DNA from: Alphaproteobacteria bacterium
Lineage (GTDB): Bacteria; Pseudomonadota; Alphaproteobacteria; UBA8366; Aestuariispiraceae
DNA: 64,000 bases
Assembly (NCBI GenBank): GCA_024743195.1
Contig: JANSXE010000002.1
Span: 62,001 to 126,000 of the forward strand
Direction: 5' to 3'
Shown here: piece after piece, positions 1 through 64,000 of the stretch
Position numbering within the stretch: position 1 is the first letter of the stretch
Layout: every line of letters begins with the position of its first letter
Program-made: the position numbers and the translations under genes
Notes under the pieces: model-generated
The model's input: the letters and a program-made list of their open reading frames with translations, nothing else
Databases searched by the model: none
Told to the model about the DNA's origin: nothing

Positions 1-246
1 GGCGGCCGGCACGGCTGCACCCATCTGACGGAACTGCTCTTCCCGATGGCCACCGTGGCCTATCAGACGCTCTATGCGTCGCGCACCCAGGCGCGGCGCG
101 ACGCCGGGCTGCCGGAGGACGAGCCGTTCGACCGCCCGAAGCGCAAACCGCGTCAGATCGACAGTTGCCACGCGCTCAGTTCCGACAGCCCGGTCGTCCG
201 CGACCATTGGCCGGACTTCTACACCGGCCCCGACGCCAAGAGGTAA
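1..246 (+). CDS. DUF2889 domain protein (C-terminal fragment)
   Basis: The frame is open from the first base, so the 5' part lies outside the window; 81 residues and a TAA stop are visible. The fragment begins with GGRHGCTHLTELL, which resembles the Gly-Cys-Thr-His-Leu motif near the C-terminal end of DUF2889 proteins, followed by a charged tail rich in Arg, Asp and Pro. DUF2889 proteins are common in proteobacteria and have no settled function. It converges on znuA, with only about 11 bp between the two stops. Family assignment rests on this one motif. Confidence 0.6.
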   Translation, partial: GGRHGCTHLTELLFPMATVAYQTLYASRTQARRDAGLPEDEPFDRPKRKPRQIDSCHALSSDSPVVRDHWPDFYTGPDAKR

Positions 247-257
247 GGGCGCGCGCC

Positions 258-1466
258 TCAGCCGCTTGGCGCCAGGCAATCGGTGAAGGACCGGGCCATG
301 GCGCGCATCAACGCCGCGTAGTGTCCCGGACCCGCCGGGATTTCCGCGCCCAGGGGATCCAGCACGCCGGTGCGCGCCTCGGTCCCCTCGGCGACTACGG
401 CGACGATGCGCGGTTCGAACTGCGGCTCGGCGAACAGGCAGACGGCGCCAAGACGGGCCACGGTCTCGCGCATCTCCGCCACCCGCGCCGCGCCGGGGGC
501 GACCTCCGGATTGACCGTGATCGCGCCGGCCGCGGTCAAGCCATAGCGCTCCTCCAGATAGCGGTAGGCGTCGTGGAACACGATGAAGGGCTTGTCCACG
601 GCCGGGGCGAGGCGATCCGAAAGCTCCGCGTCGAGCGCGTCGAGCGACGCGACGGCGGCGGCCGCATTCTCGCGATACCGCGCGGCGTTCGGCGGATCGA
701 CGGCCGCCAGCGCGTCGGCGACGGCGCGCACGATCGCCTGGGCGTTCGTCGGATCGAGCCAGATATGCGGATCGCCGCCGGAGTGGTCGTGGCCGTGCTC
801 CTCGTCATGGGCGTGCGCGTCGTCATGACCGTGGTCATGCTCGTCGCTGTGGCCATGGTCATGGTCGTTGTCATGCTCGTCACCATGGTCGTGGTCGTGG
901 TCGTGGTCGTGACCGTGATCCTGAGCGTGCTTGTCGCCGTGGTCTTGACCGTTCCCATGCGCATGCGCGTGCGCTTCGAAGGCGCCGCCTTCGCGGAAGG
1001 GCAGGACCTCGACGCCGGCGGCCTCGATCAGCGCGACGCGCCGCGCGTCGGCGCCGAGCGTCTGCAGCGGCCCTTCCAGGAACGGCTCTAGCCCGCCGCC
1101 GACCCAGAAGATCAGGTCGGCCTGCGTCAAGGCCCGCGCCTGCGACGGGCGCAGGCTGTAGCTGTGCGGGGAGGCCGCCCCCTCCAGCAGCAGATCCGGC
1201 TTCCCGACGCCCTCCATCACGCCGGAGACCAGCGCGTGGATCGGCTTGATCGAAACCAGCACCGTCGGCGCCTCGGACAGAGCCGGACTGGCCCCCAAGG
1301 TCGTCCCCAGCGTCGCGGCCAGCGCGCCCGCCGCCAGGAGATGCGCGGCCGCCTTCGGCGCCGCCCGAAATCGTCCCGTCATCCGTGATCCCATCCTTTG
1401 TCCCATTCCTCGCCCCATTCTCCGCCCCATTCTCCGCCCCATTCTCCGCGGCGTTCGTCGCGACAT
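258..1466 (-). CDS. znuA: Zinc ABC transporter substrate-binding protein ZnuA
   Basis: Periplasmic zinc-binding component of the ZnuABC importer. The translation shows a signal-peptide-like segment, the cluster A-I start (SIKPIHALVSGVM), a long His/Asp-rich metal loop, then GGDPHIWLDP and FIVFHDAYRYLEERYG, all typical of zinc-type solute-binding proteins. Start is uncertain: the longest frame opens with an Arg/Met-rich run coded by a 12-bp repeat, whereas an internal ATG at 1382 gives a normal Sec signal peptide (MTGRFRAAPKAAAHLLAAG) with AAAGGA about 11 nt upstream. The mature protein would be the same. It is divergent from znuCB-zur across a palindromic Zur-type operator, so zinc repression is expected. 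Confidence 0.93.
   Translation of the reverse strand: MSRRTPRRMGRRMGRRMGRGMGQRMGSRMTGRFRAAPKAAAHLLAAGALAATLGTTLGASPALSEAPTVLVSIKPIHALVSGVMEGVGKPDLLLEGAASPHSYSLRPSQARALTQADLIFWVGGGLEPFLEGPLQTLGADARRVALIEAAGVEVLPFREGGAFEAHAHAHGNGQDHGDKHAQDHGHDHDHDHDHGDEHDNDHDHGHSDEHDHGHDDAHAHDEEHGHDHSGGDPHIWLDPTNAQAIVRAVADALAAVDPPNAARYRENAAAAVASLDALDAELSDRLAPAVDKPFIVFHDAYRYLEERYGLTAAGAITVNPEVAPGAARVAEMRETVARLGAVCLFAEPQFEPRIVAVVAEGTEARTGVLDPLGAEIPAGPGHYAALMRAMARSFTDCLAPSG
1400..1447. repeat. 12-bp tandem repeat, about 4 copies, at znuA 5' end
   Basis: Three exact copies of GCCCCATTCTCC (1412-1447) plus one degenerate copy (1400-1411). Read on the minus strand each unit carries a GGAGA-ATG element, so every copy contributes an in-frame ATG preceded by a purine stretch. 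The array is either coding (repeated Met-Gly-Arg-Arg) or 5' leader, depending on which ATG is used. Confidence 0.9.
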
Positions 1467-1505
1467 CCTTTGGAGGCCCGCTGCACCGGCCCCGATTTCG
1501 GCGAT

Positions 1506-1523
1506 GTGATGTTATTACATCAC
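1506..1523. promoter_or_regulatory. Predicted Zur operator between znuA and znuC
   Basis: An 18-bp inverted repeat, GTGATGT-TATT-ACATCAC, with perfect 7-bp arms. A second, weaker copy lies at 1533-1550 (GTGATGATATAACGTGTG, 12 of 18 positions shared). Both sit in the AT-rich spacer between divergent znuA and znuC. Zur binds AT-centred palindromes of this general form in proteobacteria, and zur is the last gene of the adjacent operon. Assignment to Zur is inference from position and symmetry. Confidence 0.65.
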
Positions 1524-1565
1524 GTCGATTGCGTGATGATATAACGTGTGCCATAGAGAGGCGCA

Positions 1566-2534
1566 ATGACGAACGCACCCGCCCTCGCCCCGACCGACCC
1601 GCCGCGTCCTGGGGACGCGCGCATCGCCGACGCCCCGTCGGACGACGCGCCGTCCCCTCACGCCGGCGGCCGGCCGTCGGCCGCCGCCGAGGCGGCGCCG
1701 CTGTTGCGGCTGACCGGCGCCGGCCTGCAGCGCGGCGGGCGATGGCTGGTGCGCGGCGTCGACCTGACGGTCGCGCGCGGCGAGATCGTGACGCTGATCG
1801 GCCCGAACGGCTCCGGCAAGTCGACCACGGCGAAGCTGGCGCTCGGCGTGCTCAAGCCGGACGAAGGGGCGGCCGGGCTGACCTCCGGCGTGCGGGTCGG
1901 CTACGTGCCGCAGCGCCTGCATATCGAATGGACCACGCCGCTGACGGTCGCGCGTCTGATGCGGCTGACGGGGCCGCTGGACGATCGCGCGGTGCGCGCC
2001 GCGCTGGAGCGGGTGGGCGTCGCGCATCTGGCCGCGGCCTCGGTGCAGGCGCTCTCGGGCGGGGAGTTCCAGCGCGCGCTGCTGGCCCGGGCGATCGCGC
2101 GCAAGCCCGACCTCCTGGTGCTGGACGAGCCGGTGCAGGGCGTCGACTTCACCGGCGAACTCGCTCTTTATGAATTGATCGCCGGGCTGCGCGACGAGTT
2201 GGACTGCGGCATCCTGCTGATCAGCCACGATCTGCACGTGGTGATGGCGGCGACCGACCGGGTCGTCTGCCTGAACGGGCATATCTGCTGCGAGGGGACG
2301 CCGCACGCGGTCGCCGAAAGTCCGGCCTATCGCGAACTGTTCGGCCGGCGCGCCGCCTCGGCGCTGGCGGTCTACGAGCACGCCCACGACCACACCCATC
2401 TGCTGGACGGCCGGGTGCGGTTCGCGGACGGATCCATCGCCGAGTCCTGCGGTCACGACCATGGCGCCGCCCCCGCACATCCGGCGCGCGCCAATCCGGC
2501 GGGCGCCGACCGGACGGCGGACGGCGATGCTTGA
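1566..2534 (+). CDS. znuC: Zinc ABC transporter ATP-binding protein ZnuC
   Basis: ATPase of the zinc importer. Walker A is GPNGSGKST (residues 79-87), the ABC signature LSGGEFQ begins at 163, and Walker B is LLVLDE (183-188), followed by the switch histidine region LLISHDLH. The protein has a roughly 45-residue low-complexity N-terminal extension and a His-rich tail (HAHDHTHLL and CGHDHGAAPAH), as in other ZnuC proteins that may sense zinc. At 322 residues it is longer than the usual ~250 because of these ends. Its stop overlaps znuB by 8 bp, indicating translational coupling. Confidence 0.95.
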   Translation: MTNAPALAPTDPPRPGDARIADAPSDDAPSPHAGGRPSAAAEAAPLLRLTGAGLQRGGRWLVRGVDLTVARGEIVTLIGPNGSGKSTTAKLALGVLKPDEGAAGLTSGVRVGYVPQRLHIEWTTPLTVARLMRLTGPLDDRAVRAALERVGVAHLAAASVQALSGGEFQRALLARAIARKPDLLVLDEPVQGVDFTGELALYELIAGLRDELDCGILLISHDLHVVMAATDRVVCLNGHICCEGTPHAVAESPAYRELFGRRAASALAVYEHAHDHTHLLDGRVRFADGSIAESCGHDHGAAPAHPARANPAGADRTADGDA

Positions 2535-3372
2535 CGAGTTCTTCCTGCGCGCGCTGGCGGCGGGGATCGGCGTCGCGCTGGTGGCCGCGCCGCTCGGCTG
2601 CTTCGTCGTCTGGCGGCGGCTGGCCTATTTCGGCGACACGCTGTCGCACGCCGCGCTGCTCGGCGTGGCGCTGGCGTTGCTGATCGAGATCGACGTGACC
2701 CTCGGGGTCTTCGCGGTCGCGGGTCTGGTGGCGCTCGCAATGCTGGGGCTGCAGCGGCGCGGCGGGCTGTCGTCCGATGCGGTGCTGGGCTTGCTCGCCC
2801 ATTCGACGTTGGCGGTCGGGCTGGTCGCGCTGGCCTTCATGACCTGGGTGCGGGTCGATCTGCTGGGCTTCCTGTTCGGCGACATCCTGGCGGTGTCCTG
2901 GACGCAGGTAGGGGTGATCTACGCCGGCGGCGCGGTGGTGCTCGCGGTTCTGATCCGGATCTGGCGGCCGCTCTTCGCGGCCACCGTCAGCCGGGAGCTG
3001 GCGCAGGCGGAGGGGCTCAATCCCGGGCGGGTCGAAATCCTCTTCATGCTGCTGATCGCCGCGGTCGTCGCGATCGCGCTCAAGCTCGTCGGCGCGCTTC
3101 TGGTGACGGCGCTGCTGATCATCCCGGCGGCGACCGTGCGCCGCCTCGCCGCCACGCCGGAGCAGATGGCGCTGTTCGCCGCCGGGGCGGGGGCCTTGTC
3201 GGTGACGCTGGGGCTGTTCGGCTCCTTGGCGTGGGACGCGCCTTCCGGGCCGTCGATCGTGGTCGCCGCCTTCGCATTGTTCCTGGCGAGCCTGATCCCG
3301 ATGGGCGTCGGGGCGGCGCGCCGGCGCGAACGCGCCGCGGCGGGGGGCGGCGCCACGGGGGGCGGAGAATGA
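2527..3372 (+). CDS. znuB: Zinc ABC transporter permease ZnuB
   Basis: Inner-membrane permease of the ABC-3 family, 281 residues. The ATG at 2527 sits inside the end of znuC (ATGCTTGA overlap) and gives MLDEFFLRALAAGIGVALVA, the expected family N-terminus. About eight hydrophobic segments are visible, including AVVAIALKLVGALLVTALLI, the typical coupling region. An upstream in-frame ATG at 2461 is inside znuC and unlikely. It ends in a Gly/Arg-rich tail and overlaps zur by 4 bp (ATGA). Confidence 0.95.
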   Translation: MLDEFFLRALAAGIGVALVAAPLGCFVVWRRLAYFGDTLSHAALLGVALALLIEIDVTLGVFAVAGLVALAMLGLQRRGGLSSDAVLGLLAHSTLAVGLVALAFMTWVRVDLLGFLFGDILAVSWTQVGVIYAGGAVVLAVLIRIWRPLFAATVSRELAQAEGLNPGRVEILFMLLIAAVVAIALKLVGALLVTALLIIPAATVRRLAATPEQMALFAAGAGALSVTLGLFGSLAWDAPSGPSIVVAAFALFLASLIPMGVGAARRRERAAAGGGATGGGE

Positions 3373-3779
3373 GCGCGCCGGACGCGCCCGCCGACCTGAC
3401 GCGCAATCAGGCGCTCGTGTATGCGGCGCTGACCCGCGCCGGCGGGCCGCTCAGCGCCTACGCCATCCTCGACGATCTCCGCGCGGCCGGCCTGCGCGCG
3501 CCGCAGCAGATCTATCGCGCGCTCGACAAGCTGACCGAGCGCGGGCTGGTGCACCGGCTGGAAAGCCTGAACGCCTTCGTCGCCTGCTGCGATCCGGCGC
3601 ATGAGGGGCACGAGATGGCGGCCTTCTCGATCTGCGAGGCCTGCGGCAAGGTCGGCGAGATGACGGACGCGGGCCTGATCGACCGGCTCAAGCGCCTCGC
3701 CGCCCGCGACGCCTTCCAGATCCGCTCGATGACGCTTGAGGTGCGCGGGCTGTGCGCCGAGTGCGCGGCGCGCGCCTGA
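3369..3779 (+). CDS. zur: Zinc-uptake repressor Zur (Fur family)
   Basis: A 136-residue Fur-family regulator. The N-terminal winged helix includes YAILDDLRAAGLRAPQQIYRALDKLTERGLVHRLESLNAF; the dimerisation half carries two CxxC pairs (C89/C92 and C129/C132) expected to hold structural zinc, plus His/Asp/Cys residues around CCDPAHEGHE for the regulatory site. The ATG overlaps the znuB stop, so zur is the third gene of znuCB-zur. With the operon context and the divergent znuA, Zur is a better fit than Fur or Mur. Autoregulation through the operator near 1506 is likely. Confidence 0.92.
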   Translation: MSAPDAPADLTRNQALVYAALTRAGGPLSAYAILDDLRAAGLRAPQQIYRALDKLTERGLVHRLESLNAFVACCDPAHEGHEMAAFSICEACGKVGEMTDAGLIDRLKRLAARDAFQIRSMTLEVRGLCAECAARA

Positions 3780-3794
3780 GTCGAGGCGCCGGCG

Positions 3795-5585
3795 TCAGTC
3801 GCCGTTGCTTGCGGCTGAGATCGGGACGCCGACGCCCGGTTCGATCGCCGTCCGCGCCAGAATGGCGCGCGCGGCGTCGACGACCGCCTTGTCGTACTTC
3901 GCGCCCCGACCGTCGATCAGCTCCTGCTCGACGTCCTGCATCGGGCGGGCCGCCCGGTAGGGGCGGTGCGTGGCCATCGATTCGACGACATCCGCCACCG
4001 CGACGATCCGGGCCTCAAGCGCAATCCGATCGCCTTTCAACCCCTGTGGATAGCCGCCGCCATCGATGCGTTCGTGATGCTGATGGACGATATCGGCGAT
4101 CGGCCACCCGAAATCGATCGGTTTGACGATGTCGTAGCCCACCCTCGGATGGCGTTTGACAAGCGCCATCTCGTGTTCGTCCAGGCGGCCGGGCTTGCTC
4201 AGGATTTCCGACGGCACGCCGATCTTTCCGATGTCGTGCATCGAGCCGCCGAGCCGGATCGCCTCGATCCGGTCTTCCGACAGACGCATCTCCCGTGCGA
4301 TGGCGGCCGCCAGCTCCGCCACCCGGCTTTGATGACCCGCGGTGTAGGGATCCCGCTTCTCGACCGTCACGGCGAGCGCCTCGACCGCCCCATGAAGGGC
4401 GCGCTTGAGCCGTCGCTCGTAATCGCTGGCGGTCTCGAACGCCTCCAGCGCGCGCCCGAGGTCCGCCGCCAGCGCCCGGTATGTGTCCGCTTCCGCGGAC
4501 GTGAAGGCTTCGGCTTCAGGGGCCGTGATCTGCAAGACGTAGCGCATGCCGGTCTCGCGGACCGGGTCGAACGGGATCGTGATCGACGCGCGGACGCCGG
4601 CCGCCGCCAGCGCCTTCGCCCAGTCGGATCGGGCGGGTTGAGCCCGCAAGTCCTGCACCATCTGAAGCGCCCCGTCGCGCAGCGCTCGGCCCGCCGGCGC
4701 GTCGCCGTCTAGGCCCCAGCCCCGGCCGGCCGACAGGCCCAGGAAGCGGCGCCGCGCGGGTCCGCCGGACGCGATGGGCCAAAGGCGCTTCACGGGAGCC
4801 TCCACCACCGCCCCGATCCAGACGAAGGGGCTGTCCATGGTGTCGGCCAACTTCTCGCAGACGGCCGCGAACAGCCCGTCGGCGTCGCGCACGCTCGACC
4901 GCGCGCGGTTGACGCGCGCCACCGCCTCCAAGGCCCGGTTGGCGCGCCGCAGGGCGGCCTCGGTGCGCTTCAATTGGTCGACATTGTAGTAGGTGCCGGC
5001 AAGCTCCCGCGGGGCGCGCCCAGGCTCCCCCTCCGCAACGCGCCCCTTGAGCCGATACCAGATCCAGCCCCCGTCCAAGGCCCGCACCCGATGATCGACC
5101 GCGAAATGGTCGCTCTCTCCGGCGAGCGCGGGCGCGAGCGCGGCTTCGACGGCGGGCCAGTCGTCCGGGTGGACGACCGCGCGCCAACTGGCGCGGTCGT
5201 GAATCGACTGCGCGGCGTCCCAACCGAGATCCTTGTCGCCGCCCTCGGTCACGGAGAAGGCGTCGCGGGTCAGATCCCAATGCCAGAAGCCGTCGCGGGT
5301 GGCGTCCGCAGTCTCGCGTAGCCGGGCGAGCAGGGTGCGCTCGCGCCGCTCTCCGATCCACAACAGCGCGTACAAGGCGCAGCCCGTCACCAGAACGAAG
5401 GCCAGTCCCTTGACGGTCTGCACAGAAGAAGACGCCGCCCCGCCGTCGAGCGCCCAGTCGCTGAGCGCGATCCAAAGCCCGCCCAAAAGAAGATATAGAA
5501 GCACGACGCCCTCAGGGCCGGCGAGGCGTCCCCGCCAACCGGATCGCACGAAACTCAAGCGTGGAGACATGGCGCACACCCGCAT
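3795..5585 (-). CDS. Membrane HD-GYP phosphodiesterase with PAS and GAF domains
   Basis: Probable cyclic-di-GMP phosphodiesterase, 596 residues. Two N-terminal hydrophobic helices (about 26-42 and 58-77) anchor it; a PAS_3-like domain follows (WHWDLTRDAF, VVHPDDWPAVEAAL), then a GAF domain, then HD-GYP. The catalytic motifs are intact: GSMHDIGKIGVP, IVHQHHERIDGGGYPQGL and the ADVVESMATHRPYR stretch. No GGDEF domain is present. The ligands of PAS and GAF cannot be read. It converges on zur (15-bp gap) and is transcribed in the same direction as the genes to its right, but 116 bp away. An alternative start is Met6 (5570). Confidence 0.9.
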   Translation of the reverse strand: MRVCAMSPRLSFVRSGWRGRLAGPEGVVLLYLLLGGLWIALSDWALDGGAASSSVQTVKGLAFVLVTGCALYALLWIGERRERTLLARLRETADATRDGFWHWDLTRDAFSVTEGGDKDLGWDAAQSIHDRASWRAVVHPDDWPAVEAALAPALAGESDHFAVDHRVRALDGGWIWYRLKGRVAEGEPGRAPRELAGTYYNVDQLKRTEAALRRANRALEAVARVNRARSSVRDADGLFAAVCEKLADTMDSPFVWIGAVVEAPVKRLWPIASGGPARRRFLGLSAGRGWGLDGDAPAGRALRDGALQMVQDLRAQPARSDWAKALAAAGVRASITIPFDPVRETGMRYVLQITAPEAEAFTSAEADTYRALAADLGRALEAFETASDYERRLKRALHGAVEALAVTVEKRDPYTAGHQSRVAELAAAIAREMRLSEDRIEAIRLGGSMHDIGKIGVPSEILSKPGRLDEHEMALVKRHPRVGYDIVKPIDFGWPIADIVHQHHERIDGGGYPQGLKGDRIALEARIVAVADVVESMATHRPYRAARPMQDVEQELIDGRGAKYDKAVVDAARAILARTAIEPGVGVPISAASNGD

Positions 5586-5701
5586 CGCCGCCGCCGCGTC
5601 CGCTCTCGACAGACGGCGGCCTTCGGCAAGCCCCTCTCGCGGACAGCCTATCAGAGCATGAAGCGCGCATCAAAATGCACGGCGCAGCGCCGGAGACGCG
5701 G

Positions 5702-6979
5702 CTAACGGATCGCCTCAGGCGGCGAGGGGCGCAGCAGCCGTCCCCGCTCGGCCCAGAACAGCACGGCGAGCGTGGCGGCGGCGAAGACCGCGAAGCCGAC
5801 CGCGAGCGGCAGCAGCGTGCCGTCGAAGGCCTGCCCGACCAGATAGCCGCCGCCGGCGCCGATCAGGATCGTCACCGCCCCGATCACCGAGGAGGCGACG
5901 CCCGCCACATGCGCCTGCGGCTCCATCGCCAGCGCGTTGAAGTTCGGGAAGACCAGCCCGACCAGCAGCGTCGACAGCGTCAGCAGCGGCAGGAAGACCC
6001 AGAGCCCCAGCAGCCCCGCCCGCTCCAGCGCGATCATCGCGAGCGCGAGCGCCAGATAGGCGATCGTCGCGCCGTGGCTGAGAACGCGCATGCCCAGCCG
6101 CTCGACCAGCCGGGCGTTGACGAAGGAGGCGAGCGCGATCGAACTGGCCGCGACCGCGAAGACCGCCGGGAACCATTCGCCCAGCCCCAACACCTCGCCC
6201 AGCGCCTGCTGGGCCGAATTGATGAAGCCGAACAGCGCGCCGAGGAAGGCGCCCGCCGCCAGCATGTAGCCCATCGTCTGACGCGACCCGGTCATCGAGC
6301 CGAGCGCTTCGACGATCGCGTCGAGCCGGATCGGACGGCGGAACTCCGGATGCAGCGTCTCCGGCAGCAGCCGCCAGCAGAGCCAGAGCATCACCACGCC
6401 ATAGAGCGCCAACAGCCCGAACACCGCCCGCCAGGGCGCCAGCAGCAGGATGATCTGCCCCAAGGACGGCGCCAGAACGGGCACCGCCATGAAGACCATC
6501 ATGACCAGCGACATGACGCGCGCCATGCGCCGGCCGCCATAGCAGTCGCGCACCGCGGCGACGGCCACGACCCGCGGCGCGGCGCTGCCCAAACCCTGCG
6601 CGAAGCGCGCGGCCAGCAGCATCTCCATGCTGGGCGCCGCGACGCAGGCGAACGCGGCGAGCGCGTAGAGCACGAGCCCCGTCAGCAACACCGGCCGGCG
6701 GCCGTATCGGTCGGCCAGCACGCCCGTCAGCAGCTGGCCGATCCCGAAGCCCGCCAGATAGGCGGAAATCACGGTCTGGGCCTGATTCGGGTCGCTCAAG
6801 GCGAAGGCCGCGCCGATGGCCGGCAGGCCCGGCAACATGACGTCGATCGCCAACGCGTTGAGCGCCATGAGCGCCGCGATCAGCGCGACGAAGCCGGCGA
6901 AGCCCAGGGGCGCGTGCCGCAAGGAGGGGGCGTCAGCGGGCTCGGCGCCGGTTGAAGAACTGGAAGAACTGTCGGGCAT
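5702..6979 (-). CDS. Bcr/CflA-family MFS efflux transporter
   Basis: Major facilitator of 425 residues with about 12 hydrophobic segments. The first half shows FVALIAALMALNALAIDVML, the usual opening of Bcr/CflA (DHA1) drug exporters, the motif A-like loop GVLADRYGRRPVLLTG, and the RDCYGGRRMARVMSLVMMVF segment typical of this subfamily. Family knowledge suggests drug/proton antiport, but substrate cannot be read. It lies 70 bp downstream of the MaoC gene in the same direction, so it may be co-transcribed with the benzoate group and could export an aromatic; that is inference. Confidence 0.85.
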   Translation of the reverse strand: MPDSSSSSSTGAEPADAPSLRHAPLGFAGFVALIAALMALNALAIDVMLPGLPAIGAAFALSDPNQAQTVISAYLAGFGIGQLLTGVLADRYGRRPVLLTGLVLYALAAFACVAAPSMEMLLAARFAQGLGSAAPRVVAVAAVRDCYGGRRMARVMSLVMMVFMAVPVLAPSLGQIILLLAPWRAVFGLLALYGVVMLWLCWRLLPETLHPEFRRPIRLDAIVEALGSMTGSRQTMGYMLAAGAFLGALFGFINSAQQALGEVLGLGEWFPAVFAVAASSIALASFVNARLVERLGMRVLSHGATIAYLALALAMIALERAGLLGLWVFLPLLTLSTLLVGLVFPNFNALAMEPQAHVAGVASSVIGAVTILIGAGGGYLVGQAFDGTLLPLAVGFAVFAAATLAVLFWAERGRLLRPSPPEAIR

Positions 6980-7049
6980 GACGCCTGAGCGCTTACGCCT
7001 CCGCCGCCGGCTTGTCCAGCCCGCCGGCCGAGCGCAAGGGGCCGCCGGC

Positions 7050-7508
7050 TCAGGCGGCGCCGGGCCGGCGCTTCAGCATCGTCATGGAGCTGTAGGTGAG
7101 CACGGTCTCGCCGGCCCCATTCACCACCGTGAAGCCGAGGCGCAGAAGCCCCCGATCCGGCTTGCTCTTGGACGGGCGCGCTTCGAGAACCTCCACCTGG
7201 CTGGTCAGCGGGTCGTCGGGGAAGACCGGCTTCAACCAGCGGATCTCGTCCATGCCGGGGCCGGCGAGCCCGGTGCCCTCGAAATGGCCGAACTCCAGAT
7301 AGAGCTTGAAGGAGAAGGCGACGGTCTGGAATCCGCTCGCGATCACCCGGCCGAAGGGGCCGTGCGTCGCGGCGAAGGCCGGGTCGATATGGATCGGCTG
7401 CGGGTCGTAGTCCCGGGCGAAGGCGATGACGGTCGCTTCGTCCAGGGCGGCGCTGCGGGTCGTGAAGCGCTCCCCCACCGTGAAGTCGTCTATGTATCGG
7501 CCGGTCAC
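7050..7508 (-). CDS. MaoC family dehydratase
   Basis: A hot-dog-fold protein of 152 residues starting with GTG. It shows the MaoC pattern TVIAFARDYDPQPIHIDPAFA with the catalytic Asp/His pair, and GRVIASGFQTVAFSFKLYL. MaoC proteins hydrate or dehydrate (R)-enoyl-CoA thioesters. It is the fifth gene downstream of the flavodoxin gene in the minus-strand benzoate group, 31 bp after the MBL gene, so an acyl-CoA substrate fits, possibly in the lower pathway after ring cleavage. It is not part of the canonical box set. Confidence 0.85.
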   Translation of the reverse strand: MTGRYIDDFTVGERFTTRSAALDEATVIAFARDYDPQPIHIDPAFAATHGPFGRVIASGFQTVAFSFKLYLEFGHFEGTGLAGPGMDEIRWLKPVFPDDPLTSQVEVLEARPSKSKPDRGLLRLGFTVVNGAGETVLTYSSMTMLKRRPGAA

Positions 7509-7539
7509 GATTTTTTCCCAGAACGCCGAAATGAACCGC

Positions 7540-8595
7540 TCAGACCAGCCGCCAGCGCTGCACGCCGTCGGCGTCGAGCGCGGCCTCGGCGCGACCGGCG
7601 TCGGCCAGATGCTCCAGATGCGCCAGAACCTCGCCCAGCGCGAACATCATATGCATGTCGTCCAGCTTGCGCGGGAACATGGCCGGCAGCAGCGCGAAGC
7701 CGGTCATCGGCGTCGTGCGGCTCATCCCCTGCAGCAGGGCGTCGAGCCGCTCGACATGATGCGCGCGAAGCTGGTCGATGCGGGTCTGAACGCCGCGATA
7801 GGGCAGCTTGTGCGAAGGCAGCACCAGCGCCTCGCCGGGCACGGCGGCTTCGAGCTTGTCCAGGCTCTCGTAATACTCCGCCAAGGGACGGCCGCCGTCC
7901 TTGAACCAATAGACCGAGATGTTCGGCGTGATCTTCGGCAGCAGCTGGTCGCCGCAGATCAGCAGATCGAGCTCCCGGCACAGAAGGCAGGCGTGCTCGA
8001 CCGCATGGCCTTCCACCGTCAGCACCTCCCAGCGCCGGCCGCCGATCGTCAGCGTCTGGCCGTCGCGGATGCGGCGGTGCCGGTCCGGCGGGGTCACAAC
8101 GCGGCGCTGGTACTCGTTGCCGAAGGCGGCGAGGCGCTCGCGCAGCCCCGCCTCCATGCCGTGACGGCGGAAGAAGGAATCCTGCGCCGCGGCCGCGGTC
8201 TCATGGTCGATGCGCTGCAACAGCGCGCCGACGACCCATTCGCCCTCGGTCATCTCCACGGTGACGCCGAATTCCCGGGCGAGCCAGCCGGCCAGCCCGA
8301 AATGGTCCGGATGGTAATGGGTGCAGATCAGCCGGTGCGGGCGCCGGCCGGCCGCCGGGCCGTCGAACAGGCGTCGCCAGAGCGCTTGCGTCTCCTTGTG
8401 GCCGAAACCGCTGTCGACGATCGTCCAGGTCGGCGCCCCGGCCTCGTCCTCGTCTTCCATCAGCCAGAGATTGATGTGGTCGAGATCGAGCGGGATCGGC
8501 ATGCGCAGCCAATGCACGCCGTCGGCGACTTGGATCATTTCCGCCGGGCCGGGCGCAGCGTCATAGGGGTAGTCCAGGCTCTTGCGGTCGGTCAC
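7540..8595 (-). CDS. MBL-fold metallo-hydrolase
   Basis: A 351-residue metallo-beta-lactamase-fold hydrolase. The zinc motif is complete: CTHYHPDHFGLAGWL, with TVEGHAVEHACL and LLICGDQLLP supplying later metal ligands. A GTG start (8595) follows GGAAAG by about 10 nt. Proteins of this subclass are annotated as glyoxalase-II-like or thioesterase-like; the substrate is not readable. It lies 37 bp after the alpha/beta hydrolase and 31 bp before maoC in the benzoate group, so CoA-thioester hydrolysis (relief of trapped CoA) is a reasonable but unproven guess. Confidence 0.85.
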   Translation of the reverse strand: MTDRKSLDYPYDAAPGPAEMIQVADGVHWLRMPIPLDLDHINLWLMEDEDEAGAPTWTIVDSGFGHKETQALWRRLFDGPAAGRRPHRLICTHYHPDHFGLAGWLAREFGVTVEMTEGEWVVGALLQRIDHETAAAAQDSFFRRHGMEAGLRERLAAFGNEYQRRVVTPPDRHRRIRDGQTLTIGGRRWEVLTVEGHAVEHACLLCRELDLLICGDQLLPKITPNISVYWFKDGGRPLAEYYESLDKLEAAVPGEALVLPSHKLPYRGVQTRIDQLRAHHVERLDALLQGMSRTTPMTGFALLPAMFPRKLDDMHMMFALGEVLAHLEHLADAGRAEAALDADGVQRWRLV

Positions 8596-8632
8596 GCAAT
8601 GCTGCTTTCCGTAGGACTCGCGACCGCGCGCC

Positions 8633-9445
8633 TCATCGCAGGGCCGCGATGAAGCGCGCGCTCGCCTCGAGAACCGCCTCGCGACGGTCGCGGTGCGGGG
8701 AATGCTTGCAGCGTTCCAGCACCAGACGCTCGACCGGGCCGGCGACGCCGGCTTGGATCGCGTCGATCTGGGCCAGCGTGCCGTACTCGTCGTCCGCCCC
8801 CTGGATCGCCAGCACGGGCGCCGCGATCCCGGGCAGACACCGCTCGATATTCCAGGTCCGGAAGTCCGGATGCAACCAGATGTCGTTCCAGCCGCGAAAA
8901 CTGCGGTCGGCGTCGTCGTGATACTTGGCCAGCCGCCGGGCCAGATCCGTCGTCTCGAAGACCTGCTTCGCCTCCTCGATCGAGGCGATCGTCAGGTCCT
9001 CGACGAAGACGTGCGGGGCCTCGACGATCAGCCCGGCGACCGGGCGTTGCGCCGCGCCGGCGTGGATCAGCGCGATCGAGGCGCCGTCGGAATGGCCGAA
9101 CAGCACCGGCCGCTCGATCTCCAGCGCATCCAGCAGCGCCGGCAGGCTCTCCAGCGCCTCGCGATGCATGTAGTCGGTCCCGAAGGGCGCCTGCAACGGC
9201 TCGGACCGGCCGTAGCCGTAGCGGGAATAGACCAGCACCTCCGCGCCCGCCGCCTCGGCCAGCGCCGCCGGGAAATCCTTCCACATCGCGACGGAGCCCA
9301 GCCCTTCGTGCAGCAGGACCACCGGCGGCGCGCCCGCCGCCGGCGCGGCCGGGCGATGACGCACGCACTCCAGCCGCCGGCCGGCGGCGGTCTGGAAGAA
9401 GCGGTCGGGCTCGCGCACGCCGTCCGGGGCCATAATCGCGCTCAC
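8633..9445 (-). CDS. Alpha/beta hydrolase of the box cluster
   Basis: An alpha/beta-hydrolase-fold protein of about 270 residues: VVLLHEGLGSVAMWKDFP (oxyanion-hole region), nucleophile elbow FGHSDGASIALIHA (Ser in GHSDG), an acid in LAIQGADDEYG, and the late His in CKHSPHRDRRE. A GTG start at 9445 overlaps the ligase stop (GTGA); an ATG 12 bp further in (9433) is the alternative. Hydrolases of this type recur next to benzoate-CoA ligase in bacterial box clusters; they may hydrolyse stalled thioesters or lactones, but I know of no firm function. Confidence 0.88.
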   Translation of the reverse strand: MSAIMAPDGVREPDRFFQTAAGRRLECVRHRPAAPAAGAPPVVLLHEGLGSVAMWKDFPAALAEAAGAEVLVYSRYGYGRSEPLQAPFGTDYMHREALESLPALLDALEIERPVLFGHSDGASIALIHAGAAQRPVAGLIVEAPHVFVEDLTIASIEEAKQVFETTDLARRLAKYHDDADRSFRGWNDIWLHPDFRTWNIERCLPGIAAPVLAIQGADDEYGTLAQIDAIQAGVAGPVERLVLERCKHSPHRDRREAVLEASARFIAALR

Positions 9446-11007
9446 GCCCCGCCCGTCGCGCGCAGCTTGAAGCGCTGGATCTTGCCGGTCGCGGTCTTCG
9501 GCAGCTCGTCCGCGAACTCGACCCAGCGCGGGTACTTGTAGCCGGCGAGCGTCTCCTTCACGAAGCCCTTGATCTCGTCGGCCAGCGCGTCGCTCGCCGC
9601 GATCTCCGTGCGCAGCACGATGAAGGCCTTGGGCTTGATCAGATCGTCCTTGTCCGGATGGCCGACCACGGCGCATTCGAGCACCGCCGCATGCTGCAGG
9701 ATGGCGCTCTCCACCTCGACCGGGGAGACGTAGATGCCGCCGACCTTCATCATGTCGTCGGCGCGCCCGGCGTGGGTGTAGTAGCCGTCGGCGTCGCGCA
9801 CGTACTTGTCGCCAGTGCGCGTCCAGGGGCCGCAGAAGGTCTCGCGGCTCTTGTCGCGCTGGCCCCAATACAGGATCGCGCTGGTCGGGCCGTTGACCTC
9901 CAGCATGCCGAGCGCGTCCGCCTCCTCGATCACCCGGCCGTCGTCGTCCACGAGGCGCAGGTCGTAGCCCGGAACCGGCTTGCCCGAGGTCCCGGGGCGG
10001 ATGTCGTCGGGCCGGTTGGACAGGAAGATGTGCAGCATTTCCGTCGAGCCGAGCCCGTCCAGGATCTCGACGCCCGTCGTCTCCTTGAAGCGGCGGAACA
10101 GCTCGGCCGGCAGCGCTTCGCCGGCCGACGTCGCCGCGCGCATCTTGTGTGCGCCGGGCGCGGGCAGCTCCCCGCTCGCCAGCAGCATGCCATAGAGGGT
10201 GGGCACGCCGTAGAAGATCGTGACATCCTGCGTCTTCAGAACCTCCGCGACCGCCTTCGGCTCCGGCGGCCCTTCCAGCAGGACGGTCGTTGCCCCGACC
10301 GCCATCGGAAAGGTCAGCCCGTTGCCCAGGCCATAGGCGAAGAACAGCTTCGCGGCCGAGAACACCACGTCGTCCTCGCGGATCCCGAGGACGGGGATAG
10401 CGTAGAGCTCGGCCGTCTTCGCGAGATGCGAGTGCAGGTGCACCGCCCCCTTCGGCTTGCCGGTCGTGCCGGAGGTGTAGAGCCAGAAGCAGATGTCGTC
10501 CGCCCGGGTCGGCGCGGTCTCGAAGCGCTCCGGCTGGTCGGCCAGCGCGTCGGAAAGCAGCGCGTAGCCCCGCCCGTCGGCTCCGGCGACGATCACCGTC
10601 TCCAGATAGGGATGCTCCCCGATATGGTCGAGGAACTGCGGCAGCAGCGCCTCGGAAACCACCAGCGCCCGCGCCCGGCTGTCCGCGAGCATGAAGGCGT
10701 AGTCCTTCGGCGTCAGGCGCGTGTTGACCGGGATCGGGACGATCCCCGCCTTGATCGCGCCCAGGAAGACCGCCGGAAAGTCGATCGTGTCGGTCATGCA
10801 CATCAGGACGCGCTCGTCGATCCGCACGCCGCGGGCGGTCAGCAGGTTCGCGACCCGGTTGGCGCGGGCGTCGAGCTCGGCGTAGCTGTGCGGGCCGTCC
10901 TTGTCGATGAAGGCGGGCTTGTCGCCGCGGCCGGCGGCGAGATTGCGGCCGATCAGATCCTCGGCCGCGTTGTAGCGCGCGCCGGCGAGCGGGGTTTTGG
11001 GCGCCAT
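9442..11007 (-). CDS. bclA: Benzoate-CoA ligase
   Basis: ANL-superfamily acyl-CoA synthetase of 521 residues that activates benzoate with ATP and CoA to benzoyl-CoA, the entry step of the box pathway. The P-loop YTSGTTGKPKG spans 177-187; later come GSTEMLHIFLSN, YYTHAGRADDMMKVGG (hinge) and the catalytic Lys region PKTATGKIQRFKL. These hinge and GSTEMLH segments resemble benzoate-CoA ligases rather than acetyl- or 4-coumaroyl-CoA ligases. AGGAGG lies about 11 nt before the ATG. It is co-directional with the DUF4863 gene (72 bp upstream) and overlaps the hydrolase gene by 4 bp. A substituted benzoate as the true substrate cannot be excluded. Confidence 0.92.
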   Translation of the reverse strand: MAPKTPLAGARYNAAEDLIGRNLAAGRGDKPAFIDKDGPHSYAELDARANRVANLLTARGVRIDERVLMCMTDTIDFPAVFLGAIKAGIVPIPVNTRLTPKDYAFMLADSRARALVVSEALLPQFLDHIGEHPYLETVIVAGADGRGYALLSDALADQPERFETAPTRADDICFWLYTSGTTGKPKGAVHLHSHLAKTAELYAIPVLGIREDDVVFSAAKLFFAYGLGNGLTFPMAVGATTVLLEGPPEPKAVAEVLKTQDVTIFYGVPTLYGMLLASGELPAPGAHKMRAATSAGEALPAELFRRFKETTGVEILDGLGSTEMLHIFLSNRPDDIRPGTSGKPVPGYDLRLVDDDGRVIEEADALGMLEVNGPTSAILYWGQRDKSRETFCGPWTRTGDKYVRDADGYYTHAGRADDMMKVGGIYVSPVEVESAILQHAAVLECAVVGHPDKDDLIKPKAFIVLRTEIAASDALADEIKGFVKETLAGYKYPRWVEFADELPKTATGKIQRFKLRATGGA

Positions 11008-11079
11008 GGGGCGGGTCCTCCTGTTGGATGCGCCGCCTCTTGGCTCGGGCGGCTGCGTCGAACGACGTCGGCTGCCGGC

Positions 11080-11547
11080 TCAGCGCTTGGTGAAGGCGAT
11101 CTCGCCGTCCGGCAGGAGATAGAGCACGATCGCCTCGCCGCCGCTGATCGTCGGATGATGCGCGGTGCCGGGGGCGTAGACCAGCCAGCCCTCGCCGCGC
11201 CCGTCGAATTCGGCGTCCGGGTCGATCGGCAGAATCAGATCGATCTCGCCCTTCGGATGGGCGTGATGCGGGCCGGCGAGGTCCTTGTAGCGCACGACGT
11301 CGACGGAGAAGCCGGCCGTCTCCTCCGACGGCTTGATCGGCCGGCCGAACCGGATGCCGCCATGCTCCCGCTCGCCCAGCCAGCCTTCCTCCATGCCGGC
11401 GCGGCAGGCGGCGGCGAGACCTTGAAAGGTCTCGCTCTCCGGCGGAAAGGTCTCGTTCAGGAAGCGGTCCAGGGCCTCGTCCAGCGGCTTGCCCGCAACG
11501 CGCTCCGTGACCGCGACCACATGGCGTTTCAGCGTCTCCACCGTCAT
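11080..11547 (-). CDS. DUF4863 family protein (PnbB-like), box-cluster companion
   Basis: A 155-residue cupin-like protein. The second half has the metal-binding pattern of a small beta barrel: HHAHPKGEIDLILPI, GEGWLVYAPGTAHHPTI and EAIVLYLLPDGEIAF. The family includes 4-hydroxylaminobenzoate lyase (PnbB), and DUF4863 members are regular neighbours of benzoate-CoA ligase in box clusters, where their role is unclear. GGAGGAG stands about 9 nt before the ATG. It is the second gene of the minus-strand group, 115 bp after flavodoxin. A lyase on nitrobenzoate intermediates or a box-pathway accessory role are both possible. Confidence 0.8.
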   Translation of the reverse strand: MTVETLKRHVVAVTERVAGKPLDEALDRFLNETFPPESETFQGLAAACRAGMEEGWLGEREHGGIRFGRPIKPSEETAGFSVDVVRYKDLAGPHHAHPKGEIDLILPIDPDAEFDGRGEGWLVYAPGTAHHPTISGGEAIVLYLLPDGEIAFTKR

Positions 11548-11662
11548 CGCGTCGTCTCCTCCCGCATCCGGTCGATCTTCATCCGTGAAGCCCCTTCGCG
11601 TCGATGGGCTTTTTCACAGTAGGGGTTTTGGCGCGCGCCCTTGCGCGCGGCTTGCGCCGCCG

Positions 11663-12127
11663 TCAGGCGGCTTCGGTCAGCGCCTCGTACCAGCCGGCGG
11701 CCCAGTCCGCGGCTTCGTCCTCCGGCAGCGAGCCGGAGGCGGCGTTGTGGTTCATCACCGCGCCGACGCGACGGGCGCCCAATTCCTGCAAGGTCTCGTC
11801 GAACTGCCGCCCGCCGAAACAGAAGGTCTGCGCATAGGTCATGTCGCCCAGCGCGAAGACCCCGTAGCGCACGGCCGCGAGATCCGGCTTCTTCTCCTTC
11901 AAGGATTCGAGGAAGGCGTGCGCATTGTCCGGCACATCGCCCTGCCCGTAGGTCGAGGTGCAGATGATGAAGGCTCCGCCGTCCGCGAAGACGCCGGCGT
12001 CGAGATCGTCCATCAGTTCGATCTCCGCCGCCATGCCCTTGTCGGTCAGGACCTCCGCGATCTCGTCCGCCACAAGCTCGGCCGTGCCCGTCATGGTGCC
12101 GACCAAAATCTTAACGCTGTCCGCCAT
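11663..12127 (-). CDS. Flavodoxin (MioC-like)
   Basis: A 154-residue single-domain FMN protein. The phosphate loop is T11-M-T-G-T-A16, the first FMN-contact loop is TSTYGQGD (57-64), and the third is FALGDMTYAQTFCFGG. It is close in form to MioC-like flavodoxins. The ATG at 12127 is chosen because the domain starts there (MADSVKILVGT); the frame continues upstream through the boxR operator region and is not coding there. It is the first gene of the minus-strand benzoate group and divergent from boxR, so BoxR control is likely. It is the best nearby candidate for an electron carrier to BoxB; this is inference. Confidence 0.88.
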   Translation of the reverse strand: MADSVKILVGTMTGTAELVADEIAEVLTDKGMAAEIELMDDLDAGVFADGGAFIICTSTYGQGDVPDNAHAFLESLKEKKPDLAAVRYGVFALGDMTYAQTFCFGGRQFDETLQELGARRVGAVMNHNAASGSLPEDEAADWAAGWYEALTEAA

Positions 12128-12206
12128 CCAACCCCGTCTCCGCCTGGTGCCGCGCCCGGCCGCGCGGACGTCCGTCCGCACACCGCGCGCCTCGTCTTTC
12201 GGAGGC

Positions 12207-12222
12207 CGGCAATATAGTGCAT
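12207..12222. promoter_or_regulatory. Predicted BoxR operator upstream of boxR and flavodoxin
   Basis: CGGCAATATAGTGCAT matches the perfect palindrome before boxC (13286-13301) at 13 of 16 positions, with one intact TATAGTGCAT half. It lies in the 207-bp spacer between the divergent flavodoxin and boxR genes. A further CATACTG repeat (12220-12226 and 12244-12250) follows. BzdR/BoxR proteins are reported to recognise TGCA half-sites; assignment here is by position and similarity. Confidence 0.6.
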
Positions 12223-12334
12223 ACTGTTTTTCAAGAAAAGCATCATACTGCAGATGCGACGGCGCGGCCGCCGCATCGCGCCCCAAAGGACACGGGCGCG
12301 GGCAAGGGAAAGGACAGGGGCGGAGGCGGTCGGG

Positions 12335-13240
12335 GTGAGCGAACGACGCGGCAAGGACGAGGAGGATCCGGAGCTCGCCGCCTATCTGGCGCAGCTCGGC
12401 GAGCGCGTGCGTGAGGCCCGCGCCAAGCGCGGCATGGCGCGCCGCATCCTCGCCCGCGACTCCGGCGTCTCGGAACGCTATCTGGCCCAGCTCGAAAGCG
12501 GCGCCGGCAACCCCTCGATCGCCGTGTTGCGCCAGATCGCGCGGGCGGTCGACTATCCGCTGGCCGACCTGGTCGCCGGCGCGCGCGCCGACAGCGGCGA
12601 GATCGCCGCGATCCTGGATCTGCTGGGCGGGGTGGAGGCGAGCCGCCTACCCGCCGTCCGCGCCGCGGTCGAACGCCAGCTCGCGGGCGTCGGCGGCCCC
12701 GACAAGCGCGCGCGGATCGCGCTGATCGGGCTGCGCGGCGCGGGCAAGTCGACGCTCGGGCGGCTGCTGGCGGAGCGCCTCGACCTGCCTTTCGTCGAGT
12801 TGAACCGCATCGTGGAGCGCGATTACGGCGGCAGCATCGGGGAGATCCTGGCGCTGAACGGCCAGCCGGCGCTGCGCCGCTACGAGCGGCGCGCGCTGGA
12901 AAGCGTGCTGACCGGCCATGAGCGCCTCGTGCTCTCCACCGGCGGCGGCATCGTCTCCGAATCCGCGACCTTCGGCCATCTGCTGGAGCATTGCTGGACG
13001 GTCTGGATCAAGGCCAGCCCCGAAGAGCATATGAGCCGCGTCATCGAACAGGGCGACCTGCGCCCCATGGCCCGCAACGACGAGGCGATGGACGATCTGA
13101 AGGCGATCCTGCGCGCCCGCGAGCCCAGCTACCGCCGCGCCGACGCGGTCGTCGACACCGCCGGCCAAACGGTGGAGGAGAGCCTGGCCGCCCTGGTCGA
13201 GGCCGTCAGGCCCTTTCTCGGTGAGGCGGACGCGGCCTGA
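12335..13240 (+). CDS. boxR: BoxR: benzoyl-CoA-responsive regulator (HTH plus shikimate-kinase-like domain)
   Basis: Transcription factor of the BzdR/BoxR family, 301 residues. The N-terminal Xre-type HTH spans about 20-78 (ARRILARDSGVSERYLAQLE); the C-terminal half is a shikimate-kinase-like domain with Walker A GLRGAGKST (132-140), LSTGGGIVSE and the RPMARNDEAMDDL segment. In this family the kinase-like domain senses benzoyl-CoA instead of phosphorylating shikimate. GTG at 12335 is chosen because GGAGG lies 8 nt upstream; longer in-frame starts run into the operator region. It is divergent from the flavodoxin gene and 210 bp before boxC. Confidence 0.93.
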   Translation: MSERRGKDEEDPELAAYLAQLGERVREARAKRGMARRILARDSGVSERYLAQLESGAGNPSIAVLRQIARAVDYPLADLVAGARADSGEIAAILDLLGGVEASRLPAVRAAVERQLAGVGGPDKRARIALIGLRGAGKSTLGRLLAERLDLPFVELNRIVERDYGGSIGEILALNGQPALRRYERRALESVLTGHERLVLSTGGGIVSESATFGHLLEHCWTVWIKASPEEHMSRVIEQGDLRPMARNDEAMDDLKAILRAREPSYRRADAVVDTAGQTVEESLAALVEAVRPFLGEADAA

Positions 13241-13285
13241 GCGTCCCGACAACACGCATCATAATTCCTTGCACGACCCCGAACT

Positions 13286-13301
13286 ATGCACTATAGTGCA
13301 T
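13286..13301. promoter_or_regulatory. Predicted BoxR operator upstream of boxC
   Basis: ATGCACTATAGTGCAT is a perfect 16-bp palindrome containing TGCA-N6-TGCA. It lies about 150 bp before the boxC start in the boxR-boxC spacer. The sequence fits the TGCA half-sites described for BzdR/BoxR, and a 13/16 copy precedes boxR. Confidence 0.72.
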
Positions 13302-13450
13302 GTTATCGACGTGACGCGCGCCCGGAAGCAGGGCGAGACGCGGCGCCCCGCCGCCTGCTCGGGATTCGAGGCCGGCCGGCCGCGCCGTCTTCTGCTGGAC
13401 GCGCAAGCGGCCGACCCGCCGCAAGAGCGGGTCGGAGAAAGGGATAGGGA

Positions 13451-15157
13451 ATGACCGCTGAAGCCGCCGAAACGCAGACCGCCAAGGCAGAGGGGCCGCA
13501 GACCCCGAACCTCGTCACCTATGACCGCGATCCGTCGGAGTACCGCCATTGGTCCTACGCGGTGGACGGCGAGATTGCGACGCTGACGCTGAAAGTCGAC
13601 GAGGACGGCGGCATCCGCCCCGGCTACACGCTGAAGCTCAATTCCTACGACCTCGGCGTCGACATCGAGCTGAACGACGCGCTGAACCGCATCCGGTTCG
13701 AGCATCCCTCGGTCAAGGCGGCGGTGCTGACTTCGGGCCTGGACCGCATGTTCTGCGCCGGGGCGAACATCTACATGCTGGGTCAGTCGACCCATGGCTG
13801 GAAGGTGAATTTCTGCAAGTTCACGAACGAGACCCGCAACGGCATGGAGGACAGCTCCAAACATTCGGGTCTGAAGTTCCTCGCCGCGTGCAACGGCACG
13901 ACCGCGGGCGGCGGCTACGAACTGGCGCTGGCCTGCGACGAGATCGTGCTGATCGACGACCGCTCCAGCGCGGTCAGCCTGCCGGAGGTGCCGCTCCTGG
14001 GCGTGCTGCCGGGCACCGGCGGCCTCACGCGCGTCACCGACAAGCGCAAGGTGCGCCGCGATCTGGCCGACGTCTTCTGCACCTCCGAGGAGGGCGTGCG
14101 CGGCCGCAAGGCGAAGGAATGGCGTCTGGTCGACGATCTGGCGCCCAAGCAGGGCTTCGAGGAGAAGGTTCGGGCCCGCGCCAAGGCGCTGGCCGCGACC
14201 AGCATCCGCCCGGACGCCGCCGAGGGCGTCGCGCTGACGCGCGTCGCGCGCACCATCCGCGACGACGGCTATAGCTATCCCTTCGTCGACGTGACGCTGG
14301 ACGAGGCCGCGCGGGTCGTGACGCTCACCGTCAAGGGGCCGGCCGACGCGCCGCCCGCCGACGCGGATGCGATCCGCGCCCGGGGCATGGGCTTCTGGCC
14401 CTTGCAGATGGCGCGCGAGCTGGAGGACGCGATCCTCATGCTGCGCACCAATCACGAGGGCTTCGGCGTCTGGCATCTGAAGACCGAAGGCGACGCGGAA
14501 AAGGTGCTGGCCTACGACGCCGCCCTGACGGCGCACAAGGACAGCGACTGGTTCGTGCGCGAGACGGTCGGCTTGCTGCGGCGCACGCTGCAACGGCTCG
14601 ACGTCACCTCGCGCTCGCTGTTCGCGCTGATCGACGAGGGCTCCTGCTTCGCGGGGACGCTGTTCGAGATCGCGCTGGCGGCCGACCGCAGCTACATGCT
14701 GGACCTGCCGGACGACCCCGACGCGGCGCCGGCGGTTGCGCTGAGCGCCATGAATTTCGGCCCGCTTCAGGGCGTCGACGAGCGCACGCGGCTCGCCTCG
14801 CGCTTCTATGACGACGCGGACAGGCTGGCCGATCTCGAAGCCCGCACGGGCGAGACGATGAAGGCCGAGGCGGCGGAGGAAGCCGGCCTCGTCACCTTCA
14901 TTCCCGACGATCTGGATTGGCAGGACGAGATACGGATCGCGACGGAGGAACGCGCGAGCCTGTCGCCCGACGCCTTGACCGGCATGGAGGCGAACCTTCG
15001 CTTCCCGACCAAGGAGACCATGCTGACGCGGGTCTTCGGCCGGCTGAGCGCCTGGCAGAACTGGATCTTCATTCGACCCAACGCGGTGGGGGAAAAAGGC
15101 GCGTTGAAACTGTTCGGCTCCGGCTCGAAAGCCGACTTCGACTGGAAAAGGGTGTAA
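13451..15157 (+). CDS. boxC: 2,3-epoxybenzoyl-CoA dihydrolase BoxC
   Basis: Ring-opening enzyme of the aerobic benzoyl-CoA pathway; it hydrolyses 2,3-epoxybenzoyl-CoA to 3,4-dehydroadipyl-CoA semialdehyde and formate. The 568-residue product is the long, two-lobed enoyl-CoA-hydratase-related form: the first lobe has TSGLDRMFCAGANIYML and ACNGTTAGGGYELALACDE (oxyanion hole and active-site loop), the second LFALIDEGSCFAGTLFEIAL. Length and motifs fit BoxC rather than ordinary crotonases (~260 residues). It follows the BoxR operator and precedes boxB by 5 bp, so boxCB is one operon. Confidence 0.95.
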   Translation: MTAEAAETQTAKAEGPQTPNLVTYDRDPSEYRHWSYAVDGEIATLTLKVDEDGGIRPGYTLKLNSYDLGVDIELNDALNRIRFEHPSVKAAVLTSGLDRMFCAGANIYMLGQSTHGWKVNFCKFTNETRNGMEDSSKHSGLKFLAACNGTTAGGGYELALACDEIVLIDDRSSAVSLPEVPLLGVLPGTGGLTRVTDKRKVRRDLADVFCTSEEGVRGRKAKEWRLVDDLAPKQGFEEKVRARAKALAATSIRPDAAEGVALTRVARTIRDDGYSYPFVDVTLDEAARVVTLTVKGPADAPPADADAIRARGMGFWPLQMARELEDAILMLRTNHEGFGVWHLKTEGDAEKVLAYDAALTAHKDSDWFVRETVGLLRRTLQRLDVTSRSLFALIDEGSCFAGTLFEIALAADRSYMLDLPDDPDAAPAVALSAMNFGPLQGVDERTRLASRFYDDADRLADLEARTGETMKAEAAEEAGLVTFIPDDLDWQDEIRIATEERASLSPDALTGMEANLRFPTKETMLTRVFGRLSAWQNWIFIRPNAVGEKGALKLFGSGSKADFDWKRV

Positions 15158-15162
15158 GCGCT

Positions 15163-16587
<1,425 letters not shown>

Positions 16588-16609
16588 GGCGGCTGAACGC
16601 GTCGCATCA

Positions 16610-16654
16610 AAGGCCCGGCCGGCGCTTCGAGAGGAGACGGCCGGGCCTTCCTTT
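16610..16654 (+). terminator. Rho-independent terminator after boxB
   Basis: Perfect 12-bp inverted repeat, AAGGCCCGGCCG (16610-16621) and CGGCCGGGCCTT (16638-16649), with a 16-nt loop, followed by CCTTT. It lies about 22 bp after the boxB stop. Confidence 0.85.
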
Positions 16655-16710
16655 AGCGGGAGAGGCTTGGCGCCCCTGGCGGCCAAGGCCTCGCCCGGAG
16701 GAAGACGCGG

Positions 16711-16756
16711 CGTCATCCTTCGAGACGCCGCCTGCCGGCGGCTCCTCAGGATGAGG
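16711..16756. repeat. Dispersed palindromic repeat, copy 1
   Basis: A GC-rich imperfect palindrome that starts CATCCTTCGAGACGC and ends CTCCTCAGGATGAGG, with a GCCGCCTGCCGGCGGC core. Elements with exactly these ends (TCCTTCGAGACG ... CTCAGGATGAGG) are abundant intergenic repeats in several alphaproteobacterial genomes. An inverted second copy lies 71 bp downstream. Together with the terminator the two fill the 335-bp gap between boxB and the reductase gene; no coding sequence is seen there. Confidence 0.75.
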
Positions 16757-16827
16757 GCTTGCGGTCTCAATCTGTGCCGGAGGGCCTCGCCTTGCGGCGG
16801 TCTTGCGGTTCCAGTCCGTGGGCGCAA

Positions 16828-16868
16828 GCCTCATCCTGAGGAGGGCGCATCAGCGCCCGTCTCGAAGG
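16828..16868. repeat. Dispersed palindromic repeat, copy 2 (inverted)
   Basis: Begins GCCTCATCCTGAGGAG, has a GGGCGC-ATCA-GCGCCC stem-loop core and ends GTCTCGAAGG, that is, the same element as copy 1 in the opposite orientation. The two also share CTTGCG next to the GATGAGG end. It could form a cruciform or long RNA hairpin with copy 1. Confidence 0.75.
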
Positions 16869-16922
16869 GCGGGACCGCTTACCGATGGGCGCGTTCGGCG
16901 TCCATGAGACGGAGAAAGGCGC

Positions 16923-18218
16923 ATGAGCATGCTCAAAGTCGCGATCGTGGGCAGCGGACCGGCCGGCTGCTATGTCGCCGAGCGCTTGGGCCGCAAGGCG
17001 AAGGGCGCGGTGGAGATCGACGTCTTCGATCGGCTCCCCACCCCCTTCGGTCTGGTGCGCGCCGGCGTCGCGCCGGACCATCAGACCACCAAGGCGGCCG
17101 CGCGCGTCATGGCCAAGGCGATGGAGAAGCCGGAGGTGCGCTTCTTCGGCAATGTCGAGATCGGCCGCGACCTCACGCTCGACGCTCTCCGCGCCGCCTA
17201 TGACGCGGTGGTGCTGGCCGTCGGCGCGCCGGAGGATCGGGGGCTCGACATCCCCGGCGCCGACCTGCCGGGCGTCGTCGGCTCCGGCGCCTTCACCCGC
17301 TGGATCAACGACCATCCGGACGCGGCGGACCGCGGCGGCGATCTGGCGCAGGCGCGGCGCGCGATCGTGATCGGCGCCGGCAATGTGGCGATCGACGCGG
17401 CCCGGCTGCTCGCCAAGACGGCGGCGGAGGTGGAGGATTCGGACCTCTCCCCGGACGTCGCGTCCGCGCTGCAGGGGGCGCCGCTCGAAGAGATCGCGAT
17501 CGTCGGCCGGCGCGGCGCGGCGCATCTCAAATTCACCCCGACGGAGCTCTTGGAGCTCGGCGACCTCGCCGAGGCGTCGCTGCGCATCGATCCGGCGGAC
17601 GCCGAGCAGGATCCGGAGGCGACGGACAACCCACAGGGCTACGCCGCGCTCAAGGAGCTCGCCGGCCGGCCGGTCGAGGCGAAGCGCCTGACGCTGTCGC
17701 TGCGCTTCAATCTCCAGCCGGAGGAATGCATCGCCGGCGCGGACGGGCGCGTGGCGTCGGTGCGCTTCCGCCGCACCCGTTCGGAGGGCGACCGCACGGT
17801 CGCGACGAATGAGACGGTCGAGCTTCCGGCCGACCTGGTGATCGCCTGCATCGGCTACCGGACGCGGACGCCGGACGGCGTGGCGGCGGACGGCGGCCGC
17901 CTGGCGAACGAGGAGGGGCGGATCGCGCCCGGCCTCTACGTCGTCGGCTGGGCCAAGCGCGGGCCCAGCGGCACGATCGGCGTCAACCGCGCGGAAGCGC
18001 ACGCCGTGGCCGACCGGTTGCTCGACGAGACGCCCGCCGACGACAGGCCGGGCCGCGCGGCGGTCGCCGAGCGCCTGGAAACGGCCGGCGCGGAAAGCGT
18101 GGACTGGTCGGGCTGGAGCCGCATCGACGCGGCCGAGACCGCCCGCGCCGAGCCGGGCCGCGTACGCCGCAAGTTCGCCGACCGGGGCGAGATGATCGCC
18201 GCGGCCCGCGGCGCGTAG
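16923..18218 (+). CDS. NADPH-ferredoxin reductase, adrenodoxin-reductase type (FprA-like)
   Basis: A 431-residue FAD/NADPH flavoprotein. FAD site VGSGPAGCYVAERL is at the N-terminus, followed by DRLPTPFGLVRAGVAPDHQ, the hallmark of adrenodoxin-reductase-type enzymes; the NADP site is VIGAGNVAIDAARLL, and the C-terminal FAD loop is VVGWAKRGPSGTIGVNR. These enzymes pass electrons from NADPH to ferredoxins or flavodoxins that serve P450s and other oxygenases. It lies between boxB and the P450 gene and could serve either; it is not BoxA, since no N-terminal ferredoxin domain is present. It is separated from boxB by a terminator and repeats. Confidence 0.92.
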   Translation: MSMLKVAIVGSGPAGCYVAERLGRKAKGAVEIDVFDRLPTPFGLVRAGVAPDHQTTKAAARVMAKAMEKPEVRFFGNVEIGRDLTLDALRAAYDAVVLAVGAPEDRGLDIPGADLPGVVGSGAFTRWINDHPDAADRGGDLAQARRAIVIGAGNVAIDAARLLAKTAAEVEDSDLSPDVASALQGAPLEEIAIVGRRGAAHLKFTPTELLELGDLAEASLRIDPADAEQDPEATDNPQGYAALKELAGRPVEAKRLTLSLRFNLQPEECIAGADGRVASVRFRRTRSEGDRTVATNETVELPADLVIACIGYRTRTPDGVAADGGRLANEEGRIAPGLYVVGWAKRGPSGTIGVNRAEAHAVADRLLDETPADDRPGRAAVAERLETAGAESVDWSGWSRIDAAETARAEPGRVRRKFADRGEMIAAARGA

Positions 18219-18220
18219 GC

Positions 18221-18472
18221 TCAGGTCTGGGGCGCTTTGGCGCTCATCCGCTGGACCGAGCGCGCCACCGCCTCCCAGACCGCCGCGCCCTCCTGGTCGC
18301 CGACGCCCGCGAAGGCCCGGGCGCGCTCCCGCGCCATATAGGCCGCGGCGGCGCCGTTCGCCCGATAGAGGCCGATCGCGTAGAGTTCGATGTCCGCCTG
18401 CGGCGTCGATCCGACGGCGACGGGCGCGTCGCCGTCGCCTTTGCGATCGCCGGAATGATAGGCGCTGTCCAT
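18221..18472 (-). CDS. Small hypothetical protein
   Basis: An 83-residue protein starting MDSAYHSGDRKGDG, chosen because GGGGAG lies about 9 nt upstream; a longer frame opens at 18508. The body is alpha-helical in appearance (DIELYAIGLYRANGAAAAYM, then ERARAFAGVGDQEGAAVWEA) and vaguely recalls short DUF6961-like proteins that pair a helix with a VGD-xxGxAxW motif; that link is weak. It ends only 2 bp after the reductase stop and is convergent with it, and divergent from the P450 gene. Function unknown. Confidence 0.6.
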   Translation of the reverse strand: MDSAYHSGDRKGDGDAPVAVGSTPQADIELYAIGLYRANGAAAAYMARERARAFAGVGDQEGAAVWEAVARSVQRMSAKAPQT

Positions 18473-18677
18473 GGTCCCCGGCTCCCCCCGTGCGAGCAAG
18501 ACGGCCACTTTATCGCCCTGACCGGATCGGTCAATCGCTCAGCATTCACGCGCCTGTCACAGACCGCATGAACGGGCGAGACCTTGGTTGTTTCAAACAA
18601 AACGATTTGACAGCAACGCACTGTCTCCGCACAGTTTTCACCAACAACAGGAAAAGCAGTCGGGGAGAGAACGAGCC

Positions 18678-19976
18678 ATGACGGAGGCGCCGATCGAGAC
18701 CGCGCCGCACGATCTCGCGGCGCTCGAAGACTGGGGCGACGCGCAGGCCGCAGCCTTCGTCGCCGGCTTCGACATCCGCGTCGCCGGCCGCGATCCGGCC
18801 TTTCTGGAGGATCCGTACCCGACCTATCACCTGCTGCGGCGACTGGATCCGGTGCATCGGGCGCCGGACGGCTCCTATTTCCTGACCCGCTGGGCCGACC
18901 TGATGGCGGTCTATCGCGACACGGCGCGCTTCAGCTCCGACAAGAAGGCGGAGTTCGGGCCGAAGTTCGGGACCGACACGCCGCTCTTCCGACATCACAC
19001 CGGGTCGCTGGTCTTCAACGACCCGCCGCTGCACACCCGCGTGCGCAAGCTGATCGCGAACAGCTTCACGCCGCGCGCCCTGAAGCAGCTGGAGGCCTCC
19101 TTCATCGCCATGGTCGACCGGATGCTCGACCGCGCCGTCGCGGACGGCGGCATGGACGTGATCGCGGACTACGCCTCCGGACTGCCGGTCGAAATCATCG
19201 GCGACATGCTGGCGATCCCGGTAGCGGAGCGCGGCCCCTTGCGCGACTGGTCGCTCGCCATCCTCGGCGCGCTCGAACCGGTCCTGACGCCCGAGGCGGA
19301 GGCGTGGGGCAACCGCTCCGTCGCAGAGTTTTCGGACTATCTGGACCGGCATATCGCGCGCTGGCGCGCGGCGCCCCGCGAGGGTCAGGGCGAGGGGGAA
19401 GGCGAGGTGCTGAACAAGCTGGTGTTCGGCGAGGTCGGGGGCGAGCGTCTGAGCCAGGAGGAGTTGATCCAGAACTGCATCTTCCTCCTGAACGCCGGGC
19501 ACGAGACCACCACCAACCTGATCGGCAACGGGATCGCCGCGCTGATCGACCATCCCGACGAAGAGGCGCGGCTGCGCGCCGAACCCGATCTGCTGGAAAG
19601 CGCGGTCGAGGAGTTCCTGCGCTTCGAGAGCTCGAACCAGCTCGGCAACCGCATGGCGGTCGAGGACGCGGAAGTCGGCGGCGTTCTTCTGCCGGCCGGC
19701 GCGCCGGTGACCTTGTGCATCGGCGCGGCCAACCGGGACCCGGCGCAATTCCCCGATCCGGACCGGCTCGACCTGGCGCGCAGCCCGAATCGGCATCTCG
19801 CCTTCGGCGGCGGCGCCCATATCTGCGCCGGCCTGTCGCTCGCGCGGATGGAGGGGCGCATCGCCATCGGGCGGCTGCTCGACCGCGTGCCGCGCTTCCG
19901 CCGGTCCGCAGAGCCGGTGCGCGGCGGCCGCGCGCGCTTCCGCGGCTATCTCAGCCACCCCATCGAGTTCGTCTGA
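18678..19976 (+). CDS. Cytochrome P450
   Basis: Soluble bacterial P450 of 432 residues. The heme-ligand loop FGGGAHICAG places the axial cysteine at 383; the I-helix oxygen-activation motif is AGHETTT (273-279) and the K-helix ExxR is E312-R315. GGGGAGAG precedes the ATG at 18678; an in-frame ATG at 18588 has no such site. Substrate is unknown. The FprA-type reductase 460 bp upstream is a plausible first redox partner, and the 7Fe ferredoxin at 57.3 kb is the only recognised ferredoxin in the window, though nothing links it specifically. Confidence 0.93.
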   Translation: MTEAPIETAPHDLAALEDWGDAQAAAFVAGFDIRVAGRDPAFLEDPYPTYHLLRRLDPVHRAPDGSYFLTRWADLMAVYRDTARFSSDKKAEFGPKFGTDTPLFRHHTGSLVFNDPPLHTRVRKLIANSFTPRALKQLEASFIAMVDRMLDRAVADGGMDVIADYASGLPVEIIGDMLAIPVAERGPLRDWSLAILGALEPVLTPEAEAWGNRSVAEFSDYLDRHIARWRAAPREGQGEGEGEVLNKLVFGEVGGERLSQEELIQNCIFLLNAGHETTTNLIGNGIAALIDHPDEEARLRAEPDLLESAVEEFLRFESSNQLGNRMAVEDAEVGGVLLPAGAPVTLCIGAANRDPAQFPDPDRLDLARSPNRHLAFGGGAHICAGLSLARMEGRIAIGRLLDRVPRFRRSAEPVRGGRARFRGYLSHPIEFV

Positions 19977-19994
19977 GGCGGACGCTCCGGCGGT

Positions 19995-21227
19995 TCAGCG
20001 GACGATGTTGTGGGCGGGGCCGTAGGGGAAGCCGGTGATGTTCTCGGCCCCGTCCTCGGTCACCACCAGAATGTCGTGCTCGCGATAGCCGCCGGCGCCG
20101 GGCTCGCCCTCCGGGATCATGATCATCGGCTCCATCGAGACCACCATGCCCGGCGCCAGCACCGTCTCCACATCCTCGCGCAACTCCAATCCCGCCTCGC
20201 GGCCGTAATAGTGGCTGAGCACCCCGAAGCTGTGCCCGTAGCCGAAGGTCCGGCGGCCGAGCAGCCCGTGCGCGCGATAGATCTCGTTCAGCTCGGCGGC
20301 GATGTCGCAGCAACGCGCGCCGGGGCGGATCAGCGACAGGCCGCGCTCATGCACTGCGACATTGACCGCCCAGAGGTTCAGCGAGGCGTCGTCGCAGTGA
20401 TCGAAGAACAGCGTGCGCTCCAAAGCGGTGTAGTAACCCGCGATCATCGGGAAGCAGTTGAGCGACAGGATGTCGCCCGCGCGCACCCGGCGGCTGGTCA
20501 CCGGATTGTGCGCGCCGTCGGTGTTCAGCCCCGATTGGAACCAGGTCCAGCTGTCCATCAGCTCGACGGTCGGAAAGCGCTCCGCGATGGCGCGCACCAT
20601 CGCGCCCGTCGACGCCAGCGCGACCTCATGCTCCGGGACGCCCTCGCCGATCGCCGCGACGCAGGCCGCGCCGCCCAGGTCCGCGATCGCGGCGCCCGCC
20701 TTGATGTGGGCGATCTCCTCCGCGCTCTTGACCAGGCGCAGCGCCATGCAATCGGCGGCGACGTCGACGAACTCGACCTCCGGCAGCGCCGCCTGCAGCC
20801 GCGCACGCCGATCGATCGGGAGATGATCGAACTCCACCCCCACCCGGCCGCGCGCCGGCAGCAGACGCGTGGCCGCGGCCTCGAAATTCTCGCGCCGCCA
20901 ATCGGTATAGGTGAGCGCGCCGGCCCCGGACGCCCGCGCGCGCCGGCCCGGTTGACCGCCGTCGATGTTGGCGGCGATCACCGTCGCCGCCTCCGGCGTG
21001 AGCGCCAGCCCGTAGCTGCGCCCGAAGCTGCAATACACGAAGTCGGAAAGATAGGCGATCATGTGGATCGAGGTGAAGAAGGCGGCGTCGATCCCCCGGT
21101 CCGCCATGACGCCGCGCACCGCATCGCGCCGGCGCGCCATCTCGGCGGCGCTGAAGGTCGGCGTCGCCGGCGCGCCGTTCTCGATGGTCAGGATGTCGGT
21201 CAGATCGTCGGTCAGGGCGTCGGTCAT
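19995..21227 (-). CDS. Creatinase (creatine amidinohydrolase)
   Basis: M24-fold (pita-bread) enzyme of 410 residues that hydrolyses creatine to sarcosine and urea. Long stretches fit the Pseudomonas creatinase pattern from memory: YLSDFVYCSFGR, SANIDGGQP-like AANIDGGQP, DTWTWFQSG-like DSWTWFQSGLNTDGAHNPVT, ILSLNCFPMIAGYYTALERT, FGYGHSFG, SHYYGREAGLELRED and MEPMIM. The His in TDGAHNPVT (residue 240) corresponds to the catalytic His232. Unlike aminopeptidases of this fold, creatinases work without metal. It is divergent from a LysR gene with two matching boxes between, so creatine- or sarcosine-responsive control is likely. Confidence 0.93.
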   Translation of the reverse strand: MTDALTDDLTDILTIENGAPATPTFSAAEMARRRDAVRGVMADRGIDAAFFTSIHMIAYLSDFVYCSFGRSYGLALTPEAATVIAANIDGGQPGRRARASGAGALTYTDWRRENFEAAATRLLPARGRVGVEFDHLPIDRRARLQAALPEVEFVDVAADCMALRLVKSAEEIAHIKAGAAIADLGGAACVAAIGEGVPEHEVALASTGAMVRAIAERFPTVELMDSWTWFQSGLNTDGAHNPVTSRRVRAGDILSLNCFPMIAGYYTALERTLFFDHCDDASLNLWAVNVAVHERGLSLIRPGARCCDIAAELNEIYRAHGLLGRRTFGYGHSFGVLSHYYGREAGLELREDVETVLAPGMVVSMEPMIMIPEGEPGAGGYREHDILVVTEDGAENITGFPYGPAHNIVR

Positions 21228-21283
21228 GGTCGGGCGTCCTTCGCTCGCAGGAAGACGGCGGGAAGCCTAGCAACGCTTCGAAA

Positions 21284-21298
21284 ATAAGGATAATTTAT
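21284..21298. promoter_or_regulatory. Predicted LysR box 1 (creatinase/LysR spacer)
   Basis: ATAA-N7-TTAT (ATAAGGATAATTTAT), a 15-bp interrupted palindrome that also satisfies the T-N11-A rule of LysR-family sites. It lies in the AT-rich 109-bp spacer between the divergent creatinase and LysR genes; its centre is 30 bp from box 2. Confidence 0.6.
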
Positions 21299-21313
21299 TC
21301 AGAAAATATCTTC

Positions 21314-21328
21314 ATAACGAGTTCTTAT
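21314..21328. promoter_or_regulatory. Predicted LysR box 2, next to the LysR start
   Basis: ATAA-N7-TTAT again (ATAACGAGTTCTTAT), extended to TCATAA/TTATGA arms at 21312-21330. It ends 6 bp before the LysR ATG, so binding would repress the regulator gene itself while box 1 faces creatinase. Confidence 0.6.
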
Positions 21329-21336
21329 GAGGCGTC

Positions 21337-22215
21337 ATGCGCGACACACTCCCGCCGGAGCTCCTGCGGACTTTCCTGACCGTGTTGGAGTGCGGCGGGG
21401 TCACGCGCGCCGCGCATAGTCTGGGGCGGACCCAAGCCGCGATCAGCCTGCAGATCCGCCGGTTGGAGGCGGCCGTGGGCGCGCCGCTGCTCGACCGGCA
21501 GTCCCGTCCCGTGGCGCCGACGCCGGCGGGGGCGCGGCTGATCGGGCCGGCGCGGGATCTGCTGCGCATGCAGGCGGCTTGCCTGGAGGCGGCGCGCGGG
21601 GAGACCCTGTCCGGTCGGCTGCGCGTCGGCCTGCCGGACGATTTCGCGATCGCCTACCTGCCCCGCATCCTGGCCCGCTTCGCCGCCGCCTATCCCAATG
21701 TGACGGTGGAGACCCGCGCCGACCTGTCCGAGCGGTTGGTGGCGCGTCGGGAGGCGGAGAGCCTGGATCTCACCTTGGCGATCAAGCCGGCGCAGGGCGG
21801 CGGGCGCGCATTGCGCGTCTGGCGCGATCCGACGGTCTGGGTCGGAGGGGCGGTTGCCGGTCGCGCCGACGGCGCGCCCGCGCCGCTGGCCGTCCATCCG
21901 CCCGGCTGCCGCTACCGGGCCGGCGCCGTCGCCGCGCTGGAGCGCGCCGGGCGCCGCTATCGGATCGTCCATGAGGGAAGCAGCCTGGCCGGCATTCAGG
22001 CGGTGGTCGAGAACGGGCTCGCCGTGACCGTGCTGTCCCGCGCCACGGTCCCGCCGCCGCTCGCACCGCTGCCGGAAAGCGCCGGCATGCCGCCCTTGCC
22101 CGCGGTGGAGGTCGCGCTCTACCAACGCCGCCCGGCGCCCGAGGGCGCGGACGGCCGGGCCCTGCGCGCCTTCGCCGCCATGCTCGCGGCGACGCTCGAC
22201 GAGGTGCTGCGATAA
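21337..22215 (+). CDS. LysR-family transcriptional regulator of creatinase
   Basis: A 292-residue LysR regulator. The HTH is at the N-terminus (LRTFLTVLECGGVTRAAHSL, then AAISLQIRRLEAAVGAPLLD), followed by the two-lobed effector domain starting near GRLRVGLPDDFAIAYLP. It is divergent from creatinase and separated from it by 109 bp with two ATAA-N7-TTAT boxes, so it is the probable regulator of creatine use. The inducer is not readable. Confidence 0.9.
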   Translation: MRDTLPPELLRTFLTVLECGGVTRAAHSLGRTQAAISLQIRRLEAAVGAPLLDRQSRPVAPTPAGARLIGPARDLLRMQAACLEAARGETLSGRLRVGLPDDFAIAYLPRILARFAAAYPNVTVETRADLSERLVARREAESLDLTLAIKPAQGGGRALRVWRDPTVWVGGAVAGRADGAPAPLAVHPPGCRYRAGAVAALERAGRRYRIVHEGSSLAGIQAVVENGLAVTVLSRATVPPPLAPLPESAGMPPLPAVEVALYQRRPAPEGADGRALRAFAAMLAATLDEVLR

Positions 22216-22264
22216 CGGTGCGCGCCGCGCGGCCTTGCGCCGGAATGGCGGCCGGGCCGGCGAC

Positions 22265-25210
22265 TCAGCTCGCCCGGAACGGGTTGCCGATCACCACGCG
22301 GTAGAAGCCCCGCGCATCGTCGATGCCGGCGAGTTTCAGATGCACGAAGACCGGCCGGGCGCGATCGTGATCCGGCCAATATCCGAAATAGGCGCCCTGA
22401 TTGACCTCGGGCCGCAGCGCGTGGAAGAAGGCGGGGCCGTCCGGCGCCCGGCGATTGGTGAAGCCGCCATGATCGCTCGGCAGGCGGCTTTCGATGGCGG
22501 CGGCCACCTGCTCGAAGCGGCGGCGCGCGGTCTCGGCGTCCCCGAACGGGCGACTGTCGATCTGCAGCGCGACCAGGCGTCCGCCCGCACGCCGATCGAA
22601 CTGGCCGACGACCACGGCCGCGTCGTCGAGCCAGGGATCGCTCTTCAGCTTGCAGGCGGTGAAGTCGTCGCCGATGTCCTTGCAGACCTCGACGGACGAC
22701 GCCAGATCGTCCAGCGTGTCGGTCCAACTGAAGCCGAGCATCAGACTGCGGTAGCGCGTCTCCTGCGCGGCGAGCAGCAGCGTCTCCTGCAGCGTCGGCC
22801 GACCGGCGCGCCGGGCGAAATCGGAGGCGATGCGCCCGTCTTCGGTCGAGGCGCCGGGGTCCGCGCCGGCCCCCAGAAGCGCGTCGGCCAGATCCGCCCG
22901 TCCGCGCAGCGCCGCCCGCATCAGCGGCGTCAGCCCCTCCGACCGGGCGTCCACGTCGACCCCGCGCGCGATCAGCCAATCGACGGTTCCGGCCAGCTCC
23001 GGGCGGTCCGCATTCATGATGGCGGCGTGCAGCGCCGCCGGCGTGGGCGCGAGACCGCGGGCGATCAGCGCGTCGGCGATCGTACGGCGCCCGCGCAGCA
23101 CCGCATGGTCGACGAGGCCGCGCTCGCCGGAGCCGTAGCGATCGTCCGCGACCGTGCTCATCGCCGCCAACGCCTCGTCGGAGACCTCGTCGATCAGCGC
23201 CGTCACCCGCGCCGCGTCGCCGCGGTCGATCGCGGAGGCGATTTGGGCGGCGCGCGCGCCTGCGGGGGATGCGGGCTGCATGGGCGCCGCGGAAGGAGCG
23301 GGGGAGGGCGCGGGGGGCGGCTCCCCGATCGGCTCGACCGTCACGACGGGGGTCGGCGCGGCGGTCGGCGGGGGCTCCCGATCGCCGGCGGGCGGCGCCG
23401 CCGACGGGGAGTGCGGCGGCGGCCCGGCCGCGCGCTCTGCCGCGCCCTCTGGGGCGCCCTCTGGGGCGCGTTCTGGCGCGGAGGCGGCCGGCGCCGCATC
23501 GACCGCCGCAACCGTCGGCTCGGCCGTCGGCGGCTCGGCCGTCGGCGGCGCGGGCTTCACGCGCGCCGGCGGCGGGTTCGCCGCGGCCATGGGCAAGGCG
23601 GCGACCTGCACGGGCGCCGTCGCGTCGGGGACGGCAGGCGCCGCGGCGACGGGCGGTTCGGCCGGCGGGGTCGGTTCGGCCTGCGGGGTCGGTTCGGCCT
23701 GCGCCGTCGCGGGACGCGGCGCGTCCGGCGTCGCTTGGGGGCTCCCGGCGTCGATCAGGTCGGCGCCGCTGATGGGCGGCGGCGCCCCGGCGTCGTCCGC
23801 GACCGCGTTCGCCGCCGTAGCCGGCGGCCCCTCCGCGCGCGACGCGGCGCGCCCGGGCGTCGGGGCCTGCGTCGCCGCGAGAGGCGGGCGCGGCCCGGTC
23901 GCCAGCCGGATCAGCCCTTCGCGTTCGGCCCGCACCGCCTCGAGCCGGCCGAGCACCAGCGGATGCGCGGCGGCGATCTCCATCGGACCCGCCCGGCAGC
24001 CGGGCTGCGGGGTCAACGCCGCGCCGCGCTCGGCCAGGATGGTGGCGGCGCGCGCCTTGCCGTTCGCCGCCGCGGCGGCCAGCGGGGTGAGGCAGCCATA
24101 GACGCCGCCGGCGAGATCGACCGGCGCGCCGGCGTCCAACATGCGCTGCAAGGCCAGCGCGCGGCCTTCCGCCGCCGCGCGATGCAGCACGCTGCGCCCG
24201 TCGCCGTCGAGGCGGGTGGGATCGGCGCCGGCCTGCAGCAGGAGGCTGACCATCTGCAGATTGCCGCCGCGCGCCGCGCGCAACAGCAACGGCGCGCCTT
24301 CCGCATCCTGCGCGTTGGGATCGGCGCCGGCGGACAGTCGGCGCATCGCGGCCGTCAGATCCCCGGCCGCCACGGCCTGCGACAGGCCCGGCTTCGGCGC
24401 CACGGCCCGCACGTCCTGCAACGCCGCGGCGTAGAGTTGGGCGGCCCGCTCGGGCGCCACGGCGGCGATCGACAGACCGATCGCCAGCGCACCGGCGAAC
24501 AGGCCGCTCATCAGCGCGATCCGGCCGCCCGGGCTTTCCGCAACGCCGCCGGCGGCGAGATGGGCCAACCGCGCGGACAGCCGCCGCAGGCCGCCGCCGG
24601 TCCGGTCGCGCGGGCGGCGCGGGTGGATCGGGGCGTCGTCCGGATCCACCGTCAGGTCGCCGCGCGCCGGCGCCTCATCGCCCTGCCCCGGCGCCGTCGA
24701 GGCGGCGTGGGCCGCACCGGAGATGCGCCATCCGCCGACCTCCCAATCGCCGTCGTCGAGACGACGCTCGGCGGGCGGGCCGGCGGACCGGTCGGGCGCA
24801 GCCTCCGACGCCGCCTCGTCCAACGGCAGGCGCGGCTGATGGGCTGCGGGGTCGGCGCCGGGCGCCGGCGCGTCCTCCGGCCAGAGCAGCAGTTGCGGCA
24901 TGGCGTCGGGGGCCGCCTCGACGATCCGGTCGGGACCGTCCGTCGCGAATTCGTCGAAATTGGGGGCGAGGACCTGGCCGTCGCGTACGGTGACGATATG
25001 GAGATAGTCGCTGGCCCCGGTGATCGGCGAAATCTCGGCCTGGATCAGACGCAATTCGTCATAGCGATCCGCGCCGACCAGTTCGGACAGGCGCGCGATC
25101 GCCGTCTGCCCGTCCGGATCGCATTCCAGATTCTGCCAATAGACGCCGGACCGGCCCTGAATCCAATAGATCCGGCCAGCCGATCCGCCGCCTTGTTCCG
25201 TCTCGGCCAT
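22265..25210 (-). CDS. Ankyrin-repeat membrane protein with Pro/Ala-rich linker
   Basis: A 981-residue protein of unknown function. Residues 1-110 form a compact N-terminal region (IYWIQGRSGVYWQNLECD) without a recognised family; 110-225 are acidic and disordered; one transmembrane helix lies at about 230-252. Ankyrin-type repeats follow at about 275-400 (LLLRAARGGNLQMVSLLLQAGADP-like units), then a 200-residue Pro/Ala/Glu linker (about 440-650), a second ankyrin block at about 650-810, and a C-terminal domain (815-981) with two cysteines (843 and 853). Topology would place the N-terminus in the cytoplasm and both ankyrin blocks outside. It stands alone between the creatinase LysR and folB. 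Confidence 0.82.
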   Translation of the reverse strand: MAETEQGGGSAGRIYWIQGRSGVYWQNLECDPDGQTAIARLSELVGADRYDELRLIQAEISPITGASDYLHIVTVRDGQVLAPNFDEFATDGPDRIVEAAPDAMPQLLLWPEDAPAPGADPAAHQPRLPLDEAASEAAPDRSAGPPAERRLDDGDWEVGGWRISGAAHAASTAPGQGDEAPARGDLTVDPDDAPIHPRRPRDRTGGGLRRLSARLAHLAAGGVAESPGGRIALMSGLFAGALAIGLSIAAVAPERAAQLYAAALQDVRAVAPKPGLSQAVAAGDLTAAMRRLSAGADPNAQDAEGAPLLLRAARGGNLQMVSLLLQAGADPTRLDGDGRSVLHRAAAEGRALALQRMLDAGAPVDLAGGVYGCLTPLAAAAANGKARAATILAERGAALTPQPGCRAGPMEIAAAHPLVLGRLEAVRAEREGLIRLATGPRPPLAATQAPTPGRAASRAEGPPATAANAVADDAGAPPPISGADLIDAGSPQATPDAPRPATAQAEPTPQAEPTPPAEPPVAAAPAVPDATAPVQVAALPMAAANPPPARVKPAPPTAEPPTAEPTVAAVDAAPAASAPERAPEGAPEGAAERAAGPPPHSPSAAPPAGDREPPPTAAPTPVVTVEPIGEPPPAPSPAPSAAPMQPASPAGARAAQIASAIDRGDAARVTALIDEVSDEALAAMSTVADDRYGSGERGLVDHAVLRGRRTIADALIARGLAPTPAALHAAIMNADRPELAGTVDWLIARGVDVDARSEGLTPLMRAALRGRADLADALLGAGADPGASTEDGRIASDFARRAGRPTLQETLLLAAQETRYRSLMLGFSWTDTLDDLASSVEVCKDIGDDFTACKLKSDPWLDDAAVVVGQFDRRAGGRLVALQIDSRPFGDAETARRRFEQVAAAIESRLPSDHGGFTNRRAPDGPAFFHALRPEVNQGAYFGYWPDHDRARPVFVHLKLAGIDDARGFYRVVIGNPFRAS

Positions 25211-25523
25211 GACGTCCGATCCGTCCGGGCCGCGCCCCCGGACTCCCGACCGTGAATGAGTCCGAAACCCTATATACGGTATGTCGGCGCCCGCAACGGC
25301 CGAAACTCTTGGCGATTCGGGCGGTTTCTCGGCTGAGTCCGAAAGGGAGTCGGGATTCCGAGGATGGGTTCAAAGGGCGCGAAAAAACGAACAGAAAGGG
25401 CTCTTGTGCGCGGCGCCGCAGCGCCTTGCCCGTCATGGCCGGCGCGCCTTCCCGCCCGCCGGCGGGGCCTTTTCCGCCAAGTGATTCGCGATTCGGCGGC
25501 CCGCCGCGAAGATCGGCGGCGCG
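25211..25523. other. 313-bp spacer between the ankyrin gene and folB
   Basis: Both flanking genes read leftwards, so this spacer holds the promoter of the ankyrin gene and the 3' end of folB. The ATATACGGTAT stretch near 25271 is the only AT-rich spot close to the ankyrin start. Short open frames here have no recognisable product. No tRNA, repeat or convincing terminator was seen. Confidence 0.5.
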
Positions 25524-26066
25524 TCAGGCTCGGCTGCGCTCGATCTCGACGCCGACGGATTCGGCGGTCTTGAGCGCTTCCGGCTTCTCGACCCTGACGC
25601 GCGCGCGCAGCACGCGGGCGTCCTCAAGACAGAGCGCCGCAATGCGGTGGGCGAGCGTCTCCACGAGTTGGACGTGACCGGCGGCCGCGAGCGCGCGGAT
25701 CCGCTCCGCGATGCGGGCGTAGCAGGGGACGGCGGCGTAGTCGTCCGCCTCCCAGTCCGCCAGATCGCGCGCCTCAAGCTCGAGATTGATTCGGATCGGC
25801 TGCACCGCCTCGTGCTCATGGTCGTAGACCCCGATCGACCAGGCGATGTCGAGATCGCGCACCAGGATGCGATAGACCGAGGGGCTTCGGTCCGCGGCCT
25901 CCGGAGCGGCGTCCGGAGCCGCGGGCGGTTCGTCCGCAGCCGAGGGCCGGCGCAGCGGCTCGGTCCGCACGGGATCAGCCTGCCCGGAGCCGGGGCGCAG
26001 CGCGGGACTCTCCTGCTCCAGCACCCCGCCTGCGGCGGATGCGGCGCTGTCGGACACGATGCGCAT
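25524..26066 (-). CDS. folB: Dihydroneopterin aldolase FolB with N-terminal extension
   Basis: Folate-pathway enzyme converting 7,8-dihydroneopterin to 6-hydroxymethyl-dihydropterin and glycolaldehyde. The catalytic domain occupies about 82-180: YRILVRDLDIAWSIGVYDHE, VQLVETLAHRIAALCL, and RVRVEKPEAL with the active-site Lys. The first ~80 residues are a Pro/Ala-rich extension not found in ordinary ~120-residue FolB. ATG at 26066 is favoured by AAAGGGG about 10 nt upstream. It is divergent from folP-folK, completing three consecutive folate steps around one 244-bp promoter region. Confidence 0.88.
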   Translation of the reverse strand: MRIVSDSAASAAGGVLEQESPALRPGSGQADPVRTEPLRRPSAADEPPAAPDAAPEAADRSPSVYRILVRDLDIAWSIGVYDHEHEAVQPIRINLELEARDLADWEADDYAAVPCYARIAERIRALAAAGHVQLVETLAHRIAALCLEDARVLRARVRVEKPEALKTAESVGVEIERSRA

Positions 26067-26166
26067 GGGCGCGTCCCCTTTCTCTCGATCCCGGTTCCGG
26101 CCGTCCGGCGCGCAGCGCCGCACGCCCTTTCAAATTCGGGCCGGCTGATGTAGGGGGCGAGGCGCG

Positions 26167-26214
26167 CCCCCGGGCAAGCCGGTTCATAACCCCCCGGGCA
26201 AGCCGGTTCATAAC
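26167..26214. repeat. 24-bp perfect tandem duplication
   Basis: Two identical 24-bp units, starting CCCCCGGGCAAGCC and ending GGTTCATAAC, at 26167-26190 and 26191-26214. They lie in the folB-folP divergent spacer, where they would separate or duplicate promoter elements. Confidence 0.9.
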
Positions 26215-26310
26215 AAAGCCGGCTTCGACCGCCGGCGCGGAACAGTAGCCAAAGAGCCGTGGGCAAACAATCCCGGCCGCCCGGCGGCCGCATCATCCAG
26301 GACCCGCACG

Positions 26311-27240
26311 ATGAGCCGCACGCCCTCGGACCCCTCGATCCGCCCCGCCCCCGTCTGGGGCGCGCGTCCCTATATCATGGGTATCCTGAACGTGACGCCG
26401 GACTCTTTCTCCGGCGACGGGCTTGCGCGCGAACGCGACATCGTCGCCGCCGCGGTCGATCAGGCGGCGCGTTTCCTGGCCGAGGGCGCGGACATCCTCG
26501 ACGTCGGCGGGGAGAGCACGCGTCCGGGCGCCGCGCCGGTCGACGCCGCCGAGGAAATCGCGCGCACCGTCCCCGCCATCGCCGCGATCCGCGCGCGCTT
26601 CCCCGACGTCCCGATCTCGATCGACACGTTCAAGGCGGAGACGGCGGCGGCCGCGCTCGACGCCGGGGCCGACTGGATCAACGACGTCTGGGGCTTCCGC
26701 GCCGACCCGGAGATGGCGCCGCTGGCGGCGGCGCGCGACTGTCCGGTGGTGCTGATGCACAACCGCTCCAAGCCCGGCCATGCGGAGATCGACCGCCGCC
26801 TCGGCGGCAGTTACGTCGCGCCGGCCTACGGCGATTTCCTGCCCGAGGTCCTGGCGGAGCTGCAGGCGCTGGCCGATCGCGCGGTCGCCGCCGGCGTCCG
26901 GCCGGAGCGCATCCTGCTCGACCCAGGCGTCGGCTTCGGCAAGACGGTCGCGCAGAACATGGTGCTGATCGACGCGCTGGACCGCATCCGGGCGCTCGGC
27001 CACCCGGTCCTGTTGGGCGCCAGCCGCAAGAGCTTCATCGGCAAGGTGCTGGACGTCCCGGCCGAGGAGCGGATCGACGGCACGGCCGCGACCACGGCGG
27101 TCGCGGTGATGCGCGGCGTCGACGTGCTGCGCGTCCACGACGTGCGGATGATGGCGCGCGTCGCCCGGATGACGCATGCTATCGTGAACGCCGCCGCCCG
27201 GGAGCGGGCGGAGGCGGCCGACCGGGCCGGAGGCGCATGA
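26311..27240 (+). CDS. folP: Dihydropteroate synthase FolP
   Basis: TIM-barrel enzyme joining hydroxymethyl-dihydropterin pyrophosphate to p-aminobenzoate; target of sulfonamides. All signatures are present in 309 residues: MGILNVTPDSFSGDG, ILDVGGESTRPGA, WINDVWGF, LLDPGVGFGKT, LLGASRKSFIG and LRVHDV. Its stop overlaps the folK start by 4 bp (ATGA), so folP-folK is coupled. Confidence 0.97.
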   Translation: MSRTPSDPSIRPAPVWGARPYIMGILNVTPDSFSGDGLARERDIVAAAVDQAARFLAEGADILDVGGESTRPGAAPVDAAEEIARTVPAIAAIRARFPDVPISIDTFKAETAAAALDAGADWINDVWGFRADPEMAPLAAARDCPVVLMHNRSKPGHAEIDRRLGGSYVAPAYGDFLPEVLAELQALADRAVAAGVRPERILLDPGVGFGKTVAQNMVLIDALDRIRALGHPVLLGASRKSFIGKVLDVPAEERIDGTAATTAVAVMRGVDVLRVHDVRMMARVARMTHAIVNAAARERAEAADRAGGA

Positions 27241-27728
27241 CCGACGTTCTGATCGCATTGGGCGGGAATCTGGGCGACCGGCGCCGGACGCTGGCCGCCG
27301 CGATCGACCGGCTGCGCCCGGCGGTCGCGGTGACCGCGCGCTCGCGCGTCTACGAGACGCCGCCGATGTACGTCGCCGACCAGCCGGCCTTCCTCAACAT
27401 GGCGGTGCGCGGGGTGACGACGCTGACGCCCTTCGAACTGCTCGACCGCCTGAAGGCCATCGAGACGGAGTTGGGGCGCGCGCCCAGCGTCCCCAACGGC
27501 CCGCGAGCGATCGATCTCGACATCCTCTATTACGCGGACCGCGTGCTGGAGAGCGACCGGCTGACCGTTCCGCACCCGCGCCTCGCGGAGCGCGCCTTCG
27601 TGCTGGTCCCGCTGGCGGAGATCGCGGCGGAGTTCGTCGACCCGCGCACCGGCCGCACGATCGCGGCGCTGCACGCCGAGGTTCCGGGGCGCGAGACGGT
27701 GCGCCCCGCCGAGCCGCCGCAGCTCTGA
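27237..27728 (+). CDS. folK: HPPK, 2-amino-4-hydroxy-6-hydroxymethyldihydropteridine pyrophosphokinase
   Basis: ATP-dependent pyrophosphokinase supplying FolP with its substrate, 163 residues. Signatures: IALGGNLGDRRRTL at the N-terminus, VYETPPMYVADQPAFLNMAV, and the catalytic GPRAIDLDILYYAD. The ATG at 27237 overlaps the folP stop. It is convergent with murU, 10 bp away. Confidence 0.96.
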   Translation: MTDVLIALGGNLGDRRRTLAAAIDRLRPAVAVTARSRVYETPPMYVADQPAFLNMAVRGVTTLTPFELLDRLKAIETELGRAPSVPNGPRAIDLDILYYADRVLESDRLTVPHPRLAERAFVLVPLAEIAAEFVDPRTGRTIAALHAEVPGRETVRPAEPPQL

Positions 27729-27738
27729 GGCCTCGCCG

Positions 27739-28464
27739 CTAAGAACCGCTGTCGATCCGCCGGATTTCCGCCTCGGCGGCGGCGAGCGCTTCGGGCGTTC
27801 CGACATGGAACCAGCGGCCGTCATGAACGAGGGCGGCAAGCCGGCCGGCCGCCTCCGCCGCGTCGTAGAGCCGGTTGAGCGAGAAGGGCCCCTCCGGCGT
27901 CCCGGCGAACAGCCGCGGATGCAGGACCTGGATCCCGGCGAAGAGATAGCGCGCCCTCTCCTCCGGCCCGCGCCGCCGCGCCAGGCCGTCCGCGGCGCGG
28001 TGATAGTCGCCCGGCCCGTCATAGCCGTCGGCCGCCGCGGTCGGCTGCAGCAGAAGCAGCGCGTCCATCCTGTCCGCGTCCCAGGCCGCGGCGAGCCGCG
28101 CCAGCGCCGGGCGCTCCCCGTCGAGCCAGACCGCGTCGCCGTTGATCACGAAGAAAGGCGCGTCCGGCGCCCCCTCGGTCAGCAGCGGCAGCGCCCGCTT
28201 GACCCCGCCGCCGGTCTCCAGGATCTCCGGCTCGAGGGAGACCGCGACCCCGGCCCGCCCGGCCAGATGCGCCTCGATGCGCCCGGCCAGATGATGCGCG
28301 TTGACGACGACGCGCGCGACGCCCTCAGCGGCCAACCGCTCCAGCGCCCAATCCAGCATCGGCTTGCCGCAGACGGGGATCAGCGGTTTCGGCGTGGTCT
28401 CGGTAAGCGGCCGCATGCGCTTGCCGAAGCCGGCGGCGAGGATCATGGCCCGGTCGATCATCAT
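27739..28464 (-). CDS. murU: N-acetylmuramate-1-phosphate uridylyltransferase MurU
   Basis: Nucleotidyltransferase of 241 residues with LAAGFGKRMRPLTETTPKPL at the N-terminus, the nucleotide and metal motif VINGDAVWLDG and late RWFHVGTPEAL. In cell-wall recycling MurU makes UDP-MurNAc from MurNAc-1-phosphate, bypassing the fosfomycin-sensitive de novo route. Its ATG overlaps the stop of the amgK-like kinase gene, and the tsaE-amgK-murU order is the usual one, which decides between MurU and other sugar nucleotidyltransferases. Confidence 0.9.
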   Translation of the reverse strand: MMIDRAMILAAGFGKRMRPLTETTPKPLIPVCGKPMLDWALERLAAEGVARVVVNAHHLAGRIEAHLAGRAGVAVSLEPEILETGGGVKRALPLLTEGAPDAPFFVINGDAVWLDGERPALARLAAAWDADRMDALLLLQPTAAADGYDGPGDYHRAADGLARRRGPEERARYLFAGIQVLHPRLFAGTPEGPFSLNRLYDAAEAAGRLAALVHDGRWFHVGTPEALAAAEAEIRRIDSGS

Positions 28465-29495
28465 GGGACCCCGGCGCCCGGCGCAGCCTTGGGCGCGCGC
28501 CGCAGGTCGGGCGGGAAGGCGGCGTCCAGCCAGCCGCGAAGCTCGGCCAACTGCGGATGCGCGAGGTCGAGCGCGAGCCAGCGCCAGAGCCGATCGATAT
28601 GGCGGAGATACTGGGACTTGCCGTCGCGCCGGTCGAGCCGCGTGAAAATCCCCAAGACCTTTAAAGCGCGCTGCGCGCCGAGCGCCGAATAGGCGGCGGC
28701 GAAGGCGGTCGGGTCGACGCCCGGGAAGGCGGCGAAGTAGCGCGCCATCAGGCGCTGGGCCATGGCCGGATCGACGTCGCGCCGGGCGTCCTCGAACAAT
28801 GACACGAGGTCGTAGGCCGCCGGCCCGATCACCGCGTCCTGGAAGTCGAGCAGACCGCAGGCCGCAACCCCCTCCCGGTCCGGCAGCCGCATGATGTTGT
28901 CGACGTGAAAGTCGCGCAGAACCAGCGTGCGGAAGGATCCCGACGCCGCCTCAAGCGCATTGGCGACGAGACCGAGATAGGCCGCCCGCTCCGCCGCCGG
29001 GCAGGGCGCGCCCTTGATCGCCGGCCAGCACCAATCGACGAACAGCGCCGCCTCGTCCAGAAACCGCGTCTGATCGTAGAGCGGGAGGCCGGCCGCCGCC
29101 GGGTCGTGCACGGCGAAGCGCCGGTGCAGATGGATCAGCGCGTCGAGGGCGAGCGCGTAGAGCGGCTCCTCCGCCTCGCCGGCCGCGAGCAGGCGCGTCA
29201 TGGTGGCGTCGCCGAAATCCTCCAGCAGCAGCAACCCGGCCGCGACGTCCTCCGCCAGCACCTCCGGCGCGCTCAAGCCCAGGCGGCGCAACAGCCGATC
29301 GACGGCGAGGAAGGGCCGCACGTCCTCATGGCCCGGCGGCGCGTCCATCAAGACGGCCTGCGCCGACCCCATCCGCACCCGCTCGTAGCGGCGGAAGGAG
29401 GCGTCGTCGGCAAGCGGCGCGCGCGTCGCGCCCGCCCAGCCGGCGCCGGCCAGGAAGGCCTCGATCGCGCGGTCGCGCTCCGTCCCTGCGCTCAC
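28461..29495 (-). CDS. amgK: Anomeric MurNAc/GlcNAc kinase AmgK
   Basis: Aminoglycoside-phosphotransferase-fold sugar kinase of 344 residues. The nucleotide-binding lobe includes SFRRYERV and LLLLEDFGDATM; the catalytic loop is LRDFHVDNIM, and the metal-binding Asp is in GLLDFQDAVIGP. AmgK phosphorylates N-acetylmuramate recovered from peptidoglycan at C1 and hands it to MurU. The GTG at 29495 overlaps the tsaE stop (GTGA); the frame reading further upstream is a shadow of tsaE. The three genes form a tightly overlapping operon. Confidence 0.9.
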   Translation of the reverse strand: MSAGTERDRAIEAFLAGAGWAGATRAPLADDASFRRYERVRMGSAQAVLMDAPPGHEDVRPFLAVDRLLRRLGLSAPEVLAEDVAAGLLLLEDFGDATMTRLLAAGEAEEPLYALALDALIHLHRRFAVHDPAAAGLPLYDQTRFLDEAALFVDWCWPAIKGAPCPAAERAAYLGLVANALEAASGSFRTLVLRDFHVDNIMRLPDREGVAACGLLDFQDAVIGPAAYDLVSLFEDARRDVDPAMAQRLMARYFAAFPGVDPTAFAAAYSALGAQRALKVLGIFTRLDRRDGKSQYLRHIDRLWRWLALDLAHPQLAELRGWLDAAFPPDLRRAPKAAPGAGVP

Positions 29496-30013
29496 GGCCC
29501 GTCCGCTCCAGGGGCCAGGGTCTCCAGCCGGTCCGCCCAGGCGCCGGCGGGATCGCCGATCAGAGCCGTGCGGCCGTCGCCCGGCCCCGCCTCGAGCCGC
29601 AGGTCGAGCCGCGCCGCCGGCAGATCGGGGCCGAGCCGGTCCGGCCATTCGACCAGCAGCGCCGCCTCGGCCAGCGCCTCCTCCACCCCCAGCTCCAACA
29701 CGTCCTCCGGCCGCTCCAGCCGATAGAGGTCGACGTGCCAGATCTCCAGGTCCGCGGCCTCGTAGGTCTGGACCAGGGTGAAGGTCGGGCTCGGAACTTC
29801 CAGTCGCGGATCGCCGAGGCGCGCGCGGATCGCCGCCCGGGCCAGTTCGCTCTTGCCCGCGCCCAGATCGCCGGACAGCGCGACGCAATCGCCCGGGCGC
29901 AGAAGCGCGCCCAGCCGCGCGCCCAAGGCGCGCGTCGCCGCCGGATCCGGCAGGGCCAATCGCCGGGCGCCGACGGGGCGCGCGTCCTGTGCGGAGGGGC
30001 CGGGTGCGGTCAT
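29492..30013 (-). CDS. tsaE: tRNA threonylcarbamoyladenosine biosynthesis ATPase TsaE
   Basis: Small P-loop ATPase (173 residues) needed with TsaB/TsaD for t6A37 formation in ANN-decoding tRNAs. Walker A is GDLGAGKSELARAAI; SPTFTLVQTYEA and HVDLYRLERPEDVLELG are the typical TsaE segments, ending with LLVEWPDRLG. ATG at 30013 is chosen since the domain begins shortly after. It heads the tsaE-amgK-murU operon and is divergent from the ferredoxin reductase gene. Confidence 0.94.
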   Translation of the reverse strand: MTAPGPSAQDARPVGARRLALPDPAATRALGARLGALLRPGDCVALSGDLGAGKSELARAAIRARLGDPRLEVPSPTFTLVQTYEAADLEIWHVDLYRLERPEDVLELGVEEALAEAALLVEWPDRLGPDLPAARLDLRLEAGPGDGRTALIGDPAGAWADRLETLAPGADGP

Positions 30014-30183
30014 CGGGGCGGGACTTGTCCTGTCGGCTCGGCGTCGCGATTGGAAGAAGGCAGGTCGCGCCCCGGCTTGACGGCGCGCCCCTGGAGCCGT
30101 TCTATCATCGCCGATCCGGCGGCCCAAGCGCGAAGCGGGCCGCCGGATCGGCCCGCCGACGCGCAAGGAGCCCCGAGCAGAAG

Positions 30184-31221
30184 ATGACCGTCCAGGCGAT
30201 GAGCGACCAGACCGTTCAAGAGACCGACGTGGTGATCGTCGGCGCCGGCCCGGTGGGGCTGTTCGCGGTCTTCGAACTGGGCATGCTGAAGATTCGCGCC
30301 CATGTGGTCGATTCGCTGGAGGAGATCGGCGGTCAGTGCACCGCGCTTTATCCCGAGAAGCCGATCTTCGACATCCCCGCCTGGCCGCGCATCGAAGGCG
30401 CCGCCCTGATCGAGAAGCTGGAGGAGCAGGCCGCGCCCTTCCACCCGACCTACCACCTGAACCAGCAGGTCGTCGCGGTCGAGCGCCGGGCGGACGGCGG
30501 CTTCCTGGTGGAGACCTCGGCCGGCGCGCGGATCGCCTGCACCGCGATCGTCATCGCCGCCGGCGGCGGGGCCTTCGGGCCGAACCGGCCGCCGTTGGAG
30601 GGGTTGTCGGCGTACGAGGGCTCGTCCGTGTTCTACATGGTGAAGCGGCGCGAGGACTTCCGGGGCAAGCGCATCGTCATCGCCGGCGGCGGCGACAGCG
30701 CGGTCGACTGGGCCTTGTCGCTGCCGGAGGTGGCGGAAAAAGTCTATGTCGTGCACCGGCGCGACAAGTTCCGCGCGGCGCCGGAGTCGGTCGAGCGCAT
30801 GCTGGCCTGGCGCGAGACGGGCAAGCTGGAGCTGATCGTCCCCTATCAACTCGCCGGCCTGGAGGGGGCGGACGGCAGGCTCGCCGCCGTGCTGGTCAAG
30901 GATCTGGACGGGACCGAAAAACGGCTCGAGGCCGACGTGCTGCTGCCCTTCTTCGGGCTGGCGGCGAAGCTGGGGCCGATCGCGGACTGGGGCTTCCCGG
31001 TGGAGAAGCACACCATCCCGGTCAACCCCGCCACCTGCGAAACGCCGGTCGCCGGGATCTTCGCCATCGGCGACGTGGCGACCTATCCGGGCAAGCTGAA
31101 GCTGATCCTGCAGGGCTTTTCGGATGCGGCGCAGGCCGCGCACGCCATCCACCCGCTCGTCCATCCGGGCGAGGCGCTGCATTTCGAATACTCGACGACC
31201 AAGGGCGTGCCAGGGCTCTAG
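30184..31221 (+). CDS. Ferredoxin-NADP reductase, thioredoxin-reductase-like type
   Basis: Flavoprotein of 345 residues. FAD motif VVIVGAGPVGLFAVFELGM, then IGGQCTALYPEKPIFDIPAW, a segment typical of the TrxR-like ferredoxin-NADP reductases; NADPH motif IVIAGGGDSAVDWALSL; C-terminal FAD loop GIFAIGDVATYPGKLKLIL. There is no CxxC redox pair, so it is not a thioredoxin reductase. AAGGAG lies upstream of the ATG at 30184; a second ATG at 30199 is possible. Its TAG stop shares a CTAG with the stop of the convergent LysR gene. Confidence 0.92.
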   Translation: MTVQAMSDQTVQETDVVIVGAGPVGLFAVFELGMLKIRAHVVDSLEEIGGQCTALYPEKPIFDIPAWPRIEGAALIEKLEEQAAPFHPTYHLNQQVVAVERRADGGFLVETSAGARIACTAIVIAAGGGAFGPNRPPLEGLSAYEGSSVFYMVKRREDFRGKRIVIAGGGDSAVDWALSLPEVAEKVYVVHRRDKFRAAPESVERMLAWRETGKLELIVPYQLAGLEGADGRLAAVLVKDLDGTEKRLEADVLLPFFGLAAKLGPIADWGFPVEKHTIPVNPATCETPVAGIFAIGDVATYPGKLKLILQGFSDAAQAAHAIHPLVHPGEALHFEYSTTKGVPGL

Positions 31222-32102
31222 CGCCGGGCGCCTTCGGCGAAGGCGTCCAGCAACCAGCGTCGGAAGCGCTGCACCGCCTTGCGCTTGCGCGCGGGGCCGT
31301 GGATCAGCAGCACGTAGCCGCCGATCGGCGCCTCCGCGCGCCCGATGCGCGCGAGGCGGCCGTCGGCGAGTTCCGCGGACACCAGCTCGGGCGTCGCCAG
31401 GATCACCCCCTCGCCGGCGAGCGCCGCCTCGATCGAGAGCAGACCGCTCAACCGCACCGGCGGCTCCGGCGCGGCCTCCGGACAGCCGACCGCCGCGAAC
31501 CAGCGCCGCCACGCCTGGCCGTCGTCGTCGCGCAACAGGGGCGCCTGCAGCAGATCGTCGGGCCGCCCCGGCTCGCAGCGCGCCGCCACATCCGGCCGTG
31601 CGACGGGGAAGGCCGGCGACCGGCAGATCAGGTCGCCGTCGCGGGCTTCGTCCGGCCGCCAGAGGTGGCGAATGGCGACGTCGCACTCCCCGCCCGCCAC
31701 ATCGACCAGACGGCCGCTCGCCTCGACCTCCACGCGGACGCCGGGATGCGCCGCGTAGAAGTCGCGCAGATGCGGGATCAACCACTTCATCGCAAACAAG
31801 GACTCGGCGCTGACCGCAAGCGCCGCGCCGTCCGGCGGCGCGACGGCGTCGATCGCGTCGTGAATCGCCGCGAAGGCGGGCGTGACCGCGCGCAACAGGC
31901 GGGCGCCCTTACGGGTCAGGACGACATGGCGCCCGCGCCGCTCGAACAGCGCCGCCTCAAGCCGCTTCTCCAGCCCCGTCACATGGCGGCTGACCGCGGC
32001 GTGGCTGACGCCCAACTCCTCCGCCGCCTTGGTGAAGCTCTCATGCCGGCCGGCCGCCTCGAAGGCGCGCAGGGCGTTAAGGGGGATCGGTTTGCGCCGC
32101 AT
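31218..32102 (-). CDS. GcvA-like LysR-family transcriptional regulator
   Basis: A 294-residue LysR regulator opening with MRRKPIPLNALRAFEAAGRH, characteristic of the GcvA/AmpR-like branch (PLNALRAFEAAxRHxSFxxAA), with HTH AAEELGVSHAAVSRHVTGLE. The effector domain continues to the C-terminus. The ATG at 32102 gives the usual N-terminus; the longer frame extends into the promoter. It is divergent from the DUF1127 gene with a 113-bp spacer. Its target is not evident from its neighbours. Confidence 0.88.
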   Translation of the reverse strand: MRRKPIPLNALRAFEAAGRHESFTKAAEELGVSHAAVSRHVTGLEKRLEAALFERRGRHVVLTRKGARLLRAVTPAFAAIHDAIDAVAPPDGAALAVSAESLFAMKWLIPHLRDFYAAHPGVRVEVEASGRLVDVAGGECDVAIRHLWRPDEARDGDLICRSPAFPVARPDVAARCEPGRPDDLLQAPLLRDDDGQAWRRWFAAVGCPEAAPEPPVRLSGLLSIEAALAGEGVILATPELVSAELADGRLARIGRAEAPIGGYVLLIHGPARKRKAVQRFRRWLLDAFAEGARR

Positions 32103-32215
32103 ACCTGTGACTATTCCTGACAACAGCGCGACGGGAAAGGCGTTTGTCGCAAAGCCCTCCTCCGGCGAGCCTGAGGGAGCGGCGCACGCAGGAGGCGCCG
32201 GGAAAGGCGAGGGCG

Positions 32216-32494
32216 ATGACGATGCAGGAAACCGACCGATCGGCCGAGACGGGGCGCGTTCTCGCCGCCTTGGGCGAGCGCCTCCGGCGCGCGGTCGGCG
32301 CCGCGGTCGGCGGCTTGAAACGACTTGATCGGGCACTGCGCGGCGCCGACCGGCTGGCGCGCCTCCACGAACGGATGCTGCGCGATATCGGGTTGGAGCG
32401 GGTCGATCTTGATCCCGCGGCGCCGACGCGCGATCAAACCCCTCAGGCGCCCGGCGCGCCCGCGAGGCGCTCTCTGATTCGCCCGCGGCGCTGA
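32216..32494 (+). CDS. DUF1127 domain small protein
   Basis: A 92-residue basic protein (start at 32216, preceded by AAAGGCGAG). The middle carries the DUF1127/YjiS-like signature RLARLHERMLRDIGLERVDL; the N-terminal part is a helical Arg/Ala stretch and the C-terminus is a Pro/Arg-rich tail. DUF1127 proteins in alphaproteobacteria are small arginine-rich, stress-related proteins, some shown to affect RNA turnover. It converges on chrR, 13 bp away, which places it beside an oxidative-stress sigma system. Confidence 0.78.
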   Translation: MTMQETDRSAETGRVLAALGERLRRAVGAAVGGLKRLDRALRGADRLARLHERMLRDIGLERVDLDPAAPTRDQTPQAPGAPARRSLIRPRR

Positions 32495-32507
32495 GCCGCG
32501 CGCGGGA

Positions 32508-33224
32508 TCAGAGCTTGGCGAAGCGGTTCAGCGCGCGGCCGACCAGACTGGTGAGCTTGAGCGGCGCGTCGGTGACGGCGAGGCAGATGCAGTCCTCGCC
32601 CCCATCCGCGACCGGGCGGTGGTCGACGCTGTCGTCGCTCGCTTCCACGTCGCCGCGCACGAAATGGCCGTGCGCGTCCGAGAAGCCGCCCTGTAGAACC
32701 AGGACGTACTCGTTTCCTTCATGCGTGTGCTGGGGCACGGCGCGTCCCTCCGGCACCCGCAACAGCATCGCGCGCGAGCCGCCTTCGACCGACAGATCGA
32801 CATGATCGACGCCCAAGCCCAGCGGCTGCCATGGAATATCCTGCGCCGCGGCGCCGACATAGCGCTGCAACACCCGCGGCAGGGTTGCGTCATCCGTCGC
32901 TTGCTCCTTACGGGCGGGCTCGGCCGCAGCCGGCTCCGATCCCGGTTCGTCGAGCCGGGCCAGCAGCTTGGCGAAAGCGTCATCCGACAGGTCCGCCGGC
33001 GGCAGGTTCTCGACGAGCTCACCCCCGAGCGCGTCGAGCTCCGCCGCACGATCCCGGCAGATCGGACACAGCGTCAGATGCGTCGCCACCAGCAGCGAAA
33101 CCCCTTCGTCCGCCGCGCCGGAGGCGTAATCCAGCAACACCTCGTCCGGCAGGTGATGATTCGGCGGCGGGGCCCCGCATGCGCCGCCGTCGACCGTCGT
33201 TTTGTTCTTCTCTATCGCACTCAT
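32508..33224 (-). CDS. chrR: ChrR-type anti-sigma factor (zinc-binding, cupin)
   Basis: Anti-sigma factor of 238 residues that holds RpoE inactive. The N-terminal zinc-binding domain has H24, H49, C53 and C56 (HLTLCPICRD), with the same 25-residue His spacing as in Rhodobacter ChrR. The C-terminal cupin domain includes VPQHTHEGNEYVLVLQGGFSD. In the family, singlet oxygen or peroxides trigger release of the sigma factor, and the cupin domain is needed for that response. It starts 12 bp after rpoE. Confidence 0.93.
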   Translation of the reverse strand: MSAIEKNKTTVDGGACGAPPPNHHLPDEVLLDYASGAADEGVSLLVATHLTLCPICRDRAAELDALGGELVENLPPADLSDDAFAKLLARLDEPGSEPAAAEPARKEQATDDATLPRVLQRYVGAAAQDIPWQPLGLGVDHVDLSVEGGSRAMLLRVPEGRAVPQHTHEGNEYVLVLQGGFSDAHGHFVRGDVEASDDSVDHRPVADGGEDCICLAVTDAPLKLTSLVGRALNRFAKL

Positions 33225-33236
33225 GGCTCTAAGCCC

Positions 33237-33821
33237 TCATCTCAGCTCGTCATCCACGAGCCCGCGCATCTTCCCGATGGCGAGCCGCAGACGGGACTTC
33301 ACCGTTCCCAGCGGCAATCCCGTTTGATCGGCGATCTCGCTGTGCGCCTTGTCCTCGTAAAAGGCGAGGCGCAGCATCTCCGCCTGCTCTTCCGGCAGCG
33401 CCGCGATCGCTTCGCGGATCGCTTCGGCGGTCTGCCGCACACCCACCTGATCGTCCTGCATCGGCTCCGGCTGGGGCGTCAGCGCCGGATCCTCGGGATC
33501 GAGCTCCGGCCGGTTGTTGCGCCGGTAGCCGTCGATCCGCTTGTTCCGCGCGATCGTGAACATCCAGGTCGCAACGGAGGCCTGCTTCGGATCGAAGCTC
33601 TCCGCGCGCCGCCAGACGATCATCATCGCCTCCTGCACCAGCTCCTCCGCCGACTGCTCGTCGGAGCCGCTGCGCATAAGATACGCCTTCAGGCGCGGGG
33701 CGAAGTGCGCGAACAGCCGTGCAAAAGCGCCGCGGGAACGTTCTTCCGCCACCGCCCGCATCCACACCGCATGCTCCGCCGGACCGGGCTCCGGCCGGGC
33801 GGCCGCCTCACTCTCACTCAT
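33237..33821 (-). CDS. rpoE: RpoE-type ECF sigma factor (ECF11-like)
   Basis: ECF sigma factor of 194 residues. Region 2 includes ELVQEAMMIVWRRAESFDP and ATWMFTIARNKRIDGYRRN; region 4 includes AEMLRLAFYEDKAHSEIADQ and LPLGTVKSRLRLAIGKM. The pairing with ChrR marks it as the singlet-oxygen/photo-oxidative stress type. ATG at 33821 gives MSESEAAARPEP; the longer open frame upstream has no coding character. Autoregulation is usual for such pairs, but no clear RpoE promoter was found. Confidence 0.93.
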   Translation of the reverse strand: MSESEAAARPEPGPAEHAVWMRAVAEERSRGAFARLFAHFAPRLKAYLMRSGSDEQSAEELVQEAMMIVWRRAESFDPKQASVATWMFTIARNKRIDGYRRNNRPELDPEDPALTPQPEPMQDDQVGVRQTAEAIREAIAALPEEQAEMLRLAFYEDKAHSEIADQTGLPLGTVKSRLRLAIGKMRGLVDDELR

Positions 33822-34327
33822 GCCCGCGCGTTGCGTCCCCTGCGCTCCGCCGCACGGCGCCGCGATGGCGTCGTGCGGCCGGTTAGCCGTCTGAACGGGC
33901 GCTTCGCGTCCTTCGCTTGAGCACGAACCGACCGTTTCCTCGCGCCCCCGATCTTGCGCACAGAGCCGGCAAGCGCAAGGGTCGTCATGGTCGAGAATGT
34001 CCAGCCGGCCGCGCCGCCCGGCGCGCCGCACCTCGCCCAGCGCGCCTCGAACGACAGCGTCGGACGATGGCGGTCGAGCTCCGAACGGCGCGCTCCAAGA
34101 GGGTTGGCATTCCATGGTGATCGGTACGCAGCGCCGCGCCGGGCGGATCACTGAGCCGCGTCGGAATCGCGCCGCTCCGGAGGCACAACGTCCAGGGCGG
34201 CCATTTTTTCGTCATTCTGAGTGCGTAAGCAGCCGCTCGGGCCTGGAAAACAGGTCCCGAATCGGCGGAGAGTCCGGGTCCTCCGGTGGACGACCGGGAA
34301 CTATCGCGAACATAGCGGAGGCGAAGC
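33822..34327. other. 506-bp gene-free region upstream of rpoE and the IalB-like gene
   Basis: Divergent promoter region. Only short open frames with Arg/Ser-rich shadow-like translations are present, none with a recognisable domain. The single AT-rich spot is the T6 run near 34205. A minus-strand TGATCC (34150-34145) resembles an RpoE -35 element but its downstream hexamer is poor. No tRNA, terminator or repeat was seen. Confidence 0.5.
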
Positions 34328-34897
34328 ATGCGATCCTTCGGCGGAAACGGACAGCGGCGCGCCGGGCGCGGTCGGCGCGGTTGGAGGCCGGGCGCGGCTC
34401 TGCTGGCCGCAGCGGCCGCGGCGGTCTTCATGCACGGGCTCTCCGGCGCCGCCGCGGCCGACGAGGTGCTGGGCCAATTCCGGGATTGGACGGCGCACAC
34501 CTACATGCAGGACGGCGCGAAGATGTGCTCGATGTACTCCCGTCCGCTCAAGGACGAAGGGAACTACACCCGGCGCGGCGACATCTGGGGCTTCGTGATC
34601 CATCGGCCGGCGGACAACCGCATCGGCGAAGTCAGCTTCGCCATGGGCTATCCGATCAAGCCGGACAGCCCGGTGATCGTCGAGATCGGCAATCAGCGCT
34701 TCGAGCTCTTCACCGACGGCGAGGGCGCCTTCGCCCGGCCCGAAGACGACCCCAAGCTCGTGCGCGCCATGCGCGCCGGGCTGGAGATGGTCGTGCGCGG
34801 CGTTTCGACGCGCGGCACGGCCACCAAGGACACCTATTCGCTGCGCGGCTTCACGAACGCGAGCAACGCGATCAACCGCGCCTGCGACGTCAACTGA
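34328..34897 (+). CDS. IalB-like periplasmic protein (invasion-associated locus B family)
   Basis: A 189-residue exported protein. A long Arg-rich n-region precedes a hydrophobic stretch (PGAALLAAAAAAVFMHGLSG) and a likely cleavage near AAAADE. The mature part has the IalB-family layout: FRDWTAHTYMQDGAKMCSMY, FVIHRPADNRIGEVSFAMGY, IVEIGNQRFELF, and late DTYSLRGFTNASNAINRACD, with two cysteines that could form a disulfide. Family members are common in alphaproteobacteria outside pathogens, with no defined activity. GGAGG precedes the ATG. It is divergent from rpoE-chrR and could belong to that regulon; this is inference. Confidence 0.85.
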   Translation: MRSFGGNGQRRAGRGRRGWRPGAALLAAAAAAVFMHGLSGAAAADEVLGQFRDWTAHTYMQDGAKMCSMYSRPLKDEGNYTRRGDIWGFVIHRPADNRIGEVSFAMGYPIKPDSPVIVEIGNQRFELFTDGEGAFARPEDDPKLVRAMRAGLEMVVRGVSTRGTATKDTYSLRGFTNASNAINRACDVN

Positions 34898-35060
34898 CGC
34901 CTGCTCGGGCCCTGGCTCTCGCCGGGCCGGCGGCCGGCGCCCGACGGTACCGCGACAGCGGGGCGGCGGCGTGTTAGCGTGATGCCATTCGACGCGTCGG
35001 CGCCCCCGCCGCCCCCCGCCGCCGCGGGGCCGCCGTCCGTCGCCGCCGGAAGGAGGCCGT

Positions 35061-35525
35061 GTGCCGGATCGAGAGCCCCGCCGCCGCTCCCACAGCCAGA
35101 TCCCGCGCTCGGGCGCAGCCGGCCCCCGCGCGCGCGGTCCGGGTGCACGCGATCCGGGCGCGCCCGACGCGACCCGTCGGATGGACGACGCGATGCGGGC
35201 GCGCATCCAGGCCGAACTGACGGCGCAGCGAGAGGCGATGCAACGCACCCAGGCCGCGCTCAACCGGACGGCCGATCAGCTCGCGACGGTCGGCCGCCAG
35301 CTTGATGAATCCGATCTGCAGCTTCAGAGCGCCGCGAAACGCTTGACGCTGGCCGCGGATCTGGTGACGCAGGTCGAAGCGGAAGGCCCGGACGCGGCGC
35401 TGCAGACTGCGATCGATCGCCTCCGGCAGGAGTTGATGGACCGCTCCGCCGGCCGGTACAGCGCGCAGTACGCGGACTTGCTGGAACGCGCCCTGGAGGT
35501 TCAGGCCGCCAACCGGCGCCCCTAG
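35061..35525 (+). CDS. Hypothetical coiled-coil protein
   Basis: A 154-residue protein with a GTG start preceded by AGGAGG four nt upstream. The first 40 residues are Arg/Pro-rich and disordered; from about 42 to 150 it is helical with heptad-like spacing (RARIQAELTAQREAMQRTQA, ATVGRQLDESDLQLQSAAKR). No signal peptide, membrane segment or known domain. It lies between the IalB-like gene and chvI. It could be a real small structural protein or a chance frame in GC-rich DNA; the helical pattern and ribosome site favour real. Confidence 0.5.
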   Translation: MPDREPRRRSHSQIPRSGAAGPRARGPGARDPGAPDATRRMDDAMRARIQAELTAQREAMQRTQAALNRTADQLATVGRQLDESDLQLQSAAKRLTLAADLVTQVEAEGPDAALQTAIDRLRQELMDRSAGRYSAQYADLLERALEVQAANRRP

Positions 35526-35713
35526 CGCACGCGCCCCCCCTCTCGCGCGCCGCGCGGCGCCTCCCCATATACTCTGCGGAAGGCCGCGGAGCGCCCATTT
35601 GCGGCCTGCTGAAGGCCGGCGCGCCGCCACAGGCTCGCCCCATTGCGGCCATGCTTGACGCGTCTCATGGCGCTGCGCGGGCCTGCGCATCTTGAATTAT
35701 GAGGGGTAGTCCC

Positions 35714-36415
35714 ATGGGCCAATCGATCGCGCTCGTCGATGACGACCGCAATATTCTGACCTCGGTCTCCATGGCCTTGGAGGCCGAGGGATTCGCGGTC
35801 GCGACCTACACCGACGGCGAGACGGCGTTGCGTGCGCTGACGAGCCGCCCGGTGGATCTCGCCGTCTTGGACATCAAGATGCCGCGCATGGACGGCATGG
35901 AACTGCTGCAGAAGCTGCGCCAGTCGAGCCGCGTGCCCGTCATCTTCCTGACCAGCAAGGACGACGAGGTGGACGAGCTCTTGGGATTGCGGATGGGCGC
36001 GGACGACTACATTCGCAAGCCCTTCTCGCAACGCCTGCTGATCGAGCGCATCCGCACCCTGCTGCGGCGCGCCGAGGCCGAGGCCGACGCGGCGGCCGGC
36101 AAGGGCGGCGGCGGGGCCATCGTGCGCGGCGATCTGGTGCTCGATTCGGACCGGCACATGTGCACCTGGCGGGACGAGCCGGTGCAACTGACCGTCACCG
36201 AGTTCCTGATCGTCAAGGCGCTGGCCCAGCGGCCGGGCCATGTGAAGAACCGGGATCAGTTGATGGACGCCGCCTATGGCGAGAACATCTATGTCGACGA
36301 CCGCACCATCGACAGTCACATCAAGCGCATCCGGAAGAAATTCCGTAAGGTGGACGGGGCGTTCGATCGGATCGAGACGCTTTACGGCGTCGGCTATCGC
36401 TACAAGGAAGCGTAA
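35714..36415 (+). CDS. chvI: Response regulator ChvI (OmpR family)
   Basis: A 233-residue response regulator. The receiver domain has acidic pocket D9-D11, phospho-acceptor D53 ([14 protein letters not shown]) and the YIRKPF lysine; the winged-helix output domain ends with [17 protein letters not shown] and YGVGYRYKE. Sequence and the adjacent ChvG-like kinase identify the ChvG-ChvI system, which controls envelope and acid/host-related responses in alphaproteobacteria. ATG at 35714 follows AGGGGTAG; the ATG at 35699 is less likely. It is 89 bp ahead of chvG. Confidence 0.93.
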
Positions 36416-36504
36416 GCCGCGCGTCGCATGAGGGGCTGCGGGCCCCGCCCCGGTCGAGCCGAGACCAGGGGGCGGAAGGCCCGCAAGACAGGCGATGACC
36501 GGCC

Positions 36505-38373
36505 ATGCCGAAAGACGACGAGCCCGCTGAAGGGCGCCTGCGAGCCGAGGGGCGCGCGCCGCTCTCCGGCGCGGCGCCCGCGCGCGCGCAGGTCCGTCGG
36601 GGACGGCGGCGCGACCGGGACGACGCGTCCGGGGCGACGGCGCCCCGCGGCCGCAGCGATTCGGCCGACGCCGCCGCAGATCGGGCGGGCGACCGCGCGA
36701 GTGGCTGGGCGAGTGACCGGGCGAGTGACCGGGCGAGTGACCGGGCGGCCGCCGCGCGGCCGATGCGCCGCGGGTCGCCGCTGACCCGGCGCATCCTCAC
36801 CGTCAACATGATCGCGCTGCTGATCCCGATCCTCGGGCTGCTCTATCTCGGCCCTTACCGGGACGGGCTGATCGCGCAGGAGCTGGAGGCGCTGCGCACC
36901 CAGGGCGAGATTTTCTCGGGCGCGCTCGGCGAGGGCGCGGTCGAGGTGTTGGAGAACGGCGACGAGGCGCTCAATCTCGTCCCCGCCCGCCACATGATCC
37001 GCCGCCTCTCGGACCCCAGCCGGGTGCGCGCGCGGCTGTTCGACGGGACCGGCGCGATGGTCGCGGATTCGCGCCAGCTCGGCTCCGTCGGCGCGGTCGT
37101 GCAGGTGGAGGAGCTGCCGCCGCCCGGCGCGGCCGACGATCTCGTCGACCCGCTGACCGATTTCGTCGGCGGCGTCGCCAATCTTCTCGACGAGAGGCGC
37201 TATGAACTCTACAGCGACCCGCTGGAGCCGACGGTGGAGGACTTCCCGGAGGCCCGCGCCGCGCTGCTGGAAGGCCGCATCGCCGAGCGCGTGCGCGTCG
37301 AGCCCGACGGCGACCTGATCCTGACCGTCGCGCTGCCGGTGCAGCGCTACTACCAGGTGCGCGGCGCCTTGATGCTGACCCGCACCGGCGAGGAGATTGA
37401 GGCGGCGATGGGCGCCGTGCGCGTCACCATCGCGATGATCTTCGCCGGCGCACTGGTCATCACGGTGCTGATGTCGCTCTATCTCGCCAGCACCATCGCC
37501 CGGCCCATCCACAAGCTGGCCGAGGCGGCGGAGCGCGTGCGCCGCACCGTCGGTCGGGAGAGTGCGGAGCTGCCGAATTTCTCGGCGCGCGACGACGAGA
37601 TCGGCGACCTGTCCGCGGTGCTGGCGGAGATGACCGAGACCCTGCAGCGCCGGCTCGTCGAGATCGAACGCTTCGCCGCCGACGTCTCGCACGAGATCAA
37701 GAACCCGCTGACCTCGCTGAGAAGCGCCGTCGAAACCGCGGCCCGAATCAAGGACCCGGACCAGCAAAAGCGGCTGATGAGCATCATCCAGGACGATGTG
37801 GCGCGTCTGGACCGGCTGATCTCGGACATCTCCGACGCCTCGCGCCTCGATGCGGAGCTGTCACGCTCGGAATCGGCAGAGGTGGACCTCGCCCGCATGC
37901 TGGCCGCGCTGACCGAGATGCACGAGGCGACCCGCCACGAGGCCGAAGGCGACGGCGCCGACGCGAAGCCGCCGCTGACGCTGTCGGTCGCGGGCGACGG
38001 GCCCTTCCTGGTGCGCGGCACGGAGGATCGGCTCGTGCAGGTGTTTCGCAACCTGATCGGAAACGCCGCAAGCTTCTCGCCGCCCGGCGGCTCGATCCGC
38101 CTCACGCTGGCGCGGCGCAACGGGCGGATCGACGCGGCGGTCGAAGACGACGGCCCCGGCGTGCCGCCCGCCAAACTCTCCGCCATCTTCGACCGTTTCT
38201 ACACCGAACGGCCGGAGAGCGAGAAGTTCGGCGCGCATTCGGGCCTCGGCCTGTCCATCTCGAAGCAGATCGTCGAGGCGCACGGCGGAACGATCGCCGC
38301 GGCCAATCGCACCGATCCGGCCGGCCGCATCCGCGGGGCCCGCTTCACGGTGACGCTTCCGGCATTGGGATAG
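36505..38373 (+). CDS. chvG: Sensor histidine kinase ChvG
   Basis: Membrane kinase of 622 residues. After an 86-residue Arg/Asp/Ala-rich cytoplasmic leader come TM1 (about 97-116), a periplasmic sensor domain of ~190 residues, TM2 (about 307-329), HAMP, the dimerisation domain with phospho-acceptor H396 (ADVSHEIKNPLTSLRS), and the ATPase domain with NLIGNAASFSPPGG, DDGPGVP and GLGLSISKQIVEAHGG. ExoR, which restrains ChvG in rhizobia, cannot be judged from here. Part of the leader is coded by a 12-bp tandem repeat; Met87 (36763) is an alternative start that would remove it. The kinase/PTS genes that often follow chvG in rhizobia are absent. Confidence 0.92.
   Translation: MPKDDEPAEGRLRAEGRAPLSGAAPARAQVRRGRRRDRDDASGATAPRGRSDSADAAADRAGDRASGWASDRASDRASDRAAAARPMRRGSPLTRRILTVNMIALLIPILGLLYLGPYRDGLIAQELEALRTQGEIFSGALGEGAVEVLENGDEALNLVPARHMIRRLSDPSRVRARLFDGTGAMVADSRQLGSVGAVVQVEELPPPGAADDLVDPLTDFVGGVANLLDERRYELYSDPLEPTVEDFPEARAALLEGRIAERVRVEPDGDLILTVALPVQRYYQVRGALMLTRTGEEIEAAMGAVRVTIAMIFAGALVITVLMSLYLASTIARPIHKLAEAAERVRRTVGRESAELPNFSARDDEIGDLSAVLAEMTETLQRRLVEIERFAADVSHEIKNPLTSLRSAVETAARIKDPDQQKRLMSIIQDDVARLDRLISDISDASRLDAELSRSESAEVDLARMLAALTEMHEATRHEAEGDGADAKPPLTLSVAGDGPFLVRGTEDRLVQVFRNLIGNAASFSPPGGSIRLTLARRNGRIDAAVEDDGPGVPPAKLSAIFDRFYTERPESEKFGAHSGLGLSISKQIVEAHGGTIAAANRTDPAGRIRGARFTVTLPALG
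36697..36744. repeat. 12-bp tandem repeat, 4 copies, in chvG leader
   Basis: Unit GCGAGTGACCGG, three exact copies (36709-36744) and one with two changes (36697-36708), coding Ala-Ser-Asp-Arg repeats just before the first membrane helix. The reading frame is kept in every copy. Confidence 0.92.
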
Positions 38374-38439
38374 CCGGGGGCGGGAAAGGGAGCGACCGCG
38401 GTCCGCCGATGATCCGATCCGCGGCGACGCGCGTAGCCT

Positions 38440-38584
38440 GATATGCCGGCGCCGCATGGGGCGCCGACGAGCTTTCAGCATTCTGCATGGCTGCGCTTCC
38501 GTCTTTGCAGGTCTGTGAATGCTGCATTGCAATAAAGTTTCGAGCAGAAACGATCCGGGCCTTCGGGCCGGGTCGGCTTTTTTA
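38440..38584 (+). ncRNA. Candidate small RNA or structured leader with terminator
   Basis: The gap between chvG and the HTH gene has an 8-bp inverted repeat, CAGCATTC (38476-38483) and GAATGCTG (38517-38524), enclosing TGCA/TGCA arms, followed by GGCC-TTCG-GGCC (38558-38569) and a run of six T (38578-38583). This looks like a folded transcript ending at an intrinsic terminator before the HTH gene. A TGATAT at 38439-38444 is a weak -10 candidate. It may equally be the chvG terminator or a leader. Confidence 0.35.
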
Positions 38585-38651
38585 TCCCGACGTCGCGGCG
38601 CAGCCGGCGCCGCGCCGGGACGCGAGATTGGATGAGGATAGGACCCGAACG

Positions 38652-38957
38652 ATGAGCATGACCGACGCCCGCAGCCCCTGGCTGCAGGCCGGCGCCTGGT
38701 TGAAGAGCCTGCGCTGCGCCCAGGACATTACCGCGGCCGAACTGGCCGAACAGATCGGCGCGCCCTCCGGCCGCTGGATCGAGGAGGTCGAAGCCGGCCG
38801 CCGGCCGGCGCCGTCGGCCTATTACAAGGCCTACGCCCGCCAGTTCCGCCTGCAGGCGTCCGACTTCGCCGCGCGCTGCCTCGGCTACTACGACCCGGTC
38901 GCCTACGAGGCCCTGTTCGGCGCCGACGAGCCCGCCGCGGCGCTGCGCGCCGCCTGA
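38652..38957 (+). CDS. Small Xre-like HTH protein
   Basis: A 101-residue protein: a helix-turn-helix domain at about 12-60 (SLRCAQDITAAELAEQIG, then RWIEEVEAGRRPAPSAYY) followed by QFRLQASDFAARCLGYYDP, and a short Ala-rich end. It lacks any effector domain. ATG at 38652 is preceded by AGGA about 10 nt away; an earlier in-frame start would run through the hairpin region. Target unknown. Its stop codon lies within a 26-bp tandem repeat. Confidence 0.75.
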   Translation: MSMTDARSPWLQAGAWLKSLRCAQDITAAELAEQIGAPSGRWIEEVEAGRRPAPSAYYKAYARQFRLQASDFAARCLGYYDPVAYEALFGADEPAAALRAA

Positions 38958-39021
38958 TGAGTCCGGCGCTGCGCGCCGCCTGATGAGTCCGGCGCGCCGC
39001 GCCGCCTGATGAGTCCGGCGC
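38949..39021. repeat. 26-27-bp tandem repeat, 3 copies, at the HTH stop codon
   Basis: Three copies of a unit containing GCCGCCTGATGAGTCCGGCG, with TGATGAG at 38955, 38981 and 39008. The first copy contains the stop codon of the HTH gene, so the array repeats the gene's 3' end. Confidence 0.88.
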
Positions 39022-39039
39022 GCCGCGCCTGGGCGCCCG

Positions 39040-39954
39040 TCAGACGGGCGTCGTCCAGGCGGGGTCCGCGTGCTTTTCCCAGTAGAGATCGCGCAGCCGC
39101 CGGGTGATCGGGCCCGGCGCGCCGCCGCGCGTCTCGGGACCGACGGGACGGCCGTCGATCCGGCCGATCGGCATGATCCCCCCGGCGGTCGAGGTGATGA
39201 AGGCCTCGTCCGCCGCGCGGAATTCGTCGGTGGGGATCGCGCGCGCCTCCACCGGGATCTGCAGGTCGCGGGCGAGGCGGATCGCGGTGTCCCGCGACAC
39301 CCCCTCCAGCACGCCGCGGTCGGGCGTGGCGATGCGCCCGTCCTTCACCAGGAAGACGTTGAAGCCCGGCCCCTCGCAGACAGCGCCGGCCGGATCGGTC
39401 AGCACCACATTCTCCGCGCCGGCGTCATAGGCCTCGTAAAGACCCTGCACCAGATCATGCCAATGGTAGTTCTTGGCGGTCGGATCGACGCTCTCGGGCG
39501 GGATGCGGTGGATGCGGCTGATATGGATCGAGAGGCCCTCCTCCCAGCGCTCCCGCGGCAGGATGAAACCGAGCGGGATCGCGAAGACCATGAAGGTCGG
39601 GACCGCGTCGCGCGGGTCGCGGCTGAAGGTCGGCGAGACGCCGCGCGTGATCAGGCACTCGACATAGCCGGCCTCCTGAACCCCGCCGCGGCGCACGCAC
39701 TCGCGCATGATCTCGGCGCAGCGCGCCTTGTCCACGGGGATCGCGAGCCGAAGCTTCTCGGCCGACCGGTAGAAGCGGTCGAGATGCGCGTCGAGCCGGA
39801 AGAAGAGCCCGTCGATGCAATGCGCCACGTCATAGGTCGCATCCGAGCGCAGGAACCCCCAGTCGAGGACCGAGAGGGTCGCCTCCTTCATCGGAACGTA
39901 GCGGCCGCGCACATAGGCGCAACCGGGCGGGAAGGTCGGCTCGTCGGCGGTCAT
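39040..39954 (-). CDS. Class IV PLP aminotransferase beside phnF
   Basis: Fold-type IV aminotransferase of 304 residues (branched-chain/D-amino-acid aminotransferase family). Key segments are EATLSVLDWGFLRSDATYD, SVDPTAKNYHWHDLVQGLYE with the PLP lysine (K in TAKNYHW), ENVVLTDPAGAVCEGPGFNVF, and FITSTAGGIMPIGRIDG. ATG at 39954 follows the phnF stop by 31 bp in the same direction, so it is likely co-transcribed with phnF and under PhnF control. Substrate is unread; amino acids released from, or resembling, aminophosphonates are an inferred possibility. Confidence 0.85.
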   Translation of the reverse strand: MTADEPTFPPGCAYVRGRYVPMKEATLSVLDWGFLRSDATYDVAHCIDGLFFRLDAHLDRFYRSAEKLRLAIPVDKARCAEIMRECVRRGGVQEAGYVECLITRGVSPTFSRDPRDAVPTFMVFAIPLGFILPRERWEEGLSIHISRIHRIPPESVDPTAKNYHWHDLVQGLYEAYDAGAENVVLTDPAGAVCEGPGFNVFLVKDGRIATPDRGVLEGVSRDTAIRLARDLQIPVEARAIPTDEFRAADEAFITSTAGGIMPIGRIDGRPVGPETRGGAPGPITRRLRDLYWEKHADPAWTTPV

Positions 39955-39985
39955 TCGAACAGCGTATCGCGGGTCGCTACATCCG

Positions 39986-40753
39986 TCATCCGCCGATGAC
40001 GTCGCCCGACTCGGCGTCGCGGAACGGCTCGACCAGCAGTTGGACGCGGTCGCTGGCGAAGCGGGTGATCCCGTATTCGATGGCCCGGCCGTCGGCGTCG
40101 ACATCGACATTCTCGGTCTGCAACACCGGGCGCGTGACCGGTTGCTTGAGCAACGCCGCGATCTCGCGGGTCGGGACCTGGGCGGTGATGCGGGTCGAGA
40201 AGCGCCGGTAATCCTCGACCCCCATGCGCTTCAGCGCCTGGGTGAGCGACCGCAGTTCGCGGTAATGCGCCTCGACCCCGCGGAAGCGCTTGGCCGGCAG
40301 ATAGTGGCGGCCGTAGCCGAGCGGCCGGCCGTCGGCCTCGCTGATCACCTCGATCAGGATGACGGGGGCGCCGACGCGCAGATTGAGCCGGCGGGCGACG
40401 GCGCGGTCGGCCGGAATCTCCTCGGTCCGCAGGATGCGGTGGCCGGGCAGGCGATTGGCGCTCGCGACATTCTGTGAAAAGCGCGTGCGGTTGCCGATCG
40501 CATAGTCGATCACCTCCTCCTGCACGAAGGTGCCCCGGCCCTGCTCGATGCGCACCAGACCGCGCTCGGCCAGCGACGCCATGGCGCGGCGCAGCGTGTG
40601 GCGGTTGATCCGAAAGCGCTCGGCCAGCAGCGCCTCCGCCGGCATGCGCTCGCCCGGCGGATAGAGGCCGGCGCGCATGTCGGCCTCGAGGCGCCGCGCG
40701 ATCCGGCTCCACAGCGCCTCGCCTGGCGCGCCCGCGTCGTCATCCTGCATCAT
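39986..40753 (-). CDS. phnF: PhnF, GntR-family regulator of the C-P lyase genes
   Basis: A 255-residue GntR/HutC-family repressor. The N-terminal winged helix has AEALLAERFRINRHTLRRAM and GLVRIEQGRGTFV; the C-terminal UTRA ligand domain follows. It is divergent from phnG with a 157-bp spacer holding a perfect palindrome, the standard position for PhnF. It is expected to de-repress on phosphonates or phosphate limitation; the ligand is not readable. Confidence 0.92.
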   Translation of the reverse strand: MMQDDDAGAPGEALWSRIARRLEADMRAGLYPPGERMPAEALLAERFRINRHTLRRAMASLAERGLVRIEQGRGTFVQEEVIDYAIGNRTRFSQNVASANRLPGHRILRTEEIPADRAVARRLNLRVGAPVILIEVISEADGRPLGYGRHYLPAKRFRGVEAHYRELRSLTQALKRMGVEDYRRFSTRITAQVPTREIAALLKQPVTRPVLQTENVDVDADGRAIEYGITRFASDRVQLLVEPFRDAESGDVIGG

Positions 40754-40884
40754 GACCGAAAACCGCTCCCGTCGCGGGCCCTGCGCCGACCGGACCGACC
40801 CGATCGTCCGCGGGTCGTCACCGAAAATTCACCCCGGCCGGGCGCGGCGATCCTTTACAACACAAGCATTCTAGGCGATAAAGA

Positions 40885-40900
40885 GTATAGACGTCTATAC
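40885..40900. promoter_or_regulatory. Predicted PhnF operator
   Basis: GTATAGACGTCTATAC, a perfect 16-bp palindrome, ends 10 bp before phnG. GTATAGAC agrees with the TATAGAC core known for PhnF-type GntR regulators. It would block phnG transcription or initiation when bound. Confidence 0.75.
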
Positions 40901-40910
40901 CTTTCGAACG

Positions 40911-41447
40911 ATGGGTCCGCAGATGCCGAGCTCCGCCGCCTCACCCTCCCCCACCCCACCCGGCGACGCAGTCCCCGCCCGGCGCGCCTGGATGGCGACG
41001 CTCGCCAAGGCGCCGCCGGCCCGCTTGAGCGAGCTGGCGCAGGGTTACCTCGCCGGCCTGCCGCAGGCCGCGGCGCCGCGCTTCACCATGCTGCGCAAGC
41101 CGGAGGCGGGGCTCGTCATGCTGCGCGCGCGCGCCGGCGGGTCGGGCGCCCCGTTCAATATGGGCGAGATGACCGTGACCCGCTGCACCGTGCGATTGGA
41201 GACCGGCGTCGGCGCCGACGGCGCGCCGATCCACGGCGCCGCCTACATCGCCGGCCGGGATGGAGCGCACGCGGCGCTGGCCGCGAAGCTGGATGCGCTC
41301 CTGCAGGCGCCCGGCCACGCCGACGCGCTCCGCCGCGCGGTGATCGAGCCCTTGGAGCGCGAGCGCAAAGCCGCCCGCGCCGAGCGCGCCCGACAGGTCG
41401 GCGCCACCAAGGTCGAGTTCTTCACCATGGTCCGCGGGGAGGATTGA
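40911..41447 (+). CDS. phnG: C-P lyase subunit PhnG
   Basis: First gene of phnGHIJKLMN, 178 residues. PhnG is part of the PhnGHIJ core complex that attaches phosphonate to the ribose of ATP in place of adenine. Recognisable segments: RAWMATLAKAPPARLSEL, RFTMLRKPEAGLVMLRARAGG, FNMGEMTVTRCTVRLE and the C-terminal ATKVEFFTMVRG. The start may be 40911 or 40923. It lies directly after the PhnF operator and is 5 bp before phnH. Confidence 0.95.
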   Translation: MGPQMPSSAASPSPTPPGDAVPARRAWMATLAKAPPARLSELAQGYLAGLPQAAAPRFTMLRKPEAGLVMLRARAGGSGAPFNMGEMTVTRCTVRLETGVGADGAPIHGAAYIAGRDGAHAALAAKLDALLQAPGHADALRRAVIEPLERERKAARAERARQVGATKVEFFTMVRGED

Positions 41448-41452
41448 GCGCC

Positions 41453-42091
41453 GTGTTCGACCCTGCGCCCCATACGGACCCGGGACCGGATGCAGGCCTC
41501 GGCTTCGCCGACCCGGTGTTGGACGCCGCAGCCTGCTTCCGGGCGATCCTGGACGCCATGGCGCAACCGGCGCGGCCGGTCGCCTTGCGGCGCCGGCCCA
41601 CGCCGCCCGCGCCCCTGCCCGCCGAAGCCGCCGCGATCGCGCTGACCCTGATGGATCGGGAAACGCCGCTGTGGCTGGACCCGGCCTTCGCCAGTCCGGC
41701 GGTCGCCGACTATCTGCGCTTTCAGGGCGGGCTGCGGTTCGCAGACCGGCTCGAGGACGCCGCCTTCGCGATCGCGCCGATCGCCGCCGCCGCTTCGCTG
41801 ATCCCGAAGCTCGCCATTGGAACCGCCGTCTATCCAGACCGCAGCGCAACGGCGGTGCTGGTCGCCGACGGCCTCGAAAGCGGCGCCGCCGCCACGCTCT
41901 CCGGCCCCGGCTTCGAGGCGCCGCGCCGCTTCGCGCCGGCCGGAGCGGACGCAGCCTTCTGGCGCGCGGCGGAGGCGAACGGCGCACTCTTTCCACAGGG
42001 CGTGGATTTGCTGATTGCGGCGCCCGGGGCCCTCGCCGGCCTGCCGCGCAGCGCGCGCATCCAGAGCGCCGTGGAGCAGGGGGAGGATTGA
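41453..42091 (+). CDS. phnH: C-P lyase subunit PhnH
   Basis: A 212-residue core subunit of C-P lyase. It starts with GTG (MFDPAPHTDP), 10 nt after GGGGAGGA; the family pattern GFADPVLDAAACFRAILDAMAQPARP follows and the protein ends with FPQGVDLLIAAPGALAGLPRSARI. PhnH resembles a PLP transferase fold without the cofactor. It is 3 bp ahead of phnI. Confidence 0.95.
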   Translation: MFDPAPHTDPGPDAGLGFADPVLDAAACFRAILDAMAQPARPVALRRRPTPPAPLPAEAAAIALTLMDRETPLWLDPAFASPAVADYLRFQGGLRFADRLEDAAFAIAPIAAAASLIPKLAIGTAVYPDRSATAVLVADGLESGAAATLSGPGFEAPRRFAPAGADAAFWRAAEANGALFPQGVDLLIAAPGALAGLPRSARIQSAVEQGED

Positions 42092-42094
42092 GCC

Positions 42095-43189
42095 ATGTAC
42101 GTCGCCGTCAAAGGAGGCGAACGCGCCATCGAGAACGCCCACCGGCTGCTGGCGGAGGACCGCCGCGGCGATCCCGCCCAGTCGGAGATCGCGCCGGAGC
42201 AGATCCGCGACCAGTTGAAACTGGCCGTCGACCGGGTGATGACGGAGGGCTCGCTTTACGACCGGGACCTCGCCGCGCTGGCGCTCAAGCAGGCGCGCGG
42301 CGACCAGATCGAAGCGATCTTCCTGCTGCGCGCCTATCGCACGACGCTGCCGCGCTTCGGCGCCGCCGTGCCGGTGGAGACCAGCCGCATGGCGCTGGAA
42401 CGCCGCATCTCCGCCACTTTCAAGGATCTGCCCGGCGGCCAGATTCTGGGGCCGACCTTCGACTACACGCACCGTCTGCTCGACCACGATCTGGCCGAGG
42501 GGCACGCGCCCGCCGCGCCGGCGGAAGGCGCGCCGGCGCCGGACGACGCGCCGCGGGTGCTCGACCTGCTGGCGCAGGAGGGGCTGATCGAAGAGGCCGC
42601 CGACGGCGACCGGCCAGCGCGCGAACCGGGCGACATCACCCGCGAGCCGCCAAGCTTTCCGGCCGAGCGCGACGTGCGCCTGCAGACCCTGGCGAGAGGC
42701 GACGAGGGGTTCCTGCTGGCGCTCGGCTACTCGACCCAGCGCGGCTACGGACGCACCCATCCCTTCGCCGGCGAGATCCGGTTGGGGACGGTCGCGGTGG
42801 AGTTCGAGCCGGAGGAGTTGGGGTTTCCGGTCGAGATCGGCGAGATCGAGATGACCGAGTGCCAGATGGTGAACCAGTTCAAGGGCTCGGCCGAGCAGGC
42901 GCCCTGCTTCACCCGCGGCTACGGCGTCGCCTTCGGGCATGGCGAGCGCAAGGCGATGGCGATGGCGCTGGTCGACCGGAGCTTGCGCGCCGACGCGTTC
43001 GGGGAGGAGCGGGACTCCCCCGCCCAGGACGAGGAGTTCGTGCTCTCCCACTGCGACAACGTCCAGGCGACGGGCTTCGTCGAGCATCTGAAGCTGCCGC
43101 ATTACGTCGACTTCCAGTCCGAGCTGGAGCTGCTGCGCCGGCTGCGGCGGGAGCATGCGGAGAAGACCCAGCCGGAGGCCGCCGAATGA
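42095..43189 (+). CDS. phnI: C-P lyase subunit PhnI (nucleosidase)
   Basis: A 364-residue subunit with the conserved opening MYVAVKGGERAIENAHRLLA. PhnI carries the nucleosidase activity that swaps adenine for phosphonate, with PhnGHL. Conserved segments include LPRFGAAVPVETSRMALERR, GPTFDYTHRLLDHDL, TECQMVNQFKGSAEQAPCFT and a late SHCDNVQATGFVEHLKLPHY. Its stop overlaps phnJ (ATGA). Confidence 0.97.
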   Translation: MYVAVKGGERAIENAHRLLAEDRRGDPAQSEIAPEQIRDQLKLAVDRVMTEGSLYDRDLAALALKQARGDQIEAIFLLRAYRTTLPRFGAAVPVETSRMALERRISATFKDLPGGQILGPTFDYTHRLLDHDLAEGHAPAAPAEGAPAPDDAPRVLDLLAQEGLIEEAADGDRPAREPGDITREPPSFPAERDVRLQTLARGDEGFLLALGYSTQRGYGRTHPFAGEIRLGTVAVEFEPEELGFPVEIGEIEMTECQMVNQFKGSAEQAPCFTRGYGVAFGHGERKAMAMALVDRSLRADAFGEERDSPAQDEEFVLSHCDNVQATGFVEHLKLPHYVDFQSELELLRRLRREHAEKTQPEAAE

Positions 43190-44088
43190 GCGACGCAACG
43201 CAAAGCGCCGCGGCGATCCCGGCGCGCGATCCGACCTACAATTTCGCCTATCTGGACGAGCAGACGAAGCGGATGATCCGTCGCGCGCTTCTGAAGGCGG
43301 TCGCAGTGCCGGGCTATCAGGTCCCCTTCGCCGGGCGCGAGATGCCCATGCCCTACGGCTGGGGCACCGGCGGGGTGCAGGTCACCGCCTCGATCCTGAC
43401 CGCGGACGACCGCCTGAAGGTGATCGACCAGGGCGCGGACGACACCACGAACGCCGTCTCGATCCGCAAGTTCTTCCAGCGCACGGCGGGCGTCGCCGTG
43501 ACGGAGAAGACGGCGGAGGCGAGCGTCATCCAGACCCGTCACCGCATCCCGGAGGCGCCGCTCGCCGACGGTCAGATCCTCGTCTATCAGGTGCCGATCC
43601 CGGAGCCGCTGCGCTTCCTGGAGCCGCGCGAGACCGAGACCCGCAAGATGCACGCCTATCAGGATTACGGGCTGATGCATGTGAAGCTCTATGAGGACAT
43701 CGCGCGGCACGGCCATATCGCCACCACCTACGCCTATCCGGTGAAGGTCGAGGGCCGCTATGTGATGGACCCGTCGCCGACTCCGAAATTCGACAATCCC
43801 AAAATGTCGGATTGCCCGGCGCTGCAGCTCTTCGGCGCGGGGCGCGAGAAGCGAATCTATGCGATCCCGCCCTACACGAAGGTCGAGAGCCTGGATTTCG
43901 AGGACCACCCCTTCACGGTGCAGTCCTGGGAGCAGCGCTGCGCGCTCTGCGGCGCCGAGGACAGTTTCCTCGACGAGGTGTTGACCGACGACAAGGGCGG
44001 GCGGATGTTCGTCTGCTCCGATACGGACTATTGCGGCGACCGCCGGGCCCAGGGCTTCCGCGGCGAGGCGGCGGAGGACGCGGCGTGA
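43186..44088 (+). CDS. phnJ: C-P lyase PhnJ (radical SAM, phosphonate bond cleavage)
   Basis: The enzyme that breaks the C-P bond of ribose-phosphonate-5-phosphate, releasing the alkane. Four cysteines, C252, C255, C277 and C283, have the spacing known for E. coli PhnJ (241, 244, 266, 272), and G43 then aligns with the glycyl-radical Gly32. Conserved stretches include MPYGWGTGGVQVTAS, VIQTRHRIPE and KMSDCPALQLFGAGREKRIY. 300 residues, full length. It overlaps phnI and phnK by 4 bp each. Confidence 0.98.
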   Translation: MSDATQSAAAIPARDPTYNFAYLDEQTKRMIRRALLKAVAVPGYQVPFAGREMPMPYGWGTGGVQVTASILTADDRLKVIDQGADDTTNAVSIRKFFQRTAGVAVTEKTAEASVIQTRHRIPEAPLADGQILVYQVPIPEPLRFLEPRETETRKMHAYQDYGLMHVKLYEDIARHGHIATTYAYPVKVEGRYVMDPSPTPKFDNPKMSDCPALQLFGAGREKRIYAIPPYTKVESLDFEDHPFTVQSWEQRCALCGAEDSFLDEVLTDDKGGRMFVCSDTDYCGDRRAQGFRGEAAEDAA

Positions 44089-44882
44089 CATCGAGCTCTG
44101 AGGATCTGGACGCACAGCCGCTCCTCGCGGTCGAGGATCTGGCGAAGCGCTACGGCCGTCACATGGGCTGCGAGGCCGTCTCCTTCCGCCTCTGGCCGGG
44201 CGAGGTGCTGGGCGTCGTGGGGGAGAGCGGCTCCGGCAAGACGACGCTGCTCAATTGCGTCGCCGGGCGGTTGACGCCGGACGCGGGCCGCGTGCTCTAC
44301 AGCGACCGGCTGGGCGCGGTGCGCGACCTGCACGGGATTGCCGAGCCCGAGCGGCGCATGCTGATGCGCACGGACTGGGCCTTCGTGCATCAGAACCCGC
44401 GCGACGGGCTGCGCATGGGCGTCAGCGCCGGCGCCAATGTCGGCGAGCCGCTGATGGCCGTCGGGGCCCGGAACTACGGCGCGATCCGAAGCGCCGCGGG
44501 CGACTGGCTCGCCAAGACCGAGATCGACGTCGGCCGGATCGACGATCCGCCGCGGACCTTCTCGGGCGGCATGCAGCAGCGCCTGCAGATCGCCCGAAGC
44601 CTCGCGGCCGGCCCGCGCCTCGTCTTCATGGACGAGCCGACGGGCGGGCTCGACGTTTCGGTCCAGGCGCGCCTGCTCGACCTGCTGCGCGGGCTGGTGA
44701 CGGAGCTCAAGCTGGCCGTGATCGTGGTCACCCACGATCTGGCGGTGGCGCGCCTCCTGTCGCATCGGCTGCTCGTCATGCGCGGCGGCCGGGTGGTGGA
44801 GACCGGCCTGACCGACCAGGTGCTGGACGATCCGCAGCACCCCTACACCCAACTCCTCGTCTCCTCGGTGCTGCAGCCATGA
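44085..44882 (+). CDS. phnK: C-P lyase ABC-type protein PhnK
   Basis: A 265-residue ATP-binding protein that docks on the PhnGHIJ core through PhnJ rather than on a transporter. Walker A is [12 protein letters not shown], signature [15 protein letters not shown], Walker [13 protein letters not shown], and the C-terminus [12 protein letters not shown] recalls the dipeptide-ABC branch from which PhnK derives. GTG at 44085 overlaps the phnJ stop. Confidence 0.95.
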
Positions 44883-45577
44883 CCGACATGCTCCGCCTCT
44901 GCGACGTCTCGAAGGATTTCGTGCTGCACAATCAGGGCGGCGCGGAGATCCCGGTGCTGCTCGGCGCCAGCCTGACCGTGAATGCTGGCGAATGCGTTGC
45001 GCTGACCGGCCCCTCCGGCGCGGGCAAGAGCACGCTGATGCGCATGATCTACGGCAACTACCTGACGCCGACCGGCTCGATCCGGATCCGCCATGAGGGT
45101 GCGATGGTCGAGCTCGCCGGCGCCGATCCGCGCCGCGTGCTGGCGGTGCGGCGGCGCACGCTCGGCTATGTCAGCCAGTTCCTGCGGGTGGTGCCGCGGG
45201 TCGCGACGCTGGACGTCGTCGCCGAACCGCTGATCGCGCTGGGCGAGGGTGCGGAGGCGGCGCGGGCGCGGGCCGGCGATCTGCTGCGCCGGCTGAACCT
45301 GCCGGAGGCGCTTTGGCCGCTGCCGCCGGCCACCTTCTCCGGCGGCGAGCAGCAGCGGGTCAACATCGCGCGCGGTTTCGCGCACCCCTATCCGGTGCTG
45401 CTGCTGGACGAGCCGACCGCCTCGTTGGACGGCGCCAACCGCGCGGTCGTGCTGGAGCTGATCGGCGAGGCCAAGGCCCGCGGCGCGGCGATCGTCGGCA
45501 TCTTCCACGACGCCGACGCGCGCGCGGCGGTCGCCGACCGCACCTTCGAGATCGCGCCGCTGGCCACGGCCGCGTGA
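44879..45577 (+). CDS. phnL: C-P lyase ABC-type protein PhnL
   Basis: A 232-residue ATP-binding protein: Walker [27 protein letters not shown], signature [18 protein letters not shown], Walker [12 protein letters not shown]. PhnL is needed with PhnGHI for the nucleosidase step and binds on PhnK. Its ATG overlaps the phnK stop by 4 bp. Confidence 0.95.
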
Positions 45578-45644
45578 AACCTGCAGGCTTAGGAAAGGCC
45601 CCCTCATGCGCCGCCGCGACGCCTTGACCGCAAAGAGCGAGAGA

Positions 45645-46784
45645 ATGACCGATCTGGTGCTGACAAACGCCCGCCTGGTGCTCGCCGACGAGGTCGTCGA
45701 CGGCACGCTCGCCGTCGCCGGCGGCCTGATCCACGCGGTGGATCAGGGGCGCTCCCATCTGCCCGGCGCGATCGACTGCGAGGGCGATTTCCTCGCGCCC
45801 GGGCTGGTCGAGCTGCATACCGACAATCTGGAAAAGCACATGCTGCCGAGGCCAAGCGCGCATTGGCCCGCGGTGCCGGCCGTTGTCGCCCACGATCTGC
45901 AGATCGCCGCCGCCGGCATCACGACCGTGTTCGACGCCATGGCGATCGGCGCGGTGGCGGACGATTCCGTCCGCATCCAGCGGCTCGGCGACATGCTGGA
46001 CGCGATCGAGGCGGCGCGGCGCGACCACCTCTTGAAGGCCGAGCACCTGCTGCATCTGCGCTGCGAGATCAGCTTTCCCGGCCTGCAGGACGCCGTCGAG
46101 GCGCTGATCGACAAGCCCGGCGTGCAACTCCTCTCGGTCATGGACCACACGCCGGGTCAACGGCAGTTCACCAAGCTCGACAGCTACAAGAGCTACTATA
46201 TGAGCAAATACAATCTGAGCGAGGCCGAACTGGAGCGCTTCGTCGAAGAGCGCGTCGCCGACCAGGAGCGCCACGCCGCCCCCAACCGCCGCATGGTGGT
46301 GGAGGCCGCGCACGCGCGCGCTCTGGCGCTGGCCAGTCATGACGATGCGACCGAGGCGCATGTCGCCGAAGCCGTCGCAGACGGCATGACCCTGGCGGAG
46401 TTCCCGACCACCGTCGAATCCGCCGCGGCCTCGCACGCGGCCGGCCTCGCGGTCATGATGGGCGCGCCGAACCTGGTGCGCGGCGGCTCGCACTCCGGCA
46501 ATGTCGCGGCGATCGATCTGGCCCGGCGCGGGCTGCTGGATACGGTCTCCAGCGACTATGCGCCGGCGGCGCTGCTGCACGCCGCGATGATGCTGACGGA
46601 CGAGGTGGAGGCGATCACCCTGCCGCAGGCGATCGCGACCGTCACCCGCACGCCGGCCCGCGCCGCCGGCCTGGAGGATCGCGGCGAGCTGGCCGAGGGT
46701 CTGCGCGCCGACTTGATCCGCGTGCGCGACGCCAGCCATCCGGTGCTGCGCGGCGTCTGGCGCGGCGGCGAGCGGATCGCCTGA
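45645..46784 (+). CDS. phnM: RPnTP hydrolase PhnM
   Basis: Amidohydrolase-fold enzyme (379 residues from the 45645 ATG) that removes pyrophosphate from ribose-phosphonate-5-triphosphate. Metal-site and substrate segments: FLAPGLVELHTDNLEKHMLPRP, ISFPGLQ..., MDHTPGQRQF, ASHDDATEAHV, GAPNLVRGGSHSGNV and VSSDYAPAALL. The ATG at 45645 is preceded by GAGAG and gives MTDLVLTNARLVL; an in-frame ATG at 45606 adds 13 residues. It precedes phnN by 7 bp. Confidence 0.95.
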   Translation: MTDLVLTNARLVLADEVVDGTLAVAGGLIHAVDQGRSHLPGAIDCEGDFLAPGLVELHTDNLEKHMLPRPSAHWPAVPAVVAHDLQIAAAGITTVFDAMAIGAVADDSVRIQRLGDMLDAIEAARRDHLLKAEHLLHLRCEISFPGLQDAVEALIDKPGVQLLSVMDHTPGQRQFTKLDSYKSYYMSKYNLSEAELERFVEERVADQERHAAPNRRMVVEAAHARALALASHDDATEAHVAEAVADGMTLAEFPTTVESAAASHAAGLAVMMGAPNLVRGGSHSGNVAAIDLARRGLLDTVSSDYAPAALLHAAMMLTDEVEAITLPQAIATVTRTPARAAGLEDRGELAEGLRADLIRVRDASHPVLRGVWRGGERIA

Positions 46785-46791
46785 GCCCCCC

Positions 46792-47400
46792 GTGACCGCG
46801 CCCGCCGCCCCCGACGCCCGCCACCCGCCCGGAACCCTCGTCCTCGTCGTCGGGCCGAGCGGGGCCGGCAAGGACGCCGTCATGGCGGCGGCCCGCGCCC
46901 GCCTGCCGGCGGATGCGCCGATTCGCTTCGCGACCCGCACGATCACGCGGCCGGCGCCGGCCGGCGGGGAGGCGCACCGGCCGATCGACGCGGCCGGCTT
47001 CCGGCGCCTGGTCGAAACGGGCGGCTTCGCGCTGCACTGGGCGGCGCACGGGCTGCAATACGGCCTGCCGGTCGAGATCGAAGCCTGGCTCGCCGAGGGC
47101 GCAGTCGTGGTCGCTAACGCGTCCCGCGGCGTTTTGGGTGCGGCGCGCGCGCGCTTCCCCGGGCTGCGCGTCCTGCACGTCACCGCGCCGCCGGACCTGC
47201 TGGCGCGGCGCCTCGCCGCGCGCGGCCGGGAGAGCGAGACGGAGATCGCCGCGCGCCTCGCCCGCGCCGCCGACAAGCCGCCGGCGGGACCCGACGTCGT
47301 GACGATTGCGAATGACGGGGCGCTGGAGGAGGCGGCCGAGGCGGTCGCGGCCTTGCTGCGCGCCCTCACGCGCCCAGCGGAAAGCGGCGGAGCAGCCTGA
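46792..47400 (+). CDS. phnN: Ribose 1,5-bisphosphokinase PhnN
   Basis: A guanylate-kinase-like enzyme of 202 residues forming PRPP from ribose 1,5-bisphosphate, the end product of phosphonate breakdown. P-loop VVGPSGAGKDAVMAAAR, then FATRTITRPAPAGGEAH and HWAAHGLQYGLP. Start is GTG at 46792. Its last 35 bp overlap the 3' end of the convergent DUF1045 gene. Confidence 0.92.
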   Translation: MTAPAAPDARHPPGTLVLVVGPSGAGKDAVMAAARARLPADAPIRFATRTITRPAPAGGEAHRPIDAAGFRRLVETGGFALHWAAHGLQYGLPVEIEAWLAEGAVVVANASRGVLGAARARFPGLRVLHVTAPPDLLARRLAARGRESETEIAARLARAADKPPAGPDVVTIANDGALEEAAEAVAALLRALTRPAESGGAA

Positions 47401-48067
47401 AGGGCGCGCCGCCGCCGGGATCGCCGAACAGGCTGAACGCCTCGATCCGGAACGGGGCCCGCGCGAAGGGCGCGACCAGCGGCCCGAGCGCCGCGGCCGC
47501 CGCCGCGAGATCCGCCGGCTCAAGCGGCCCGGTCAGCGTCAGGTGGAAGCGGAATTCCTCCATCACATAGGGGTAGCCCCAGCGCCGCAGCAGCGCCTCC
47601 TGCCGCGCGCTGAGGCCGGCGGCGCGCCGGCGCGCCAGCTCCCCCTCCGACGGCGGCGCGCGGAAGCGGTCGAGCCGCGCCACCACGGCCGCGGCGAGCG
47701 GCCGGATCGCGCGATCGTCCGGCGCCGGCGTCAGCGCCAGGAAATGTCCGATCTCCGTCAGACGCAGCCCCTCGGGCGCCGCCGCCGGGGCGAGGTCCGC
47801 GGCCAACGCGGCGAGCGCCTTCTCCAAGGCGACCCGGTCCGTTCCGGCGGCGAGCGCAAAGGGCGGCTTCAGCGTGCCGTGGAAGCCGTAACGCGCCGGC
47901 GCCGCCGTGAGAGCCGCCAGCCGTTCGGCCGACAGGCCGATCCCCGCCGGCGGGCCGCAGGGGCTCTCGGTCTGCGCGTCCCGCCCCAGCCATTCGGCGC
48001 CGAAGCGCGCAAGATCGGACCCGGCCGGCGGCGCATAGTAGACGGCGTAGCGTGCGTAATCCGACAT
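47366..48067 (-). CDS. DUF1045 phosphonate-cluster protein (2H phosphoesterase-like)
   Basis: A 233-residue protein opening MSDYARYAVYYAPP, the typical start of DUF1045 proteins that accompany C-P lyase genes. Two HxTL motifs, YGFHGTLKPPF and FHLTLTGPL, place it in the 2H phosphoesterase superfamily, so a cyclic ribose-phosphate substrate such as the 1,2-cyclic phosphate made by PhnJ is plausible. No phnP (the usual cyclic phosphodiesterase) is seen in the window, which strengthens that guess. GGGGAGGG lies 4 nt before the ATG. Convergent with and overlapping phnN. Confidence 0.9.
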   Translation of the reverse strand: MSDYARYAVYYAPPAGSDLARFGAEWLGRDAQTESPCGPPAGIGLSAERLAALTAAPARYGFHGTLKPPFALAAGTDRVALEKALAALAADLAPAAAPEGLRLTEIGHFLALTPAPDDRAIRPLAAAVVARLDRFRAPPSEGELARRRAAGLSARQEALLRRWGYPYVMEEFRFHLTLTGPLEPADLAAAAAALGPLVAPFARAPFRIEAFSLFGDPGGGAPFRLLRRFPLGA

Positions 48068-48214
48068 CGGCCCTCCCCCGCATCGGCGCCCTCTATAGCG
48101 CGCGCGGGCGCCGCAGGCGAGAGGCGACGCGACGCGGGGATCGTCTCCGCGCGTTCCGCGATGCGTCTTTCCCCGATTTCTGGAAACGCCTCGCCTGGCC
48201 GCGTCCGCGGCGGG

Positions 48215-49351
48215 TTAGCCCGCGGTCTGCGGGCGCATGACCGGCGGGGTGACGAAGGGCAGCGTGGTGACGGTTCCTTCGCGCCAGCCGACCTCGGTGT
48301 CGATCTCGACGCGGACGCCCTCCTCGCTCTGATCGTAGTTGAGGACGGTCATGGCGATGTTCTTCTGCAGGCGCGGCGAGAAGGCGGCCGCGCGCACCGA
48401 GCCGACGCGCCGCCCGTCCTGCGTCACCCGCCAGGGATGCTGATTGGGCGAAAGCGGCGGGCCGTCGATGAAGAGCCCGACCAGCCGGCGCTTGCGCGCC
48501 TCCTTGAGCTCGATCAGCGCCTGCTTGCCGATGAAGTCGTCCTCGCGCTCCAGGTCCAGGAACCGTCCGAGCCCGACCTCGAACGGGTTGGTGTCGTCGT
48601 CGGTGTCCGCACCGATGGAGAGAAGCGCGCTCTCCACCCGCTCGATATAGTTCGGCGCGCCGGGCCCGATGCCGTACTCCTGCCCCGCCTCCATCACGAT
48701 GTTCCAGAGGTCTCCACCGCGCTCGGGGTCGAGCAGGTAGAGCTCGAAGCCCCCCTGCTTCGACCAGCCGGAGCGGGCGACGATCACCTCGATGTCGTCG
48801 AGCGTCGCCGGCGCGAACCAGAAATACTTCAGGTCCAGCACCCAATCGCCGAACAGATCGCGCACCAGCGGCCGCGCCTTCGGACCCTGCACCGCCAGCG
48901 GCGCGGCGCCCGCGTCGCGCACCGTCACGTCGTAGCCGCGCTCGGCCGCGACGGCGCGCGACCAGAGCTGCATGTCGGAATCCGCGATCGACAGCCAAAA
49001 CCGGTCGTCGTCGCGCTTCAGGAGGACGGGGTCGTTGATCAGCCGGCCGGCGTGATCGCACAGCGGCACATACTTCCCCTGCCCCACCTCGCATCCCGTC
49101 AGGTCGCGCGGGCAGAGATAGCGCATCATCTCCGCCGCGTCGGGCCCGGCGATCTCCACCTGCCGCTCGCCGGCGACGTCCCACAGGCTGACGGCGTTGA
49201 CGAGGCGCCAGTACTCCCCTTCCGGATCGCCGTAGGAGACCGGCATGTAGGTGTGATTATAGATGGTGAAGCTGGCGGCGCCGGCGTGCACGGTCGCATC
49301 GAAATAGGGCGACTTCTGCTCGCGCGGTCCGATCGCGATTCCGAAGCTCAT
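48215..49351 (-). CDS. DmdA-like GcvT-family THF-dependent demethylase
   Basis: A 378-residue aminomethyltransferase-fold protein. It shares the DmdA (dimethylsulfoniopropionate demethylase) pattern: FTIYNHTYMPVSY, WDVAGERQVEIAGPDAAEMM, NDPVLLKRDDDRFWLSIADS, PLAVQGPKA, VARSGWSKQGGFELYLLD and IGPGAPNYIERVESALLS; ordinary GcvT lacks several of these. Family members transfer a methyl group to tetrahydrofolate. Whether the donor is DMSP or another methylated compound cannot be read, as DmdA-like non-DMSP enzymes exist. GGGAGG precedes the ATG. The aminotransferase gene 102 bp upstream is co-directional. Confidence 0.7.
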   Translation of the reverse strand: MSFGIAIGPREQKSPYFDATVHAGAASFTIYNHTYMPVSYGDPEGEYWRLVNAVSLWDVAGERQVEIAGPDAAEMMRYLCPRDLTGCEVGQGKYVPLCDHAGRLINDPVLLKRDDDRFWLSIADSDMQLWSRAVAAERGYDVTVRDAGAAPLAVQGPKARPLVRDLFGDWVLDLKYFWFAPATLDDIEVIVARSGWSKQGGFELYLLDPERGGDLWNIVMEAGQEYGIGPGAPNYIERVESALLSIGADTDDDTNPFEVGLGRFLDLEREDDFIGKQALIELKEARKRRLVGLFIDGPPLSPNQHPWRVTQDGRRVGSVRAAAFSPRLQKNIAMTVLNYDQSEEGVRVEIDTEVGWREGTVTTLPFVTPPVMRPQTAG

Positions 49352-49453
49352 GTGACGCCTCCCTCATCGGCGCCCGCCGATCCGGGCCGCGCCTTGTACG
49401 CCCGGTCGCCGGGCGTCGAAAAGAGAGGATTTCTAACCGGTCGGTGAACGGGA

Positions 49454-50563
49454 TTAGCCGAGCCGCTCCAGCGTGCGCTCCAGCGTCTCGGCGAAGACCG
49501 CGCGCTCCTCCGCCCGCCCGACCGTGACCCGGATGCAGCGGTCCAGCGGCGCGACCCCGGGCATGCGGATGAAGACGCCCTCCTCCTGCAGCGCCTTGAG
49601 GACTGCGCGCGCAAAATCGCCGTCGCGCCCCAGGTCGAGAGCGACGAAATTCGTCGCGGACGCAATCGCCTTCAGCCCCAGCCGATCGGCGATGCGGTAG
49701 TAGTGGTCGCGGCCCCGCGCCACCTCGGCGACGACCCCGTCCAGGAAGGCCCAGTCCTTGAGGCTCGCCAGCGCGCCGGCCTGGGCGACCCGGTTGACCT
49801 CGAAATGATTGCGGATCTTGTTGAAGGCGACGACCACGTCGCGATGGGCGATGGCATAGCCGATCCGCGCCCCCGCCATCCCGTGCGCCTTGGAGAAGGT
49901 GCGGAAGCGCACCACGCGCGGGTTCGACGGATCGATCGGCGGGATCGCGTCCGCCGGCGCGAAGTCGGCGTAGGCCTCGTCCAACGCCAGAAGGCGGCCG
50001 TCCGGCACGGCGTCGATCAGCCGCTGCACCGCGTCGGCCCCGTACCAGGTCCCCATCGGATTGTCGGGGTTCGAGAAATAGACCAGCGGCGCGGCGACCT
50101 CTTCGGCTCGCGCCAGGAGCGCCGGCCAATCCTCCCGATCGTCGCGATAGGGGACGAATTCGAGCCGCCCGCCGAAGCCGGTCACGTGATAGTTGAAGGT
50201 GGGATAGGCGCCCTTCGAAGTGACGACCGGGGTCCCTTCGGCGACGGTCGCGCGGACCAGCACGCCCAACAGCCCGTCGATCCCGGCGCCGATCACGATC
50301 TCCTCCGCCGCGACGCCGTGATGGGCCGCCAGCGCCTCCTTCAGCGCCCAGCTTTCCGCGTCGCCGTACCAGGAGACGGTCTCCAGCGCCTCGGCCATCG
50401 CCGCCTTCGCCTCGGGCGAGACGCCGAAGGCGCTCTCATTCGCGCCGACGCGCGCGCGGAAGGGCGCCCCGCGCTCGCGCTGCAGCGTCTCCGGACCCAC
50501 GAAAGGCGTCGCGGCGGGCAGCGCGCGCACGATGTCGGTGAAGGGGAAGTCGGCGTCGGCCAT
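49454..50563 (-). CDS. HisC-like PLP-dependent aminotransferase
   Basis: Fold-type I aminotransferase of 369 residues similar to histidinol-phosphate aminotransferase. Segments: RVGANESAFGVSPEAKAAM, VSWYGDAESWALKEALAAHH, VYFSNPDNPMGTWY (PLP-ring Asn/Asp contacts), LALDEAYADF, and the PLP lysine in TFSKAHGMAGARIGY. It sits far from any his gene and upstream of the DmdA-like gene on the same strand, so a role outside histidine synthesis is likely. AGGAGG is about 12 nt before the ATG. Confidence 0.88.
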   Translation of the reverse strand: MADADFPFTDIVRALPAATPFVGPETLQRERGAPFRARVGANESAFGVSPEAKAAMAEALETVSWYGDAESWALKEALAAHHGVAAEEIVIGAGIDGLLGVLVRATVAEGTPVVTSKGAYPTFNYHVTGFGGRLEFVPYRDDREDWPALLARAEEVAAPLVYFSNPDNPMGTWYGADAVQRLIDAVPDGRLLALDEAYADFAPADAIPPIDPSNPRVVRFRTFSKAHGMAGARIGYAIAHRDVVVAFNKIRNHFEVNRVAQAGALASLKDWAFLDGVVAEVARGRDHYYRIADRLGLKAIASATNFVALDLGRDGDFARAVLKALQEEGVFIRMPGVAPLDRCIRVTVGRAEERAVFAETLERTLERLG

Positions 50564-50718
50564 CGGCCACGGGCCTCCTCGATCGGATGGGTCGGCGATC
50601 TGCGCGTTGGATGGCGCGCACTAGACCATGGCCGCCGGAGCGGGGCAATCCCGGCCGCCGACCCACCTAATGAATGTTATTCTTAGTAACTGCTATTAAA
50701 TCGTGTATCTTCGGCGTT

Positions 50719-51165
50719 ATGGCGCGAGGAAATGCAGGCTCGGGATTTCGGCGCGAGGGATTTCGGCGCGAGGGATTCCGGCGCGAGGGATTCCGGCGCG
50801 GGGGATTTCGGCGCAGGGGACTTCTGCTGACGGCGGTTGCGGCGCTCGGCGGGTGCGCCCTGACCGACCGATCCGTGGATCCGGACACCGGCGCGGTGAC
50901 GACGCGCCATTTCGGCTACACGGTCGTCACGGCTCCGCCGTCCGGCGCATCCGGCGCGGGCGTCGAGGCGCGGGAGGTCGAGACGATCGGCGTTCGGATC
51001 GCCGACGGCTTCGCCCTCGGCTACGCGCGAGAGCGCCGGCTCGCCGTCCCCGGGGACTGCCGACTGGTCTTCGTGGTCCGGGACCCGGCGCAGATGGCGT
51101 GGGCGACCGCCCGCGCCGCGGAGTTGCAAGAGAGGGGAGAACTATGCGTCGCCTTGGAACCGTGA
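50719..51165 (+). CDS. Putative lipoprotein with repeat-expanded signal peptide
   Basis: A 148-residue protein from the 50719 ATG (an ATG at 50674 is also in frame). The n-region is made of five Gly-Phe-Arg-Arg-Glu-type repeats, followed by LLLTAVAALGGC, a good lipobox with the lipidated Cys. The mature part (~100 residues) has no recognised domain; two cysteines (in GDCRLVFVV and GELCVALEP) may pair. It overlaps the next lipoprotein gene by 22 bp, so the pair is co-expressed. The upstream spacer (50664-50700) is AT-rich and probably holds the promoter. Function unknown. Confidence 0.72.
   Translation: MARGNAGSGFRREGFRREGFRREGFRRGGFRRRGLLLTAVAALGGCALTDRSVDPDTGAVTTRHFGYTVVTAPPSGASGAGVEAREVETIGVRIADGFALGYARERRLAVPGDCRLVFVVRDPAQMAWATARAAELQERGELCVALEP
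50743..50817. repeat. 15-bp tandem repeat, 5 copies, in a signal-peptide n-region
   Basis: Units of GGATTTCGGCGCGAG (two exact, then variants with TTCC, CGGG and CAGG) at 50743, 50758, 50773, 50788 and 50803. Each codes Gly-Phe-Arg-Arg-Glu or a close variant, so copy-number change would only lengthen the basic n-region. Confidence 0.93.
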
Positions 51166-51635
51166 TCCTTGCGGTCGCCGCCGTCGCCGTCCTGGGCGCC
51201 TGCGAGCGCAGCCGCAACGTGCTGGTCTTCGGCACCGACACGATCGTCGCGCTGGACGTCTCCGGCGACGCGTCCGGGACGCCCGGTCTGACGCTCGGCT
51301 ACAAGCGGCGCGAAGCGGTCTGGCTGCCGCTGGCGAGCGACGACAAGGCGGACGCCGAGTTCACCGCCGGACCCGATGGACGCGACGCCTATTCGGTGTT
51401 GGCGTCTTTCGGCCTGGAGACGACGGCCGACGGACCGGCGATCGCCCAGTTCTTCGCCACCGGGGACGCCGCGCGCGCCTTGGCGCAAAGCGGCGGCGCG
51501 GCGCTGGTCAGCCCGCTTCCTTCGGCGCAGCCCGCCACATCGCCCGAAGCCGGGACCACGCCCCCCCAATCCGCCGCGCCAGCCCCGCAACCTCCGGCCG
51601 CCGCGCCCAGCGCTCCGGTCGAGCGGGTGGACTGA
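51144..51635 (+). CDS. Putative lipoprotein
   Basis: A 163-residue lipoprotein: MRRLGTVILAVAAVAVLGAC gives a short signal peptide and lipobox (LGAC). The mature domain (about 20-120) starts RNVLVFGTDTIVALDVSGDA and continues LTLGYKRREAVWLPLAS, a pattern suggesting a small beta-rich domain; the last 40 residues are a Pro/Ala-rich tail. GAGGGGAG precedes the ATG. It overlaps the previous lipoprotein gene by 22 bp and lies just ahead of the membrane dehydratase gene. I do not recognise a family. Confidence 0.75.
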   Translation: MRRLGTVILAVAAVAVLGACERSRNVLVFGTDTIVALDVSGDASGTPGLTLGYKRREAVWLPLASDDKADAEFTAGPDGRDAYSVLASFGLETTADGPAIAQFFATGDAARALAQSGGAALVSPLPSAQPATSPEAGTTPPQSAAPAPQPPAAAPSAPVERVD

Positions 51636-51719
51636 CGCCGCGACGCGGCGGCGACAAGCGCTCCGCCCCCCGGGCGCACTCGCTTGCACGGGCCCCGGTC
51701 CGGCTTTAAACAGCAGGCC

Positions 51720-53678
51720 ATGAAAGGCTTCCTCGCCAAGCGGCGGGCGCGCATCGCGTTCGTGCACGACGTCATCATGGCGGCGGCGTCGTTTCCGCTC
51801 GCGCTCTATCTGCGCCTGGGCGACTCGGCGCCCTTCTTCGTGGCGGATTATCTCTGGCAGGGCACGGCTCTCTTCGCGCTGTGCGCGGCCGTCGCCTTCT
51901 CCACCGTGCCGATGTATCGCGGCATCTGGCGCTACGCCTCGCTGAACGATTTGATCGCCATCACCAAGGCGGTGACGCTGGCGATCCTGATCTTCCTGCC
52001 GATCCTGTTCCTGTTGACGCGGATGGAGCTGGTGCCGCGCTCGGCGCCGCTGATCCAGTGGTTCCTGCTGATCGGCATGTTGGGCGGGCCGCGCTTCGTC
52101 TACCGCGTGTTCAAGGACCGGCACCTGAACAATGTGCTGCGACGCCAGACCGGCGTGCGCCGCGTGCCGGTGCTGCTGGTCGGCGCGGGCGACGAGGCGG
52201 AGCTCTTCATCCGCGAGCAGCAGCGCGATCCGGCCGCGCCCTACGTCGCCGTCGGCATCATCGACGAGAAAGGCGGACGGATCGGCCGCGCGATCCATGG
52301 CGTCCCCGTGCTGGGCGCGGTCGAGGACCTGCCGCGCCTATTGGAGGACTATCGCGGCAAGTCGGACCGGCCAGAGCGCCTGGTGCTCACGCGCGAACGG
52401 ATCGACGGCGCCATGGTGCGTCAGATTCTGCAGGCGGCGGAGACGCACGGTCTTTCGTTGGCCCGCCTGCCGAAAATGTCGGAGTTGAAGGCGGAGGTGG
52501 GCGCGGACCGGCTCGCGGTGCGGCCGATCGCGGTCGAGGATCTGTTGGGCCGGCCCCAGGTCCCGCTCGACCGAGAGGCGATGCGCGCCCTCGTCGCCGG
52601 GCGCCGCGTGTTGGTGACGGGCGCCGGCGGCACCATCGGCTCGGAGCTGGTGCGCCAGATCGTCGATTTCGCGCCCGCCGCCCTGACCCTCGTCGACGCC
52701 TCCGAATACCAACTCTATCAGATCGATCTCGAAATCGCCGAGCGCCGCCCGACGCTCGCCCGCAACGCCGTGCTGGGCGACGTCCGCGACCGCGGGCGGA
52801 TCGACGACGTGATCGCGCGCTTCCGCCCTCAGCTCGTGTTCCACGCCGCGGCGCTCAAGCACGTGCCGATGGTCGAGGCGAACCCGCTGGAGGGGATTCT
52901 CACCAACACGTTGGGCAGCCGCATCGTGGCCGACGCCTGCCGCAAGGCGGGGGTCGAGTGCATGGTGCAGATCTCGACCGACAAGGTGGTCAATCCGACC
53001 AACGTGATGGGCGCCACCAAACGTTTGGCGGAGGCCTACATCCAGGCCCTCGACCCGGTGAGCCGCGCCGAGGGCGGCGCCCGTTTCGTCGTGGTGCGCT
53101 TCGGCAACGTGCTGGGCTCGACCGGCTCGGTGGTGCCGCTGTTCCAGCGCCAGATCGCCGCCGGCGGCCCGGTCACGGTCACCCATCCCGAGGTCACGCG
53201 CTACTTCATGACGGTGCGCGAGGCGGTCGAGCTGGTGTTGCAGGCGTCCGTCGTGGGCGGCTCGGACGCGGAAGCGACGGGCCGCATCTTCGTCCTCGAC
53301 ATGGGCGAGCCGGTGAAGGTCCTGGATCTGGCGCGGCAGATGATCCATCTGGCGGGGCTGGAGCCGGACCGCGATGTCGAGATCGCCTTCACCGGGCTGC
53401 GCCCCGGCGAGAAGCTGCATGAGGAGCTGCTGCACGATCAGGAGCCGCGCACGCCGACCCGGGCCCCGGGCATGACGCTCGCCGCGCCGCGCACCGGCGA
53501 TCTCGGCGCCTTGAGCGACGCGCTCGACCGGCTTGAGGCGCTCGCCCGCGAGCGCCGCCGCGGCGAGGCGCTGGCGCTTCTGAGCGAACTGACCCCGGAA
53601 TACCGACCCGACCCCGAAACCCTGCGCGCCGCGGAGGCCGAGAGCCCAAGCGACGCGCCGGCGAAGGTCGCGGAGTAG
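51720..53678 (+). CDS. Membrane-bound nucleotide-sugar 4,6-dehydratase (WbpM/PglF/CapD type)
   Basis: A 652-residue polysaccharide-biosynthesis protein. Four hydrophobic helices in the first ~130 residues anchor it; a first Rossmann-like domain ([14 protein letters not shown]) follows, then the catalytic SDR domain starting with [11 protein letters not shown] near residue 301. The active-site segment is [17 protein letters not shown], where Met replaces the usual Tyr of YxxxK, normal for this subfamily. Such enzymes make UDP-4-keto-6-deoxy-GlcNAc for O-antigen, capsule or glycoprotein sugars. No other sugar genes are adjacent. Start at 51720 ([14 protein letters not shown]) is favoured over 51684. 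Confidence 0.92.
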
Positions 53679-53683
53679 CCCCC

Positions 53684-53761
53684 GGCCCGACAGACGCCGG
53701 CCCGACAGACGCCGACCCGGCAGACCGCCGACCCGACAGACCGCCGGCCCGACAGACCGCC
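53684..53761. repeat. 15-16-bp tandem repeat, 5 copies, upstream of purH
   Basis: Units of GGCCCGACAGACGCC with slight variants and one added base in the last three copies, at 53684, 53699, 53714, 53730 and 53746. The array fills nearly all of the spacer between the dehydratase stop and the purH ribosome-binding site. Confidence 0.9.
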
Positions 53762-53781
53762 GCCACCATCAGAGGAAGACC

Positions 53782-55338
53782 ATGGCCGAGACGCCGATCG
53801 CCCGAGCCCTCATCTCCGTGTCCGACAAGACCGGCCTCATCGAATTCGCCCAAGGCCTCGCGCGCCACAAGGTGCGAATCCTGTCCACCGGCGGCTCCGC
53901 CAAGGCGCTGAAGGAGGCCGGGATTGCGGTCACCGAGGTGTCGGACCACACCGGTTTCCCGGAGATCATGGACGGCCGCGTCAAGACGCTGCATCCCGCG
54001 ATCCACGGCGGCATCCTGGCCAAGCGCGACGACGGCAAACACCGCATGGCGCTGGAGACGCACGACATCGCGCCGATCGACATGGTGGTGGTCAATCTCT
54101 ACCCCTTCGTGGAGACGGTGCTGTCGGGCAAGGGCTACGACGACTGCATCGAGAACATCGACATCGGCGGACCCGCCCTGATCCGTGCGGCGGCGAAGAA
54201 CCACGCCCACGTCACCGTCGTGACCGACCCGGCGGAGTATCAGTCCGTGCTGGACGCGATGGACGCGAACGCCGGCGGCGTGACCCGCGAGCTGCGCGCC
54301 TTCCTGGCCCGGGAGGCCTATGCGCGGACCGCCGCCTATGACGGCGCCATCAGCGACTGGCTGGCCGAGCAGCAGGGCGAGGACTGGCCGAAGCGCGTGA
54401 CGCTCGCCTCGCGCCGCAAGGCGGTGCTGCGCTACGGCGAGAACCCGCATCAGAAGGCGGCGGTCTATTACCGCGCCGGCGATCGGCGCCCGGGCGTCGC
54501 GCGGGCCGAGCAACTGCAGGGCAAGGAGCTCAGCTACAACAACCTGAACGACGCCGACGCCGCCTTCGAGCTGGCGGCGGAGTTCTCCGAGCCCACGGTC
54601 GTCATCGTGAAGCACGCCAACCCCTGCGGGGTCGCCAGCGCCAAGACCCTCGCCGAAGCGTGGGAGCCGGCGCTGGCCTGTGACCCGGTTTCGGCCTTCG
54701 GCGGCATCGTCGCGGTCAACCGGCCGCTCGACGCCGCGACCGCCGCCAAGCTGACCGAGCTGTTCCTGGAGGTCGTCGTAGCCCCGGAGGTGACGGACGA
54801 GGCGAAGCAGATTCTGGCCGCCAAGCAGAACCTGCGCGTGCTGGCGGCCGGCGGCATGCCGGACCCGGCGGCGCCGGGCGTGATGGTGCGGTCAATCGCC
54901 GGGGGCGCCTTGATCCAAGGGCGCGACAACGGGGTGGTCGCGCCGTCGGACTTGAAGGTCGTGACCAAGCGTCAGCCCTCCGAGCGGGAGCTGGCCGACC
55001 TCCTGTTCGCCTGGCGGGTGGCGAAGCACGTGAAGTCCAACGCCATCGTCTACGCCCGCGGCGGCGCGACCGTCGGGATCGGCGCCGGCCAGATGAGCCG
55101 GGTGGATTCGGCCAAGATCGCGGCCTCCAAATCGGCGGCGCAGCAGGGAACCGAAGGGTCGGTGGTCGCTTCCGACGCCTTCTTCCCCTTCGCAGACGGT
55201 CTGATGGCGGCGGTCGGGGCGGGCGCCACGGCGGCGATCCAGCCCGGCGGCTCGGTCCGCGACGAGGAGGTGATCAAGGCCGCCGACGAGGCCGGGATCG
55301 CCATGGTCTTCACCGGCATGCGCCATTTCCGGCATTGA
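53782..55338 (+). CDS. purH: Bifunctional AICAR formyltransferase/IMP cyclohydrolase PurH
   Basis: Last two steps of IMP synthesis, 518 residues. The N-terminal MGS/cyclohydrolase domain has [29 protein letters not shown] and [19 protein letters not shown]; the C-terminal formyltransferase domain has [43 protein letters not shown] and [20 protein letters not shown]. Full length. AGAGGAAG precedes the ATG. Confidence 0.97.
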
Positions 55339-55402
55339 GGGGCGGGAGTCGGCAACTTGACCAAGAAAGAGCTTCGCCACATGTTATGAGTGCAGCGGCA
55401 AA

Positions 55403-56110
55403 GTGCGGTTCATGCGAAACGACTTGCTAGGCATAGGGCTCTATACGGTCTCGGAAGCCAGTCGCTTATGCGGCGTGCGAGCGCAGAGTATCCGGCGCTG
55501 GATCGGCGGCTATCGCTACCGGAACCGCGGGGAGATCATTTTCGCTGAACCGCTCTGGACGCCCCAGGTAAAGCGTCATGAAGAACGCCTTATCCTCGGC
55601 TTCCGTGATTTGGCGGAGTTGCGGGTGGTCGATGCGCTGCTTAAGCAGGGGCTATCCCTGCACGCGATCCGGCGCGCTATTTCGAGAGCCCGAGAGGCCC
55701 TAGATGACGAGCGCCCGTTCTCCACGCGCCAGTTCCGAACAGACGGACGCTCGATCTTTCTTGATCTTGCGAAACAGGACGATGAGCCAGCCTTGCTGGA
55801 TTTGTTGCGCAATCAGTACGGCATCAAACGCGCTATCGAGCCAAGCCTGCGGGATTTCGAGTATGACGAGAAGGCCGCCTCACGCTGGTGGCCCTTGTCA
55901 AGCAAACGATCTGTCGTGATTGACCCAAAGCGCGCCTTTGGAGCGCCGATCGAGGCAGAGAGCGGCGTACCGGTTGACGTGATCGTCGACGCGGTGGACG
56001 CCGAGGGATCTGTACGCCGTGCGGCCCGTGCATTCGGCGTCGCTGAGGCGTCCGTTCGCGACGCGCTGAAGTTCAACGACGCGTTCGGCTCCGCCGCACT
56101 TGCTGCGTGA
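55403..56110 (+). CDS. DUF433 antitoxin (VapB45-like)
   Basis: A 235-residue protein with a MerR-like N-terminal segment ([20 protein letters not shown]) and a DUF433-type C-terminal domain ending [21 protein letters not shown]. Together with the PIN-like gene that overlaps it, the arrangement matches VapBC45-type systems (Rv2018-Rv2019 in M. tuberculosis). The start may be GTG 55403 or ATG 55412. Base use is clearly less GC-rich than the neighbours, with codons such as TTA, ATA and AGA, suggesting recent transfer. A TTGACC at 55357 with a poor -10 (TGTTAT) might be the promoter. Confidence 0.8.
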
Positions 56111-56511
56111 AGCTTTTCCTCGACAACAATATCTCGCCCTCCATCGCTCGCGCGATGGAGATAGTCGTCGCCAATGACGGTCACACAGCGCGTGCGCTCC
56201 GCGACAGATTTCCACCCAATATCAGCAATGTCGATTGGATCGGCAAGCTAGCGAAGGAAGGTGGGTGGGTCGTGCTTAGCGACGATCACAGAATCTACCG
56301 CAACCCGGCGGAGCGCGCCGCGTGGCGCCAATCAGGGCTTATTGGGTTCTTCTTGGCCAGCGGCTGGCGAAAGATGTCAGTTAGAGAGAAAACCGGACGG
56401 TTGCTGCTCGTCTTCCCGAATCTCGTGAATGCAGCCAGCTTCCTACATTCCGGCTCTATTGCCGAGCTTCCGATCGGACTTCACAGCAAAATCAAACCGT
56501 TTCGACTCTAG
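56107..56511 (+). CDS. PIN-like toxin (DUF5615/VapC45-like)
   Basis: A 134-residue predicted RNase of the PIN-like group. The N-terminal [17 protein letters not shown] has the first acidic metal ligand (D6), and WVVLSDDHRIYRNPAERAAW the second cluster; family members also use a basic residue in the latter stretch. GTG at 56107 overlaps the antitoxin stop (GTGA), so the toxin is translationally coupled to the DUF433 protein. Lower GC than the surroundings. Its TAG stop shares a CTAG with the convergent methyltransferase stop. Confidence 0.82.
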   Translation: MKLFLDNNISPSIARAMEIVVANDGHTARALRDRFPPNISNVDWIGKLAKEGGWVVLSDDHRIYRNPAERAAWRQSGLIGFFLASGWRKMSVREKTGRLLLVFPNLVNAASFLHSGSIAELPIGLHSKIKPFRL

Positions 56512-57128
56512 CGCCGCCGCAGCACGACGCACAGATTGTTCGCCGGCATCTCCTCGACCGAGTCGAGGGCGAGGCCGGCGGTCTCGGCGGCCGGAAGCAC
56601 CTCCTCCTCTAGATCCCGCACGCCCCAGGCGGAATCGCGCAGCCTGAGGCTTTCGTCGAAGGCTTCGTTCGACGGCGCCGTGTGGAGGCCCGCGCGCTGG
56701 AAGGGTCCATAGAGGATCAGCGGCGCGCCGGGGGTGAGGACGCGCCCCGCGCCCGCGAGCAGGCCGGCGGCCGCCGCCCAGGGGGCGATGTGGATCATGT
56801 TGGCGCAGAAGATCGCCTCGGCGCGCGCGATCGGCCAATCCTGCGCCGCGGCGTCCAGCAGCAACGCCGGCGCGATTCGCGCGCCGCCCGGCGCCTCCGC
56901 GCTCGCGGCGGCGGCATGCGCGTCGATCGAGGCGAGCGCCGACGGATCCGCGTCGCTCGGCGTCCAGACGAGGTCCGCGGCGAGCCGCGGCGCGAAATGG
57001 GCTGCATGCTCGCCGCTGCCGCTCGCCACCTCCAGCACCAGGCCGCGCGGCGGCAGGCGTCGGCGCAACACCGCCAGGATCGGATCGCGATTGCGCAGGG
57101 TCGCGGGGGCGTGTCGGCGAGCGTCCAT
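56508..57128 (-). CDS. DUF938 class I SAM-dependent methyltransferase
   Basis: A 206-residue methyltransferase-fold protein. SAM motif I is [16 protein letters not shown], then [14 protein letters not shown], and a late [20 protein letters not shown] and [22 protein letters not shown] stretch specific to DUF938. Starting ATG at 57128 ([18 protein letters not shown]) gives the normal family N-terminus. Substrate unknown. It is divergent from fdxA. Confidence 0.88.
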
Positions 57129-57266
57129 GGCCAGTGCTCCGAGTGTCGCAGCGCCGCCGGCTCTCCTCCCGAAAACCATTGCGTCGCGCTGACCGGCTTA
57201 CTAAAAACCCGGAAAGGCTCGCCCGGTAAAGCCCCAATGCGGATGGGGGCAGGAGGATCAGCGCTT

Positions 57267-57605
57267 ATGACCTATGTCGTCACCGAAGCCTGCATCAAGT
57301 GCAAGTATCAGGACTGCATCGAGGTCTGCCCCGTAGACTGCTTCTACGTGGGCGAGAACATGCTGGTGATCCATCCGGACGAGTGCATCGACTGCGGCGT
57401 GTGCGAGCCGGAATGCCCCGCCGAGGCGATCCTGCCGGACACCGAATCGGAAGCGGAGAAGTGGCTCGAACTGAACCGCGAATACTCCGAGAAATGGCCG
57501 AACATCACCCGCAAGGGCGAGCCGCCAGAAGACGCCGACGATTGGGACGGCGTCGAGGGGAAGTTCGAGAAGTACTTCAGCGCCAACCCAGGTCAGGGAG
57601 ACTGA
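57267..57605 (+). CDS. fdxA: 7Fe ferredoxin FdxA
   Basis: A 112-residue ferredoxin of the 3Fe-4S/4Fe-4S type. Cysteines in [20 protein letters not shown] and [17 protein letters not shown] follow the FdxA pattern, where the first cluster has an interrupted CxxxxxxC. The ~35-residue acidic C-terminal tail is usual. AGGAGGA lies about 9 nt before the ATG. It is the only ferredoxin gene recognised in the window and could serve the reductases or the P450, though fdxA is usually housekeeping. Confidence 0.95.
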
Positions 57606-58070
57606 CCCATCCCGGTCCGGCCCGACCTCTGCGGCCGGCGGCGAAGCCAAGTGACGCGCGGCGAGCCGCAAGGGATGTCAGAGACTTGCCGCGACGCAGC
57701 AGGGAAAAGACGCGACCCGACGCCTGAGATTCAGGGCTGGGAATCGGGCGCATTTTATGTTACATTATTTCCCATAAATCAGGGTGCGCGCGATTGCGCC
57801 GCCGCATTTCGGGAACCGGCGTCTCCGCTTTCTTCGTCCCGGGACGGAAAGTTGGACAGGGTCCGGACCCGGGCGACGCCGCGCCGCTTTCCCAGACTAC
57901 CGGGCGGTCGCGCCCGACGGTAGCCAGCGGACGCGGGGTTTCGAACCCTGCAGCGCCGGCGCGTCGGGCGGGGCTGAAAGCGCGCCGGGTCAAGCGGACC
58001 CCGAAGGCGATGAGCGTCTTACGAGGTGAGCCCCGAACCGGGTGACCCAACACGGGTGACGAGGAAAAAG
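57606..58070. other. 465-bp spacer between fdxA and carD
   Basis: Holds the presumed carD promoter: an AT-rich block at 57751-57780 (CATTTTATGTTACATTATTT and following) stands out from GC-rich surroundings. A GGGTTTCGAACCC palindrome at 57937-57949 looks like a tRNA T-arm but no cloverleaf can be drawn. Short open frames here have no recognisable product. Confidence 0.55.
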
Positions 58071-58574
58071 ATGGCGAATAAATCGGCGTACCGTAAGGGT
58101 GATTACGTGGTGTATCCGACGCATGGCGTCGGCAAGGTGCTTGGGATCGAGGAGCAGGAGATCGCGGATCAGAAGCTCGAGCTCATCATCATCGAGTTCG
58201 ACAAGGACCGCATGACGCTGCGCGTGCCGGTGGCGAAGGCCGACCAGTCGGGCCTGCGCAAGCTGTCCTCGCCGGATCAGATGAAGACCGCGCTGAAGAC
58301 GCTGAAGGGCAAGAGCCGCGTGCGCCGGACCATGTGGTCGCGCCGCGCCCAGGAATACGAGGCGAAGATCAACTCCGGCGACCCGATCGCGATCGCCGAG
58401 GTGGTGCGCGACCTGTTCCGCAACGCCAACCAGCCGGACCAGAGCTATTCCGAGCGCCAGCTCTATCAGGCGGCGCTCGACCGTCTCGCCCGCGAATTGG
58501 CCGCCGTCGAGGAAATCGACGAGGAAGCCGCCGCCGGCAAGTTGGAGCAGATGCTGCAGAAGGCCGCCGCCTGA
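58071..58574 (+). CDS. carD: CarD/CdnL-family RNA polymerase-binding regulator
   Basis: A 167-residue protein with the N-terminal RNAP-interacting Tudor-like domain (YRKGDYVVYPTHGVGKVLGIEEQE, then KLELIIIEFDKDRMTLRVP) and the helical C-terminal domain (TMWSRRAQEYEAKINSGDPI, IAEVVRDLFRNANQPDQSYS). CarD-type proteins stabilise open complexes at rRNA and other promoters. The ATG at 58071 follows GAGGAAAAAG; the upstream in-frame ATG at 58026 is less likely. A strong terminator follows. Confidence 0.95.
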   Translation: MANKSAYRKGDYVVYPTHGVGKVLGIEEQEIADQKLELIIIEFDKDRMTLRVPVAKADQSGLRKLSSPDQMKTALKTLKGKSRVRRTMWSRRAQEYEAKINSGDPIAIAEVVRDLFRNANQPDQSYSERQLYQAALDRLARELAAVEEIDEEAAAGKLEQMLQKAAA

Positions 58575-58608
58575 CCGACAGAGCGTCCGACGCAACCGGA
58601 CGACGCGC

Positions 58609-58640
58609 AAAGGCCCCGGGAAAGAGTCCCGGGGCCTTTT
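58609..58640 (+). terminator. Rho-independent terminator after carD
   Basis: Perfect 13-bp stem, AAAGGCCCCGGGA (58609-58621) and TCCCGGGGCCTTT (58627-58639), 5-nt loop AAGAG, ending in TTTT. About 35 bp after the carD stop. Confidence 0.93.
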
Positions 58641-58759
58641 CCGTGCGCGCGAAGCGTTTGGCCAAGGGGCTACCGCGGCCCCGGATGCGGTGCTAAAGAA
58701 AAGGCCCGAGGGCGCGCCGGCGCGCGCCCGCCATCCCCGCAAGGACCGCATCGACCGGC

Positions 58760-59599
58760 ATGGCCGACAGCGCCCGTTTCATCCCGCTACGCGCCGCCCG
58801 GCGGATCTGGGCTATCGCCTGCATCCATGGCGAGGCGGATCGGCTCGCCGCGCTGCACGATCGGATCGCGGAAGAGATCGCCTATGGCGACCGGGTGGTC
58901 TATCTCGGCAACTATTTCGGCTTCGGGCCGGACGGTCGCGAGGTGCTGGACGAGCTGATCCGCTTCCGGCGCTGGTTCCTGTCTTTCCCGCCCTACATGG
59001 ACCCGGACGACATCGTCTTCCTGCGCGGCGCGCAGGAGGAGATGTGGGTCAAGCTGATGCAGTTGCAGTTCGCGCCCAATGCGGTCGCGGTGCTGGACTT
59101 CATGGCCGAGCGCGGGATGGAGCAGGCGGCCGCCGCCTTCGGGGCCGATCTGGGCGAGGCGCGGCGCGCCGCCCGGGAAGGCGTGCTCGCGCTGACCTAC
59201 TGGTGCAACCGGCTGCGCGACCGGCTGCGGACCATCCCGGGCCATGACGCGCTGATCCGCGCGGTCGCGCGCGCGGCGGCGACGCCGCCGTCGGAGACGC
59301 GCGGCGCCGACGGCGCGCTGAAGCCGGACGCCGTGCTGTTCGTGCATGCGGGCGTCGATGTCGAGAAGCCGGTGGAGAAGCAGGCGGACGCCTATTGGTG
59401 GGCGCCGCGCAGCTTCGCCGCGATCGAGAAGCCCTACGGCCCCTTCGGCCGCATCGTGCGCGGCTACGACCCGGACGCCGCCGGCGTCGTCGACAATCCC
59501 GTGACCCTGTCGATCGACGCGGGCGCGGGCCGCGGCGGGCCGCTGACCGCGGTGCGCCTCGATCCCGAGGGCGCGGTCGAGAAACGCTACACCGTCTGA
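58760..59599 (+). CDS. Metallophosphoesterase-like protein with degenerate metal motifs
   Basis: A 279-residue protein with the layout of a PPP/calcineurin-type phosphoesterase but altered metal ligands. GDxHG reads A-C-I-H-G (20-24), GDxVDRG reads G-N-Y-F-G-F-G (50-56), and GNHE reads G-A-Q-E (90-93); a VLFVHAGVD segment near residue 195 keeps one histidine, while the last GHT-type motif reads RGYD. It looks like a pseudo-phosphatase or an enzyme with a rebuilt site. Similar sequences seem to recur in Rhodospirillales, which suggests a conserved role. It lies between carD and recQ, on its own after a strong terminator. Confidence 0.75.
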   Translation: MADSARFIPLRAARRIWAIACIHGEADRLAALHDRIAEEIAYGDRVVYLGNYFGFGPDGREVLDELIRFRRWFLSFPPYMDPDDIVFLRGAQEEMWVKLMQLQFAPNAVAVLDFMAERGMEQAAAAFGADLGEARRAAREGVLALTYWCNRLRDRLRTIPGHDALIRAVARAAATPPSETRGADGALKPDAVLFVHAGVDVEKPVEKQADAYWWAPRSFAAIEKPYGPFGRIVRGYDPDAAGVVDNPVTLSIDAGAGRGGPLTAVRLDPEGAVEKRYTV

Positions 59600-59693
59600 C
59601 CGGCGCCGGGAGTCGACCGGCGGACCTCTCGCCAGGGAGGGGCGAAGCGGCTAGGCTCCTAGGCGTTCGCCCCCTCACCTCATCCGGGAAATC

Positions 59694-61550
59694 ATGACCC
59701 CGCCTGCAACGCCCGAGACCCCGCTGGACCCCGATGACCGCGCCCGCCTGCTCGCCTGCCTGAGCGAGGTCTTCGGCTATGAAGGCCTGCGCCCCGGACA
59801 GGAGGACGTGTTGTCCCATGTGATGGGCGGCGACGACGTGCTGGCGGTGATGCCGACGGGGGCCGGCAAGTCGATGTGCTACCAGCTGCCGGCGGTGGCG
59901 CGGGGCGGGCTGACGCTCGTCGTCTCGCCGCTGATCGCGCTGATGCGCGACCAGGTCTCCGCCCTGCGCGCCGCCGGGGTCGAGGCCGGCAGCCTCAATT
60001 CCGCGACCGACCCGGACGAGCGCCGACGCGTGCTCGACGCGCTGGAGGACGGCCGTCTGCGGCTGCTCTATCTCTCGCCGGAGCGTCTGGCCGGCGGCGA
60101 CGCCCTGCGCCTGCTGGAAGGACGGCGCGTCGATTTGCTGGCGATCGACGAGGCGCATTGCGTCTCCCAATGGGGGCACGATTTCCGTCCGGAATACACG
60201 CGTCTGGGCGAGGTGCGCCGCCGGCTCGGCTCCTGCCAGACGATCGCGCTGACCGCGACGGCCGACCGGGCGACGCGCGACGATGTGGCGCGCCAGCTCT
60301 TCGACGCGCGCCCCGCGATCCTGGTGCACGGCTTCGACCGGCCGAACCTGCGCCTCGCGATGCGGCCGAAGGCCGGCCCGCGCCGCCAGATCCGGGACTT
60401 CCTGGCGCTGCACCGGGGGGAGAGCGGCATCGTCTACTGCAACTCGCGCCGCCAGACCGAGGAACTCGCCACCGACCTGCTGGCCGACGGGGTCGACGCC
60501 CACGCCTACCACGCCGGCATGGAGAAGGCGGACCGGGAGCGGGCGCAGGATCTGTTCCTCGCGCGCGACGGGGTGGTGATCTTCGCCACCGTCGCCTTCG
60601 GCATGGGGATCGACAAGCCGGACGTGCGCTTCGTCGCGCACGCCGGCTTGCCCAAGAGCATCGAGGCCTACTACCAGGAGATCGGGCGGGCCGGGCGCGA
60701 CGGGCTGCCGGCCGATACGCTGACCCTCTACGGGCTCGACGACATCCGCCTGCGCCGCGCCCAGATCGACGAGAGCGAGGCCCCCGAGGAACGCAAGCGC
60801 GTCGACCGTCAGCGCCTCAACGCGCTGGTCGCGCTGTGCGAGGCGCCGCGCTGCCGGCGCCAGACCCTGCTCGCCTATTTCGGCGAGACGGACACCGAGC
60901 CCTGCGGCAATTGCGATCTCTGCCTCGACGGGGTCGAGACGGTGGACGGCAAGATCGAGGCGCAGAAGGCGCTCTCGGCCATTCTGCGCACCGGCGAGCG
61001 CTTCGGGGTCGAACATCTGGTGGCGCTGCTGCGCGGCGAGGCGACGGAGAAGATCCGGCGCTTCGGGCACGACAAGCTGCCCACCTTCGGGGTCGGCGCG
61101 GACCGCACGAAGATCCAATGGCGCGGGATCTTCCGCCAGCTCTACGCGCTCGGGATCGCCAGCTTCGAGCCCGCCGATCAGGGCGCCTGGAAGGTGGGGC
61201 CCCAGGGCCGCGCGGCGCTGAAGGGGGAAGCGTCGGTGCGGCTGCGCCTGGAGCCCGAGCGGTCGGCCCGCGCGTCGCGCCCGTCGCGGACCCGCGCGCC
61301 CGCGGCGCTGCCGGACGGCGTGGACGAGGCGCTGCTGCAGCGCCTCAAGGCGCGGCGGCTGGAACTCGCGCGGGCGGAGGGGGTGCCCGCCTACGTCGTG
61401 TTCCCGGACCGCACCCTGATCGAGATCGCCGCGGCGCGGCCCGACAGCCTCGCCGCCTTCGGCCGGCTGCACGGCGTCGGCGCGGCCAAGCTTGAGCGCT
61501 ACGGAGAGGCCTTCCTGGCGGTCGTGCGGACCGCGTCCGACAGCGCCTGA
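59694..61550 (+). CDS. recQ: ATP-dependent DNA helicase RecQ
   Basis: A 618-residue 3'-5' helicase. Motif I is MPTGAGKSMCYQLP (Walker A 54-60), motif II with its Q-loop is AIDEAHCVSQWGHDFRPEY, motif VI is YQEIGRAGRDG. The RQC zinc site has CRRQTLLAYFGE and CGNCDLC, and an HRDC domain ends the protein (DEALLQRLKARRLELARAEG, ALAAFGRLHGVGAAKLERYG-like). Full length. The stop codon lies in a 10-bp direct duplication. Confidence 0.96.
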   Translation: MTPPATPETPLDPDDRARLLACLSEVFGYEGLRPGQEDVLSHVMGGDDVLAVMPTGAGKSMCYQLPAVARGGLTLVVSPLIALMRDQVSALRAAGVEAGSLNSATDPDERRRVLDALEDGRLRLLYLSPERLAGGDALRLLEGRRVDLLAIDEAHCVSQWGHDFRPEYTRLGEVRRRLGSCQTIALTATADRATRDDVARQLFDARPAILVHGFDRPNLRLAMRPKAGPRRQIRDFLALHRGESGIVYCNSRRQTEELATDLLADGVDAHAYHAGMEKADRERAQDLFLARDGVVIFATVAFGMGIDKPDVRFVAHAGLPKSIEAYYQEIGRAGRDGLPADTLTLYGLDDIRLRRAQIDESEAPEERKRVDRQRLNALVALCEAPRCRRQTLLAYFGETDTEPCGNCDLCLDGVETVDGKIEAQKALSAILRTGERFGVEHLVALLRGEATEKIRRFGHDKLPTFGVGADRTKIQWRGIFRQLYALGIASFEPADQGAWKVGPQGRAALKGEASVRLRLEPERSARASRPSRTRAPAALPDGVDEALLQRLKARRLELARAEGVPAYVVFPDRTLIEIAAARPDSLAAFGRLHGVGAAKLERYGEAFLAVVRTASDSA

Positions 61551-61558
61551 CAGCGCCT
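61539..61558. repeat. 10-bp direct duplication at the recQ stop codon
   Basis: GACAGCGCCT occurs twice in tandem (61539-61548 and 61549-61558), followed by GACGG. The recQ TGA falls at the junction, so the duplication copies the final codons past the stop. Confidence 0.8.
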
Positions 61559-61569
61559 GACGGGGCGCG

Positions 61570-62193
61570 TCAGCGCAATAGGGCGCAGAGCGCCTTGTGT
61601 TGGGCGTTCAGCTCCGCCTTCAGCGCGTCGAGCGCCATGGCCTCGTCCTTCACGTAGTCGACGAAGCGATTGTTCATGTTGTTGAACAGAAGCCGCCCGA
61701 ACAGCGCCGGGTCGATGTCGGCGCGGAGCGCGCCGGCGCGCTGCAGCGCCATCAGCAGACGGCTCATCTGATCGGCCAACCGGGCGTCCAGGTCGGCGTA
61801 GCGCCGGGCGAAGACCTCGTCCGGCGCGGCGCTCGCGGCCGCCATGGCGTGGCGCCAATTGTCCTTGCTCAGATAGGTCAGCGAGTGATCGAGATAGATC
61901 GCGACCAGCCGGTTGATGGCGCTCTCCGCGTCGGCCGGCGGCGCGGCGACCAGCGCCTCGCCCTCGTCCAGCACCTCGTTCACCTCCATCGCCACGACCG
62001 CGATCAGAAGCTCGCCCTTGTGGCGGTAGTAATTGTAGACGGTGCCGGTCGAAACCTCGGCCTCCGCGGCGATCTCCTCGATCTTCGTCGCCTCGTAGCC
62101 GGCGGCGCGGAACCGCCGGGCCGCCGCGCGCGCCAGGCGGCGCTCCCGCTCGGCCCGCTGTTTCTCCCGCAACCCCGCCATCTCGCCCCCCAC
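61570..62193 (-). CDS. TetR-family transcriptional regulator
   Basis: A 207-residue TetR-type regulator. HTH region: ARRFRAAGYEATKIEEIAAE and VSTGTVYNYYRHKGELLIAV, followed by a helical ligand domain. It is divergent from the polyamine-type ABC transporter with a 156-bp AT-rich spacer, which makes that operon the likely target. It converges on recQ, 19 bp away. Confidence 0.9.
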   Translation of the reverse strand: MGGEMAGLREKQRAERERRLARAAARRFRAAGYEATKIEEIAAEAEVSTGTVYNYYRHKGELLIAVVAMEVNEVLDEGEALVAAPPADAESAINRLVAIYLDHSLTYLSKDNWRHAMAAASAAPDEVFARRYADLDARLADQMSRLLMALQRAGALRADIDPALFGRLLFNNMNNRFVDYVKDEAMALDALKAELNAQHKALCALLR

Positions 62194-62239
62194 AGCCCCG
62201 ACGGGCGCGCCCGCTCGCCGTACCGTTGCAAAAACTGAA

Positions 62240-62269
62240 TTGACTTTAAAATTTATGTTACCCTAAAGT
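62240..62269 (+). promoter_or_regulatory. Predicted promoter and TetR operator of the ABC operon
   Basis: TTGACT (62240-62245) and TAAAGT (62264-62269) are spaced 18 bp apart, a fair sigma-70-type promoter towards the transporter. ACTTTA (62243-62248) and TAAAGT (62264-62269) form inverted arms overlapping both elements, a suitable TetR repressor site. The assignment is positional. Confidence 0.45.
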
Positions 62270-62349
62270 TTGAAACCGCATCAAATATTTTCCACTGGGA
62301 GCGCCGTCCCCCCGCCCCCGGGGCGCCGGCCGGAAACTGGGAGAGCCAT

Positions 62350-63429
62350 ATGTCACGCACGCTATTCGGCGCCGCCGCCTTCGCGCTGGCCGGCGCGGTA
62401 ACCCTCGGCGGACCGCTTGCAGTCGGCGCGTCCAGCGCCGCGGCCGAGGAGTTGAACGCGCTGGTCTGGTGCGACCACACCGATCCCGCGCTGATCCGCC
62501 CCTTCGAGGAGAAGCACGGCGTCCGCGTCAATCTGAAGGAGTATGAGGGCACCGGCACGGCGCTCGCCCTCGTCGAGCAGTCGCAGCCGGGCGACTGGGA
62601 CGTCTTCGTGATCGACGGGGTCGACGTGCCCCGCGTCGCGGAGGCCGGGCTGCTGGCCGAATTGCCGGCGGACGAGCTGCCGCTCGACCAGGTGTTCGAA
62701 CCGGTCCAGATGCGCGACGTCACCTTCCGCGACGGCAAGATGTACGCGATCATGGAGAAGTTCGGCTACAACGTGGTCGGCTACGACAAGAGCAAGGTCG
62801 ATCCGGCCGACATGCGCGACCTCTCCGTGCTGTGGGGCGACAAGTACGCCGACCGCATCGCGGTCTACGACTACTACATCCCGCTGATGAACCTGGTGGC
62901 CCTGAAGCTCGGCATGGAGCCGAGCGACATCAGCGCCGAGACCCTGCCGCAGATCCGCGAAGCGCTGTTCGAGCTGAAGGACCGCGCCGCCATGGTGGGC
63001 GAGGTGGTCTCCTCCACCACCGCGCTGGCGACCGGCGAGGCGGACATCCTGCTGGGCGGCGGCGAGTGGGCGGTCGCGGTCATGCAGGCCGACAATCCGA
63101 ATCTGGATTGGGTGCTGCCGGACCAGGGCGGCGTGCTGTGGAGCCAGTCGATCGCGATCTTCGAGAGTTCCGAGCGCAAGGAGCTCGCGCTCGAGTTCGT
63201 GAAATACATCATGAGCCCGGAAGGTCAGGCGCGCCTGGCGACGTCCGATTGCTTCTGGGGCATGCCCGCGAACCGCGAGGCCGGCGCGCTTCTGACCGAC
63301 GCGCAGAAGGCGGCGTTGCGCTGGGACGAGCAGGAGGCGTTCCTCGCCAAGTCGCATCGCTACTTCATCCCAGACGCCGAACTGGACGCCGAGATGCTCG
63401 ACGTCTGGACGGAGTTCCTGCAGCGGTGA
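62350..63429 (+). CDS. Polyamine-type ABC transporter substrate-binding protein (PotD-like)
   Basis: A 359-residue periplasmic binding protein with a Sec signal peptide (cleavage likely at AAA-EE, near residue 33). Mature segments: LNALVWCDHTDPALIRPFEE, YEGTGTALALVEQSQPGDWD, FVIDGVDVPRVAEAGLL, and VVGYDKSKVDPADMRDLSVLW, in keeping with the spermidine/putrescine PotD/F family (SBP_bac type 8). Substrate could be polyamine, or another cationic or amino compound. First gene of an operon with the permease 71 bp downstream; divergent from tetR. Confidence 0.88.
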   Translation: MSRTLFGAAAFALAGAVTLGGPLAVGASSAAAEELNALVWCDHTDPALIRPFEEKHGVRVNLKEYEGTGTALALVEQSQPGDWDVFVIDGVDVPRVAEAGLLAELPADELPLDQVFEPVQMRDVTFRDGKMYAIMEKFGYNVVGYDKSKVDPADMRDLSVLWGDKYADRIAVYDYYIPLMNLVALKLGMEPSDISAETLPQIREALFELKDRAAMVGEVVSSTTALATGEADILLGGGEWAVAVMQADNPNLDWVLPDQGGVLWSQSIAIFESSERKELALEFVKYIMSPEGQARLATSDCFWGMPANREAGALLTDAQKAALRWDEQEAFLAKSHRYFIPDAELDAEMLDVWTEFLQR

Positions 63430-63499
63430 TCGCCTGCGCGGCGGCGGCGCCTTCCGGAGCCGCCGCCGACATGGCGCTTGAAGTGAGGAGCGGATCGGC

Positions 63500-64000
63500 A
63501 TGACCGCCGGCAGCCGGCTGCGCGCCTGGGGCTTCGTCGCCCCGGCGGCGCTTTGGACCGCGGCCTTCTTCCTGCTGCCGCTGGCGGTGATGGCGCTCTA
63601 CAGCCTGTGGCGGCGGGTCGGCATGACGCTCGTCGCCGAACCGGGCCTCGCCAACTATCTCGCCTTCGTCGAGAAGAGCTTCTTCCTGGAGAGCCTGCTG
63701 AACTCGCTGGAGGTGACGCTCACCGTCACCATCCTGTCGATCCTGTTCGCCTATCCGCTCGCCTGGATCCTGGCGGAGAAAGTGCCGGAGCGCTTCCAGC
63801 GCCTCGCGCTGCTGGCCGCCGTGCTGCCGTTCTGGACCTCCTATGTGGTGCGCTCCTACTCCTGGCTCCTGGTGCTGTCGGAGGGCGGGGTGATCTCGAC
63901 CTTCCTCCTGGATGTCGGCCTGACGCAGGAGGCGGTCTCGCTCGCCAACAGCCGCACCGCGACGGTGATCGGCTTCGTGCATTTCTTCGTCATGCTGCTG
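63500..64000 (+). CDS. ABC transporter permease, PotB-like (3' end outside window)
   Basis: 167 residues of a binding-protein-dependent permease; the frame is open to the last base. TM1 is PAALWTAAFFLLPLAVMALY; SFFLESLLNSLEVTLTVTILSILFAYPLAWILAE leads into the transmembrane core; PFWTSYVVRSYSWLLVL carries residues typical of the PotB/PotH type. The missing part should hold the EAA loop. ATG at 63500 follows GAGGAG by 9-10 nt. Confidence 0.9.
   Translation, partial: MTAGSRLRAWGFVAPAALWTAAFFLLPLAVMALYSLWRRVGMTLVAEPGLANYLAFVEKSFFLESLLNSLEVTLTVTILSILFAYPLAWILAEKVPERFQRLALLAAVLPFWTSYVVRSYSWLLVLSEGGVISTFLLDVGLTQEAVSLANSRTATVIGFVHFFVMLL

What the first reader, a model, noticed from the sequence alone, without database searches (positions are those of the whole stretch)
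7050..18218. Box pathway without boxA or boxD; flavodoxin and FprA-type reductase as candidate electron supply
boxB, boxC, boxR and bclA are all present, but neither a BoxA-type ferredoxin-FAD reductase nor a BoxD-type semialdehyde dehydrogenase is found in the window. Instead the first gene of the divergent operon is a flavodoxin and the first gene after boxB is an adrenodoxin-type NADPH reductase. FprA-type enzymes can reduce flavodoxin or ferredoxin, so an NADPH-FprA-flavodoxin-BoxB chain is possible. boxA and boxD could simply be elsewhere.
Basis: partly seen in the sequence, partly recalled or inferred. Interest (0 to 1): 0.6.

Follow-up and report, generated by a model that had tools for sequence, protein, structure and literature searches.

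The report
Flavodoxin-served benzoyl-CoA epoxidase gene cluster
This bacterium's oxygen-dependent benzoate pathway lacks the usual reductase for its ring-attacking oxygenase and instead carries a dedicated flavodoxin and its likely NADPH reductase, an arrangement found in many bacteria that suggests a second, untested way of powering the enzyme.

Summary
boxR, boxC, boxB, bclA, a flavodoxin (FLD) and an adrenodoxin-reductase-like FprA lie where stated. No BoxA reaches the TIGR03224 cut-off anywhere in the 98.3%-complete genome. No aldehyde dehydrogenase lies in the window; several lie elsewhere.

It is not a quirk of one genome. Of 80 boxB genomes examined in the class, 66 lack BoxA. In 30, an FLD of this type stands divergently beside boxR, and none of those 30 has BoxA (14 of the other 50 do). 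A search starting from FLD alone kept 80 loci: 78 hold boxR, 58 boxB, 3 boxA. Those three have two boxB genes, with boxA directly behind the classic-type copy.

The position behind boxB is filled by BoxA, by a distinct FprA clade, or twice by a one-piece reductase with a [2Fe-2S] motif. Best explanation: NADPH → FprA → FLD → BoxB, under BoxR control. Electron transfer itself is inferred.

Against it: 36 of 80 boxB genomes have neither BoxA nor this FLD, so BoxB may also use general carriers. I found no paper describing this in the held library.

The parts
7050..7508 (-). MaoC-like gene, last gene of the divergent operon
   Evidence: PF01575 61.3 bits; follows the same neighbours in L187, L191, L193, L206 and L212
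7540..8595 (-). metallo-beta-lactamase-fold hydrolase
   Evidence: PF00753 and PF21221; relatives in 13 of 80 flavodoxin loci
8633..9439 (-). alpha/beta hydrolase (start approximate)
   Evidence: PF00561 58.7 bits; relatives in 33 of 80 flavodoxin loci
9442..11007 (-). bclA, benzoate-CoA ligase
   Evidence: TIGR02262 748.9 bits
11080..11547 (-). PF16155 (PnbB, 4-hydroxylaminobenzoate lyase family) gene
   Evidence: 173.9 bits; relatives in 15 of 80 flavodoxin loci
11663..12127 (-). box-linked flavodoxin (FMN carrier), first gene of the divergent operon; proposed direct electron donor to BoxB
   Evidence: PF00258 104.1 bits; nearest solved relatives 2m6r (flavodoxin), 4oxx cindoxin, 2hna MioC; 78 of 80 relatives found from the flavodoxin alone have boxR on the same stretch
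12208..12221 (.). operator-like site, 7 of 8 bases of TGCA-N6-TGCA, in the shared flavodoxin-boxR control region
   Evidence: such sites in 60 of 105 control regions against a resampled mean of 10.4; that this is the BoxR operator is recalled, not read
12239..12252 (.). second operator-like site, 7 of 8 bases
12254..13240 (+). boxR, XRE/shikimate-kinase-like regulator (true start may lie further in)
   Evidence: NF006015 391 bits; PF01202 and PF01381
13451..15157 (+). [quoted passage not shown]
   Evidence: TIGR03222 927.7 bits
15163..16587 (+). boxB, diiron benzoyl-CoA epoxidase, in the flavodoxin-associated half of the BoxB tree
   Evidence: TIGR03225 794.7 bits; aligned with 3per residues 2-472, the six recalled iron ligands all kept; tree; start
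16923..18218 (+). adrenodoxin-reductase/FprA-type reductase in the position that boxA holds elsewhere
   Evidence: 1cjc 3.7e-72, 1lqt 3.9e-66; one clade with 20 other FprA rows from directly behind boxB

Best explanation
The cluster encodes an aerobic benzoyl-CoA (Box) pathway in which a dedicated flavodoxin replaces BoxA. NADPH reduces the FAD of the FprA-type reductase; this passes single electrons to the FMN of the flavodoxin; the flavodoxin docks on BoxB and reduces its diiron centre, which epoxidises benzoyl-CoA; BoxC then opens the ring. BoxR, a benzoyl-CoA-dependent repressor of the box genes in Azoarcus sp. CIB (PMC4424350, passages), probably controls both divergent operons from the shared region. 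Shown by sequence: gene content, absence of BoxA, recurrent pairing, and trees of BoxB and FprA that follow the partner. Inferred: every electron-transfer step, cofactor and the regulation. The semialdehyde step (BoxD) is probably done by an aldehyde dehydrogenase encoded elsewhere.
For: No BoxA in the own genome. In the class sample, 30 of 33 genomes with a flavodoxin of this type (130 bits or more, a limit set after seeing the scores) have it divergently beside boxR, and 0 of these 30 have BoxA, against 14 of the other 50 (Fisher p 0.0007, grouping chosen after seeing the maps). Test from the flavodoxin alone: 257 relatives found, best 80 kept; 78 hold boxR, 67 boxC, 58 boxB, 56 bclA, 3 boxA. 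Genome-wide BoxA in 4 of the 50 flavodoxin genomes tested (of 80 loci in hand); in all four BoxA lies directly behind a BoxB of the classic half of the tree, and so it does in G064; in three of the four a flavodoxin-half BoxB follows BoxA. The BoxB tree splits in two: in the class sample the flavodoxin occurs in 19 of 23 genomes of one half and 14 of 57 of the other (p 2.5e-6, genomes counted, not events). Directly behind boxB stand BoxA (17 rows) or an FprA (22 rows); 21 FprA rows from there (19 different sequences) form one side of a 100* branch against 27 FprA from elsewhere in genomes and 7 neighbours of the ordinary type. Among solved structures the second-best relative is cindoxin, the dedicated donor of P450cin (review PMC9687028, passages).
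Against: 36 of 80 class genomes with boxB have neither BoxA nor this flavodoxin (9 of the 36 have a weaker flavodoxin match), so BoxB can perhaps be fed by general carriers and the flavodoxin might be dispensable. Flavodoxin and BoxA are not significantly anti-associated when the boxR link is ignored (3 genomes hold both; p 0.14), and BoxA against tree half gives p 0.057. Four of 23 genomes in the flavodoxin half have no such flavodoxin (all family f57), and one of them (G351) has FprA behind boxB without it. 14 genomes of the classic half also have the flavodoxin. FprA was found in 18 of 80 flavodoxin loci, three of them of the ordinary type, so elsewhere the reductase would have to come from another locus. 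Slot-FprA against flavodoxin in the class sample is 5 of 6 against 28 of 74, p 0.077. Seven BoxB columns separate the two halves, but in the 13 classic-half rows with flavodoxin six of these columns keep the classic letter in 12 or 13 of 13. No biochemistry.
Confidence: 0.72

Rival explanations
1. BoxB takes electrons from general housekeeping ferredoxin or flavodoxin systems, and the box-linked flavodoxin has another benzoate-induced job, such as protection against oxidative stress.
For: 36 of 80 boxB genomes have neither BoxA nor the flavodoxin. Overexpressed flavodoxins protected Paraburkholderia xenovorans against paraquat (PMC6716667, abstract and passages).
Against: The pairing with boxR is nearly absolute (78 of 80), BoxA in the four BoxA-bearing of 50 flavodoxin genomes follows a separate classic-half BoxB, and a distinct FprA clade occupies the BoxA position in part of the range.
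Confidence: 0.17
2. The flavodoxin and FprA serve the cytochrome P450 encoded next to FprA (18588-19976), as cindoxin serves P450cin.
For: P450 PF00067 104.5 bits next after FprA on the same strand; cindoxin is the second-best solved relative of the flavodoxin.
Against: No relative of this P450 (150 bits or more) on any of the 80 flavodoxin stretches or on any box stretch of the class other than the window, not even in the nearest relative found, Marivibrio halodurans (L187), which keeps FprA, flavodoxin and the box genes. Stretches reach at most 10 kb to a side and many are shorter.
Confidence: 0.06
3. BoxA is present but missed through an assembly gap or divergence.
For: The genome is a draft of 31 contigs, 98.3% complete.
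Against: The gene directly behind boxB is read without a gap and is FprA; BoxA is also missing from 66 of 80 boxB genomes, including single-contig ones such as G379, G203 and G300, and from 46 of 50 flavodoxin genomes.
Confidence: 0.03

Closest known systems
BoxAB benzoyl-CoA 2,3-epoxidase (Azoarcus/Aromatoleum evansii type)
   Same: Same BoxB, BoxC, BclA, BoxR; BoxB aligns with 3per at 3.2e-202. BoxA is described as a reductase with two [4Fe-4S] clusters, specific for NADPH and FAD (PMC4498308, passages).
   Different: No BoxA; a flavodoxin and an FprA-type reductase instead.
P450cin system (cindoxin reductase, cindoxin, P450cin)
   Same: NADPH to FAD reductase to flavodoxin-like FMN protein to oxygenase (PMC9687028, passages).
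   Different: [quoted passage not shown] coli flavodoxin reductase; no call shows it to be of the adrenodoxin-reductase type.
Incomplete (IC_FM) box clusters, among them the P. xenovorans LB400 chromosome without BoxA; Ferrovibrio terrae K5 is listed only as incomplete
   Same: BoxA missing in LB400's chromosomal cluster (PMC10803450, passages).
   Different: That paper reads the missing BoxA as suggesting an impediment and, in the passages seen, names no replacement.
PaaABCE phenylacetyl-CoA epoxidase
   Same: Related epoxidase of a CoA thioester; BoxB is called a structural homolog of PaaA (PMC4498308, passages).
   Different: Uses PaaE, an FAD/[2Fe-2S] reductase; in two class genomes (G194, G287) a one-piece reductase with a [2Fe-2S] motif stands behind boxB.

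Membership tests
Box pathway (aerobic benzoyl-CoA epoxidation) | BoxB, BoxC and benzoate-CoA ligase over curated cut-offs | tested here: met
   TIGR03225, TIGR03222, TIGR02262 all above cut-off
Box pathway (aerobic benzoyl-CoA epoxidation) | BoxR-type regulator | tested here: met
   NF006015 391 bits, cut-off 204
BoxAB two-component epoxidase | BoxA reductase in the genome | tested here: not met
   no match above 20.5 bits, cut-off 459.2
Box pathway (aerobic benzoyl-CoA epoxidation) | BoxD semialdehyde dehydrogenase | tested here: inconclusive
   none in the window; 11 aldehyde dehydrogenase genes elsewhere, 10 scanned against NCBIfam, none compared with a BoxD reference
Flavodoxin (PF00258), MioC/cindoxin kind | family model and conserved FMN-loop stretch | tested here: met
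   104.1 bits; T13-G14-T15-A16 and T59-Y60-G61-G63 invariant or nearly so in 29 sequences; that these bind FMN is from general knowledge of the fold
Flavodoxin | FMN bound, redox active | not testable with these tools
   needs purified protein
Adrenodoxin reductase / FprA | full-length match including both dinucleotide-binding stretches | tested here: met
   1cjc and 1lqt over residues 5 to 425 or 426, with the VGSGPAG, IGAGNVA and GRRG stretches aligned
Flavodoxin-served BoxB (proposed) | electron transfer from flavodoxin to BoxB | not testable with these tools
   needs an assay

The most novel reading that the evidence does not exclude
There are two lines of benzoyl-CoA epoxidase: the classic one, part of which is reduced by BoxA, and a widespread second one reduced directly by a dedicated flavodoxin. 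The second would be a ferritin-like diiron oxygenase whose immediate physiological donor is a free FMN protein, with the FprA clade as its NADPH entry in part of the range and some operons running both lines side by side.
Probability: 0.6. Interest if true: 0.75.

Novelty: new variant of a known kind. Interest (0 to 1): 0.64.

Why it matters
In one survey (PMC10803450, passages) box clusters without BoxA were classed as incomplete; these data suggest that many are complete but differently powered. In the class sample genomes without BoxA outnumber those with it, 66 to 14. If true, it adds a route by which a diiron oxygenase is reduced, changes how benzoate degradation is annotated from genomes and metagenomes (boxA should not be required), and makes operons with both kinds of BoxB natural experiments on partner choice. 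It also leaves a clear open question: what feeds BoxB in the 36 of 80 genomes with neither partner.

Tried and rejected
Missed boxA: rejected by genome-wide TIGR03224 in the own genome, 80 class genomes and 50 flavodoxin genomes. Matches of 75-94 bits in five class genomes (G066, G200, G280, G358, G361) and two flavodoxin genomes (G416, G417) cover only the C-terminal half of the model and were not counted as BoxA. G231 (415.9 bits, under the cut-off) was counted as BoxA because the match runs to the contig end.

P450 as client of the flavodoxin: rejected as a general explanation. FprA near boxB in family f66 (G065, G185, G279, G357) and in L229, L235, L241: on the tree it is of the ordinary genomic type, so it was not counted as dedicated. 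The 27 genomic FprA were the seven best-scoring loci outside box clusters plus 20 that I picked from the list.

Ferredoxin motif scan in the 36 genomes without either partner: only G194 and G287 gave a convincing [2Fe-2S] reductase behind boxB; the other hits looked like chance in shadow frames, by eye. The scan reaches at most about 9 kb to a side. The donor in the remaining 34 is unexplained.

BoxB columns that separate the two halves: 7 found; one (residue 59 of the window's BoxB, counted from its Met) tracks BoxA loosely: Pro in 12 of 12 BoxA rows, 1 of 13 classic-half flavodoxin rows and 8 of 32 classic-half rows with neither. I draw no docking model from this.

BoxD: of 11 aldehyde dehydrogenase genes 10 were scanned against NCBIfam (the long frame at C15:491247-493265 was not). 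Over a cut-off came only MMSDH, PaaN, ProA and an SSADH subfamily model; no BoxD reference was at hand. Four proteins, both and two had been translated on the wrong strand through my script and gave nothing; one search found the right frames and one search repeated the scan. The BoxA references had the same fault; they were replaced, where one of the twelve (L054) still seems to be in a wrong frame. BoxA counts in class genomes rest, not on these.

Limits of the counts: two class genomes with only boxB fragments (G312, G313) were dropped to keep within 80 handles. For one search, 50 of the 80 flavodoxin loci were sent. The named set was capped at the best 80 of 257. The class set and the named set share genomes (for example G105 with L193), and a few genomes appear twice in one set, so their counts are not independent. 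The BoxB trees are FastTree trees drawn with a midpoint root; the FprA trees are quick IQ-TREE runs with SH-aLRT only. The operator background is resampled from dinucleotides, not an exact shuffle, and the 105 regions include related sequences.

Literature was searched only in the held open library: benzoyl-CoA with boxB and flavodoxin, boxA/boxB/boxC with benzoyl-CoA and reductase, benzoyl-CoA epoxidase or flavodoxin, 5 of 2,395 listed, box pathway with benzoyl-CoA, Alphaproteobacteria and boxB, FprA with flavodoxin, BoxA/BoxB with epoxidase, electron and benzoate, cindoxin, BoxR with BzdR, benzoyl-CoA with flavodoxin and BoxR, no paper, flavodoxin with benzoate degradation and box pathway. 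Papers were seen as passages only, never whole. Two DOIs looked up for BoxB work are not held.
Full report
The window lies at C29:62001-126000 of a 4.17 Mb genome in 31 contigs, 98.31% complete. The finding is real and in place. Family models and solved-structure searches name the genes: BclA, a PF16155 protein and the flavodoxin on the minus strand; BoxR, BoxC, BoxB and an FprA-type reductase on the plus strand. In the alignment of BoxB with 3per the six iron ligands (Glu120, Glu150, His153, Asp211, Glu240, His243 in 3per numbering; ligand identities recalled, alignment) are all kept. BoxB starts at ATG 15163.

No BoxA was found in the genome: the best TIGR03224 match is 20.5 bits against a cut-off of 459.2. 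No aldehyde dehydrogenase lies in the window, but there are 13 match pieces of PF00171 elsewhere, 11 genes by my reading. One is a PaaN (861 bits, cut-off 579) in a phenylacetate cluster with a PaaY just under its cut-off, a 3-oxoadipyl-CoA thiolase and PaaX. That cluster could supply the later steps, but this is inference.

How common is this? In 385 genomes drawn from the class, 82 have boxB. I examined 80 of them; two with fragments only were dropped. Nineteen have a TIGR03224 match at 1e-20, 13 over the cut-off; with one cut by a contig end I count 14 with BoxA and 66 without. A flavodoxin like the window's was found in 43 of 80 at 1e-8. In 33 the match is 130 bits or more, in the other 10 weaker. 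Eight weaker or second copies, fetched as controls, show no box gene on their 8-10 kb stretches. In 30 of the 33 the flavodoxin stands divergently beside boxR, including six genomes in which the pair lies apart from boxB or on another contig (G007, G044, G093, G107, G307, G379). The other three (G064, G197, G290) are exactly the ones that also have BoxA; the stretch of G064 is only 3.9 kb. So 0 of 30 genomes with the pair have BoxA, against 14 of 50 without it (p 0.0007; the grouping was chosen after seeing the maps). Ignoring the boxR link, flavodoxin against BoxA is not significant (p 0.14).

As a test not started from boxB, a flavodoxin alignment was searched through the named genome collection: 257 relatives, best 80 kept. 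Of the 80 loci 78 hold boxR, 67 boxC, 58 boxB, 56 bclA, 18 an FprA and 3 boxA; many stretches are cut by contig ends. Titles name Alphaproteobacteria (Marivibrio, Hwanghaeella, Sneathiella, Pacificispira and MAGs), Betaproteobacteria MAGs and Acidobacteriota MAGs. In both sets together, 109 of 122 flavodoxin hits have a boxR on their stretch, and all 109 are divergent from it; eight of the 13 others are the control paralogues, the rest L173, L174, L175, L217 and L263. In 50 of the named genomes BoxA was sought genome-wide: four have it over the cut-off. In all four BoxA directly follows a BoxB of 59-62% identity to the window's, and each of these falls in the classic half of the BoxB tree. In three the order is boxR-boxC-boxB-boxA-boxB, the last boxB being of the flavodoxin half; in the fourth (G400) BoxA and its BoxB lie on a different contig from the flavodoxin cluster. 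G064 of the class set shows the same order, with a classic-half BoxB fragment before BoxA and a flavodoxin-half BoxB after it.

The BoxB tree of 142 rows (FastTree, midpoint root) has two halves. All 12 rows from loci or genomes with BoxA alone are in one half. In the class sample, which was not chosen by flavodoxin, the flavodoxin is in 19 of 23 genomes of the other half and 14 of 57 of the classic half (p 2.5e-6); BoxA is in 1 of 23 and 13 of 57 (p 0.057). These are counts of genomes, not of independent events. The long row L166 was left out. The classic half is thus not a BoxA half: 32 of its 57 class genomes have neither partner.

What stands directly behind boxB? BoxA in 17 rows, FprA in 22 (21 with flavodoxin; one, L235, is of the ordinary type), and in G194 and G287 a one-piece reductase with a plant-type [2Fe-2S] motif; no NCBIfam model matched those two at 1e-60. 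In a tree of 55 FprA rows (52 different) the 21 from behind boxB form one side of a 100* branch, against 27 from elsewhere in genomes and 7 from family f66 and its kin, where an ordinary FprA lies near. The slot-FprA rows come from Alphaproteobacteria and Acidobacteriota by title or class.

Control region: sites matching TGCA-N6-TGCA in at least 7 of 8 bases occur in 60 of 105 flavodoxin-boxR regions against a resampled mean of 10.4 and maximum of 19; exact matches in 15 against 0.7, maximum 5. The window has two of the 7-of-8 kind. That this is the BzdR/BoxR operator is recalled; the paper I could read says that BoxR is a benzoyl-CoA-dependent repressor of the box genes in Azoarcus sp. CIB (PMC4424350, passages) and does not hold the string TGCA.

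Mechanism. The flavodoxin belongs with a short flavodoxin (2m6r), cindoxin and MioC and then with the FMN domains of P450 reductases, and keeps the loop residues expected to hold FMN. FprA aligns over its length with adrenodoxin reductase and Mtb FprA. P450cin is a precedent for NADPH to reductase to dedicated FMN protein to oxygenase (PMC9687028, passages). Only minor amounts of BoxA are needed by BoxB, suggesting a transient interaction (PMC4498308, passages), which makes replacement by another mobile donor plausible. The chain NADPH-FprA-flavodoxin-BoxB is therefore the best reading; no step of it has been measured.

Limits. In 36 of 80 class genomes neither partner is present (9 of these have a weaker flavodoxin), so BoxB may accept general carriers. 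Four genomes in the flavodoxin half of the tree (family f57) lack the flavodoxin, one of them with FprA in place. Most flavodoxin loci show no FprA on the stretch (62 of 80). Slot-FprA against flavodoxin gives only p 0.077. In the held library I found no paper on a flavodoxin in the Box pathway; subscription papers are mostly not held, so this is no proof that none exists.

Noticed in passing
L166 (G184 C18) and G064:C324:1248-2639: Divergent second BoxB copies (L166 about 51% identical to the window's, beside a BclA-like ligase; the G064 copy seen only as a 552-bit match) that may act on another aryl-CoA.
   Followed up: no
L120 and L122 (G287, G194), directly behind boxB: A one-piece reductase with a [2Fe-2S] motif stands in the BoxA position, with neither BoxA nor flavodoxin in the genome: a possible third way of feeding BoxB.
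   Followed up: partly
L087-L166, 36 of 80 class genomes: boxB genomes with neither BoxA nor the box-type flavodoxin; in several families the operon is boxC-boxB-ligase with a branched-chain-type ABC transporter.
   Followed up: partly
window 18588-19976: Cytochrome P450 next after FprA, with no relative at 150 bits on any other stretch examined.
   Followed up: yes
L205, L206, L260: Records titled Phormidium willei, Mesoflavibacter (MAG) and Klebsiella pneumoniae (MAG) carry this kind of box cluster; perhaps mislabelled or mixed assemblies.
   Followed up: no
L173 (G197) and L174 (G290): In two BoxA-bearing genomes the flavodoxin persists beside an alpha/beta hydrolase, without boxR on the stretch, perhaps a remnant.
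   Followed up: no
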